This document shows, in pieces, positions 1 through 37,067 of a stretch of DNA of 37,067 nucleotides. Under the pieces are notes generated by a model. That model made no database searches and was not told where the DNA came from. It saw only the letters and a program-made list of their open reading frames with translations. This DNA is from a virus, in IMG/VR virus record IMGVR_UViG_3300000956_000035, positions 1 through 37,067 of that record; one strand, written 5' to 3'. Numbering within the stretch: the first letter of the stretch is position 1; each line of letters opens with the position of its first letter. A program made the translations under genes and the position numbers.

Positions 1-249
1 TGCCTAACGTGCTACAATCGCACGAGAGCCAGAATCAGAGAGAAAGAACACTCGGAGGAAGACGCGGTCGCCGCCAAGTACCTCTTTGCAGAACGGCAAA
101 AGGGCGGTAGAAAGTCCGATGCTGTCGATCCGATTGGGGACTTTCTCGCCTTGCAGAAATCCGAGCTGGCTCTCAAAGAAGCACTTGAATTGGAGAAGAA
201 ACATCGGTCATCCGGGACAAGCACCGGGACACCCAAGAAGAACAAATGA
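1..249 (+). CDS. C-terminal fragment of an unidentified host gene
   Basis: The frame starting at base 1 is open for 83 codons and ends at TGA 247-249, so the beginning of the gene lies outside the window. The visible part is rich in Lys, Arg, Glu and Ala and ends in a Lys-rich, Thr/Gly/Ser tail (GTPKKNK). I recognise no family. It lies 25 bases before a tRNA gene in the same direction and outside the attL junction, so it is probably chromosomal. Reverse-strand frames are also open here, so coding on this strand is likely but not certain. Confidence 0.4.
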   Translation, partial: CLTCYNRTRARIREKEHSEEDAVAAKYLFAERQKGGRKSDAVDPIGDFLALQKSELALKEALELEKKHRSSGTSTGTPKKNK

Positions 250-274
250 CGCAAACCCTTGTGGTGTAACGTCT

Positions 275-317
275 GCCCCCTTAGCTCAATTGGCAGAGCA
301 TCTGACTCTTAATCGGG
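275..317 (+). tRNA. tRNA-Lys(CTT), 5' half only, broken at attL
   Basis: The sequence gives a normal acceptor 5' strand (GCCCCCT, 275-281), TA, a D arm with GCTC/GAGC pairing, and an anticodon arm whose loop CTCTTAA (306-312) carries anticodon CTT at 308-310. The anticodon stem closes with two G-T pairs. No variable loop, T arm (no TTCGA-like motif) or matching acceptor 3' strand (AGGGGGC) follows. The next recognisable element is the end of the integrase gene. The tRNA is therefore interrupted by the prophage. The 3' half should lie at the unseen right end, next to either a phage-supplied 5' half or an empty junction. Confidence 0.75.
301..317. other. attL core of the prophage, within the tRNA anticodon arm
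   Basis: Recognisable tRNA sequence stops at about 314-317 and the integrase stop codon is at 333-335. Tyrosine integrases commonly use the anticodon stem-loop as crossover region, and the int gene commonly sits beside the site. The exact core length cannot be fixed without attR or attB; the anticodon arm is the most likely block. Confidence 0.6.
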
Positions 318-332
318 ATTCACTGTCGGCAT

Positions 333-1481
333 CTATGCGGTACGCTGCTTTTCGCCGCGTTTCTTAGGGCCGGAGTGAGCCGCTGAATGCGGTTTGCTGG
401 TTGTTTTCGGGACAGTGTTCGGGACACCCCACAGCTCGGCGCCCGCATCTTCCGCGTCCAGGCCGATGTAGTATTTAAGAGTCGTTGTAAAGTCCCGGTG
501 CCGCATCAGCCGCTGCAAGGTCAGTGGCCGAACCACCTTCGCCCAGCGGGCGCCGTAGGCTCTGCGGAGGTCGTGAGCCGAGGCAAACTTGCCATCGTCG
601 CTGACCACGATTCCGCACTCTTCGCCGAGATCCGTGATCCAGTAGGAAGCTTCTTTCGCAAGGACTGGTCCAGGCGACTTGATTCCGATTCGCTCGCTTA
701 AAGGCAGCGGCGCCACCTTCCCCTGCCGCTGGTTGAGTGGCGTCTTGCAGAGCCACTTGTGAAGCTCTGGCGTCATGGGGCTCACAGTGTCCTGTCCCGC
801 CTTGTGACCTTCGCTGTAGAAGAGAATTGTGGGATAGGGCTTGCTGTCTGGTTGGGCCAGCACTGGCGGCGAGTCCCACGAAAACTTCTCGGCCTCCCGC
901 AGCCGCATTCCAGAGTACCAGAGTAGTTCGATGAACCGCCGCAGAGCGGGGTCTTTGCAGGCTGCCAGCATCAGCCGGTACTCCGCCTCCGTAATCGGGC
1001 GCCCGCGCATAAACTTCCTGGTGGCTTGCTTTGGGATCTTCACCTTGACCTTTGGCGCCATCCCCATTTCCGCCGCCCAATTGAACGCCGTGCGGAGGTG
1101 CCTGAGATAGTTCGCCACACTGGTAATCCGTCGCCCTTCTGCCAATAGCCTGGCCTTGAAAGTGCTGACGCCATCGGCATCGACGGCAGCCGTGGCCGGT
1201 GTCATCAGCCGCTCGAAATGGTTTAGGGCGGTTTGATAGGCGGCCTGCCCCTTGGAGGTCAGAGTAGCCAAGTGCTCGTCCTCAAATCGGCGCCGGAAGT
1301 TCCCCCAACCCTCTCCGCTGGCGCCGTGGAACGCGAGCAGCTCTTGCTCCCATAACGCCGCCGCACGCTCTGCCTCTCGCCTGTCGCGCGTCCCTGCTGA
1401 TTTCGTGACTTCCTTGCCGAGGCGGTCAACGTAATAGAGCGTTAAATTGCGGTCCCCTTTGGTGCGGATTAGGACTCGCAC
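333..1481 (-). CDS. int: Tyrosine recombinase, phage integrase
   Basis: 382-residue site-specific recombinase that would integrate and excise the phage through a Tyr-DNA intermediate. The N-terminal ~60 residues look like an arm-binding domain and residues 65-155 a SAM-like core-binding domain. The catalytic domain follows with R193 (in SGMRLREAE), a likely Lys near 227, H303-x-x-R306 (HDLRR), H328 (RHRD) and Tyr337 or 338 (LKYYIG). All expected catalytic positions are present, so it should be active. It overlaps the preceding small gene by 13 bases and its 3' end abuts the interrupted tRNA. It is transcribed towards the attachment site, probably from the promoter at 1747-1775. Confidence 0.95.
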   Translation of the reverse strand: MRVLIRTKGDRNLTLYYVDRLGKEVTKSAGTRDRREAERAAALWEQELLAFHGASGEGWGNFRRRFEDEHLATLTSKGQAAYQTALNHFERLMTPATAAVDADGVSTFKARLLAEGRRITSVANYLRHLRTAFNWAAEMGMAPKVKVKIPKQATRKFMRGRPITEAEYRLMLAACKDPALRRFIELLWYSGMRLREAEKFSWDSPPVLAQPDSKPYPTILFYSEGHKAGQDTVSPMTPELHKWLCKTPLNQRQGKVAPLPLSERIGIKSPGPVLAKEASYWITDLGEECGIVVSDDGKFASAHDLRRAYGARWAKVVRPLTLQRLMRHRDFTTTLKYYIGLDAEDAGAELWGVPNTVPKTTSKPHSAAHSGPKKRGEKQRTA

Positions 1482-1675
1482 GGTTGCTCCACAAGAAAAA
1501 CGGAGAGTTCAAGCCGTGGCTTCCGCTTATTGAATCGGTCCATCGCCAACTTCATGGCCGCCGCATCCAAGCGGCAGGGCTGAAACACGGGGCCAATGAG
1601 CTTCGGCGCCTTGTGGTTTCCAGGTTCGCACAACCCCAGTCGAAAACCTACCTTGCCTTCCAAAAGAGTGTCCAT
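1469..1675 (-). CDS. Small protein upstream of int (possible excisionase or directionality factor)
   Basis: 68 residues. The ATG at 1673-1675 is preceded by GAGGTG at a 4-base spacing; an upstream in-frame extension to 1759 would start inside the promoter and is less likely. The 3' end overlaps the int start by 13 bases, so the two genes are co-transcribed and probably translationally coupled. The protein is basic and mixed hydrophobic (MDTLLEGKVGFRLGL at the N terminus, a Lys/Arg-rich patch near residues 42-54). I recognise no family. A role as recombination directionality factor is suggested only by position. Confidence 0.6.
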   Translation of the reverse strand: MDTLLEGKVGFRLGLCEPGNHKAPKLIGPVFQPCRLDAAAMKLAMDRFNKRKPRLELSVFLVEQPCES

Positions 1676-1735
1676 ATCCACCTCGCTCCCGCATTGACCG
1701 AGCGGGCCGGGGTTCAGCAGCGGCGTGCTGCGTCG

Positions 1736-1759
1736 GTGATGTGTACAGAATACAATCAC
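1736..1759. promoter_or_regulatory. Dyad operator overlapping the int-operon promoter
   Basis: An imperfect inverted repeat: left half GTGAT-G-TGTA, 5-base centre cagaa, right half TACAATCAC. The arms match over nine positions with one extra base in the left arm. It covers the -10 hexamer (1747-1752) of the leftward promoter, the classic place for a repressor site. Which protein binds is unknown; no CI-like repressor is visible in the window. Confidence 0.55.
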
Positions 1760-1775
1760 CCCTTGCTAGCGTCAA
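1747..1775 (-). promoter_or_regulatory. Sigma-70-type promoter for the small gene and int
   Basis: On the - strand TTGACG (1770-1775), a 17-base spacer and TATTCT (1747-1752). Each hexamer is one or two bases from consensus and the spacing is ideal. Transcription would start near 1740, about 65 bases before the ATG at 1675. Confidence 0.65.
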
Positions 1776-1854
1776 GCCTCCTGCTGGCCTCCGTGATCCT
1801 CGGCTGAGCTTCATGCGGAGCGGATTGCCGAATGGCAGGGGCCAGTGTAGGAAG

Positions 1855-1879
1855 TAGGGGTTCAAGATTCAACCCCCTA
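1855..1879. repeat. Inverted repeat, taggggtt / aacccccta
   Basis: Arms 1855-1862 and 1871-1879 pair around an 8-base centre with one bulged C. It may be a protein-binding dyad or a weak hairpin in the control region ahead of int; there is no T-run to make it a clear terminator. Confidence 0.35.
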
Positions 1880-1946
1880 TTCGTACGGATTCCGACAAAG
1901 GGAAATCCCCTGATGCCGCCCGTCCTGACGGCGAATAAAAGCAGGT

Positions 1947-1987
1947 AGGGATTCCAGTGGGGATTAGTGGGGGTTAGTGGGGATTCG
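1947..1987 (+). repeat. 10-bp G-rich tandem repeat near int
   Basis: Three contiguous 10-bp units, TGGGGATTAG, TGGGGGTTAG and TGGGGATTCG, at 1958, 1968 and 1978, preceded by a degenerate unit (TAGGGATTCCAG) at 1947. Phasing with the DNA helical turn places the same face towards a bound protein, as for excisionase or integrase arm sites. Function is inferred from position only. Confidence 0.6.
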
Positions 1988-2000
1988 GTCCTCCGCGCAT

Positions 2001-2028
2001 AAAATCACCCGCCATTGCTGACGGGTGA
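2001..2028 (-). terminator. Leftward intrinsic terminator after the late operon
   Basis: On the - strand a perfect 7-bp stem (TCACCCG / CGGGTGA, loop of 10) is followed directly by TTTT (2004-2001). It would stop transcripts coming from the late genes that end at 2466, insulating the int control region. Confidence 0.5.
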
Positions 2029-2056
2029 AAGGTTCGGGCGGTGATTGATTCCCGCT

Positions 2057-2076
2057 GTCAGCTAATGCACGCTGAC
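2057..2076. repeat. Small perfect inverted repeat GTCAGC / GCTGAC
   Basis: A 6-bp perfect dyad with an 8-base centre, in the gene-free stretch between the int promoter and the rightward gene. It could be an operator half-site pair; nothing else supports a function. Apart from the elements listed separately, I see no coding or RNA gene between 1780 and 2225. Confidence 0.3.
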
Positions 2077-2229
2077 TTAAAGGTGCCAGGAAATCGGCCA
2101 AGAGCAGGCCCGCGTGTCAGGCGCGGTTTGCATAGCTACTCTGTCTCCCAAAGTCCCAGGTGGGCACGTCCCTTCCGTGCTGCCGAACCACTCGAATCAT
2201 AAGGCTCGGCGGGCGGGAGGGGAAGATGC

Positions 2230-2235
2230 TATAAT
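2230..2235 (+). promoter_or_regulatory. TATAAT -10 box for a leaderless transcript
   Basis: A perfect TATAAT ends seven bases before the ATG at 2243, so transcription would begin at or within a base or two of the start codon. The -35 region (about 2207-2212, tcggcg) is poor, so an activator may be required. The G-rich stretch gggcgggagggg just upstream is too far from ATG 2243 to be its ribosome site. Confidence 0.5.
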
Positions 2236-2242
2236 CGTGGGC

Positions 2243-2437
2243 ATGGGAACTAAGCTCAAACTCGCCGAAGTCGTCTTGCAGGAAATCGGCTCCACCAAGG
2301 AACGCCTGTGCCACGCCGTGAGCGATGCCGATATGTGGGCCGTCACCCAGTCGCTGATAGAGGACGTGGAAGCTTTGGCGAGAATCGTCTTGGAGCAGCA
2401 GCGGATCATTGATAACCTGGCAGACAAGGACCGATAA
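2243..2437 (+). CDS. Small helical protein on the opposite strand, probably leaderless
   Basis: 64 residues, read rightwards against the whole phage operon. The ATG at 2243 fits the leaderless start set by TATAAT at 2230. The frame is open further upstream to a GTG at 2114, but that part looks non-coding. The product is acidic and predicted largely helical (MGTKLKLAEVVLQE at the start, then heptad-like Leu/Ile spacing to RIIDNLADKDR). I recognise no family. Position opposite int, a private promoter and leaderless expression recall small lysogeny regulators; this is inference. Confidence 0.55.
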   Translation: MGTKLKLAEVVLQEIGSTKERLCHAVSDADMWAVTQSLIEDVEALARIVLEQQRIIDNLADKDR

Positions 2438-2465
2438 GCCGCCACTTATGCGTGGGGAAATCGGG

Positions 2466-2759
2466 CTAGAGCCCAATCTTCTTACCCGCCTCATTCAACG
2501 CTTCCTGTCTCTCAGGGCAGCCTCCGCAGCCGCTCCCGCCGAACATCCCCCGCACCCAGGCCACCCCCTCCTGCGTGATCCCAAACGCCGCGAGTCCATA
2601 CTTGACGTAATCGCCCAGGCCCGGCTTGTCGCAATTGCGGAAGCATCTTTCCAGTGGTGAGGCCGTTGGCGCGGGAGACGTGAATCCGCAGCGTTTGCAG
2701 CAGACCTTGCGGCGGCCCGCGGCGTCCGGATCTGAGGCATTTTCAAACTCGCAATTCAT
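2466..2759 (-). CDS. Cys-containing zinc-ribbon-like protein, last gene of the late operon
   Basis: 97 residues. The start is ATG 2757-2759, which overlaps the TGA of the preceding gene (ATGA). Two Cys clusters are visible: VCCKRCG near residue 22, and SGCGGCPERQ near residue 80. Further Cys lie at C3, C43 and C47. Between them lies a short hydrophobic helix (LGDYVKYGLAAFGIT). Proteins ending in a GCGGCxxRQ-type motif recur at the end of phage tail modules, but I cannot name the family. It probably binds Zn or another metal. Confidence 0.7.
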   Translation of the reverse strand: MNCEFENASDPDAAGRRKVCCKRCGFTSPAPTASPLERCFRNCDKPGLGDYVKYGLAAFGITQEGVAWVRGMFGGSGCGGCPERQEALNEAGKKIGL

Positions 2760-3280
2760 ACGGCGTCCACCGTGCAAGTAGCCGTGGAGAAAGTGCATTG
2801 CGGCCCGGCCACGGACAGATAGGGAATGTCGAGTGCCACGTAATCAGAGCAAGAAGGAGTCGCCCCCCAAGTCTTGCGAAACTCTCCCCACGCCGGATTC
2901 GCATTCTCAAAGCCGCATCCGATGCCAAACGTAAAGCCCTTCCCCTGAATGATGACGGTAGTTTGGAGGTCAACTGAATCGGAAAGTCGCACGCACACTC
3001 CTGTGCAAAGAGCAGGGCAGCCGTCGATCAGCGTCGTATTCGTGTACTGCCAAAAGCATGTCTGTCCGCCGAAGCCCGTGCATGTAGTTGTAGCAGCCGT
3101 CAGAAAATAAGTGCCGTCGAAGTTCGCGCACGACGTGCATGTGCCGTTCGTGGTTCCAGCAATGACGACTTGGAAAGAAGAGGCGGGGGTGCATTTGCAC
3201 GGGTCGCAGCAGCAATGCGTGAACAGCCCAACGGCCCCGCTGGCGAGCATTGTCCATAGAAGCAGCAAGAGCCAGTCCAC
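2756..3280 (-). CDS. Membrane-anchored, Cys-rich extracytoplasmic protein
   Basis: 174 residues from GTG 3278-3280, chosen because it lies two bases after the upstream stop and eight bases after GGGAG. In-frame ATGs farther upstream have no ribosome site. The N terminus (DWLLLLLWTMLASGAVGLF) is a signal anchor followed at once by a Cys cluster, HCCCDPCKC. The remainder contains about 13 more Cys in CxxC and CxGF-like settings separated by Thr/Asn-rich beta segments, which suggests a disulphide-rich domain. It may be a tail-tip protein or a protein placed in the host envelope. Family not identified. Confidence 0.7.
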   Translation of the reverse strand: MDWLLLLLWTMLASGAVGLFTHCCCDPCKCTPASSFQVVIAGTTNGTCTSCANFDGTYFLTAATTTCTGFGGQTCFWQYTNTTLIDGCPALCTGVCVRLSDSVDLQTTVIIQGKGFTFGIGCGFENANPAWGEFRKTWGATPSCSDYVALDIPYLSVAGPQCTFSTATCTVDAV

Positions 3281-3282
3281 TG

Positions 3283-3990
3283 TTAGCACTCCCAGGGGGC
3301 CACGAGCCATTCCCCGTTGCGACATCCGATACTCGCATATTTGCTCGCGGTCATTGCCGCCCCTAGCGCCGTCGCCGTGACATTCATTGTGGAATCTTCC
3401 CAAGCGTCGGTAGTCTCGTTTCGCCGCCAGACTGACACCGTCCCGCTACTCCCCTTGGTAATCGCCCCGTCCGCTTTGCCGATAAGTTCGTTGACGACGT
3501 ATTGAGTAGCGACGGTTCTCTTGACAGGACTTGAGCCCGTGTTGCCGCCTACAATGACGAATCCCCAGTGATTTTTTCTGAGCGTCCAGGCGGCATCTTG
3601 CGGCCCCCACTCTTCTCCGATAGCTGGTGTCTCAGAATCGTCGTAAAGCACGTGTGCAGCGTGGGTGAGGTACGTCCCCCATCCGTCCGCTGAAGTGGCA
3701 ATGTCGGTCGGCCCGTTCACGAGATAGACGCGCTGGAGCGTCGTGTTCGGCTTCGCCACAGTCACCCGCCAGGCGTCGTTGACTGTGGTAACGCCAGTGA
3801 TCCGCATGACTCCCCAGGCTGGAATCGTTGCGCCAGCGTCATTATGAACCCGAATTCTGGCAAGCTCGGCTCGCTGCTGGCGAATAGCTTTTTCGCTGGG
3901 CCATAGATTGCCGGATTCAAACGCGCGAAGCATCGCGGCCAGGCGTTGATCCTGGCTTGGCGTGATTCCGAGGGCGTTTGGTTCGGGCAT
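3283..3990 (-). CDS. Tail-region structural protein of unknown family
   Basis: 235 residues. An N-terminal helical stretch (AAMLRAFESGNLWPSEKAIRQQ is split by the start of a beta region at about residue 45) is followed by a beta-rich body with motifs NDAGATIPAWGVM and VYLVNGPTDI. The protein ends in APWEC. The ATG has only a weak ribosome site. It lies in the tail-tip part of the late operon, two bases before the Cys-rich gene. A baseplate or fibre-adaptor role is likely from position. Confidence 0.75.
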   Translation of the reverse strand: MPEPNALGITPSQDQRLAAMLRAFESGNLWPSEKAIRQQRAELARIRVHNDAGATIPAWGVMRITGVTTVNDAWRVTVAKPNTTLQRVYLVNGPTDIATSADGWGTYLTHAAHVLYDDSETPAIGEEWGPQDAAWTLRKNHWGFVIVGGNTGSSPVKRTVATQYVVNELIGKADGAITKGSSGTVSVWRRNETTDAWEDSTMNVTATALGAAMTASKYASIGCRNGEWLVAPWEC

Positions 3991-4033
3991 TTGCTTGCTT
4001 GACTTTTCACAGGTGGAGAATCAAATTACGGTT

Positions 4034-4150
4034 ATGAAAACTCTCATCTATCTGCCCGTGGTTTTGGCTGTCGTCAGTGGGATGTTCTTGGCCGGAGCCG
4101 TCGCAGGAGCCTGTGCCGTTGATCTGCTTGCCTTAGCCCTTGGTTCCTAG
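4034..4150 (+). CDS. Possible 38-residue secreted or membrane peptide on the opposite strand
   Basis: ATG 4034 opens a frame of 38 codons that begins with Lys and then is almost entirely hydrophobic (MKTLIYLPVVLAVVSGMFL, then an Ala/Gly/Cys stretch). This resembles a signal peptide or single membrane helix. GGTGGAG lies 15 bases upstream, too far for a good ribosome site. It occupies the 142-base gap between two leftward genes and overlaps the end of the next by 18 bases. It may be chance. Confidence 0.2.
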   Translation: MKTLIYLPVVLAVVSGMFLAGAVAGACAVDLLALALGS

Positions 4151-4759
4151 CAGCAGTTCCACTGCTCCCACCAGTCCGATAACCGCCGTCGCCGTCGCCG
4201 CGTCATTCACCAGCACGGTCAAGCGGATGTCGAGCGTATCGCCAGGGAGTAGCGTGGTTGCGGTGATGGTGAAGTCTTTGCTTGCCAGCGTGAGCGAGTT
4301 GAACGAAGTCGCCGAGGTCGCGCAGATGTCGCTGCCGATGTCCGCTCCGTCGCCGCTGCGGTAACATTCGATGTCCACCGTCGCCGCCGTATCGGCAACC
4401 GTCGTTTTCATCTTCGCCCAGACGCGGACCTGGCACGTCTGGCCAGCGACGTAGGAGCAAGGAAGATTCACCGAGACGCGGGCATAGTTTGAGGTCGAGC
4501 CAGCGGCCTTGAGGTCGGCGGTTTGCAGCGATGGGGAGTTTGTTGCAAACGTCCCGCCAACGAGGGCGAGGTCATTGCTTGAGCTGGTCCCCGGCAGGAC
4601 CGTTTGAAATGCGTCATGGATACGAAAGTCGCCAAGCTGAATCTTGTGGCGCTCGGTGGCTTGCGTGAGATTCGTGCGTGCGATTCCAGGCACCACGGAG
4701 CCCGTGTAGGTTACGTCGCCTTGAACGAGGATGCCGTCATTGAAAACTGCGGCTGGCAT
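4133..4759 (-). CDS. Beta-rich virion protein, tail tip or fibre
   Basis: 208 residues, rich in Thr, Ala, Ser and Val with alternating hydrophobic residues, typical of beta-sandwich virion surface proteins. The N terminus (MPAAVFNDGILVQGDVTYTG) resembles oligomerising fibre starts; the central part (GGTFATNSPSLQTADLK and VRVWAKMKTTVADTAATV) suggests a jelly-roll. No family is named with confidence. It follows the 334-residue tail protein by 11 bases in the same operon. Confidence 0.75.
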   Translation of the reverse strand: MPAAVFNDGILVQGDVTYTGSVVPGIARTNLTQATERHKIQLGDFRIHDAFQTVLPGTSSSNDLALVGGTFATNSPSLQTADLKAAGSTSNYARVSVNLPCSYVAGQTCQVRVWAKMKTTVADTAATVDIECYRSGDGADIGSDICATSATSFNSLTLASKDFTITATTLLPGDTLDIRLTVLVNDAATATAVIGLVGAVELLLGTKG

Positions 4760-4770
4760 TGTCGATTTCC

Positions 4771-5775
4771 TTATATTGTGGCCGGTGGCAGGATTGCGTT
4801 TAGGTCAGTGGGGAGCCCGAGCGCATACAGGTCGCGCTCAGGGTAAAATCTGAACCGCTTGAACTGCGGAGTTGTCAGGTCAACCAGGGCAATTCCATCT
4901 TGCGTCCCAGTTCCTAGCCTCTCTTCGTTATCAAGGAGTCCCTGTCGCGGGTTGCCGTCTTCGTCCAGGAAGGTTTTCTTCTTGCCGGCCCCTTCGGCGT
5001 GGCCCGTCTCGGTGTAGTAGTGGAAGCCGGCGTCCAGCTTGATGATGTCCCATGTATCGGGGTCCAGCCCGATTTCGTATGTACACCACCAAATTTTCTT
5101 TTCGATGCTGTTGACGGTTCGGTACTCTTCCTCTGACGCCATGCTCATAATCTTCGCGCACCGTGGCGGCACTGGCCCCCACATCGAATCGTTCACGGCA
5201 TCGCGGTAATACATCAGTTTGGGGAGCGAGAGGCCGCCAGGCTCAACACGCTTGATAGTGACGACTGGAAACGACACTTCCCCTTCCGGTGCGGGGTCGA
5301 AAGCCTCGCCAAAGGAATTGGCTATGAGAGAGAGGAATACCTTTTTCTGCCCAGGCTCGTTTGGGTCGGGGTCTGTCGCCTGGCCGTTGGCGTCCACAAC
5401 CTGAGCCCGTACGCCGGTTAGCGCCTTCTTTTTCTTCTCCCAGCGTACGGACATCTTTGGCCGCAGCTCGTTGTCCGTCGGCTCGTAATCGCAGAAGACG
5501 TACCATGTGTGGCGGTCCTCTTGCTGGTCAGCACGGCGACGAACGCAAAAAGAGCGGCTGTCTTTGATTAACAGCCCAGCAATGCCGGATAGAAGCGGTT
5601 GGTACTCATCTCCAATCTGCGGAATGATGCCAACGGAAAACTGCCAGATGTATTCCTGTTCGATGCGGGCTTCGTCTGTGATGACCTGGAAAATGCGCGT
5701 GTGGGCCTTGAGCCCGGTTCGCTCTTCGACGCCGCCACGCCCGCGATGAATTTCACTGATGCTGGTGATTGGCAT
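4771..5775 (-). CDS. Tail-tip or baseplate protein of unknown family
   Basis: 334 residues from ATG 5773-5775, which overlaps the tape-measure stop as TAATG. A longer frame to 5820 would run into the tape-measure gene. The protein is mixed alpha/beta with conspicuous aromatic segments (WWCTYEIGLDPDTWDIIK; FHYYTETGHAEG) and Lys-rich patches. Position directly after the tape measure is that of distal tail proteins in siphophages. Family not recognised. Confidence 0.75.
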   Translation of the reverse strand: MPITSISEIHRGRGGVEERTGLKAHTRIFQVITDEARIEQEYIWQFSVGIIPQIGDEYQPLLSGIAGLLIKDSRSFCVRRRADQQEDRHTWYVFCDYEPTDNELRPKMSVRWEKKKKALTGVRAQVVDANGQATDPDPNEPGQKKVFLSLIANSFGEAFDPAPEGEVSFPVVTIKRVEPGGLSLPKLMYYRDAVNDSMWGPVPPRCAKIMSMASEEEYRTVNSIEKKIWWCTYEIGLDPDTWDIIKLDAGFHYYTETGHAEGAGKKKTFLDEDGNPRQGLLDNEERLGTGTQDGIALVDLTTPQFKRFRFYPERDLYALGLPTDLNAILPPATI

Positions 5776-6908
5776 TAGAAGCTCGCTACTCCTAAGACCA
5801 TCGGGGGACGGGACATCCACATGTTGAGCGTCTTCTCAAGAATCAGCTTCATTTCTCGCTCGTGCCTTGCGGATTCAATCGCGGCTTTCTCGGCGGCGGT
5901 CAGATTCGTAGTCCCCGCGTTGATAATCCGAGCTGCTTCCTGAGAGTCTTTTGCTGCGCCAGTGCCGCGGAGGCGTGTTTCCATGCCGCCGAATTCGCCA
6001 AGCTTCTTGCTACTACCCTTGCCGCCCGGCTTGCCAGCCTCAGCCAGTCTCGCCCCTAGCCAAGCGCCGGCACCACCAAAGACGCCGAAGCCGCTGGCGA
6101 CTTTAATCATCGACTCCCACCGCGCTGCCCCTAGCAGCAGTTCGGAGTTCATTCTGTCTAGTGCGGTCGTGAGATTGAAAATCTGCTGGTTAAGCAGCGT
6201 CATGGGGTCAACGCCGAGTGTCCGCATTTTGTCTGACCATTTCTCAGTTCCGTCGATGGCCGTGTTTAGCAGGTGCTCGATAGCCGGCGAGAGGCGGGCC
6301 ACAATCTTGTCTGTCGTGGCCTCCAAAATGAAATTGAGCTTCGACCATGCGTCATTCATCTTTTCGACGTTACGGGCGTCGATGTCTGAAATCCCCAAGT
6401 CAAACCGCTTGATGAGGTCCGCCGCTTCCTTGAATGCCTTGCCGCCTTGTTTCAATAACGGGAGCAACTTTGCGCCGGACTTGCCAAACAAATCCATCGC
6501 GGCCCGCGCTTGCTCGGCGGGGTCTTTGATTGCCGCAATCGCTTCGGCTTGCTGCAAGAACCGCTGGTCCAAGCTCATCCCACCAGAGCCAATTTTCTTG
6601 CTCATGTGGTCGATGGCTTGCGTCAAATCCTCCAAGCCAAGGCCGGCCATCTTCGCCCCAAGGGCCGCGGCTTGAATCGTCTCAAAGGAAGTGCCGAGCC
6701 GGTCAGCCACCTTGCTCATGGAGTCGATGCGTTCGGCACTGGCCGAAAATGCGTCGATGGCTTTGTTGACAGCACCGAACGCCGCCGCACCTATCGCAGC
6801 CCCAGTAATCAGCTTTCCCAGCGAGCCAACTACGCCGTTGACGCCGGACTTGATGCCCGTCGTGTCAGCGACAAACTTAATCGCCAGCGTTGCTATGTTG
6901 ACTGCCAT
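5775..6908 (-). CDS. Tail tape measure protein (short form)
   Basis: 377 residues. It fixes tail length and is threaded through the tube. An N-terminal segment (KFVADTTGIKSGVNGVVGSL) is followed by a Gly/Ala hydrophobic stretch (GAAIGAAAFGAV), then long helices with the MSKVADRLGTSFETIQ pattern seen in many tape measures, a KIGSGGMSLDQ loop, a second hydrophobic segment near residues 275-290 and a Lys/Gly hinge. It is short for this class. At roughly 0.15 nm per residue it predicts a tail of about 55 nm. It overlaps the frameshifted chaperone frame by 32 bases, as usual for this gene pair. Confidence 0.85.
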   Translation of the reverse strand: MAVNIATLAIKFVADTTGIKSGVNGVVGSLGKLITGAAIGAAAFGAVNKAIDAFSASAERIDSMSKVADRLGTSFETIQAAALGAKMAGLGLEDLTQAIDHMSKKIGSGGMSLDQRFLQQAEAIAAIKDPAEQARAAMDLFGKSGAKLLPLLKQGGKAFKEAADLIKRFDLGISDIDARNVEKMNDAWSKLNFILEATTDKIVARLSPAIEHLLNTAIDGTEKWSDKMRTLGVDPMTLLNQQIFNLTTALDRMNSELLLGAARWESMIKVASGFGVFGGAGAWLGARLAEAGKPGGKGSSKKLGEFGGMETRLRGTGAAKDSQEAARIINAGTTNLTAAEKAAIESARHEREMKLILEKTLNMWMSRPPMVLGVASF

Positions 6909-7194
6909 CTTTGTTTACCGCCGCCGCATCAAGTGCAGCACACATTTCCTCTAGCGACTTCTCCGAGGCTTCGCAGGACGGGAAAAGTTCTCTGAGCGTC
7001 CCTTTGAATCCCATGCTTGCCGCGATTGCCCAAACACCGAAGTCTTTTCGCTCCTGCCCGATCCGTTCCAACCTGCTGAATGCTTTTAGCTCTTCCCATT
7101 CGCGGGCCGTCATTCCCTGCTTGAGTTCTCGGATTGACCTGTAGCCGAGACTCAGGGCAAGCAGCAACTCGTCACGCCGCTTGCCCTCTCTCAG
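6877..7194 (-). CDS. Tail assembly chaperone, downstream (T-like) frame reached by -1 frameshift
   Basis: This frame has no independent ribosome site. It continues in -1 from the upstream chaperone at the slippery site and adds 105 residues. It begins LREGKRRDELLLALSLGY and contains MTAREWEELKAFSRLE with RIGQERKDFGVWAIAAS. This matches the lambda gpT / DUF4035-type pattern (residues resembling SREFAEW, then an E-R-x-D-x-R-like segment). The fused protein would be about 231 residues. In lambda the gpG-GT fusion binds the tape measure and recruits tube subunits, and the tape-measure gene follows here too. Confidence 0.8.
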   Translation of the reverse strand: MREGKRRDELLLALSLGYRSIRELKQGMTAREWEELKAFSRLERIGQERKDFGVWAIAASMGFKGTLRELFPSCEASEKSLEEMCAALDAAAVNKDGSQHSNAGD

Positions 7195-7200
7195 TTTTTT
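7155..7200 (-). promoter_or_regulatory. Programmed -1 ribosomal frameshift signal
   Basis: The heptamer A AAA AAC (7200 down to 7194) is in the correct phase, zero-frame codons AAA AAC, immediately before the stop TGA (7193-7191). Six bases later a stem begins: A7187 and GGGCAAGC (7186-7179) pair with GCTTGCCC (7162-7155) and T7154. Four more pairs, two of them G-U, extend it inward to an 8-base loop. Heptamer, spacer and stem match the textbook arrangement, and the -1 frame is exactly the T-like chaperone. Confidence 0.85.
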
Positions 7201-7571
7201 ACGATCTCCTCTACCTCCACTTCCCCGATGCCGTTGAGCTGCGACGCCGCGATGTACAATCGCTGAACTGCTTTGGTGCTCTTGCCGGCCAGCTTCTCGG
7301 CGGCTTCCTCAATCTGGCCTGGCGAGTAGGCAAACTTCCGCGCTTCGTCGCACAACGCGGACGCCACGGCGAAGGAACGGAAGCGGCGATTGTTCTCTTG
7401 CTTCCGCTGCTCCTTATAGGCGTTCCACGGCACCCAGAGCCGGTCGTCTTGCTCATCAGCGGTCATCTCCGCAATGCAGCAAGTCACCCCTTCGCCGAGT
7501 TCCGGCGTCGGGACAATCCGCACATTCAAGGTCGGTTCTGCGTTCAAAAGCTCGGCGCTAAACTGGGGCAC
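7191..7571 (-). CDS. Tail assembly chaperone, G-like
   Basis: 126 residues from GTG 7569-7571, chosen because AAAGGA lies eight bases upstream; an ATG at 7613 would overlap the previous gene by 56 bases. The protein has an N-terminal beta region (PTLNVRIVPTPELGEG) and a helical C-terminal half (FAVASALCDEARKF, then a region like YIAASQLNGIGE). It ends EEIVKN just before the slippery site. The length, the position between tube and tape measure, and the frameshift identify it as the gpG-type chaperone. Most ribosomes should stop here and a minority make the fusion. Confidence 0.85.
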   Translation of the reverse strand: MPQFSAELLNAEPTLNVRIVPTPELGEGVTCCIAEMTADEQDDRLWVPWNAYKEQRKQENNRRFRSFAVASALCDEARKFAYSPGQIEEAAEKLAGKSTKAVQRLYIAASQLNGIGEVEVEEIVKN

Positions 7572-7833
7572 AAACAATTTCCTTTCGATGCTCTGGCCAC
7601 TCGCAATTCCCATCGAGGTACTGAGTCGCCCACAGTCCTAGATGGCCGGTGTGGTTGGCGCAGTGTTCGATGAGGTAGCAGTGAGTGGTTCCGTCTTTCA
7701 AATCCGTCAGAATTTCGCACCGCCCGTTGTAGGTCTTGGGTAGTCCCGCCAGCGGGCGGAGTTCGCAAGCGCCGCCGACAAGGCAGCACGCACCACAGCG
7801 ATTGCATGGGAGGGTTGCCTGCGGAAGTTCCAT
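7558..7833 (-). CDS. YkgJ-like Cys-cluster metal-binding protein in the tail operon
   Basis: 91 residues from ATG 7831-7833, overlapping the tube-gene stop as TAATG. The N terminus has PCNRCGACC (C10, C13, C16, C17), then C23 and C39, and later HC and NCEW. The CxxCxxCC signature is that of the YkgJ/FliB-like zinc- or iron-chelating domain. Such proteins are normally cellular; here it lies between tail tube and tail chaperones. It could insert metal into a tail protein or be a small virion component. The end overlaps the chaperone start by 14 bases. Confidence 0.75.
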   Translation of the reverse strand: MELPQATLPCNRCGACCLVGGACELRPLAGLPKTYNGRCEILTDLKDGTTHCYLIEHCANHTGHLGLWATQYLDGNCEWPEHRKEIVCAPV

Positions 7834-8249
7834 TAGCCCCTCGTAATCGCCGTGGTGAGCTTGATGGTCACGGCCCGGTTCATTACCGTCTTGCCGTTCA
7901 AGGCCGGCGGCGCGAGGTTCTTGATGTAGCCCGTGAAGGTCCACGTCTTTGAGCTTGTGAGGTTCGCAAACGTGATGATGTTTGACGCCGTCGTGTAGGC
8001 GATTAACGCCGCGTCGAGAATTTCGTCGGTGTCCGCCCCCGGCGTCCAAATGTAGTTCAGGGTCAGCTCGCCGGTGTTGTAGGGACGGCTCGGCAAGAAC
8101 TGCTCGAAGGTCGAATCGAGCGTGGTCGTGTCCACATCGCTGCTGATGGCCAGCGTTGGCGGCGAAATGTCGATGACCTGCGTGACGGTCGTAGCCGCCC
8201 AAGACCACGTAATCCCCTGAGCAACTTTCTTTTCCTGTGCGATTGCCAT
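7833..8249 (-). CDS. Major tail (tube) protein
   Basis: 138 residues from ATG 8247-8249, with AAGGGA six bases upstream. Beta-rich with a typical small-tube layout: N-terminal strand region (ITWSWAATTVTQVIDIS), a loop-rich middle (TFEQFLPSRPYNTGELTL, NYIWTPG), and C-terminal strands (KTWTFTGYIKNLAPPAL, RAVTIKLTTAITRG). The order completion protein, tube, chaperones, tape measure makes this the tube subunit. Confidence 0.8.
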   Translation of the reverse strand: MAIAQEKKVAQGITWSWAATTVTQVIDISPPTLAISSDVDTTTLDSTFEQFLPSRPYNTGELTLNYIWTPGADTDEILDAALIAYTTASNIITFANLTSSKTWTFTGYIKNLAPPALNGKTVMNRAVTIKLTTAITRG

Positions 8250-8259
8250 GTGAAGTCCC

Positions 8260-8763
8260 TTATGGTTTGGAAGCGAGCCGAGCCGCCTCTGCGTTTGCAA
8301 ACTGGCTGATTTTGCTGGCGAACTTGGCTTGTGCTGCCGGCCCCGCTGTCCGTGCCGCCGCTGCCAAGTCGCCGTGTTTCTCTTCGGGGAAATGGGAGTA
8401 GCGGGAAGGCCGCATCGTCTTGGTCCCTGCCGCCTTTGCCGTGGCCTTCGCCTTGGCGGAAAGCACCTTGGCCCCTCGCTTAGTCCGCACGCCCGTTAGT
8501 CCCTTACCGGCCCCCACAAGTCCCCAGGCTGGCTTATCGTGGTGAGCGGGGTTGCGGGAGGCTTGGGGAACGCGAACCTTCACCCGTTGACTCTTGGCGA
8601 GCAGGCCGGTCTTGGAGTGCCGCCGCAAGTTGCTGACGACTTGGTTCTTGACGACGCCCAGGGCCGCGTTAAGGGCGACACGAGTGCCGCGCGTCTGGAC
8701 GCCATGAGCGAAGCCGGATAGCGCCCGTAACGCTTGGGGAACGCCTTGGAGGGTGATGTTCAC
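8260..8763 (-). CDS. HK97 gp10-like tail completion protein
   Basis: 167 residues, very basic. It opens with MNITLQGVPQALRALSGF and continues with a helix containing ALNAALGVVKNQVVSNL and a Lys/Ala-rich middle (LSAKAKATAKAAGTK). It ends with helices (ISQFANAEAARLASKP). The N-terminal strand-then-helix pattern with a central helix followed by KTGLL is that of the gp10 / minor tail family. It overlaps the previous gene by four bases and precedes the tube gene by 10. Confidence 0.75.
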   Translation of the reverse strand: MNITLQGVPQALRALSGFAHGVQTRGTRVALNAALGVVKNQVVSNLRRHSKTGLLAKSQRVKVRVPQASRNPAHHDKPAWGLVGAGKGLTGVRTKRGAKVLSAKAKATAKAAGTKTMRPSRYSHFPEEKHGDLAAAARTAGPAAQAKFASKISQFANAEAARLASKP

Positions 8764-9167
8764 GGGAACACCTCCAACTGCATGTCAGAGGTGAAAATGC
8801 GTTCGGCGGCGTTGATTTTTACGTAGTCGTCTTTTTGGTTCTGACAGAACAAGGTGGCCGTTCTACTTCCAAACGTCGCCTTAACGGCCTTGTGGCAACG
8901 AGTCCTGACGAGCGTAGCGAGTGCAGCGGCTTCCTTGATGTTCCTGCCGCAGCATTCCAGGTCGAAGATAACCTTGTCTGGCGGGTCGCCTATGGCATCG
9001 TCCAGGCAGTCAAACTGCTCGTCGCCATCATCAGCACGCACGTACCAGATAAACGGCACGACAGGAGTTTCCGGCACGTAGTTTTCGTGAATGCGCGTAC
9101 CTACTTTTGCGGAAATCGCTGAGTCCGATTGCAAGTAGGTCTTTAGGTCAGCATCCACCGTCGCCAT
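8760..9167 (-). CDS. Tail terminator protein, DUF3168-like
   Basis: 135 residues. The start (VDADLKTYLQSDSAISAKVG and RIHENYVPE) fits the DUF3168 / gpU-like pattern of an N-terminal helix, 'aKVG.RI', then strands. The middle has DLECCGRNIKEAAALATLV, matching the core helix of the family. It caps the tail tube at the head-proximal end. Four-base overlaps link it with both neighbours. Confidence 0.8.
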   Translation of the reverse strand: MATVDADLKTYLQSDSAISAKVGTRIHENYVPETPVVPFIWYVRADDGDEQFDCLDDAIGDPPDKVIFDLECCGRNIKEAAALATLVRTRCHKAVKATFGSRTATLFCQNQKDDYVKINAAERIFTSDMQLEVFP

Positions 9168-9520
9168 TACTTCGCCTCCGTCGCAATTACCACTTCCGTG
9201 CCGCCGTTCTCTCCCTCGTTGATCTCCTCGATGCGGAATGTCCGGTTCTGTGTTGTCCCGTCGTTCATCAGCCGCTTCTCAAATGGGTCAATCAAATAGT
9301 CTTTTGGCGTAACCTGCCTCAGCGGGTCCGCGTAGTATTCAAATTGGTATGTTCCAGACGGCCAGTCGGTATGAGCAACTTCCGTCTTGGTTCCACCTAT
9401 ATGCGTCCTGCTACAGGGAACCATTCTCCGCACGCAGGTATCCTGCCCCTGCAATCCGCCAGTTTCGTCGGTGGCCTCGGTAGGCCGCATGACGTTGACG
9501 ACGTCAATAAAACCTCTCAC
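9167..9520 (-). CDS. Head closure / head-tail joining protein (by position)
   Basis: 117 residues, beta-rich (VNVMRPTEATDETGG at the start, ending FRIEEINEGENGGTEVVI). This is the look of small SPP1 gp16-like head-closure proteins, whose C terminus usually describes an N-[RK]-x-[FY]-x-I strand; here NRTFRIEEI fits. It lies between the connector and the DUF3168-like protein, the normal place. It overlaps the connector by four bases. Confidence 0.7.
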   Translation of the reverse strand: MRGFIDVVNVMRPTEATDETGGLQGQDTCVRRMVPCSRTHIGGTKTEVAHTDWPSGTYQFEYYADPLRQVTPKDYLIDPFEKRLMNDGTTQNRTFRIEEINEGENGGTEVVIATEAK

Positions 9521-10125
9521 GAGTAGTTATTCCATTTCAGGCCGTCGATTAACGATTCGTAAGCCATCGAAATATCTGGTGCGATGGTTCCAACCGTCAC
9601 AATTCCTCGATTTTCAAACCAGTGGCTGATGAGCAACTTGCAGGCGTGCTTGGCCTGAGCCGGCACCGTCGCCTGAGTTGCGTAACCAGCCGTGACCGTG
9701 ATCGTGATGCCGTTTACGTCGCTCCGATTCACCGGCCACGTTTCGTTGTAAACCAGCTTCACAATCGGGCAGACGGTGTACGTGTCCAGGCTGTAATAGC
9801 TGGCGGACCATGTTTGCGTCGTGCCGGCAGTATCCGGGTAGGTAATCGAGCTGATGGCAGTAATCGGCCTGATGCTCGGCAGCTCAAACCAGTCAGCGTT
9901 TGCGGGAAAGTCGTTCCGCTTGGTGACATAGGTTCCCGTGCAGCAGACGATTCCAGCGTCTCGCTCCACCGTCTCGCGGGCGGTCTTGATGAGGTCGAAG
10001 AGGTCCAGGTCGTGAGCGGTATTGGTGCCGAGGTTGCATTGCCGGCGCACTTCGTCCATCGTCACCGGCTCGAAGGTCGGAACCGCCGAGCGAACCCACT
10101 TCGTTGATGGATAGGTTGCGAGCAC
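9517..10125 (-). CDS. Head-tail connector (gp6 / phiE125 gp8-like)
   Basis: 202 residues from GTG 10123-10125, two bases after the preceding stop; no ATG is plausible. It has the family layout: an N-terminal 'EPVTMDEVRRQCNLG' helix, a long helix (LDLFDLIKTARETVERDAGI), then 'PSIRPITAISSITYPD' strands. C-terminal helices follow (AKHACKLLISHWFENR). It would sit under the portal in the neck of the particle. Confidence 0.85.
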   Translation of the reverse strand: MLATYPSTKWVRSAVPTFEPVTMDEVRRQCNLGTNTAHDLDLFDLIKTARETVERDAGIVCCTGTYVTKRNDFPANADWFELPSIRPITAISSITYPDTAGTTQTWSASYYSLDTYTVCPIVKLVYNETWPVNRSDVNGITITVTAGYATQATVPAQAKHACKLLISHWFENRGIVTVGTIAPDISMAYESLIDGLKWNNYS

Positions 10126-10127
10126 GC

Positions 10128-10562
10128 TTACGGCCTGTAGTACAGGATGATTTGCCCGGTCTTGGAGTTGCCAGCGTTGTTGACGGTGACCGTCAGCTTG
10201 TCGCAGACGACTGGCCACGCTCCCACTCGCCCAGTCCCCGCTGTGTCCTCCAGCGGGAGATAGGTTTCCAGCGAAGTCGTTGTGTGGCGGGCAATGAGGG
10301 CGGCAATCGCCACATCGTCCATATGAATCGAGAGGTCCACACCCTCTTCGTCCGTCAGAACAACGTCCCAGTTGGCGGTCGGAGCATCGGAGCCAGGGTC
10401 CGTGACGATCTTGATAAGCTCGCCGGAAATCTTAGTCGTGGTCCCGGCTACCGATCCGGTCGTGTCATCCGTGACAAAGTCGGCAATCACCTTGCGGATG
10501 CTGCCGCTGGAATCTGCCCCAACGCCATCGACGTAGGTGAACGTCATGCTGCTACCGGCCAT
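10128..10562 (-). CDS. Virion protein of unknown family in the head operon
   Basis: 144 residues, beta-rich, with MTFTYVDGVGADSSGSI at the start, a central DEEGVDLSIHMDDVAI segment and a C-terminal strand GQIILYYRP. The pattern 'GSIRKVIADFVTDD..G.V.G.T' with later GELIKIVTDPG is often seen in small phage structural proteins linked to the capsid. Role not established; decoration or fibre adaptor are the best guesses. Confidence 0.7.
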   Translation of the reverse strand: MAGSSMTFTYVDGVGADSSGSIRKVIADFVTDDTTGSVAGTTTKISGELIKIVTDPGSDAPTANWDVVLTDEEGVDLSIHMDDVAIAALIARHTTTSLETYLPLEDTAGTGRVGAWPVVCDKLTVTVNNAGNSKTGQIILYYRP

Positions 10563-10571
10563 GCGCCACTC

Positions 10572-11327
10572 CTAGCGAAGTTGGAAGATGCGATAACCCA
10601 TGATGTGCATGATGGGGTCGTTGGTTCCTGCGGTCTGACACACAAACGACGGGTAGATAGCGACAACCGGAATGTTCGCCGTCGCCGTGTTAGTCCCGGT
10701 CAGAACGCCGTTGATGTATTGCTCCACTTCCGTCACGCCGTTGACGTAGAAGCCGAGCTTGATGTAGGTGTCTTCGGCAATCGTCGCCGCCGCGCGGGTG
10801 GCTCCGGCCCCGGCCTTCTCCCCGGTGAATAGCAGCACGCCATCATCGGTCACGCACTGCCAGCCGATATGGTTTGCCGAGCTGTTGGCGCTGGTGGCAA
10901 TCAGCGTGGTGTCCAGTTCGGACAAGCCCACGAACAATTCCACCTTGTCAAAGGTGTCCACGATCTTGATTTTGAATTCGGCCCAGATATGCTTCCCAGC
11001 CGCCGGAATGAAGCACGCCTTGTTGTGCTGTAGCGTGGCCCCCTGCGTATCGGTGGTGCTGTTGCAATCGAGCAGCAAAGTACCAGGGGCCGCCGTGCTG
11101 ATTGCCGCCGTCCCCGCCGTCGCCTGAGTCAGAACGTAATCCCCGGTCGTGGCGGCGGCATCGTACGAGTGCCACCGCTCATCAAGCAAGAAGCCCATCA
11201 TGGGGTCGTGAAGGTACTCCATCAGCGGACACGTTTTCCACAGATTTCCGGAATAGCCAGCCGACAATGAGGGGTCGTAATGCGACACGCGACGGCTGCC
11301 GGGGTCGGTATATCCTCTTGACGCCAT
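10572..11327 (-). CDS. Capsid-surface or head-fibre protein with a jelly-roll-like domain
   Basis: 251 residues. AAGGAG six bases upstream supports ATG 11327. The N terminus is Arg/Gly/Tyr-rich. Residues from about 55 to the end look like a ConA/LamG-type beta sandwich (FIPAAGKHIWAEFKIKI, KVELFVGLSEL, YIKLGFYVNGVTEVEQY). It is encoded just after the capsid gene group, so surface decoration of the head with a carbohydrate-binding fold is a reasonable inference. Confidence 0.7.
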   Translation of the reverse strand: MASRGYTDPGSRRVSHYDPSLSAGYSGNLWKTCPLMEYLHDPMMGFLLDERWHSYDAAATTGDYVLTQATAGTAAISTAAPGTLLLDCNSTTDTQGATLQHNKACFIPAAGKHIWAEFKIKIVDTFDKVELFVGLSELDTTLIATSANSSANHIGWQCVTDDGVLLFTGEKAGAGATRAAATIAEDTYIKLGFYVNGVTEVEQYINGVLTGTNTATANIPVVAIYPSFVCQTAGTNDPIMHIMGYRIFQLR

Positions 11328-11389
11328 GAGTAGCTCCTTGTGGTAACGAGGCTCGTGCCCCGGCGAATGGAATCGCGGTCAAAACACGA

Positions 11390-11860
11390 TTAGGTGAGGG
11401 CCGTGGCGGGAACGTCCTGCGCGTAGCGAGCACCTTCAAACAGGATGATGATGCCGCCCAGCCGTGGAGAGTCAGTGCCTTCAACGCACTTCAGGCAGCA
11501 ATACTTGTAGCCAGTGTCCCCCAGCTCCTCCACGTCCACCTCGATCCAGTAAATCTGATTCGAGCCGGCGGTGCTGAGAAACCCAGACGTGGTTGCGGCG
11601 GTGTATGCCCCTTCCACGTCGCTAGTGCTCATCACCTTGTAGCGGAACGGGATTGCCGTGCTGTTTGTCGGCGGGTCGGCGGTATCGTCGCCGGCCAGAA
11701 CCGTGAACGTGCTGGTCCCTGTCGCGCCCACGCCGTGGTGAGCGAGGAAGATGATTTTGCTATAGCCCTTCGTATTCACCACGTCGCTGTAGACGGTGGA
11801 GGCGAAAGCATCGGCCACGGCGTTTAGCCCAATGGCGAAATGAGTAATTTGAGCCGGCAT
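11390..11860 (-). CDS. Probable capsid decoration protein
   Basis: 156 residues, directly after the major capsid gene (31-base gap). It is beta-rich with a hydrophobic N-terminal segment (HFAIGLNAVADAFAS) and strands such as KIIFLAHHGVG and IYWIEVDVEEL. The gene position immediately after the capsid protein is typical of decoration or stabilising proteins. I do not recognise a named family. Confidence 0.65.
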   Translation of the reverse strand: MPAQITHFAIGLNAVADAFASTVYSDVVNTKGYSKIIFLAHHGVGATGTSTFTVLAGDDTADPPTNSTAIPFRYKVMSTSDVEGAYTAATTSGFLSTAGSNQIYWIEVDVEELGDTGYKYCCLKCVEGTDSPRLGGIIILFEGARYAQDVPATALT

Positions 11861-11891
11861 GTCAATTCTCCGAAATGGTTGCGTTTACGGG

Positions 11892-13244
11892 TTAGGCGCG
11901 GGTGTCGAGTTTGACGAACGGGCTCTGCGTAGCCGAGCCCTTGAACGGCGTGAGAGCCGAATTCCAAACCGGCTGGGCGTCGTAACGGTAGATAAACCGG
12001 AACGTGTTTTCGTTCGTGGTGAAGCGAACGTGAATCGAGCTGTCCGCCTGCATCCCGCCCTTCTCGATTCCGAGCATCTGGGTAAAGTCCACCAGCATGA
12101 TGTCACCCGTGGTGCCGAGCGTGGCACAGTATTCCACGGGGATAACCGGACGGCCCTTGATGCGGGTCACGCCCTGCTCATCAGTGCGAATGAAATTCGC
12201 CGGAATGCCGGAGGTGCCCACTGCGTGGTAGAGAAGGTCCAGTTGCGGCTCCACGTCTTGATTGACGATCCAGACCGCGTTAGCCCGCGAGCGTGCCCAG
12301 AGCCGCGCCCACATTTTGATGAGGTTTTCGTACTTGACCGTGGCTGCGTCCTGATTGGTTTCCTTGGCCACGCTAACTACGGCCCCGCTGTTGAGCACAC
12401 CGAGCGGCTTGCCGGCTCCGTCGCCGTTCACCAAGGAGTCTTCCTTCATGAAGTTCATTTCCTCGCTAAAGGCTTGCGAGAAAACGGAACCAACCGCCGA
12501 TGCGTCCTGCAAGAGGCGATTCGTGACGTAGGCCAGGCCGATGAGGTCTTTTAGCTCAAGTTCCATTTGGCGGAACTTGGGCTTCTTGGCGGTCGCGGCG
12601 TCGGCTTCAGCTCCCCAGTAGACTTGGACGCCACCCCAGCGGGAGCCGGTTGCCCGACTGGTTTCGTCCACGGCGAGAATCTTGAGCCCGTCGCTATTGG
12701 CTCCGATTTGGATCGTCCGCACTTTGGAAGCAATCTGCCCGATGTCGTTCATCCGGGTCAGAAGTTCCGAAGCGAAGTCCTTTTGAATGAGGTAGCCGCC
12801 GTCGCTAGGGACGTTGGCCACAGCTGCCCCGGTCGCGGGGGCCAGGCTTTCCCACTTGAGGCGGTTGTCTTCGCGGCCAGACATGGCCACGCCTGCGATG
12901 GCCTGGAGCTGCTCGCCCAGGCTCTTGAACGCGGGCGGGGCAACGGGGTCGATGCGGGTGACTGCCAGCGTATCGGGCTGGGTCTGCCGCCCGCCGCTCT
13001 TGGTCAGGTCCGCGGCGAGGGTTTCGGTCGCAGCGTCAAGGCCTGCATCGCCTTCCTCGGATTCGATTTCCGTGGAGAGCGTGGCGGCCTCGGCGAGATT
13101 CGCCTTGATCTTGGTCCGCTCAACTTCGCTATAGGGTCGATTGGCAAGCTCGCGGGCCTTTTTGAAGGTCGCGTTTTCCTCTTGCAGAGCGGAACGTCGC
13201 TGCTTTTTTTCGAGAATGGTCGGCACTTTGAAAGCCTCCGTCAT
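11892..13244 (-). CDS. Major capsid protein, HK97 fold with N-terminal scaffold domain
   Basis: About 450 residues from ATG 13242-13244 (an in-frame TTG lies at 13259); neither start has a clear ribosome site. Residues 1 to about 75 form a charged helical region (KKQRRSALQEENATFKKARE), the delta/scaffold domain normally removed by the protease. The HK97 core follows with IGQIASKVRTIQIG, the hallmark strand-helix KFRQMELELKDLIGLAYVTN, the SEEMNFMKEDSLVNGDGAG loop and GKPLGVLNSG. A large RNA structure precedes the gene and may control its high expression. Confidence 0.9.
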   Translation of the reverse strand: MTEAFKVPTILEKKQRRSALQEENATFKKARELANRPYSEVERTKIKANLAEAATLSTEIESEEGDAGLDAATETLAADLTKSGGRQTQPDTLAVTRIDPVAPPAFKSLGEQLQAIAGVAMSGREDNRLKWESLAPATGAAVANVPSDGGYLIQKDFASELLTRMNDIGQIASKVRTIQIGANSDGLKILAVDETSRATGSRWGGVQVYWGAEADAATAKKPKFRQMELELKDLIGLAYVTNRLLQDASAVGSVFSQAFSEEMNFMKEDSLVNGDGAGKPLGVLNSGAVVSVAKETNQDAATVKYENLIKMWARLWARSRANAVWIVNQDVEPQLDLLYHAVGTSGIPANFIRTDEQGVTRIKGRPVIPVEYCATLGTTGDIMLVDFTQMLGIEKGGMQADSSIHVRFTTNENTFRFIYRYDAQPVWNSALTPFKGSATQSPFVKLDTRA

Positions 13245-13265
13245 GGGGGCCAGTGCCAAAAGTAA

Positions 13266-13336
13266 ACGCCAAGGGGCTTAGGACCACTGGCCCAGTTGTG
13301 AGACTGGGAACCAGATAGCCGGAAGCCGCTTGGCGT
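13266..13336 (-). ncRNA. Large two-tier stem-loop in the capsid gene leader
   Basis: Outer stem: 13266-13279 pairs with 13323-13336 over 13 of 14 positions with a single mismatch (ACGCCAAG then GGCTT). Inner hairpin: CTGG and CCCAGT (13287-13296) pair with ACTGGG (13303-13308) and CCAG (13311-13314), with two bulged A and a 6-base loop. The 3' base of the stem is 22 bases ahead of the capsid ATG and is followed by TTTACTTTT on the transcribed strand. It could be an attenuator, a processing or stabilising element, or a protein-binding leader. Confidence 0.6.
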
Positions 13337-13416
13337 CTTACGCTCTATCGTCGTGTTGAATTGTGAACGGATTTCTCCGCCGCTGATGTAACCTTATTCG
13401 ATTCTGCCGCTTGAGT

Positions 13417-13566
13417 TCAAGGCTTTTGTACCAAACTACCGCTGCGATATTTCTGCACGGTGCTCTTGCTCAGGCCCAGCCGAGCGGCCAGCTTGCGTAC
13501 AGATTCCACCCGCTGTTTGATTTCCAGCCGCAGGACCATCGGCAATGGCTTGCCTCGTTCTGCCAT
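13417..13566 (-). CDS. 49-residue helix-turn-helix protein between protease and capsid genes
   Basis: The ATG at 13564-13566 overlaps the protease stop as TGATG. The protein is basic and carries one clear HTH: SVRKLAARLGLSKSTVQKYR, with the A-x-x-x-G turn pattern of resolvase, Hin-like or sigma region 4-like motifs. There is no effector or oligomerisation domain. Its gene is followed by 170 bases that hold the structured capsid leader. It may regulate late genes or the capsid leader; this is inferred from position. Confidence 0.7.
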   Translation of the reverse strand: MAERGKPLPMVLRLEIKQRVESVRKLAARLGLSKSTVQKYRSGSLVQKP

Positions 13567-14234
13567 CACTTCCCCATTTCTATTTCCAGGTCCAAATCTT
13601 CGTCCTCGTCTGGCTCCGGCTTGTCCGGATCCGCCGCAAGACACTCCGCTGCCTGCTCCGTCGATAGCCGCGACGGGAGGAATGCATCGACCGATTCCCC
13701 CTCGCCAACCACGTCGATGCTGGCGAGCTTCAGGGGCCGCCAGACGGGATTATCTCGTGAGAGGCCGTATTCCTTCATCGCGTCCAAAACGAGCGATGAG
13801 CCGAACGCCCGCGGGTCATCTTTCGCCAGCGCCATGACGTACTTCCCGATTGGCCCGTTTGGGTTGTCCTCGAAGGCTGTTGGGCTCAAGTGGAGGTCTG
13901 CTAGTACCGCTTGCGTCGATGTTCGCCTGCCATCCCGAACAATCGGCACGTCGGCAATGCGTGGATTCCTGGCACGCCCTAAGAGCATCCCTATCCGGTG
14001 CATGTGCTCGCCCGGCTTGGCGTGGCCGTAGTAGGAATGGAGCCCGGCGGGGTCTGACTGGATAAGCCGGACGATGCTTTGCAGCGAACGGTCGTCAAAC
14101 TTGCCGCGCCCTGATGTTTTGAAATCTCCGGACTGCGCGACGACGAAGCCCCGGATAACCTTGGCCTCTTCGTCCACGGCTAGAGTTTCGATTCCGCTGG
14201 TCGTGATGCTGAGTTGTTCAAGTTCCATTGTCAT
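13566..14234 (-). CDS. Prohead maturation protease (HK97 gp4-like)
   Basis: 222 residues from ATG 14232-14234, overlapping the portal stop (ATGA). The layout fits herpes/HK97-type assembly proteases: an N-terminal strand (EEAKVIRGFVVAQSGD) and a His-centred motif SYYGHAKPGEH with H71 the likely catalytic His. A RIGMLLGRA strand follows, then a Ser motif AFGSSLVLD (S146 or S147). The C terminus is extremely acidic (DEDEDLDLEIEM). It would cut the capsid scaffold domain. The family match is by pattern and position. Confidence 0.75.
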   Translation of the reverse strand: MTMELEQLSITTSGIETLAVDEEAKVIRGFVVAQSGDFKTSGRGKFDDRSLQSIVRLIQSDPAGLHSYYGHAKPGEHMHRIGMLLGRARNPRIADVPIVRDGRRTSTQAVLADLHLSPTAFEDNPNGPIGKYVMALAKDDPRAFGSSLVLDAMKEYGLSRDNPVWRPLKLASIDVVGEGESVDAFLPSRLSTEQAAECLAADPDKPEPDEDEDLDLEIEMGK

Positions 14235-15952
14235 AGAGTCACCGTCGCCCTTTCTTCGTGCCACTTGGAAACGCACTCATCGACCTTGGCCGGGAGCTCC
14301 TCGGCCTGGCAGTCCAAGAGCGCGTCGAGTTGTTTGATGGACTCCGCCGTATGCGTGCTGGCCAGAGTCTTGACCACGGCCAGAGCTTCCCGCCCGTCAC
14401 CCGCTGCCGAAAGATAGACCGCCACCGGGTCCAGCAGGTTTCGCTCTAAGGTGGTTGTGTGCTTGCCGTAGAATTCGCGGAGCCGGCTGTCAAACTTCGT
14501 CGCCTTCTCAGCCACACGCTTGACGGCGTTCACCTCCACGGAAAGCATCCGGCTGAAGGTTTCGTTGATGCGGGAGACGGCCTGCGTCGTCACCAGCACT
14601 TGCAGCTTCGCGTTGTCGCTGGCCAGCGTTTCAATCTTCGCTTGGAATTCCTGTCGCAAGCCGTCCACGTCGATGTTGACGGTGGTGGAGAGTTCCGGGT
14701 CGTCTGCCGGCTCTTTCGCAGGCGCGGCTGGCGGTTGCGGTCCCTTGGCGGCCATATCGACGGGAATCATGGCCTGCTGCACGAAATGGATCTTCCCCGC
14801 GCCGCCGGGGATGGGGTTCTCTTCGTCCAGTGCCCGCCATTCGTCCAGATTGATCTTGCCGTTAAAGAACTGGTCTTTCAGTGCCGCCGTACGACTGGCG
14901 AGGTCGCCACGCTCCAGGGCGTCCACAACGTGCCGAGCGAAGAAACGCTTCTGCTCGTTCTCCGTCAGCAGCTTGCGGTTGATCTCCTGCTCCCAAAGCA
15001 CAAGCCACCGCATCAGGCTGTACTTGACGAATTCCAGGGATAGATGCTCGATGTTGGAATAGGTCGCGCGGAGCAAGTGGCCGATAAGATGCGGCGGCAC
15101 GCCGTACCAGCGGGCCACGTCCTCAATCGAGAATTGACGCGACTCAATAAACTGCGAATCCTCGGCGGAGAATTGCAGGGCGTGGAGCTTTGTATCCTTG
15201 GGCAGAATCGCCGGCTTGCCATTGTTCGCCGGCCCGCCGTGAACCTCCATCCATTGCCGCCGAAAATCCTCGCGGTCTTCCTTGGATTTGAAATTCATTC
15301 CCTCGATGGTGTAGCTGGGCCGCCCGCCGTTTCCGAAATAGCTCGCAGCCTGCGTCTCTTCCGCGATGCCGGCCCCGATAGTGAGGCGGGCTTGCGTCAC
15401 CACGCCGATTCCGATAATCCCGTCCTCGGAAATCGGGCTGGGGACGTGCAGCATGTTCTCGGCTCTGATTTTCGTCTTGCTCCCGTCGTCATTGTTGACG
15501 AGATACACGATTTTCCCGTGCTCGCGGACGATGTTTCGGGACGGAATGCGGCTCGCATGGATGGGCCAGAGGTTGATCGGTGTCCCTCCGTCGTCTCGTT
15601 CGATCTCCGAATAGGCGTTGCCACGGTTGACTTGCTGTGCCGTCCGCGACGAGCGGTACATCATGCTCGTCATTTCGGGGTTTGGACGGCTATGAATCAG
15701 GCGATAAACCGGGTGATAATCGGCGATTTCCGAGCCGCCTCCGCCCAATTTCTTGAATAATTTGAGCGGAAGCATACCTTCTGAGGAAGAAAGTAGCATC
15801 GTCGCCGCCCAACACGCCGAATAGGTCAACGCCTTGGCCTCATCAACAACAATTCCGGACGCCGAGGGCTGATTCGCCGGGTTGTACCAGAAATCGTCGG
15901 TAGGCCCAGGCGATAGCTTGCTAAACCCGAAAAAGGTCGTCAGTTCCATCAT
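14231..15952 (-). CDS. Portal protein (HK97-type) with long C-terminal extension
   Basis: 573 residues; ATG 15952 or the next codon, also ATG. It forms the dodecameric DNA gate. Visible portal features include VVDEAKALTYSACWAAT near the N terminus, the RGNAYSEIERD segment and INLWPIHASRI. The helical stem region EDVARWYGVPPHLIGHL then SLMRWLVLWEQEINRKLL is near residues 270-330. From about residue 400 a Pro-rich linker leads to a ~150-residue coiled coil (FQAKIETLASDNAKLQVL) not present in HK97 gp3, possibly a scaffold or crown extension. Confidence 0.9.
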   Translation of the reverse strand: MMELTTFFGFSKLSPGPTDDFWYNPANQPSASGIVVDEAKALTYSACWAATMLLSSSEGMLPLKLFKKLGGGGSEIADYHPVYRLIHSRPNPEMTSMMYRSSRTAQQVNRGNAYSEIERDDGGTPINLWPIHASRIPSRNIVREHGKIVYLVNNDDGSKTKIRAENMLHVPSPISEDGIIGIGVVTQARLTIGAGIAEETQAASYFGNGGRPSYTIEGMNFKSKEDREDFRRQWMEVHGGPANNGKPAILPKDTKLHALQFSAEDSQFIESRQFSIEDVARWYGVPPHLIGHLLRATYSNIEHLSLEFVKYSLMRWLVLWEQEINRKLLTENEQKRFFARHVVDALERGDLASRTAALKDQFFNGKINLDEWRALDEENPIPGGAGKIHFVQQAMIPVDMAAKGPQPPAAPAKEPADDPELSTTVNIDVDGLRQEFQAKIETLASDNAKLQVLVTTQAVSRINETFSRMLSVEVNAVKRVAEKATKFDSRLREFYGKHTTTLERNLLDPVAVYLSAAGDGREALAVVKTLASTHTAESIKQLDALLDCQAEELPAKVDECVSKWHEERATVTL

Positions 15953-16095
15953 TTACCCCTTATCAGGCTCACGGCCAGAGTCAAAGATGCCACGATGCCG
16001 CCAACAACGATGAGCGCCCACGGTGGAGACAGCAACCAGACGCCAGTACCTATGGTGAGGATCGCGGCGACGAAGACGATGAGGTTCGTTTTCAT
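15949..16095 (-). CDS. Small two-helix membrane protein between terminase and portal
   Basis: 48 residues. ATG 16093-16095 overlaps the terminase stop (ATGA), and its stop overlaps the portal start, so it is tightly built into the packaging operon. It has two hydrophobic segments (LIVFVAAILTIGTGVWLL and WALIVVGGIVASLTLAV) separated by SPP, a helical hairpin. No family recognised. It could tether head assembly to the membrane or be a minor accessory gene. Confidence 0.65.
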   Translation of the reverse strand: MKTNLIVFVAAILTIGTGVWLLSPPWALIVVGGIVASLTLAVSLIRGK

Positions 16096-17891
16096 AACGT
16101 CACCCCATCGGCTGGATTCCAACAGTTAGATTCCGCCGTGCTCGCCTTTGCCACGGCCATGATTGCCGTCACAATGCCGTCGATTTTCTTGGAGCGGTCG
16201 TCTGGTTTTTTGAGCAATCCGTTGCGAGGGTTCTTCGTGGCGTTTTGGACGTGCCAATTGAAGCAGGGGTTATTCGGGTGCTCGATTCGCCTGCCGATCA
16301 CGTCCGCTTCAAACCGCAGCATCGGCTCAAGGAATTCGCCGGGCGTCTGCAAAAAGGGCTCCACTTCCATCAGGTAGTCATCCTGCAAGTCCTGCGCTAA
16401 GTTTTCCGCCCGATGCCCGTCGTAAAACGCGCTTATGAGTCGGAACTTTTGCTGAAGCGTTTCGCCGATGAACTTTCGCAAATAGGGAAGGTCAGTCGTA
16501 TTGCCGCCGAAAATATGAACATGTCCTCCACGCTCCCATTCTCGCCACGGCTTGTCTTTGGAGTTCCTGGCAGCGGCCTCCGACGTGAATAGATACGGCC
16601 AGAGGCGATAGCGTTCATTGGGGAGCTGGAACGCCAGCACGATGGCCGTCATGTCGTCTGTAAATCCAAGGTCGAACGCCCAAAAGCACTCCAGGCCCAG
16701 CAAGTCCTCTTCCCGATAGACGGCAGCACAAGCCGCCCAGTCGCTCATCTTGAGCCACGGATTTGACGACGCTTGCCAGACGTTGAGGCGGTACATCTTG
16801 AACGTCACCAGGTCGTCAATCTTTCGCTTGCTGCGGTCGTAATCTGCGCGGATTTCTTCCGGGTCAATGGTATGGCCCCAGGCCGGATTGGCAGCCTTCG
16901 CGTACTTCTCAAAATCCTTGTCTAGCTGCTCATCAGTCACGTCCTGCGGCGCTTCGTAGACTGCGGCGAAGAGTTCCTCGTCATGGTTCATTCCTGCGAG
17001 CAAATCGCGGCAGTAGTCGCAGCGCTCCTTGCCGTACCCATCGGGGTTATTGCCCGCTGTCGAAAACTCTAAGAACAGCGGCTCGCTCCGGCTGATACCG
17101 GCGCGGCTGATGATGTCAACGAATGCCCGATCCACCACATGGGTTTCGTCGATGAGTACCGAGCCGTTCAAGCCTTCCTTGCTCTTTTGCGTAGAAGCAT
17201 TGGAGCTGGAAAGGGGGTACATAATCGAGCGGCTAGGTTGGTGGGTAATTTGCAGCGTGCTCATGTTCAGTCTGCAAACACCTCCACGCGGGTCTTCCGG
17301 GTCGTACAGTTCCGGGCATTGGCGGAGCATTTCCACGGTATGCGTTGCGGCATTTTTTCGAGCCTGGTCCCCATCCTTGGCGGCGAGGAACACCTTCTGG
17401 CCTGGCTCACCGTCGCCGCAAAGGAGATACATCCCATTGGCCGCCAGCGTGGGTGACTTCTTTTGCTTTTTCGGAATCCAAATAGAACCCTGCCTGAAAC
17501 GTCGGCAATGTCGCTGCCATCGCTCGCGGAACTTTACCCAGCCGTACAGCCGCATGTGAACTTCGTACTGCCAGTCAATCGCATGGCCGTTGCGAACGCA
17601 TTCAGCAAACAGCCGGGCCCGCTCTAGGTGGATCGCCTGAGCAGGCCCAGGGGTTCCGTCCTCAAGCCAAAACTCATCTTCTGTAGCGTAGAAATCGGAA
17701 TGGTCGCACTCGTGGCAACCGTGCAAAATTACCGGATTGCCAGCGTAGCCCTCGCCCTCGTACAGCTTGCAGTACCTCTCGATCCACCAGACGGTATAAG
17801 CTCCGCGCACAAGGTCGATATAGCAGCCATTAGCGGCGGCGCGTTCGTCGCCTGCGTTGCGAATCCAGAGCTTTGTTACTTCGTCAATCAT
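16092..17891 (-). CDS. Terminase large subunit
   Basis: 599 residues; packaging ATPase and nuclease. Deviant Walker A IPKKQKKS at 139-146, adenine-side FLAAKDGDQARK around 168-180, Walker B VLIDE at 245-249, coupling motif FSTAG at 276-280. The nuclease domain carries acidic residues D407 (FWAFDLGFTDD), D491 (FYDGHRAEN) and D571 (KKIDGIVTAIMAV). This is the Terminase_1 type of cos-packaging siphophages. An unusual N-terminal Cys/His patch (HGCHECDH, residues 57-64) might bind metal. Overlaps the small subunit gene by four bases. Confidence 0.93.
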   Translation of the reverse strand: MIDEVTKLWIRNAGDERAAANGCYIDLVRGAYTVWWIERYCKLYEGEGYAGNPVILHGCHECDHSDFYATEDEFWLEDGTPGPAQAIHLERARLFAECVRNGHAIDWQYEVHMRLYGWVKFRERWQRHCRRFRQGSIWIPKKQKKSPTLAANGMYLLCGDGEPGQKVFLAAKDGDQARKNAATHTVEMLRQCPELYDPEDPRGGVCRLNMSTLQITHQPSRSIMYPLSSSNASTQKSKEGLNGSVLIDETHVVDRAFVDIISRAGISRSEPLFLEFSTAGNNPDGYGKERCDYCRDLLAGMNHDEELFAAVYEAPQDVTDEQLDKDFEKYAKAANPAWGHTIDPEEIRADYDRSKRKIDDLVTFKMYRLNVWQASSNPWLKMSDWAACAAVYREEDLLGLECFWAFDLGFTDDMTAIVLAFQLPNERYRLWPYLFTSEAAARNSKDKPWREWERGGHVHIFGGNTTDLPYLRKFIGETLQQKFRLISAFYDGHRAENLAQDLQDDYLMEVEPFLQTPGEFLEPMLRFEADVIGRRIEHPNNPCFNWHVQNATKNPRNGLLKKPDDRSKKIDGIVTAIMAVAKASTAESNCWNPADGVTL

Positions 17892-18319
17892 GCTGTACGC
17901 GGTCTAGCGGCGACTCCCTTCTTTGCTTCGGCTGGAACCTTCAAGCCGGCGAGGTCTGAGGCGCTTAGACCGAACTTGGCAGCGGTTCTCTCAAATGCCG
18001 CCCAGAATCCTAGAGCCCGAACCGCCACGTTCTTGTCAGTGGGGTCACGCTCTAGCTTCTCATCGCACACCCGCCAATGGCGGAAGTTGCGGCACATGCC
18101 GGCGAGCAAAAGCGAGTCCGATGAGCCAGCCAGTTTGCGGCGAATCAGGTCGGGAACGACTTGATCCCACACCGCCGAGTCAATCTCGCCAAGCCAAGCG
18201 GGCTTCGCTGGCTCACCCGATGGAGGCGTAGCGTCGGCCCGACCAGCGTGGCGGTCCTTGCGGTACGTGCCAGCCAGCTTTAGTGCGGGCGTCGGAATCG
18301 GTTTTCTGCCTAATGCCAT
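17888..18319 (-). CDS. Terminase small subunit, P27-like
   Basis: 143 residues from ATG 18317-18319; upstream is a T-rich run rather than a ribosome site. The protein begins ALGRKPIPTPALKLAGTYRKDRH, the standard P27 opening, and continues with AWLGEIDSAVWDQVVPDLI and a C-terminal helix around ERTAAKFGLSASDLAGL. It recognises the packaging site and loads the large subunit. HNH upstream, small then large subunit downstream, is the HK97-like packaging set. Confidence 0.85.
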   Translation of the reverse strand: MALGRKPIPTPALKLAGTYRKDRHAGRADATPPSGEPAKPAWLGEIDSAVWDQVVPDLIRRKLAGSSDSLLLAGMCRNFRHWRVCDEKLERDPTDKNVAVRALGFWAAFERTAAKFGLSASDLAGLKVPAEAKKGVAARPRTA

Positions 18320-18340
18320 AAAAAAGGTTCGTTTTGACAA

Positions 18341-18470
18341 AAAATGTGCGGGGCTCGCCAGCGGTCAGGGAGACGAAGGGCTGCCAAAAAATCGCCGCCC
18401 CCCCCCTGCCCTGCCAAATTGGCATAGTGTACAACCATATACATATCACTCACTCTTTAATACTTTCTGA
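18341..18470. promoter_or_regulatory. AT-rich spacer with palindromes between HNH and terminase genes (candidate cos or operator)
   Basis: A 13-bp perfect palindrome with one central base, TGCCAA-A-TTGGCA, lies at 18412-18424. Next to it are a run of nine C (18398-18406) and a further TTTTTTGGCAG half site on the - strand. The following AT-rich part (18428-18448) contains TGTAC and TATACATATCAC, loosely like the half sites of the int operator. Phages with an HNH/TerS/TerL set usually have cos near here. I cannot see cohesive ends directly. Confidence 0.35.
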
Positions 18471-18746
18471 TTACTCACCTCTCGCTGTCCTCTTCGTATG
18501 GCACGCATCGCACAGGCACAGCACGTTGCTGTGCTCTAGTGCTAGGTCTGGTCTGTCCTTAATCTTCCTCACGTGGTGAACGTCGGTCGCTGGTGTCACC
18601 CTTGGCAGGCAGTCTTCGCATAGTGGCCTCTCCCTCAACACTCGCTCCCTGAACTGCTGGTGTCTCCATCCATATCCTCGCTGGGTAGTGGTCTTGGTGT
18701 GCCGTCTGTTGGCTTCTGGTCGGTGGGACTTAGGCTTCCAGGGCAT
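18471..18746 (-). CDS. HNH endonuclease of the packaging module
   Basis: 91 residues, GGAG seven bases before the ATG. A basic N terminus is followed by a Zn-bound HNH fold: C43-x-x-C46 (LCEDC), DVHH (H57, H58) and N74 (EHSNVLCLC). C79-x-x-C82-H83 completes it. HNH proteins next to terminase are needed for cos cleavage in HK97-like phages. The normal motif residues are all there. The start overlaps an upstream small gene by 112 bases. Confidence 0.9.
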   Translation of the reverse strand: MPWKPKSHRPEANRRHTKTTTQRGYGWRHQQFRERVLRERPLCEDCLPRVTPATDVHHVRKIKDRPDLALEHSNVLCLCDACHTKRTARGE

Positions 18747-18853
18747 CTAGCGTCTCCATTCATCACGTCTAAGGCGTGGGCCTCTCGCTCTGTTGCTATG
18801 CCAAGGGCAACACCATCGAACCACTCTTGCGATGGCCAAAGGTCAGTTCCCAT
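18635..18853 (-). CDS. Small acidic protein overlapping the HNH gene
   Basis: 72 residues. ATG 18851-18853 has GAGGTG seven bases upstream, one of the better ribosome sites here. The N-terminal half (MGTDLWPSQEWFDGVALGIA and EREAHALDVMN) looks like real protein; the C-terminal half lies out of frame inside the HNH gene and is low complexity (Ser, Asp, Pro), so it may be a late extension. Family unknown. Confidence 0.45.
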   Translation of the reverse strand: MGTDLWPSQEWFDGVALGIATEREAHALDVMNGDARCPGSLSPTDQKPTDGTPRPLPSEDMDGDTSSSGSEC

Positions 18854-18953
18854 ACGCCAACACCTCGATTCTGATCCACTCGCCAGCCGCCAATGCGGAG
18901 GCTGCGTCTGTAATGACAATCGGGCACATGCCAAGGTCGATCCTAAAGGGCAT
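18843..18953 (-). CDS. 36-residue peptide linking fibre and packaging genes
   Basis: ATG 18951-18953 overlaps the end of the BppU-like gene by 11 bases and the frame closes inside the start region of the next gene, so it fits the overlap pattern of the operon. The peptide (MPFRIDLGMCPIVITDAAS, ending EVLAYGN) is mainly beta-like and Ala-rich. No own ribosome site; coupling would be needed. Unknown function. Confidence 0.4.
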   Translation of the reverse strand: MPFRIDLGMCPIVITDAASALAAGEWIRIEVLAYGN

Positions 18954-19515
18954 TGATTTCAATTGGGAATCCTCGGTGGATGCCGTCGCTACTGGCGGGG
19001 TAGGTCCGCACAAGGCCGCCTACTGTCTCCTGCCACTTTCCGCTGTAGTAACCTGCTGTATCCACGTCCGCAGCGGCCATTGAATACTGCACTGAGCCCA
19101 CGATGTAGAAACTGTGCGTACCTGAGCCTGCTCCGGTAATGTCAATCTCCGCTCCGTCGTAGGTGGTTGCCAGCTTAAACGTGTTTGGGCCTTTCTCAAT
19201 CACGAAATATGGAGTCGATGCGGCCAGTCCAGTCGGAAGCGTGCCTGTGGTGCTGACTACAACTTGGTCGCCGTTTGCTGCCTTGTGGTAATTGGCCGTG
19301 ATGAGATTAGTAGTCGCATCCGCCGTGAATGTTTGCGTGGGCTGAACCGTTGCCGACTGAGCGGCAACCTTCGTTGTCCCAGTGGCGTCCGCTGTCTTTA
19401 CGGTGAGCGTGACGGTAGAGCTACTAAGGTCAACGGGTGTACCTTCGGCGGTCTTCAGCACTTGGAAGATTGGCCTGGCTCTATCGCCAACAATGGTTCT
19501 GTAGGTCGTTTCCAT
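18943..19515 (-). CDS. BppU-like baseplate or fibre-adaptor protein
   Basis: 190 residues. The N terminus (TIVGDRARPIFQVLKTAEGT then PVDLSSSTVTLTVK) matches the Ig-like BppU N-terminal pattern 'gD..p.i...l...dGtpvdLs.s.v.l.v'. The middle repeats a strand-turn design (LPTGLAASTPYFVIEKG, NTFKLATTYDGAEI) resembling small phage beta domains that recur in tail fibres. It would connect host-binding fibres to the tail. It starts three bases after the stop of a 40-residue gene. Confidence 0.65.
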   Translation of the reverse strand: METTYRTIVGDRARPIFQVLKTAEGTPVDLSSSTVTLTVKTADATGTTKVAAQSATVQPTQTFTADATTNLITANYHKAANGDQVVVSTTGTLPTGLAASTPYFVIEKGPNTFKLATTYDGAEIDITGAGSGTHSFYIVGSVQYSMAAADVDTAGYYSGKWQETVGGLVRTYPASSDGIHRGFPIEINAL

Positions 19516-19638
19516 TTACCCAATCCTCGCTGCGGTTCCGTACGCATCTTCCAGGCGGACTGCTGCGGGGTTGACTGTGCCGGCGACTACAGGCCCGCCA
19601 CCTCCTAACGCGTTTATGAATAGAAACCAGCCACCCAT
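19516..19638 (-). CDS. 40-residue Gly-rich peptide between fibre genes
   Basis: ATG 19636-19638 overlaps the upstream stop as TAATG, and the TAA at 19516 directly precedes the next ATG. The N terminus is hydrophobic (MGGWFLFINALGGGGPVVAG), the rest polar (AVRLEDAYGTAARIG). Placement between two genes without gaps supports translation. Function unknown. Confidence 0.5.
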   Translation of the reverse strand: MGGWFLFINALGGGGPVVAGTVNPAAVRLEDAYGTAARIG

Positions 19639-20732
19639 TAGACCACCTTGCTTTTGAATCCTGAGATACTGATATAAACCGTCGTCAAAGCTCCGCTCAC
19701 GTCATAGGCTAGAGCAGTATTCGCCGTCGTCTTGAAATAGGGCGTTGCTCCCGCAGGCAGGACAACGCCGCCTGTCGCTGGAATCGGAACCGTGAACAGA
19801 ATCGCTCCCGCTGCTCCATCTCGGAAGTCGATATAGCCAGCCGTAGACGATGCATTCCAGCAGACGATAGCTGTAACCACATTGCGGGTGCTGGCTGTAG
19901 CTCCGAAGTTGGTGAACGCCGTTGATGTGCCATCAGTATTGCTCACCCGCTCGCTGATGAGGTCCGCCAGAGGGAATTGCGGGCGGGTAATCAGAGCTGC
20001 GTCTCCATCGCTTACGCAATCCGTGCGGTCAGCGTTTGCGACCATCGTATCGTCGCTGAGAGTTAAAGCTGCGCGAGCCCCGATCTTATGCGGGTTGCCG
20101 GCGTCCACTCCATCATGTGCTACGCTACTTCCAGTAAGCGTACTGACCGTAGTCACAGTGGAGCAGGTCGTCACGGTGCCCACGGTTGTCACCGTCGCCA
20201 GCGTTTGAGCCGCGGAGAGTCCCACGGTCCATGTACCGCTCTGGCTGGCCGGAACAATGTCGTCCGTGGCAATCGTCACCCGCTGCGTCCCGGTATCTCG
20301 CACTCCGGTATTGAGCGAGACGTTCACTCCGCCTTGCTGCGTGATGTTGAAACCGGCTCCGCTGATCGCGTTGTCGATAAGTTGGAGGGCCGTTAAAGCC
20401 GCTCCGTCTACTTGAACTGGGAATGTCCCGCCGTTGTCAACGGTTATTGAGTTGCCGCTATCGTTAATCCCTACTTCGTCCCACGTCCCAGATTGCGACA
20501 CGGCGATTGCAGTCATAGACGCAATCCCCTGCACGGTGAGCACGTTGGCGTTGGCCGTTCCAGCAGTTCCGGTCCCACGAATTGGTAGCGGATTGGTAGC
20601 GGACACGTCGCCATCGTTCGTGCCGTCCGCTCCAATCACAATCTTGGAGCGAGGATACTGGACGCCGCCAATGTCATCAGCCGCAACCGTGGAGCCGCCA
20701 GAACCCGCATTCAAAGTTACGTTGTCTGCCAT
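19638..20732 (-). CDS. Virion fibre protein with repetitive beta body
   Basis: 364 residues. The N terminus ADNVTLNAGSGGSTVAADD followed by GGVQYPRSKIVIGADGT is a widespread opening of phage fibre or virion-associated proteins. The middle has Thr/Val-rich repeats (TVTTVGTVTTCSTVTTVSTL) likely to form a fibrous beta structure, and the end is a compact beta domain (GYIDFRDGAAGAILFTVPIP). It overlaps the 40-residue gene by one base and follows the 748-residue fibre. Confidence 0.75.
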   Translation of the reverse strand: MADNVTLNAGSGGSTVAADDIGGVQYPRSKIVIGADGTNDGDVSATNPLPIRGTGTAGTANANVLTVQGIASMTAIAVSQSGTWDEVGINDSGNSITVDNGGTFPVQVDGAALTALQLIDNAISGAGFNITQQGGVNVSLNTGVRDTGTQRVTIATDDIVPASQSGTWTVGLSAAQTLATVTTVGTVTTCSTVTTVSTLTGSSVAHDGVDAGNPHKIGARAALTLSDDTMVANADRTDCVSDGDAALITRPQFPLADLISERVSNTDGTSTAFTNFGATASTRNVVTAIVCWNASSTAGYIDFRDGAAGAILFTVPIPATGGVVLPAGATPYFKTTANTALAYDVSGALTTVYISISGFKSKVV

Positions 20733-20733
20733 G

Positions 20734-22980
20734 TTATCCGCACCCCATTAAAAGTAAGTTTCCAGAAGAACTTGCACTCACTTCCCCCACCGCCATGAAC
20801 GGCCATTTGAGCGCCGTGCCAGGGGCCGCCGTAAGATTCACCGTCAACCCGCCGCTGCTAAAGCTGGTGAACGTCCCTGCAATGGCGTTCGCTCCGGTGT
20901 GATCCGGCAAGTAGATAAGCTGGTCGTCGCTTTGCGACTGACTATTAACGGGCGTGACGCCCTGCTCTGAACATTGGGAGTTGTGAAATTCAAGCTCACC
21001 TTCACCAGCTAGGTCAGGGCGCGAGACGGCAGCGATTCCACTGACGCTTGCCAGAGCACTGCTCGGAACGTCCGTGTTGATCGCTGTGATGCGGCTGGTG
21101 AGGAATGCGATTGATTCCGGCGTGAAGGCTGGGGCAGGGTCCAGCGTGATGGCCTGGCTGCCGGTGCTCGTGGGAATCGTGGCGATGCCAACTGCTACTT
21201 TCTTCGTGCTCCCATAATCGACGCAGAAGAACGCAAACTCGGCCCCGGCATCACTCCCGTACAGAGTCGTTGTCCACCGAAGCGTAGTGGAGTTTGGAAA
21301 CGTGAGGTCGTGTTCGGACGAATGGACGGTGGCGCTTTCCAGCGGATCCCAGTGGGGATAAAACGACGTGCTGATATAGCCAGCGTTGTCCGAGGCGGTT
21401 GAATCTAAAGCACGCTTGGCAATAGTAAGTCCAGCCTGAGTGACCGTGCCCGCCTTGTCGTTGCCGAAGAAAGTCAGAGTGAACGCTGAAAATCCACCGT
21501 GGCCCATCGAACCGCCGTACTGGTCGCCATTGCCGGCTGCGATGATGAGGTTCGGCTCAAAGCTGATGGTCTGGTCAACCGAGTTCCCCTGCACGTCGCT
21601 GGCGGTGACTACGTATATTTTGGTCTGAACATTCCCGGCGAACAGCAAGACGTGAAGGAATTGAGCCGTGGCTGGCGGGTCCACCATATTGAACCGCAGG
21701 CCGTCTGTGATCTTGGAATTGAGCGTGATCCTCGCTGTCTCGATACTTGTTGGTGAAGCGTTCCGCCCGATGGCATTCCAGCAGTAGGCGCAGTTCTCGC
21801 TGTGGGCATCGGTGTTGGTGGACTCACCGTGGCTCATTCGGTTGGCGTGGGCGATTTGCTCGGCCACTCCGGAAGCAACGGCAGTTCCGGTCCCTGTCAC
21901 GAAGCCATAGCACCACTGAGCATCATCGACGGGAGTCCCATCGGCAGCGGCATTGTTGCCCCAGACAATGGCCCCGCGTATTTGCTCGGCCACTCCCAGG
22001 CCGGGAACCGTCACGTCAAACGTGGTGACGCTCGTCGGCATGGACACCCGGACCAAGACGGGAGCGATGCGGTAATACACTACGTTAATCGTCAGGGCGA
22101 TGGTGTCGTTCCCTGCTGGATTCGTCGCCGTCACCGTAACCAAATACGTGTTGTCCGTGTTGGCGTCCGTGGGCGACTCGTAATTCAGAGCGACGGCTGC
22201 CGTGAGAATGCCGGTCGAGGAGCCGATGGAGAATCGGGCGGCATCGGTCCCGCTGAGTGAGTACGTGACGCCCGTCCCCGTCGCCGTGATGGTGGCAACC
22301 GCCGTCGTCACAAGCCCCTCTTGGAATTCAATCGTGGCAGGGTTGCCGCCGTTGTAGGTGATGACCGGAACATCCAAGCCTTCGGCATAGAGACTGGCGA
22401 CGTTGGCCGATTCGTCGGAGTCAAACACCTTGCAGTAGGCCAGCTTCCCGTCATGGAAGCTCGTGGTGGCGAGGCCCAGGCGGTTGACGGCCATCGTCAC
22501 GGCCCCGGCCTGAGCTCCGGTGACTGACTCAACTCCGTCGATGAAAACCCGCCAGCTATCCCCGGCTGTCTTGGTAACGAGAATGTGGTGCCAAGCCGTG
22601 GTGCCAAGCGCGGGAACGGTGAAGGTGAGGCTGGTACTGGTCGGCCTGACAATAACCGTCGTGTCAGCGGTGATGCGGATCGAATTGTTGTTGCTGCCGC
22701 CGGAGTTGCCGAAGATGCGGCCCGTGGTGCCGTCCAATTTGAACCACGCCGAGAACGAACACGCGGCCCCACTGGCGAAGGAAATGGCGCTGGCCGCAAT
22801 GTCTACGGCGTCATCAGTGCCGTTCAAATCGAAAGCGAGCGTTGCCGAACCGCCGGGCCCAGCCGCAGACTTGACGGAGGTGTTGTCACCGCCGAGCAGC
22901 GTGCCGTTGGTGCCGACCGTCGCCACAACCGTCGTTGAGGCGGCGTTGTCAGCTAATGCCCAGTGTTGAGTCAGTGCCAT
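20734..22980 (-). CDS. Large tail fibre with LamG/ConA-like and cadherin-like domains
   Basis: 748 residues. Residues 1 to about 200 form a LamG/ConA-like lectin fold (LTQHWALADNAASTT, CSFSAWFKLDG, WHHILVTKTAGDSWRVFIDG). About 205-305 is a cadherin-like repeat (VTYSLSGTDAARFSIGSSTG, ALNYESPTDANTDNTYLVTV). The remaining ~440 residues form a beta-rich domain I cannot assign, with several His/Cys (HSENCAYCWN) and a GCG end. The lectin-like start suggests glycan binding on the host. Confidence 0.75.
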   Translation of the reverse strand: MALTQHWALADNAASTTVVATVGTNGTLLGGDNTSVKSAAGPGGSATLAFDLNGTDDAVDIAASAISFASGAACSFSAWFKLDGTTGRIFGNSGGSNNNSIRITADTTVIVRPTSTSLTFTVPALGTTAWHHILVTKTAGDSWRVFIDGVESVTGAQAGAVTMAVNRLGLATTSFHDGKLAYCKVFDSDESANVASLYAEGLDVPVITYNGGNPATIEFQEGLVTTAVATITATGTGVTYSLSGTDAARFSIGSSTGILTAAVALNYESPTDANTDNTYLVTVTATNPAGNDTIALTINVVYYRIAPVLVRVSMPTSVTTFDVTVPGLGVAEQIRGAIVWGNNAAADGTPVDDAQWCYGFVTGTGTAVASGVAEQIAHANRMSHGESTNTDAHSENCAYCWNAIGRNASPTSIETARITLNSKITDGLRFNMVDPPATAQFLHVLLFAGNVQTKIYVVTASDVQGNSVDQTISFEPNLIIAAGNGDQYGGSMGHGGFSAFTLTFFGNDKAGTVTQAGLTIAKRALDSTASDNAGYISTSFYPHWDPLESATVHSSEHDLTFPNSTTLRWTTTLYGSDAGAEFAFFCVDYGSTKKVAVGIATIPTSTGSQAITLDPAPAFTPESIAFLTSRITAINTDVPSSALASVSGIAAVSRPDLAGEGELEFHNSQCSEQGVTPVNSQSQSDDQLIYLPDHTGANAIAGTFTSFSSGGLTVNLTAAPGTALKWPFMAVGEVSASSSGNLLLMGCG

Positions 22981-24306
22981 TTAATCCACCAAAAACAGTT
23001 CCGTCGCATCCGGCGGCGGCGTGAAGCTCAGCTTCTTGAGCAGCATTGCGGGCTGCTTCACCGTGCCGCTGAGAATCAAGTCGCCGCTGTAGTTGATCTC
23101 ATAACCGAAAGGGCAGCCTTCCGCGTGGTTGTCGGTCGAGTGGAAGGTGGTTCTGGGCGTGACGAATTTACCCGTGCGGCCCTGAGCAATCCCTGAAAGC
23201 GTGTAGGCGACTGGACAACGGCGGGCCATGTTGCGAGCGAAGTGAAATCCTCGCTGGCGGCTGGCGAAGTCGTATGTAATGCCGGGGTGTGTCGGGAGCC
23301 CGCTCAGGAATCCGGAGTAGGCGGGATAATCGCTGAAAATTCCGGGGGCATCGGGGAATGGCAGTAGGGCGTTGATGCGAGCCCAAAAGCTGATGCCCAA
23401 AGCGCAGTCTTCCACCACGTTCTCCGTCACGTCGTTGCTGACGGAGCGGCCCCAGATTCCGGCCCCGTCAGAATCGCCGTCACGGATCGCACCCAGCTCA
23501 AACTTGTCCAAGTGTGTCCCCGCCGTAATGTTGCGGACGGTGTTGCGACTCACGATGTTCCCGAACTCGTTGCCGAATTCAAAGGCGATACCTGCCCCAC
23601 GTCCGCCGTCAAACAGGTTGTCCGTGACGAGTCCGCAGTGCGAATCGTGGATTGCCAGCCCCCACTTTCGGGAGCGGAGTACTTGGCAGCCCACGAATTC
23701 AAACTGCGGCGAGCCGAGCAAGTCCGGCAGCCCGCGCAGGTGATGCAGGTGGACGGCGTAGCGGCCAATGTGATTGGTCACGGGGTCCAGCGGGTCGCCG
23801 AAGGTGCGACCCAGGTCCGCGAAGGTGGCGCCATGAATCCGCACGTCCGCATCTTCGGTAAACAGCGTGTGGCCGCGAACGCCAGCCGGATTCTCGCTCT
23901 TGAGCGTGACGAGCCCACCGCCGTAGATGCTGACCGTACTCCCGTGCTGGACAAGCAAGCCGTTGCCGAATTGCTCCGGGTCTTCGAGCGGCAAGTCACG
24001 GAACACGATCTCCCCGACTTGCTTCATGGGAGCCGCGGCAGTCCCCATTTCCAGCCCGCCATGCTCCACCTGGAGCGTCTGCACCATCAGTTGGGAATCG
24101 ACGCCGGGATTGAACGCAAGGCTGCCATGCTCCACGCGGACGGCTCTGGCGATAGCATCCCCGGCGACTGTCACGCGATGCCCGATGCTTACTCCGCTGG
24201 TTGCCGTGGGAACGCCGGCTGACCAGGTGGCAGAGTCCGGCCACGGGCCATCCTTGACGCTCTTAGTGTCGGGAGAGGGTACGAAGTTGGGGATGTTGTC
24301 GGCCAT
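22981..24306 (-). CDS. G8-domain plus right-handed beta-helix tailspike, probable depolymerase
   Basis: 441 residues. After a disordered start, residues ~18-110 match the G8 pattern: DGPWPDSATWSAGVP, VSIGHRVTVAG, VRVEHGSLAF, LQVEHGGLEMGT and VGEIVFRD. From ~115 on it is a right-handed parallel beta-helix with NTVRNI, NVVEDCALGISFW and NMARRCPVAY turns and His/Asp-rich loops (VHLHHLRG, AIHDSHCG). G8 plus beta-helix is the architecture of CEMIP/TMEM2-type polysaccharide-binding proteins. On a phage it fits capsule or matrix degradation. Active site not identified. Confidence 0.8.
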   Translation of the reverse strand: MADNIPNFVPSPDTKSVKDGPWPDSATWSAGVPTATSGVSIGHRVTVAGDAIARAVRVEHGSLAFNPGVDSQLMVQTLQVEHGGLEMGTAAAPMKQVGEIVFRDLPLEDPEQFGNGLLVQHGSTVSIYGGGLVTLKSENPAGVRGHTLFTEDADVRIHGATFADLGRTFGDPLDPVTNHIGRYAVHLHHLRGLPDLLGSPQFEFVGCQVLRSRKWGLAIHDSHCGLVTDNLFDGGRGAGIAFEFGNEFGNIVSRNTVRNITAGTHLDKFELGAIRDGDSDGAGIWGRSVSNDVTENVVEDCALGISFWARINALLPFPDAPGIFSDYPAYSGFLSGLPTHPGITYDFASRQRGFHFARNMARRCPVAYTLSGIAQGRTGKFVTPRTTFHSTDNHAEGCPFGYEINYSGDLILSGTVKQPAMLLKKLSFTPPPDATELFLVD

Positions 24307-24315
24307 TGCGGACGG

Positions 24316-24534
24316 TCACTTGGTCAGGATTAAAAATACCGAAGCAACGAACAGAGCAGACATTACAGCAGCGAACATGAGCGCGAGCTGAAAGCGGTTG
24401 TTGGCTTCTCTTAACTCATCCAAGCGGGAGTCATCTCTCGGAATTGGCTTTTGTTTCGGCACGAGCATGAACTTCGCGCCAGTCGTGGAAGTGCAAGGGA
24501 CTTCGTCGTATTCCTGCTTTGGAAAGATTGCCAT
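24316..24534 (-). CDS. Small C-tail-anchored membrane protein
   Basis: 72 residues: a polar N-terminal part (KQEYDEVPCTSTTGAKFML), a short charged helix (DDSRLDELREANNRF) and one C-terminal membrane segment (LALMFAAVMSALFVASVFLI). The start overlaps the previous stop as TGATG. It could be a spanin- or holin-like partner, but there is only one segment and no named family. Confidence 0.65.
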   Translation of the reverse strand: MAIFPKQEYDEVPCTSTTGAKFMLVPKQKPIPRDDSRLDELREANNRFQLALMFAAVMSALFVASVFLILTK

Positions 24535-24749
24535 CAGCTCCCGCCCCCTTCCGGCTGCAAAGCCTTCTTAGCGAATTCCTTGACGTAATCGACCACTTGC
24601 CTGTCGTACCTGCCCACAGCAATTTCGGTGTCGAGTTTGGAAAGCCGCGTCATGGCGGCGTGAAGGCGAGCGTAGGATGGGCCGGACTTCGGGGCGTGAA
24701 GCGATGGCACGATTGCGAGTCCTTCACCGAGGTCTGCGGATTCCATCAT
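24534..24749 (-). CDS. Small helical protein of unknown function
   Basis: 71 residues from ATG 24747-24749 (overlapping the upstream stop; a second ATG follows at once). The body is amphipathic helix (YARLHAAMTRLSKLDTEIAV, VVDYVKEFAKKALQ). No signal peptide or known motif. One of the chain of small overlapping genes between tailspike and protease. Confidence 0.6.
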   Translation of the reverse strand: MMESADLGEGLAIVPSLHAPKSGPSYARLHAAMTRLSKLDTEIAVGRYDRQVVDYVKEFAKKALQPEGGGS

Positions 24750-25012
24750 GGCTTCATTCCCTCCACAACCTTCCGCACTTCGTCGTACGCTTTCCACGCC
24801 TCGCAGCACGGGCAACCTTCCGATGGCTCTTGGCACCGAACGCCAAAAGCTTCCTCAACCCAGGACTCCATGAGCCGGCAGATTTCCTGCCCTTCCCAGG
24901 CGAGCATTGGCAATGATTTTTTGAGGGTCATTTTTGGGCAGGGCGTCTCCACTTCTCCTGCATATTTCCCGTTCACGAATCGGGTGGCGATTTTGTAGTA
25001 GGTGCCGTCCAA
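24746..25012 (-). CDS. Cys-containing small protein with uncertain start
   Basis: 88 residues if TTG 25010-25012 is used. GGGGGAGG lies 12 bases before it but only four bases before an in-frame ATC nine bases upstream, so a non-canonical ATC start (protein beginning IKPLDGTYYKI) is worth considering. The C-terminal half has a CPCC-containing Cys cluster (RCQEPSEGCPCCEAWKAYDE), as in small metal-binding proteins. Unknown function. Confidence 0.55.
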   Translation of the reverse strand: MDGTYYKIATRFVNGKYAGEVETPCPKMTLKKSLPMLAWEGQEICRLMESWVEEAFGVRCQEPSEGCPCCEAWKAYDEVRKVVEGMKP

Positions 25013-25021
25013 GGGCTTGAT

Positions 25022-25210
25022 TTACCTCCCCCAGTTCCGCGGCAGCAGCCGAGCCAGCCCACGACCTTCCGCACGCCGTGCCTGTCCGGCTTCACGTACG
25101 GCACCGAGCCGACTACCGACGCTACAGCCGCCGCGCCCGCAATGGTCGGCAAACGCTCCGCTCGGGATGAGCAGGGTGAGGCCGATGATGAGGATTCCGA
25201 TGTACTTCAT
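25022..25210 (-). CDS. Small secreted cationic peptide
   Basis: 62 residues with a strong ribosome site (AAAGGAG, six bases). The N terminus is a clear signal peptide (MKYIGILIIGLTLLIPSGAF ending at A-D). The mature part, about 40 residues, is very Arg- and Gly-rich with two Cys (HCGRGGCSVGSRLG; RRAEGRGLARLLPRN). Small secreted cationic peptides can act on membranes or in superinfection exclusion; neither is shown. Confidence 0.65.
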   Translation of the reverse strand: MKYIGILIIGLTLLIPSGAFADHCGRGGCSVGSRLGAVREAGQARRAEGRGLARLLPRNWGR

Positions 25211-25213
25211 GGG

Positions 25214-25687
25214 TTACTCCTTTGAGGTTTCAGTGGTTACGCTCACCTGCGACAGCAGTAGAGCGCATGTATTCTTAAACGCGGCTTGCAAGACTTCGCC
25301 CGGAAGCTCTAACGGGTAGACGCTGCCAGAACGGGCCATGCCGGCCATCGTGCAATCTGCAATCATGTCGAGCACGTCAATCAAGTTCACGTCCGCAGGA
25401 ATGCCGTCAGCTTGCAGAAGATGATGACGGTTTAGCTTGCGGTGCCGGTCCCACCACTCAGTTACTGTGAACTTGGTTTGGAAGTCGGCGTGGAATGAGT
25501 CGATGTCGCTCAACTTGTCAAAGTCGTGTCGAGCGGCTGCATCTTCCAGCAGGTAGCGGAAGAACAGCAAGCCACGCCTCACATCCAGAATGTGCTGGTG
25601 ACTGCTGCGATAAAGCGTCTCCTTTGAGACTGTGCTTACATCGCAGGTTCTCGTATCGGCAGTCGGACTACGTGGAATTTCAATCAT
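25214..25687 (-). CDS. DUF5662-like phage protein
   Basis: 157 residues, all helical in appearance. The pattern HQHILDVRRGLLFFRYLLE, HDFDKLSDIDSFHADF, WWDRHRKLNRHHL and VLDMIADCTMAGM corresponds to the DUF5662 layout (helix; HDxSKxxx; WxxHxxxNxHH; xMxxD). The conserved His/Asp suggest a metal site. Function is unknown. These proteins are common in phage accessory regions. Confidence 0.7.
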   Translation of the reverse strand: MIEIPRSPTADTRTCDVSTVSKETLYRSSHQHILDVRRGLLFFRYLLEDAAARHDFDKLSDIDSFHADFQTKFTVTEWWDRHRKLNRHHLLQADGIPADVNLIDVLDMIADCTMAGMARSGSVYPLELPGEVLQAAFKNTCALLLSQVSVTTETSKE

Positions 25688-25723
25688 GGTTTCGATGCCT
25701 GTTGAGCGATGAACTTGATCGCC

Positions 25724-25915
25724 CTACGCTGGCGGAGTTCCCTTCCCGCCGTCATTGATGATGAATCCGAAACAGTGCCATCCCAGCAGGAACAGCAGGA
25801 CGAACAGAACCACATTGCTGGCGTGTCCAGCCCACGGAGCAAACTGAAAGTACGCGCCCAGTAGCGACAGCAGCCACAGAAGCATGATGATCCAAAAGAT
25901 GAAGCCCTTTGACAC
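25724..25915 (-). CDS. Two-helix membrane protein, holin-like
   Basis: 63 residues from GTG 25913-25915, GAGGTG just upstream. Two membrane segments (FIFWIIMLLWLLSLLGAYF and VVLFVLLFLLGWHCFGFII) with a short loop and a positively charged start. Size and topology are those of a class II holin, but several small membrane genes here would qualify. Confidence 0.6.
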   Translation of the reverse strand: MSKGFIFWIIMLLWLLSLLGAYFQFAPWAGHASNVVLFVLLFLLGWHCFGFIINDGGKGTPPA

Positions 25916-26010
25916 GTTGCACCTCGACTTTCAAAACTTCCGTCCCTCGAAACTCCACCGTCCTAGCGATGCCCCGCCGCGCTGGTCAGGGCTGAAACGT
26001 CTCCGCAGAG

Positions 26011-26229
26011 CTACGCCTTGGCGTCAACCCGCTTCACCTTGTCGCCGTCCGAAACGACGCTCACGTTGACACCGGGCGACAAGGCCCCCAGCGTGCTTGG
26101 CTGCCCTTCCAACGTCACCTTGGACTGCGCGTCCAGAGTGAAGCTGTGGTCCTTCCCGTCGCCAGTCGTGACAACGAGAGAACCAGGGGCGGACAGAATC
26201 GAGCTTTTCAAAACACCTGTCGTGGTCAT
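26011..26229 (-). CDS. DUF5666-like small beta protein
   Basis: 72 residues from ATG 26227-26229 with GGAGG five bases upstream. The sequence pattern SLVVTTGDGKDHSFTLDAQ then KVTLEGQPSTLGALSPGVNV resembles the small OB-like beta domain of DUF5666 proteins ('v.v.t.dG....f.l...t.v.l.g...sl..l..G..V.V'). No signal peptide here, whereas cellular members are usually secreted. The preceding 95 bases (25916-26010) hold no convincing gene. Confidence 0.6.
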   Translation of the reverse strand: MTTTGVLKSSILSAPGSLVVTTGDGKDHSFTLDAQSKVTLEGQPSTLGALSPGVNVSVVSDGDKVKRVDAKA

Positions 26230-26299
26230 GGTTGACCTCCTGCACTTCTCCAACACCTCAATTGCCGCCAGCCTCCGAGTAGCAGACTGGAACGGTGAT

Positions 26300-26701
26300 T
26301 CAACTGGCCGCCTTTGCATCGGCGTCCACTTTGTCTTGCTTCGCCGCGTGATCCAGCGCCAGCTTCTCAGCCAGGTCGGCGGCCTCTAAGTCGTCTTTGT
26401 TCCCCGTCAGTCCGGCGATTCTGCGAGCGGCCACGGCATAGAGCCGGAGCTGCACGAGCGAAGCCGAGTTGACGAGCGTGTGGGTTGCGGTGGTTGTCTC
26501 TTGAATCTCATGGAGGGCGTTACCTTGCTTCGTAGTGCTGGCGTCCAGCGTCGTCTTGACTTCTTCCACTTTCAGAGCCGCTGCCGCTGCTCGGTCATCA
26601 GCCCGCTTCTCCGAAGAGTATTTCAGTACCGCCAGGACGATGGCGAGACACGCCGCGATCAAGGCTTGCCAGACGACATCGGAAACGGCAAGGAGCATCA
26701 T
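26300..26701 (-). CDS. Membrane-anchored coiled-coil protein
   Basis: 133 residues. One N-terminal membrane helix (VVWQALIAACLAIVLAVLKY) followed by a long charged coiled coil (EKRADDRAAAAALKVEEVK, DDLEAADLAEKLALDHAAKQ). ATG overlaps the previous stop (ATGA). The layout recalls holin-associated or i-spanin-like proteins. No family named. Confidence 0.65.
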   Translation of the reverse strand: MMLLAVSDVVWQALIAACLAIVLAVLKYSSEKRADDRAAAAALKVEEVKTTLDASTTKQGNALHEIQETTTATHTLVNSASLVQLRLYAVAARRIAGLTGNKDDLEAADLAEKLALDHAAKQDKVDADAKAAS

Positions 26702-27021
26702 CCAGCGGCCCCCCTGTCACCCTTCGGCCCGCGCTCGCCTCTCTCTCCCTGCTCACCTTGCTCGCCCCTCTGCGGCGGATACAGAGCTGAGCCTGTCCCG
26801 GCCTTCTCCACCATCTTGGTAGCAATCTTCTCGGGAAGTTTCTCCGTGCTTTGTTCCACCCGGTCGCCAAGATTGTCGCTGCGAACCTTGCTGGACGCAT
26901 TCAGAGAGCGCGTTTGAATCCACGCTATTAAAGCCTGAGTGAGTGGCACGCCGATCAAGACGATAAGGGACATCGCCACCATCTGCCAGGTCGTGGTTTC
27001 ACCTTGAGCTAAGAGCATCAT
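26698..27021 (-). CDS. Membrane protein with a C-terminal collagen-like tail
   Basis: 107 residues. A membrane helix (MVAMSLIVLIGVPLTQALIA), a charged coiled-coil middle (DRVEQSTEKLPEKIATKM) and a C-terminal run of seven Gly-X-Y triplets with Glu/Gln/Arg/Lys/Pro (GEQGEQGERGERGPKGDRG). Collagen-like triplets are usual in phage fibres as trimerising stalks but odd on a small membrane protein. It may form a trimer whose tail crosses the periplasm. Confidence 0.7.
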   Translation of the reverse strand: MMLLAQGETTTWQMVAMSLIVLIGVPLTQALIAWIQTRSLNASSKVRSDNLGDRVEQSTEKLPEKIATKMVEKAGTGSALYPPQRGEQGEQGERGERGPKGDRGAAG

Positions 27022-27473
27022 GCTGGTTCAGCCTCAGTTTCTTCTCTGGTTGGTAGAACTAACGGCCCTGGGAGCCTGTCGGAAACGAGCTTCAGAAGCA
27101 CCCCGACCTGGCCCCGAAGCTCGGCAGCCTCGGCATGGCACTTCATTTCCCGTTCGTAGTTTTCCTTGGTGGTTTTCATTTGCTCCGCATACCACTTGTC
27201 TCGCTCGCTGTGCCCCTGGTCCCGCAAGTCCTTGATGTTTGTCTCAAGTTGCAGGACTCGCGTTGTCAGCACCTCGATGGAGTGATCCTTGGCCACGTTC
27301 TCGGCCTTGACTTTCTTCAGTTCATCCGCATTTAGTTCAGCCTGAGCCCTCATCAGCTCGACTTGGTATCTCCCGCTCGACTTGAACCACGTCACAATCA
27401 ACCCGCCTACCAAACCGCCAACGGCAAGGCACACTGATCCGATAAACGTGCCCCAGGCCGCCATATCAGACAT
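27018..27473 (-). CDS. Membrane-anchored long coiled-coil protein
   Basis: 151 residues from ATG 27471-27473 (GGAGA ten bases upstream). A membrane helix (FIGSVCLAVGGLVGGLIVTW) is followed by a heptad-rich coiled coil (LMRAQAELNADELKKVKAEN, LTTRVLQLETNIKDLRDQG) and a Pro-rich end. Similar to i-spanin or holin-partner proteins in layout. It overlaps the collagen-tailed gene by four bases. Confidence 0.65.
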   Translation of the reverse strand: MSDMAAWGTFIGSVCLAVGGLVGGLIVTWFKSSGRYQVELMRAQAELNADELKKVKAENVAKDHSIEVLTTRVLQLETNIKDLRDQGHSERDKWYAEQMKTTKENYEREMKCHAEAAELRGQVGVLLKLVSDRLPGPLVLPTREETEAEPA

Positions 27474-27495
27474 GTCGCCACTGTCTCCTGAGTCC

Positions 27496-27603
27496 CTAGG
27501 GGGTCCGGTTGTTCCTACGCTTTGCCTTCTTCGCTTCCCTCTCTGCACGAATCTTCGCGGCCTGCTCGGCTATCTTGGATGGGATGGGGGCAGGCTTGGT
27601 CAT
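27496..27603 (-). CDS. 35-residue basic helical peptide
   Basis: ATG 27601-27603 overlaps the upstream stop as ATGA. The peptide MTKPAPIPSKIAEQAAKIRA continues as an extremely basic helix (EREAKKAKRRNNRTP). Too short for family assignment. Its fit into the chain of overlapping genes is the main support. Confidence 0.5.
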   Translation of the reverse strand: MTKPAPIPSKIAEQAAKIRAEREAKKAKRRNNRTP

Positions 27604-27785
27604 TCAGTCGGCTCCCCAGCATTCGCTAAAATCTGCTTCATGTAAGCGATACGACTGAGGCTCCTGGCAATGTTTCTTTCTTCCTCCTTTATCCAGTAGC
27701 GGACGCTTTCCGCTGATGCCGATACATGAGCCGTCGCTGGCGCTGCATCGTCATTGCGAAGCTTCTCGACTGGTACTTCCACCAT
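27600..27785 (-). CDS. Small helical protein
   Basis: 61 residues, ATG 27783-27785 overlapping the upstream stop as TGATG (a GTG precedes it by one codon). A helical, charged sequence (ESVRYWIKEEERNIARSL, SRIAYMKQILANAG). No known family. Confidence 0.5.
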   Translation of the reverse strand: MVEVPVEKLRNDDAAPATAHVSASAESVRYWIKEEERNIARSLSRIAYMKQILANAGEPTE

Positions 27786-27964
27786 CACGCCTTCACTCCC
27801 TTCGCTTCCCGCTTCCTCAACAGCACCACTTCCGCCTTGAGCTGCACTATCTGGTCTTTCAACTTGTGGACCTGATGATTCATGGCGACTTGGACATCCC
27901 GAAGCTCGCCCTTGGCGTCATCAAGTTCCGTCAGCAGTTCCCGCACTCGTTGCTCGAAGGACAT
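27785..27964 (-). CDS. Coiled-coil protein, 59 residues
   Basis: ATG 27962-27964 to TGA 27785-27787. An almost continuous amphipathic coiled coil (SFEQRVRELLTELDDAKGE, HKLKDQIVQLKAEVVLLRK). Probably an oligomerising accessory protein. It shares one base with the next start. No family named. Confidence 0.55.
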   Translation of the reverse strand: MSFEQRVRELLTELDDAKGELRDVQVAMNHQVHKLKDQIVQLKAEVVLLRKREAKGVKA

Positions 27965-27982
27965 GGCGAATCCTTTCCGCGG

Positions 27983-28213
27983 TTAGTCTTTGTACTCCAC
28001 TCGCTTCACAGCTCCGTTTTCGTGGTACTCAATTGCTTTGACCCGATGGCAAGCCGCACCAGCCGGGTAGTGAAACATCCCGCAATGCTCGCAGGGGCCT
28101 GAGCAGCTATCCGTAGTTTGAGTCGGGACATATCCAGGCCACGGCCAGTCGTATCGCGGGTCACGCAATGGCGGCAGCAATTGAGCGGCAAGCGGGCTGG
28201 CTTCTATGAACAT
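27983..28213 (-). CDS. Cys/His zinc-binding-like small protein
   Basis: 76 residues from ATG 28211-28213 (TGATG overlap with the previous gene). A Pro-rich N-terminal part (PRYDWPWPGYVPTQTTD) is followed by CSGPCEHCGMFHYPAGAACH, a CxxxCxxC...C-H cluster likely to bind Zn. A C-terminal beta hairpin (AIEYHENGAVKRVEYKD) resembles small repeats of phage late proteins. Function unknown. Confidence 0.6.
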   Translation of the reverse strand: MFIEASPLAAQLLPPLRDPRYDWPWPGYVPTQTTDSCSGPCEHCGMFHYPAGAACHRVKAIEYHENGAVKRVEYKD

Positions 28214-28380
28214 CACTCTGTCTCCGTCGCTTTCAAATTCTCCGCCCGCTCGTGCCGCTGTAGTTTCAGCCGGTCCAGTTCCTGCTCCGTCCGCAGCCCC
28301 TTCTCATCCAGGGCCGTGAGTTCGGCTTGCTTGGCAGCTATGGCGGCGTCGAGTCGGGCTAGTTCGGGGTCGTCACTCAT
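28213..28380 (-). CDS. Coiled-coil protein, 55 residues
   Basis: ATG 28378-28380 lies inside the end of the previous gene (8-base overlap). The sequence is a heptad helix (LARLDAAIAAKQAELTALDE, TEQELDRLKLQRHERAE). A third short coiled coil within this cluster; perhaps partners with the membrane proteins. Confidence 0.55.
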   Translation of the reverse strand: MSDDPELARLDAAIAAKQAELTALDEKGLRTEQELDRLKLQRHERAENLKATETE

Positions 28381-28459
28381 CATCCTTCCCCGGAAAAATC
28401 GAATACCAAACGTAGGCGACGGCGATCCAGAACATTTCGTACAGCCGCCTCATGTTCAT
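28373..28459 (-). CDS. 28-residue single-helix membrane peptide
   Basis: ATG 28457-28459 overlaps the previous stop (ATGA). Sequence: a short basic start (MNMRRLY), one membrane segment (EMFWIAVAYVWYSIFPG) and an acidic end (KDDE). No ribosome site of its own. A candidate tiny holin or lysis-timing peptide. Confidence 0.5.
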   Translation of the reverse strand: MNMRRLYEMFWIAVAYVWYSIFPGKDDE

Positions 28460-28548
28460 TTCGTCACTAAAAAGGACATCAGCGAAACACCGAGCCATGC
28501 CGCCCAAAGTAACGCCGCGACGATGGCTCCTTCTTTGAGGTCGGTCAT
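28456..28548 (-). CDS. 30-residue single-helix membrane peptide
   Basis: ATG 28546-28548, four bases after the upstream stop; it ends overlapping the next start. One membrane segment (AIVAALLWAAWLGVSLMSFL) between short charged ends. The tandem of two tiny membrane peptides suggests a joint role, for instance in lysis. Confidence 0.5.
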   Translation of the reverse strand: MTDLKEGAIVAALLWAAWLGVSLMSFLVTK

Positions 28549-28551
28549 TGC

Positions 28552-28755
28552 TTAGGGGGCGAGGGCCGCACGGGCGTCGGCTTCGCTCACACCGTTGGCA
28601 ACGCAAGCGGCGACAAATTCTTCCGACTCAGGCGTAGCGTTGAACGGGCCGGATCCTTCGTTCAAAGCCTGGATGATCGCTAGGATATGCGGCCAGACCG
28701 CCTTGAGCTTCGGGCCAAGTGTCGCAATCAGGGTCAATAGTACGGACCAATTCAT
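28552..28755 (-). CDS. Small membrane-associated protein downstream of the protease
   Basis: 67 residues, AGGAG six bases before the ATG. A hydrophobic N-terminal stretch (VLLTLIATLGPKLKAVWPHI) followed by a small helical domain (SEEFVAACVANGVSEADARA). Could be a holin-like or protease-partner protein; directly downstream of the papain-like gene. Confidence 0.6.
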   Translation of the reverse strand: MNWSVLLTLIATLGPKLKAVWPHILAIIQALNEGSGPFNATPESEEFVAACVANGVSEADARAALAP

Positions 28756-28764
28756 GTTCTTCTC

Positions 28765-29670
28765 CTAACCAGGTGTTGAAACCGACGGCGCGCCAGCGTC
28801 ATCGGGAGTTGACTTCGATTCGTTCAGCAGGCCCATGCCGTTGTCTGACCAAGAATCGCCCCACGAGTTCCAAATGCGAGTGCCGTACTTGGAAGCGGCC
28901 AGTTCGATCAGCGGGTCACGCTCGGCGGCTGGGAGGTGCCTGTAGCGTTCCTTCGCTGCGGCGTGCGATTCGTTGGCGACCGAAGCGGAGATAATCACCG
29001 GGTCAACAGCACAAACCTCGTGGCTCCACCAATTTAGTCCGATGAAAACCGGGATCTCGTGGAGCAGAAGCGTCATCATCGTGTCGAAGCCACGCTGGGG
29101 AACCTCCCACCACTCGGCCACCTTGTACTTCGCCCGCTCCAATCCCACGGCGGGGGTTTCCAGGTCACGGTAATTGCGGGCGTTCGCTCCCCACAGGGCC
29201 GTTGTGCAGAGCCCGGTGTCGATGATGAATTGGAGCATCTCGCCACCCCATCCGCCCTGGTTCGCTCCCCTCTTGATGACGGCACAACCGGACGCCGGCG
29301 ATAGTTCGGCGTAGGGCTGATTGGCCTTGAGCCGCATCAGCTTCATCGCGGAGACGACGGCGTTCCCCCAGCAGTAGTTCGTGCCGTTCTGGTCAAGGGA
29401 CTTGATGCCCGCCTTCGTCCGCCGCTTGGACAAGAGCCGTGGCGACTCGGTGAGTTCCTTGATGCGAGCGTCCCACTCGCTCCGTGGAATGAGCGTTGGC
29501 AGCGGATTGGCGGACGCTTGGAACGGCGGCGAGCCGTAAGGCACAAGTTGCCAGTTGCGGGCTTCGCGGCCCTTGCTTTCGCCTTGGGGAATCACCGGCG
29601 CGATGATATGGGCGTTGCTATCAGTGACGACGATTTCTTTTGAGCCAACTGGTGATTCAAACACGGTCAA
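28765..29670 (-). CDS. Papain-family (C1A) cysteine protease, possible lysis enzyme
   Basis: 301 residues. The papain catalytic set is visible: oxyanion Gln94 and nucleophile Cys100 in SLDQNGTNYCWGNAV, His217 in WWSHEVCAVDPV, and Asn268 in TRIWNSWGDSWSDNGMG, the classic N-S-W-G-x-x-W motif. There is no signal peptide and only ~60 residues before the fold, so no full-length propeptide. It stands in the region where an endolysin is expected, next to several tiny membrane proteins. Alternatives are a virion protein or a protein that processes tail or head subunits. Family assignment is strong, role is inferred. Confidence 0.85.
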   Translation of the reverse strand: MTVFESPVGSKEIVVTDSNAHIIAPVIPQGESKGREARNWQLVPYGSPPFQASANPLPTLIPRSEWDARIKELTESPRLLSKRRTKAGIKSLDQNGTNYCWGNAVVSAMKLMRLKANQPYAELSPASGCAVIKRGANQGGWGGEMLQFIIDTGLCTTALWGANARNYRDLETPAVGLERAKYKVAEWWEVPQRGFDTMMTLLLHEIPVFIGLNWWSHEVCAVDPVIISASVANESHAAAKERYRHLPAAERDPLIELAASKYGTRIWNSWGDSWSDNGMGLLNESKSTPDDAGAPSVSTPG

Positions 29671-30479
29671 CCTCCGTAGCTCTTGAGGAATTGGAGCGTG
29701 TTATCATCCATCGCCCGTCCGACTTTGCGGCCATCCTTGAGTTCGATTTCCACCCATGGGGCGTCATCACCCAGGCCGGCGGAAGCCCGGTCAACCTTCC
29801 CCTTGATGTACAGATCTTTGAGAAACTTGAGGTCGGTCTGGAACCGTGGCTCAGGGTCGAAAGATGCCGCTACAAAATCGTCGTCCCACTTCCGCCAGTT
29901 ACCGACGCCAGCCTGCGCGTCCAAAAATTCGTCCACGGCGGTATCCACCGCTGGCTTGGGCTGGGGGAGCTTTGACCACTCCCAGACGAGGACCGCCGCT
30001 TTGATGCCCACTGGCTGCGGCGGCACGGGAGGGTTTGGAGGATTCGGCGGGACCGGAGGGACGGGCGGCGGCTCGACTCCGCCGAGCTGAGTGAATTCGT
30101 CTTGCAGCACTTCGCTCGTGTACGACTCAAAAATCTCCAAGGTATCCAGCTTCGCCTTGGTCACGTCGTTGGGGAAATTCGGGTCCGGCACAAACACCGT
30201 GACCTTGCGAGTCTTCACCACGACCACGGTTGCCTTCACCGTCTGCTTGCCAGGCTTCGCCCATCCCCAGAGCCGCAAGCCGTCCGCCTGAGCGTCTTTC
30301 GTGATGAGGCCAGGCGAGAATGCCCACGTCACTTTGGCCCCGGTGGGAGCCGTGACGCTAATCTCAATCGGCTCGCCCACGTCGTAGCTGCTCTTGACGT
30401 TGAGCGTAGTGTCCGCCCCCCAAGCCGTCGAAGCCAGCAGCAGCCAGAGGAGGGCGAGGCGGGGGAGAGTTGGCAGCAT
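29667..30479 (-). CDS. Secreted Ig-like protein with proline-rich linker
   Basis: 270 residues from ATG 30477-30479. A signal peptide (LPRLALLWLLLASTAWG, cleavage before ADTTL) leads to an Ig-like domain (YDVGEPIEISVTAPTGAKVT, PGKQTVKATVVVVKT). A stiff PPVPPNPPNPPVPP linker at about 136-157 is followed by a helical C-terminal domain with SYGG at the end. It overlaps the protease gene by four bases, so protease and secreted protein are coupled. It might be an outer-envelope partner in lysis or a surface protein of lysogens. Confidence 0.7.
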   Translation of the reverse strand: MLPTLPRLALLWLLLASTAWGADTTLNVKSSYDVGEPIEISVTAPTGAKVTWAFSPGLITKDAQADGLRLWGWAKPGKQTVKATVVVVKTRKVTVFVPDPNFPNDVTKAKLDTLEIFESYTSEVLQDEFTQLGGVEPPPVPPVPPNPPNPPVPPQPVGIKAAVLVWEWSKLPQPKPAVDTAVDEFLDAQAGVGNWRKWDDDFVAASFDPEPRFQTDLKFLKDLYIKGKVDRASAGLGDDAPWVEIELKDGRKVGRAMDDNTLQFLKSYGG

Positions 30480-30481
30480 GA

Positions 30482-30499
30482 CGACACGGTATGGTGTCG
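30482..30499 (-). promoter_or_regulatory. Perfect hairpin directly before a start codon
   Basis: CGACAC and GTGTCG form a perfect 6-bp stem with a 6-base loop, ending two bases before the ATG of the secreted protein. No normal ribosome site is present, so this structure may control translation. Confidence 0.45.
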
Positions 30500-30502
30500 C
30501 AG

Positions 30503-30561
30503 CGCCAGGAAAACCCGTTCGCAGCGTGATTAGATTTAACCCCGCCAGGAAAACCCGTTCG
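30503..30561. repeat. 19-bp direct repeat, two copies 40 bp apart
   Basis: CGCCAGGAAAACCCGTTCG occurs at 30503-30521 and identically at 30543-30561, in the gene-free stretch between 30480 and 30623. A 12-bp palindrome (AGCAAG CTTGCT) lies at 30565-30576. Precise spacing in a promoter-like position suggests two binding sites for an activator or repressor of the protease/lysis genes. Confidence 0.7.
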
Positions 30562-30623
30562 GGGAGCAAGCTTGCTGAAGGAAAGTCTAAGGGACGGCGA
30601 GAGGAATTGCAAGGGTTTCTTGG

Positions 30624-30866
30624 TTATGGTGCATCCGGCCATGCAATTCTCTTGTGGCGGAGCAACATCTGGATAAACACATCAACGTCACCCGGCTCGT
30701 AGAGCGTGATGGCAGTTTTCTGTTCGCCATCGGACATTTTGAGAAGGACGGCAACGACTGAAGATGTTCCGTTGCTGCCATCGGCGACGGTGAATCCAGC
30801 AACCGGCAGTCGTTCAGGACTTCTTCCTACGGGGTCGCTCCACATCTTCGGAAGTTTGCCGATCAT
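30624..30866 (-). CDS. Small protein of unknown function
   Basis: 80 residues with AAAGGAG six bases before ATG 30866. Mixed beta/alpha (FTVADGSNGTSSVVAVLLKM, DVDVFIQMLLRHKRI). It overlaps the previous gene (ATGA). No family recognised. Confidence 0.6.
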   Translation of the reverse strand: MIGKLPKMWSDPVGRSPERLPVAGFTVADGSNGTSSVVAVLLKMSDGEQKTAITLYEPGDVDVFIQMLLRHKRIAWPDAP

Positions 30867-31027
30867 ACCGTCTCCTTTGTTTTAACTTTCCGCCTCACCA
30901 CAACCCCCGGCTTCCCGTTCTGCGGCTTGGCTTCTATGGTCACGTCGGTTCCTGGAATAGCGAGCGGCTTCCCTTTCCGCAGGCGGATGTAGATTGGCTC
31001 AGTCGGTTCCTTCGGCTTGTCGCTCAT
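30863..31027 (-). CDS. 54-residue basic protein
   Basis: ATG 31025-31027, stop overlapping the next start. Beta-strand-like with many Lys/Arg (PIYIRLRKGKPLAIPG, GVVVRRKVKTKE). Perhaps a nucleic-acid binder; no family. Confidence 0.5.
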   Translation of the reverse strand: MSDKPKEPTEPIYIRLRKGKPLAIPGTDVTIEAKPQNGKPGVVVRRKVKTKETV

Positions 31028-31102
31028 GGGGTCCGTTCCCGTGGTCAGTCCGTTTTGATATTCCTGAGCACCTCGGCCTGCATCGACTCATCCCCCCACC
31101 AG

Positions 31103-31282
31103 CTATGAATATTCCAATTCGTAGGGACACTTGTCGCCGTGCTTGGCTTGAAGCACTTTGACTTCATCAACAATCTTGTCTGGATAGGGCCGCTCGTAAT
31201 GAAGCTCACGGTGCCCATCGGGCCAGCGGTAGAAAACTCTCACGACGCTGGGACCATCTTCGTTCGGATAATCGTCTTTCAC
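31103..31282 (-). CDS. 59-residue protein with a GTG start
   Basis: GTG 31280-31282 overlaps the previous TGA (GTGA) and has AAGGAG six bases upstream. Acidic/aromatic (SVVRVFYRWPDGHRELHYER then VLQAKHGDKCPYELEYS). A short beta-helix-like fold is possible. Unknown function. The 74 bases after it (31028-31102) hold no clear gene. Confidence 0.55.
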   Translation of the reverse strand: MKDDYPNEDGPSVVRVFYRWPDGHRELHYERPYPDKIVDEVKVLQAKHGDKCPYELEYS

Positions 31283-31923
31283 TTCAAGCTCCTTAAAACT
31301 TCCGCTTCAATCGTCAGTCCCCGTTCCTCGAACCAATCGCTGGCAACATCCAGCAGGTGCCGAGAGGGAGGGCCGCCGGTGCCGTGGCAGGTGGGGCAGG
31401 GAGTAAGACACTCCGGACACAACGGCTTATCGACTGCCAATTCATTCTCTTTCCGAAACGCCATCGTGCGTCCACAAGTCGGACAGAGAAACGTAATGTC
31501 GTCAGGCGAGCCAGCGGTGTAGCACATCGGTTCTTCGTTGATGTTCCCAGCACCCTTACACCCTCCACACGTCCCCTCATACGCTCCACCCGTCGCCCTC
31601 AGAAACGGAGCCAGGGCCGCTGCGGGGTCTTGGTAGAGCAGCAGGCGGAATTGAGCTTCGGCTTCGGTGGGGAAGTAGAGACCCTCGGAAGTCCTGTTCC
31701 ATGCAGCTAGTATCTCGGTGTTTTCTTCGTTGGTATCAAAGTCAACAAAGAATCCTTCGCGGTGAAGCCAGCCCCACTCCTGTTCGATGAAAGGCTTTCC
31801 ATGAACCATGTTTCGCTCACAAGAAACCAGCCACATTTGCCTGGATTCGTGAGTAGTGAACGGCCCCTTCCGCTCCACTCGAAACGTACTGGCGTCGTAC
31901 CGCTCCCCCACGCTACCGCTCAT
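31279..31923 (-). CDS. Protein with DnaJ-type zinc-finger clusters
   Basis: 214 residues from ATG 31921-31923 (GGGAGGAG upstream, ATGA overlap). The C-terminal half carries CGGCKGAG, a lone Cys, FLCPTCGR and CPECLTPCPTCHGTGG, spaced like the four CxxC(xGxG) units of a DnaJ central zinc finger but without a J domain. The N-terminal half is unassigned (ESRQMWLVSCERNMVHGKPF). It may be a zinc protein acting on phage proteins or nucleic acid. Confidence 0.65.
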   Translation of the reverse strand: MSGSVGERYDASTFRVERKGPFTTHESRQMWLVSCERNMVHGKPFIEQEWGWLHREGFFVDFDTNEENTEILAAWNRTSEGLYFPTEAEAQFRLLLYQDPAAALAPFLRATGGAYEGTCGGCKGAGNINEEPMCYTAGSPDDITFLCPTCGRTMAFRKENELAVDKPLCPECLTPCPTCHGTGGPPSRHLLDVASDWFEERGLTIEAEVLRSLK

Positions 31924-32819
31924 GGTTTGCTCCTCCCCTCGACTTCGGCCAGAGCGGCGGCTCTCCTTCCAAGCTGAATCCCCTTGTCCATCGCCATCCG
32001 ATATTCGTTCGTGAGCCACTTGGCAAACTCAGGGGAGCGAGTGTCTCTTGGGATTTTGTTTCGCTCGCCAGCTTCGTCTCGAATCTCTTGAAGCCACCGG
32101 GAGATTGATTCTTCTTCGTACCAGCCGACGGCGATTTCCCAAGAGCTTCGCTCCCCGCTCTGTGCGGCTGGCTCGGCGGGGGGAGCGAACGGTTCTTCGC
32201 AGCCGGGCGTGTACCATCGGCTATCTCGATATTCCAGGCTCATCCGCTGCAACAAAACCTTCCCGTTGCAGTCCTCAATTTTCCAGCCATCGCCTTGGCT
32301 CATTGCATCAACGAGGTTATCGAAGGCTCCGAGATTGAATCCGTGAATCGAATAAACGGTTACTAGCGGCTTCGCCTCACTCACCGCTGGGGGCGGGGAG
32401 GGTGGAAGGCGTTCCTCTCTAAAATACGGCGGCTTGGTTTGCAGATCGCGAACCTTCGCCCACGCCTGAGACTGCACGGAATCCCAAGGGATGCCGGCGT
32501 GCTCAGTAATGCTCATCAGGACAATCAGCACGTCTGCCGCTTCTTCCGTTGGATTGCCGTGCTTGCCTCGGATGGCCTCAATCAACTCACTCGCTTCCAG
32601 GTGCAGATAAGCTCCGCGTGCCGTCCAATGAAGCGACCAATTGCGGTCATGGCAGACTTTGAGAACGGCGGCAGGACACTCCTCCCCCGGCTCGCGTAGG
32701 GCGGAGAGAATTTCTTCCCACCGCTCAGTCGGAAGCTCAAGCAAAATATGCTTGCCGCCGATGCAGGTGTACTTGGCGGAACACGCTTGCAGATACGCCA
32801 ACGCTTCGCTTCTCGTCAT
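31920..32819 (-). CDS. MazG-like NTP pyrophosphatase domain protein
   Basis: 299 residues, GAGGAG upstream. The N-terminal third has a MazG-like metal site: EASE (E75, E78) and EEAADVLIVLM (E92, E93, D96), the ExxE / EExxD signature, preceded by WTARGAYLHL. The remainder has a low-complexity linker (ERLPPSPPPAVSE), a small beta domain (VYSIHGFNLGAFDNLVDA) and a helical C terminus (WLTNEYRMAMDKGIQLGRRA). MazG proteins hydrolyse NTPs or ppGpp and are common in phages. The fusion to the other domains is unusual. Activity inferred. Confidence 0.7.
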   Translation of the reverse strand: MTRSEALAYLQACSAKYTCIGGKHILLELPTERWEEILSALREPGEECPAAVLKVCHDRNWSLHWTARGAYLHLEASELIEAIRGKHGNPTEEAADVLIVLMSITEHAGIPWDSVQSQAWAKVRDLQTKPPYFREERLPPSPPPAVSEAKPLVTVYSIHGFNLGAFDNLVDAMSQGDGWKIEDCNGKVLLQRMSLEYRDSRWYTPGCEEPFAPPAEPAAQSGERSSWEIAVGWYEEESISRWLQEIRDEAGERNKIPRDTRSPEFAKWLTNEYRMAMDKGIQLGRRAAALAEVEGRSKP

Positions 32820-32840
32820 CGTCCTCTCCTCGGTTAGGGG

Positions 32841-33014
32841 TTATTTGGTGTAGGTGATCGTGATGGGGCGAATCACAGTATTTAACCACTTGAATCTCTC
32901 GTGCGTCTTGACGAGTTCCTTATCTCCAACCACGTCCGGTCGCTTGTTGCGACCAGTGAAGACGCCCCACGCCTTCACGATCACCGTCTTCCGCTTCGCC
33001 GGTTTCTTTGGCAT
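32841..33014 (-). CDS. 57-residue basic protein
   Basis: ATG 33012-33014 with AGGTG five bases upstream. Very basic and beta-like (PKKPAKRKTVIVKAWGVFT, RFKWLNTVIRPITITYTK). Possibly nucleic-acid binding. No family. Confidence 0.55.
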   Translation of the reverse strand: MPKKPAKRKTVIVKAWGVFTGRNKRPDVVGDKELVKTHERFKWLNTVIRPITITYTK

Positions 33015-33029
33015 GGTTTCACCTGGAGG

Positions 33030-33245
33030 TTAAAGCTGCTCTGAACATTTCGGGCAAGCGCCGCCGTCCTGGGAAACGATGTCCGCAATTTTCACTAACC
33101 GAGTATGCGGGTTGCCAACCATAGGGCGGACATAGATTTGGTTGTCGCTGATGACCACCCCAATCTTGCAATGCACCGGCTTCCCGCCATTCCACCACGC
33201 CAACACAGTCACGTCCTGGTCGTACTTTAGTTCAGCCGATTCCAT
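33030..33245 (-). CDS. 71-residue beta protein with terminal CxxC
   Basis: GGAGGAG six bases before the ATG. A small beta-barrel-like sequence (DQDVTVLAWWNGGKPVHCKI, QIYVRPMVGNPHTRLVKI) with a C-terminal ACPKCSEQL, half of a zinc knuckle. Unknown role. Confidence 0.6.
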   Translation of the reverse strand: MESAELKYDQDVTVLAWWNGGKPVHCKIGVVISDNQIYVRPMVGNPHTRLVKIADIVSQDGGACPKCSEQL

Positions 33246-33707
33246 CTACGTCTCCTCCTGTGCCGGGTGGGTGGTGAGGGGCAATAGAAAATCGCAGAGC
33301 GACAAAAACGCGGACGCCAGAACTTCCGCTTTCACGGCCAGTGCCTCAAACGGAAGCTCGTCAGACTTTGGGCACGTTTCAAGATACTTGGCAAGCTGGT
33401 GAGACTTCTGAAGTAACGGCTCCACAGCCGCCAACTTCTCCCTCAGCCCCTCAAGCTCGTCGAGCAGGGAGGGGAGCTGGTTCACGGCGGCGACGATGAG
33501 GGCGGCGTTCTCTTTGGTGCAAGCTGGCCAATGACCGTCATAGACGACCATGCCAACAACGAGACTCTTGTCTGGACCTTCGATTACATTCCAGTCCTCG
33601 ATAGATTCGCAGCGTCCTTCTGGAACTGGGTCGTCCCACGTAGAACGCCACGGTCCAGGCGTAGCCTTCGCCAGCAACTCTCTCAGGGCGGGGATGTCAG
33701 TGGGCAT
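33246..33707 (-). CDS. Ea22-like phage accessory protein
   Basis: 153 residues from ATG 33705-33707 (AAGGA eight bases upstream). The signature IPALRELLAKATPGPWR at the N terminus, then ENAALIVAAVNQLPSLLDEL, is common to the ead/Ea22-like family of temperate phages. Function in the family is not established. Helical C-terminal half. Confidence 0.75.
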   Translation of the reverse strand: MPTDIPALRELLAKATPGPWRSTWDDPVPEGRCESIEDWNVIEGPDKSLVVGMVVYDGHWPACTKENAALIVAAVNQLPSLLDELEGLREKLAAVEPLLQKSHQLAKYLETCPKSDELPFEALAVKAEVLASAFLSLCDFLLPLTTHPAQEET

Positions 33708-34158
33708 GGGTTGGTTCCTTGGTAATCTTGGCGCGGAGGATTTCGGCAACCTCAGCGGCAACCTTGTACGGGTCGCCCATCGCTTTCGTCCCGAACTGCA
33801 AGACTGTCCAGCCATCGGCCTGGGCGGTGTTGAGCTTCTCGTGGTCCTTTGCTTGCTGAGCCCCGCGATTGTGTCCGCCGTGGACGAAGCCGCCTCCTTG
33901 AATCTCTACTGCCACCTTGCAATCAGTGTCAGTAGCGTTCTTGCTCCATGCGAAATCGAACCGCCACATTCGCGGCATGTGGAACCGCCACTGCCTCGCG
34001 GGCTCAGGTAAATCCTTCGCCACGACTCGCCACGCTGCCAGGAAGGCATCTTCCAGGCTGGCTCTGTCTTGCTTAGTTACCTTGCGGTTCGGCTGCTTCA
34101 CGGGGTCGCCTCCTCCATAGAACTGTTTTCTGAAAGTCGCTGAATCCATCGTCTCCAT
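33697..34158 (-). CDS. PD-(D/E)XK-type endonuclease (DUF559/VRR-NUC-like)
   Basis: 153 residues from ATG 34156-34158 (TGATG overlap; a GTG is one codon earlier). The core RFDFAWSKN...KVAVEIQGGGF gives D~68 and E~85-x-Q~87, then NRGAQQAKDHEKLNTA and WTVLQFG. This is the layout of small nucleases related to DUF559/Vsr with D, E-x-Q and a downstream helix. Position in the replication module suggests a recombination or DNA-processing role. Confidence 0.75.
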   Translation of the reverse strand: METMDSATFRKQFYGGGDPVKQPNRKVTKQDRASLEDAFLAAWRVVAKDLPEPARQWRFHMPRMWRFDFAWSKNATDTDCKVAVEIQGGGFVHGGHNRGAQQAKDHEKLNTAQADGWTVLQFGTKAMGDPYKVAAEVAEILRAKITKEPTHAH

Positions 34159-34472
34159 CACTTCGCCTCCCTGGCTTCGGGTCTATCGCCCATGAGTACC
34201 AACAGTTCGAGGGCCATCCGGTGCCGCTCCGCATTGACGCCTGAGTGGCAGTTTTCTCGACCGAACTTCAAAACGGCTTCGCGCTCCACTTGCAGCTTGT
34301 CGAACACGTCGGCGATAGCATTCAACCTTCCGCCTTCGTACTCGGCAGGCAGGCCGACGACTCGCTCAATGGTGCTCATCGCGGCTTCGTGGACAGCGTG
34401 CCAGTTGCGGTCAAGCTGTTCGTAGCCGGCTTTCACGGAAGTTAGCTCGGCTTGGAGTTGTTCGATGGTCAT
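34158..34472 (-). CDS. Coiled-coil protein between methylase and nuclease
   Basis: 104 residues from ATG 34470-34472, GGAGG upstream, overlapping the methylase stop (ATGA). Amphipathic helices (TIEQLQAELTSVKAGYEQL and GGRLNAIADVFDKLQVERE). No catalytic motif. Probably an accessory protein. Confidence 0.55.
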   Translation of the reverse strand: MTIEQLQAELTSVKAGYEQLDRNWHAVHEAAMSTIERVVGLPAEYEGGRLNAIADVFDKLQVEREAVLKFGRENCHSGVNAERHRMALELLVLMGDRPEAREAK

Positions 34473-35293
34473 GCGGTGCCTCCGTAATTCATCCAGACAC
34501 ACTCCGTTTTCTTCTCCTTGACCTTCGCGCTGCTGGCCTTGTTGTCTATTTCAAAATCGACACGCCGCCAGTTGCTGGCCTCCGCGAAATCGTCGTAGAG
34601 TTTGGAACGGTACCCGCTCAGAAGGAACTTGCCTTGGATGTCACCGAGAACGTCAAGCAGCGTGGCGTGCTCCTCTTTGCTCATTTCGTATTCGTGATAC
34701 TCACCAACGCTGCTCCGCGCTTCGTGCATGTACGGAGGGTCGCAGTAGAACAGGGTTTCCGGTGAGTCGAGTTCCTTGATGAAGTCCAGGGCGTCATCAT
34801 CACTGATTTGCACTCGCTTGATCCGCGAGTGAAACTCAGGCAAACCTTCTATCGCCGTGAGCCATGCCGACACGTTTTCGTTCATTCCGCGACGGAGCCT
34901 GCCTGTTGGTGTGGCAAAGTCTTTCATCAGCCCTTGCCGCGACTGACGATTTACGAGAAAGAAATCAACAGCGATTTTTCGCCAGTCATGGGAGCCGCCT
35001 CCCCTTAGTCGCCGCTCAGCAGCAATGAATTCCTTTCTGGAAAACGGTTTGGCTTCCACGGCTCGGCGAAATTCCGCAAAGCACCACGGGTCGCCAAGCG
35101 CGCTCCAAAAGTGCGACAACCGCCAATTCAGGTCATTGGCAAATTCCGAAACGCCTTCACCGTCCCCGGCCAGCAAGACAGCGCCGCCGCCAAAGTACGG
35201 CTCACAGTAGCGCGTGTGCGGCGGGAACAAGGCGCGAATCTTTGGCGCGAGATACGCCTTGCCTCCGTGCCATTTCAGGGGTCCAGATTTCAT
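34469..35293 (-). CDS. DNA adenine N6-methyltransferase, Dam/D12 class
   Basis: 274 residues. Motifs: LKWHGGK (6-12), SAM-binding YCEPYFGGGAVLL (29-41), and catalytic DPPY (185-188) in LFYCDPPYMHEA, the alpha-class order of Dam and DpnM. Would methylate adenine, most likely in a short palindrome, to protect phage DNA or control replication. No restriction partner is visible. It is the first gene of the accessory block after the replication genes. Confidence 0.9.
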   Translation of the reverse strand: MKSGPLKWHGGKAYLAPKIRALFPPHTRYCEPYFGGGAVLLAGDGEGVSEFANDLNWRLSHFWSALGDPWCFAEFRRAVEAKPFSRKEFIAAERRLRGGGSHDWRKIAVDFFLVNRQSRQGLMKDFATPTGRLRRGMNENVSAWLTAIEGLPEFHSRIKRVQISDDDALDFIKELDSPETLFYCDPPYMHEARSSVGEYHEYEMSKEEHATLLDVLGDIQGKFLLSGYRSKLYDDFAEASNWRRVDFEIDNKASSAKVKEKKTECVWMNYGGTA

Positions 35294-35366
35294 CAGCAGT
35301 TCCTTTCATAGGCGGTCGCAGTCATCGGCTCGCTCCTTGGGTGGTCATCGGCTCAGGCTCCGGGGG

Positions 35367-36242
35367 TTAGGACTCTTTGTGCGGAGCCCAGTTGCACACG
35401 ACAACCAAGGCCCCATCGGCAATGCGGCGTACAACTTGAGTGCCCATCCTGTCCTCGGCCTCGCGGCGGTTGGCGACGTTCAGGGTGAGCCAGGTTGGCT
35501 TCTGATGGCTGTAGCGGGAATCTATCACCGTGAACAGCGAAGTGGCTTGGTAGTCCGACAGCTTGCCAACGGGCGGGAGCGGGTCGCTGATGGCGAGAAT
35601 ATCAGGGGCGGTGAGCTGCTTGATGAGAAACATTTCGTTCCGCTCCGAGTCCTCATCCATCGTTGCCCGGAATTCCGCCCAGAGCATCGAACCGTTGCGC
35701 CACGACAGCCGCAACTCTGCGCCGATAGCGATGCGTGCCATCGCCATCATCAGGTGATCCTTGCCGGTTCCAGGCGGCCCAAACCAAACGATAGAGCGCC
35801 CGGCGTTGTAATTCTCTCGGATGTTCTGGCCGTACTCTGTGAGCCGTTCGATGGCGGCTTTCTGGTTGGAGTCAGTCGCCTTGAAATTCGCCAAGCGGCA
35901 TTCGTTGTAGCGGGAGCCACGTTGCCCGATGAGCGTGGCCCAGTCACGAAACTTTTGCTCGTTCCGTTCGCGGGCCTCTTGGTCCTGCCACGCTCTGTCG
36001 CGTTCCTCACGGGAAGCGCGATCGGCCTCCGTCTCGGCTGCCGGAATCGCTTCTGGCTTTGGCGGTTTCAGTAACGGCGGAAGACCGTGACCGGACAGCT
36101 CGTAGCCGGCGTCCCGACGCTTGTCGGCTACCAGCTTGGCGAGCTGCTCTGGCGTGAGTTCAGGCAGTTCATTCCCAGCTAAGATCGGCTGCGGGGTTGT
36201 GTCGTTGGCCGTCGCCGATGGGGAGGGTTGGTTGCTTTCCAT
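35367..36242 (-). CDS. DnaC-like helicase loader (AAA+)
   Basis: 291 residues. A long charged N-terminal segment (EERDRAWQDQEARERNEQKF) precedes the AAA+ core: Walker A GPPGTGKD at 155-162 and Walker B ILAISD at 215-220, then a PPVGKLSDYQ loop and Arg-rich sensor region. IstB/DnaC-type loader that would place the host helicase at the phage origin. It overlaps the initiator by 74 bases, the usual pairing. AAGGA lies eight bases upstream of the ATG. The following 73 bases (35294-35366) hold no gene. Confidence 0.85.
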   Translation of the reverse strand: MESNQPSPSATANDTTPQPILAGNELPELTPEQLAKLVADKRRDAGYELSGHGLPPLLKPPKPEAIPAAETEADRASREERDRAWQDQEARERNEQKFRDWATLIGQRGSRYNECRLANFKATDSNQKAAIERLTEYGQNIRENYNAGRSIVWFGPPGTGKDHLMMAMARIAIGAELRLSWRNGSMLWAEFRATMDEDSERNEMFLIKQLTAPDILAISDPLPPVGKLSDYQATSLFTVIDSRYSHQKPTWLTLNVANRREAEDRMGTQVVRRIADGALVVVCNWAPHKES

Positions 36243-36993
36243 TTTGGTTTTCCTTTTTTTGCCAGTCGTACTTGCCTTCGAGAATTGAGGTCACGGTGTC
36301 CGGTCGAATGAACCAATCGAAGGTCGGCTTCCACCCGTCCGGTTGGCTAGCGAAGAGCTTCAGCGGGAACTTGGCTATCGCCGCCTGCCAGTTCCAGGAA
36401 GGGTCTTTGAGTCGTGTATTGAGCTTGTGCAGTCGGGATTGCGTCAGCTTCCGAACCTTGATGACGCCAGCGGCAGAATTCCACGCTACCCCGACAGGGT
36501 GTATTTCTTCTCCGTCTCCTTCTGCGTCTGCGTATGCTTCTCCGTCTCCTTCTGCGTGTGTTAAATCAGTTAACTCAGGTTTACAGTTGTTTACAGACTC
36601 CGCAACATCTTGTCCGTCAACAACTTGCGACTTCTTTGCACGGTAGTCCCGCATGTAATCACGCATGTAGTCCCGGCGCTCTTTTGGGTCTTTCATGTCC
36701 CGATAGGAGGCGTAGTTTACAAGCTGATAACCACGTTCACCGTTGCTAACAACGATCCTGCGGCCTTCCTGCTCTTTGGAATTTGAGTTTAGGTCGGGGG
36801 CCATGAGCACCTGTAAACATTTACGGAACTCGTCTAGCTTCATATTCAGGCGGCGGGCAATCGCTACGTCGGTCCCGATTACGTACCCCTCCGGGTCGGC
36901 AATGGCGAGCATCAGGACGAAGGTATAGCGCACGTTGATAGGCTCCTCCATCAACGAAGATTCTGTGATTCTCGCGTACAGTTTCGAGTACAC
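36169..36993 (-). CDS. Phage replication initiator with winged-helix N terminus
   Basis: 274 residues from GTG 36991-36993 (GGGAGCGGAG upstream). Residues 1-100 form a winged-helix-like domain: MEEPINVRYTFVLMLAIADP, AIARRLNMKLDEFRKCLQVL, NGERGYQLVNYASYRD, typical of phage replisome organisers. A Lys/Arg-rich tract (ERRDYMRDYMRDYRAKK) and an acidic repeat (EGDGEAYADAEGDGEE, encoded by a 21-bp direct repeat) follow. The C terminus is a helicase-loader-interaction-like domain (DPSWNWQAAIAKFPLK). The internal repeat may double as origin DNA. Confidence 0.8.
   Translation of the reverse strand: MYSKLYARITESSLMEEPINVRYTFVLMLAIADPEGYVIGTDVAIARRLNMKLDEFRKCLQVLMAPDLNSNSKEQEGRRIVVSNGERGYQLVNYASYRDMKDPKERRDYMRDYMRDYRAKKSQVVDGQDVAESVNNCKPELTDLTHAEGDGEAYADAEGDGEEIHPVGVAWNSAAGVIKVRKLTQSRLHKLNTRLKDPSWNWQAAIAKFPLKLFASQPDGWKPTFDWFIRPDTVTSILEGKYDWQKKENQNGKQPTLPIGDGQRHNPAADLSWE
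36507..36602. repeat. Direct repeats plus AT-rich stretch inside the initiator gene, candidate origin
   Basis: A 21-bp sequence beginning CTTCTCCGTC occurs exactly at 36507-36527 and 36537-36557 (30-bp period). It is followed by an AT-rich segment (36556-36602) with GTTAAC and two TTTACAG words ten bases apart. Repeats next to an AT-rich unwinding-like region inside the initiator gene are the arrangement of the lambda origin in gene O. Function is inferred. Confidence 0.5.
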
Positions 36994-37022
36994 TCGGCTC
37001 CGCTCCCTCGTAAATCCTTGCC

Positions 37023-37067
37023 TTAAAACAACACGCTCTGCTCAAGCTCTTCAAACCCCCGCCGCTT
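37023..37067 (-). CDS. C-terminal end of an upstream gene, cut by the window edge
   Basis: The last 14 codons of a leftward frame (KRRGFEELEQSVLF) end at TAA 37023-37025, 29 bases before the initiator GTG. Same strand and direction as the operon, so likely the preceding replication or regulatory gene. Nothing can be said about its function. Confidence 0.35.
   Translation of the reverse strand, partial: KRRGFEELEQSVLF

Follow-up and report, generated by a model that had tools for sequence, protein, structure and literature searches.

Gene organization of the tail locus

The sequence analysed here, hereafter the window, spans a virus record in full (37,067 bases) and carries an integrase-like gene. 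On its minus strand, the order of transcription runs through terminase, portal, major head protein, connector, tail completion, major tail protein, G-like, T-like and tape-measure genes. The stretch from the major tail protein to the tape measure contains the following features:

7833 to 8300, minus strand: gene for the major tail (tube) protein, preceding the chaperone genes in transcription (match to PHROG_158, major tail protein, at E = 3.4e-8).
7191 to 7613, minus strand: G-like tail assembly chaperone open reading frame, 140 residues from ATG 7613 or 126 residues from GTG 7571, ending ...VEEIVKN-stop (PHROG_344); aligned relatives share the ending xKN.
7194 to 7200, minus strand: slippery heptamer A AAA AAC, assigned from its phase in the sequence and from the homologous site in relatives.
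7191 to 7193, minus strand: TGA that ends the G-like gene in the zero frame, immediately 3' of the heptamer.
6877 to 7197, minus strand: gpT-like extension in the -1 frame (PHROG_337; Pfam Phage_tail_T below threshold; PHROG_14766 across the junction).
5775 to 6908, minus strand: tape-measure-like gene, which starts at ATG 6908, before the T frame has ended (matches to several tape-measure families of PHROG, the best of those with a name being phrog_9483, E = 5.2e-20).

An earlier, sequence-only reading of this DNA had proposed a G-like chaperone gene, a T/DUF4035-like product of the -1 frame and a tape-measure gene after it. Profile searches bear out the first and the last of these assignments: residues 20-139 of the G-like open reading frame match the PHROG_344 tail assembly chaperone family (E = 9.6e-8), and the gene after the T frame falls in the tape-measure families listed above. 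The middle assignment was right in part. The -1 frame is T-like, matching the PHROG_337 tail protein family (E = 2.2e-7), whereas no DUF4035 match was reported against curated Pfam, where the T part reached 14.7 bits for Phage_tail_T, below the cut-off of 25.9. The NCBIfam search returned no useful family. When the two frames were spliced in silico, residues 81-199 of the fused G-T sequence matched PHROG_14766 across the junction (E = 1.2e-4), a better match than that of T alone (E = 0.0017).

The tape-measure-like protein (5775-6908, minus strand) is only 377 residues long, a size for which the usual length rule would imply a very short tail. Elsewhere on the minus strand, the portal protein (14231-15952) is extended at its C terminus by about 150 residues that are missing in isolate-phage homologues and partly matched in several environmental contigs, and three large consecutive open reading frames of 364, 748 and 441 residues (19638-24306) have no PHROG match at E 0.01.

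Slip site and reading frames

The heptamer A AAA AAC lies at 7200-7194 (minus strand) in the phase X_XXY_YYZ. The zero frame reads GTA AAA AAC TGA, and the stop codon of the G-like gene (7193-7191) directly abuts the heptamer, as the sequence-only reading had it. As a string of letters, AAAAAAC is not rare: it occurs twice in any phase in the 37,067 bases, as against 4.7 expected. In-phase X_XXY_YYZ heptamers number 15 in the 6866 codons of the 24 open reading frames of the window tallied as genes, or about one per 458 codons. Among these 24, the site at 7200-7194 is the sole in-phase A AAA AAC and the sole X_XXY_YYZ heptamer that adjoins a stop codon. What is unusual about it is thus its phase and position, not the heptamer alone.

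The extension in the -1 frame begins K-L-R-E-G... and runs to a stop at 6877. The same reading had described this frame as having no ribosome site of its own, and no plausible start was found in it: from its opening at 7308 to the TTG at 7167, the frame contains no ATG, GTG or TTG. The start of the G-like open reading frame at GTG 7571 is preceded by AAAGGA, and the predicted fusion would be 231 residues long from this codon, the length originally put forward, or 245 residues from ATG 7613.

Conservation of the site in relatives

Judged by its sequence, the phage is divergent and isolated. Scans of viral contigs with single G, T, tape-measure and portal proteins returned zero relatives, and a tblastn search of G against phage records gave one weak partial match only. 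Relatives were reached through a portal alignment, which was used in viral and genome scans, then through PHROG_337 and PHROG_344 matches in the records found, and from these through a G alignment. Most portal relatives carry other tail modules; 35 of their records were searched against PHROG, with usable matches to G and T. The G alignment was used to fetch the best 80 viral loci, and a search of phage records added 12 annotated loci. The family set comprises 97 sequences including the window, and 65 once near-duplicates are removed. The best aligned G relative, a Marinobacter member, is 32% identical.

In 59 of the 65 dereplicated members (the viral loci being the best 80), G carries an in-phase X_XXY_YYZ heptamer towards its end, and the -1 frame is open from there. 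A AAA AAC is the commonest among the 59, with 27 occurrences, as compared with 11 of G GGA AAC and 21 of others, although these proportions are not unbiased because the survey was seeded by a relative itself carrying A AAA AAC and kept the best 80 viral loci. Other heptamers at the homologous place include AAATTTC, CCCTTTC and GGGTTTC. A Marinobacter prophage, an Omnitrophota contig and one viral contig (L021) share A AAA AAC at the corresponding protein position (...KN), and a Microbulbifer prophage has A AAA AAT instead. All six loci nearest to the window in T have an in-phase heptamer, and the T frame of two of them (L284 and L287) is closed just before it.

The remaining 6 of the 65 members have no canonical heptamer. 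At the homologous place they carry GGATTTC (five members) or ATCTTTC (one member), each leading into the T frame. GGATTTC (in L208, L231, L265, L267 and L274) lies in the same phase near the end of G and is a possible non-canonical slip site, at which only the A-site codon would re-pair well. The heptamer had been expected to persist in related phages; among relatives that are all distant this expectation held, in that members without A AAA AAC usually have another in-phase heptamer at or near the same place, and only these six are restricted to a non-canonical one. The accompanying remark that A AAA AAC is seldom discussed for phage tail genes was a fair one, but the unusualness that it implied did not stand, given that this heptamer is the commonest in the family and is published for phage phiCbK and others.

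In the isolate phages Jflix2, phiSASD1 and Dubu of this family, the junction is annotated as a joined CDS. The Arthrobacter phages Laroye and Shrooms (L277 and L280) have G GGA AAA late in the annotated chaperone gene, where the -1 frame is open, and no joined CDS is annotated there.

Elements flanking the slip site

Three elements flank the heptamer:

7154 to 7187, minus strand: probable stimulatory hairpin predicted by folding, with a 13-bp stem (7187-7175 paired with 7166-7154) and an 8-nt loop.
7147 to 7192, minus strand: outer 4-bp helix (7192-7189 paired with 7150-7147) around the hairpin, predicted by folding.
7201 to 7224, minus strand: purine-rich stretch GGAAGTGGAGGTAGAGGAGATCGT upstream of the heptamer, with the Shine-Dalgarno (SD)-like motifs GGAGG and GAGGAG, recognized in the sequence.

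The hairpin agrees with the initial description of a 6-base spacer followed by a stem of nine strong pairs extended by four more. The spacer from the heptamer is TGAGAG (7193-7188), and the 13-bp stem is made up of the nine strong pairs and the additional four. The predicted folding energy is -32.2 kcal/mol (z = -3.9), a value that none of 200 shuffled sequences equalled. With a 60-nt folding window z is -4.6, which is among the strongest values of the chaperone family. Across the family, the 60 nt downstream of the heptamer have a mean z of -1.48, as against -0.21 farther downstream and -0.06 upstream (p ~1e-6). Downstream stimulatory structures are common, but not universal, in tail chaperone frameshifts.

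The SD-like purines at 7201-7224 (minus strand) may act as a further stimulator, an effect on shifting suggested by their sequence. In the chaperone family, such purines often lie some 5-8 nt upstream of the slip site, and 51 of the 59 members with a heptamer have an SD-like tetramer in the roughly 20 nt before it. Because synonymous codon resampling yields 42.5 +/- 2.8 of these 59, most of the signal is due to conserved Glu-Glu residues, with a modest excess left over; and because the conserved glutamates account for most of the enrichment, we treat the purines as a candidate stimulator only.

The A-site codon is AAC or TTC, as opposed to AAT or TTT, in 47 of 49 family sites, compared with a background of 307 to 119 in the genes (p ~9e-5, which is optimistic because the test treats related sequences as independent). 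For Escherichia coli, a review (PMC5009743) reports A AAA AAC to be far less prone to shifting than A AAA AAG. That C-ending heptamers, together with helper elements, might keep the shift rate of this family deliberately low is a tentative idea that we consider unlikely.

Alternative explanations

Reinitiation, transcriptional slippage and assembly error were each weighed as explanations of the junction, and all were rejected. The T-like part could be made separately, by termination and reinitiation close to the end of G. One candidate codon is TTG 7167, which sits in the T frame about 25 nt past the G stop. This codon lies at the edge of the hairpin loop without a convincing Shine-Dalgarno sequence before it, and a start there would drop the first ten post-shift residues, including the conserved R7 of the T alignment. 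The closed T frame just before the heptamer in L284 and L287, where only the shift could join T to G, also speaks against separate initiation, under which the recurring in-phase heptamers of the relatives would be needless. We therefore regard it as improbable.

Even less probable is slippage of RNA polymerase on the run of six A's that forms the slip site, which would alter the number of A's in the mRNA and so bring the T frame into register with G. Six A's make a short run for slippage during transcription. The equivalent position in relatives is taken by GGGAAAC, AAATTTC, CCCTTTC or GGGTTTC, which are non-homopolymers that all permit tandem tRNA slippage, and this speaks against a polymerase-based shift. 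Finally, the record is a virus contig from a public collection and homopolymers are error-prone, but the chance that G and T are really one unbroken gene, split by a sequencing or assembly error at the A6 run, is close to negligible, since dozens of independent contigs share this frame break at the corresponding protein position, as do isolate phages including Dubu and phiSASD1, and phiCbK has an equivalent break.

Probable programmed frameshifting at the G-T junction

The site, its phase, the hairpin, the frames, the homologies, the gene order and the recurrence in relatives can all be read directly from the sequences, and they indicate that 7200-7194 is very probably a programmed -1 ribosomal frameshift site of the lambda gpG/gpGT type. 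From them we infer that slippage occurs and at what rate, what the hairpin does and how the products serve in assembly. Most ribosomes would terminate at TGA 7193-7191 and yield the G-like chaperone. A minority would be held up by the hairpin starting 6 nt past the heptamer, with the upstream SD-like purines possibly assisting slippage. Both tRNAs would then slip back one base on A AAA AAC, the stop would be bypassed and a G-T fusion of 231 or 245 residues would result. By analogy with lambda, G would form a coat on the tape-measure protein, and G-T would recruit tail-tube subunits through its T part (PMC5009743). Counted against frameshifting are the reported lower shift-proneness of A AAA AAC in E. 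coli (PMC5009743), the 6 of 65 members without a canonical heptamer and the identity of only 32% to the nearest aligned G.

This analysis provides a firm annotation of a predicted G-T fusion for a divergent phage or prophage with chaperones below curated Pfam cut-offs. It presents A AAA AAC as a usual slip site of this chaperone family, in which it even predominates, and not as a curiosity. A strong single-hairpin example is added, and the general picture of tail chaperone frameshifting is unchanged.

Comparison with known systems

Frameshifts of the tail chaperone class are textbook and standard in long-tailed phages, and A AAA AAC, which has published precedents, is commonplace in this family. 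The window shares with lambda gpG/gpGT a short chaperone with a -1 extension; in both, the slippery heptamer lies towards the end of G and the tape-measure gene follows (PMC5009743). It differs from lambda in its heptamer, A AAA AAC, in the stop codon directly after it and in the assignment of its proteins to PHROG_344 and PHROG_337.

Heptamer and layout are identical to those of gp93/gp94 of the Caulobacter phage phiCbK (PMC3556154; NC_019405), in which A AAA AAC also lies in phase directly before the stop and the tape measure comes next. In the phiCbK record, which we inspected, the chaperone ends ...AAKN-stop and the junction is annotated as a programmed frameshift. phiCbK differs in being a very large phage (216 kb) with a TAA stop, and the likeness described here is one of heptamer and layout. 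A AAA AAC has been published for phiCbK and its close relatives, whereas Colossus uses GGGAAAC (PMC3556154). By published description, the same heptamer is shared with the tail chaperone frameshifts of the Paenibacillus larvae phage Dragolir, where it is tentative (PMC6003738), and of the archaeal halovirus HCTV-2 (PMC5009743).

The PHROG_344/PHROG_337 pairs of siphophages and prophages (Marinobacter, Rhodococcus, Streptomyces, Moraxella and Acinetobacter) are alike in having homologous G, T and site, better-than-control folding downstream and A AAA AAC as the commonest heptamer. Compared with these pairs, the proteins of the window are divergent, and the heptamer varies among the members.
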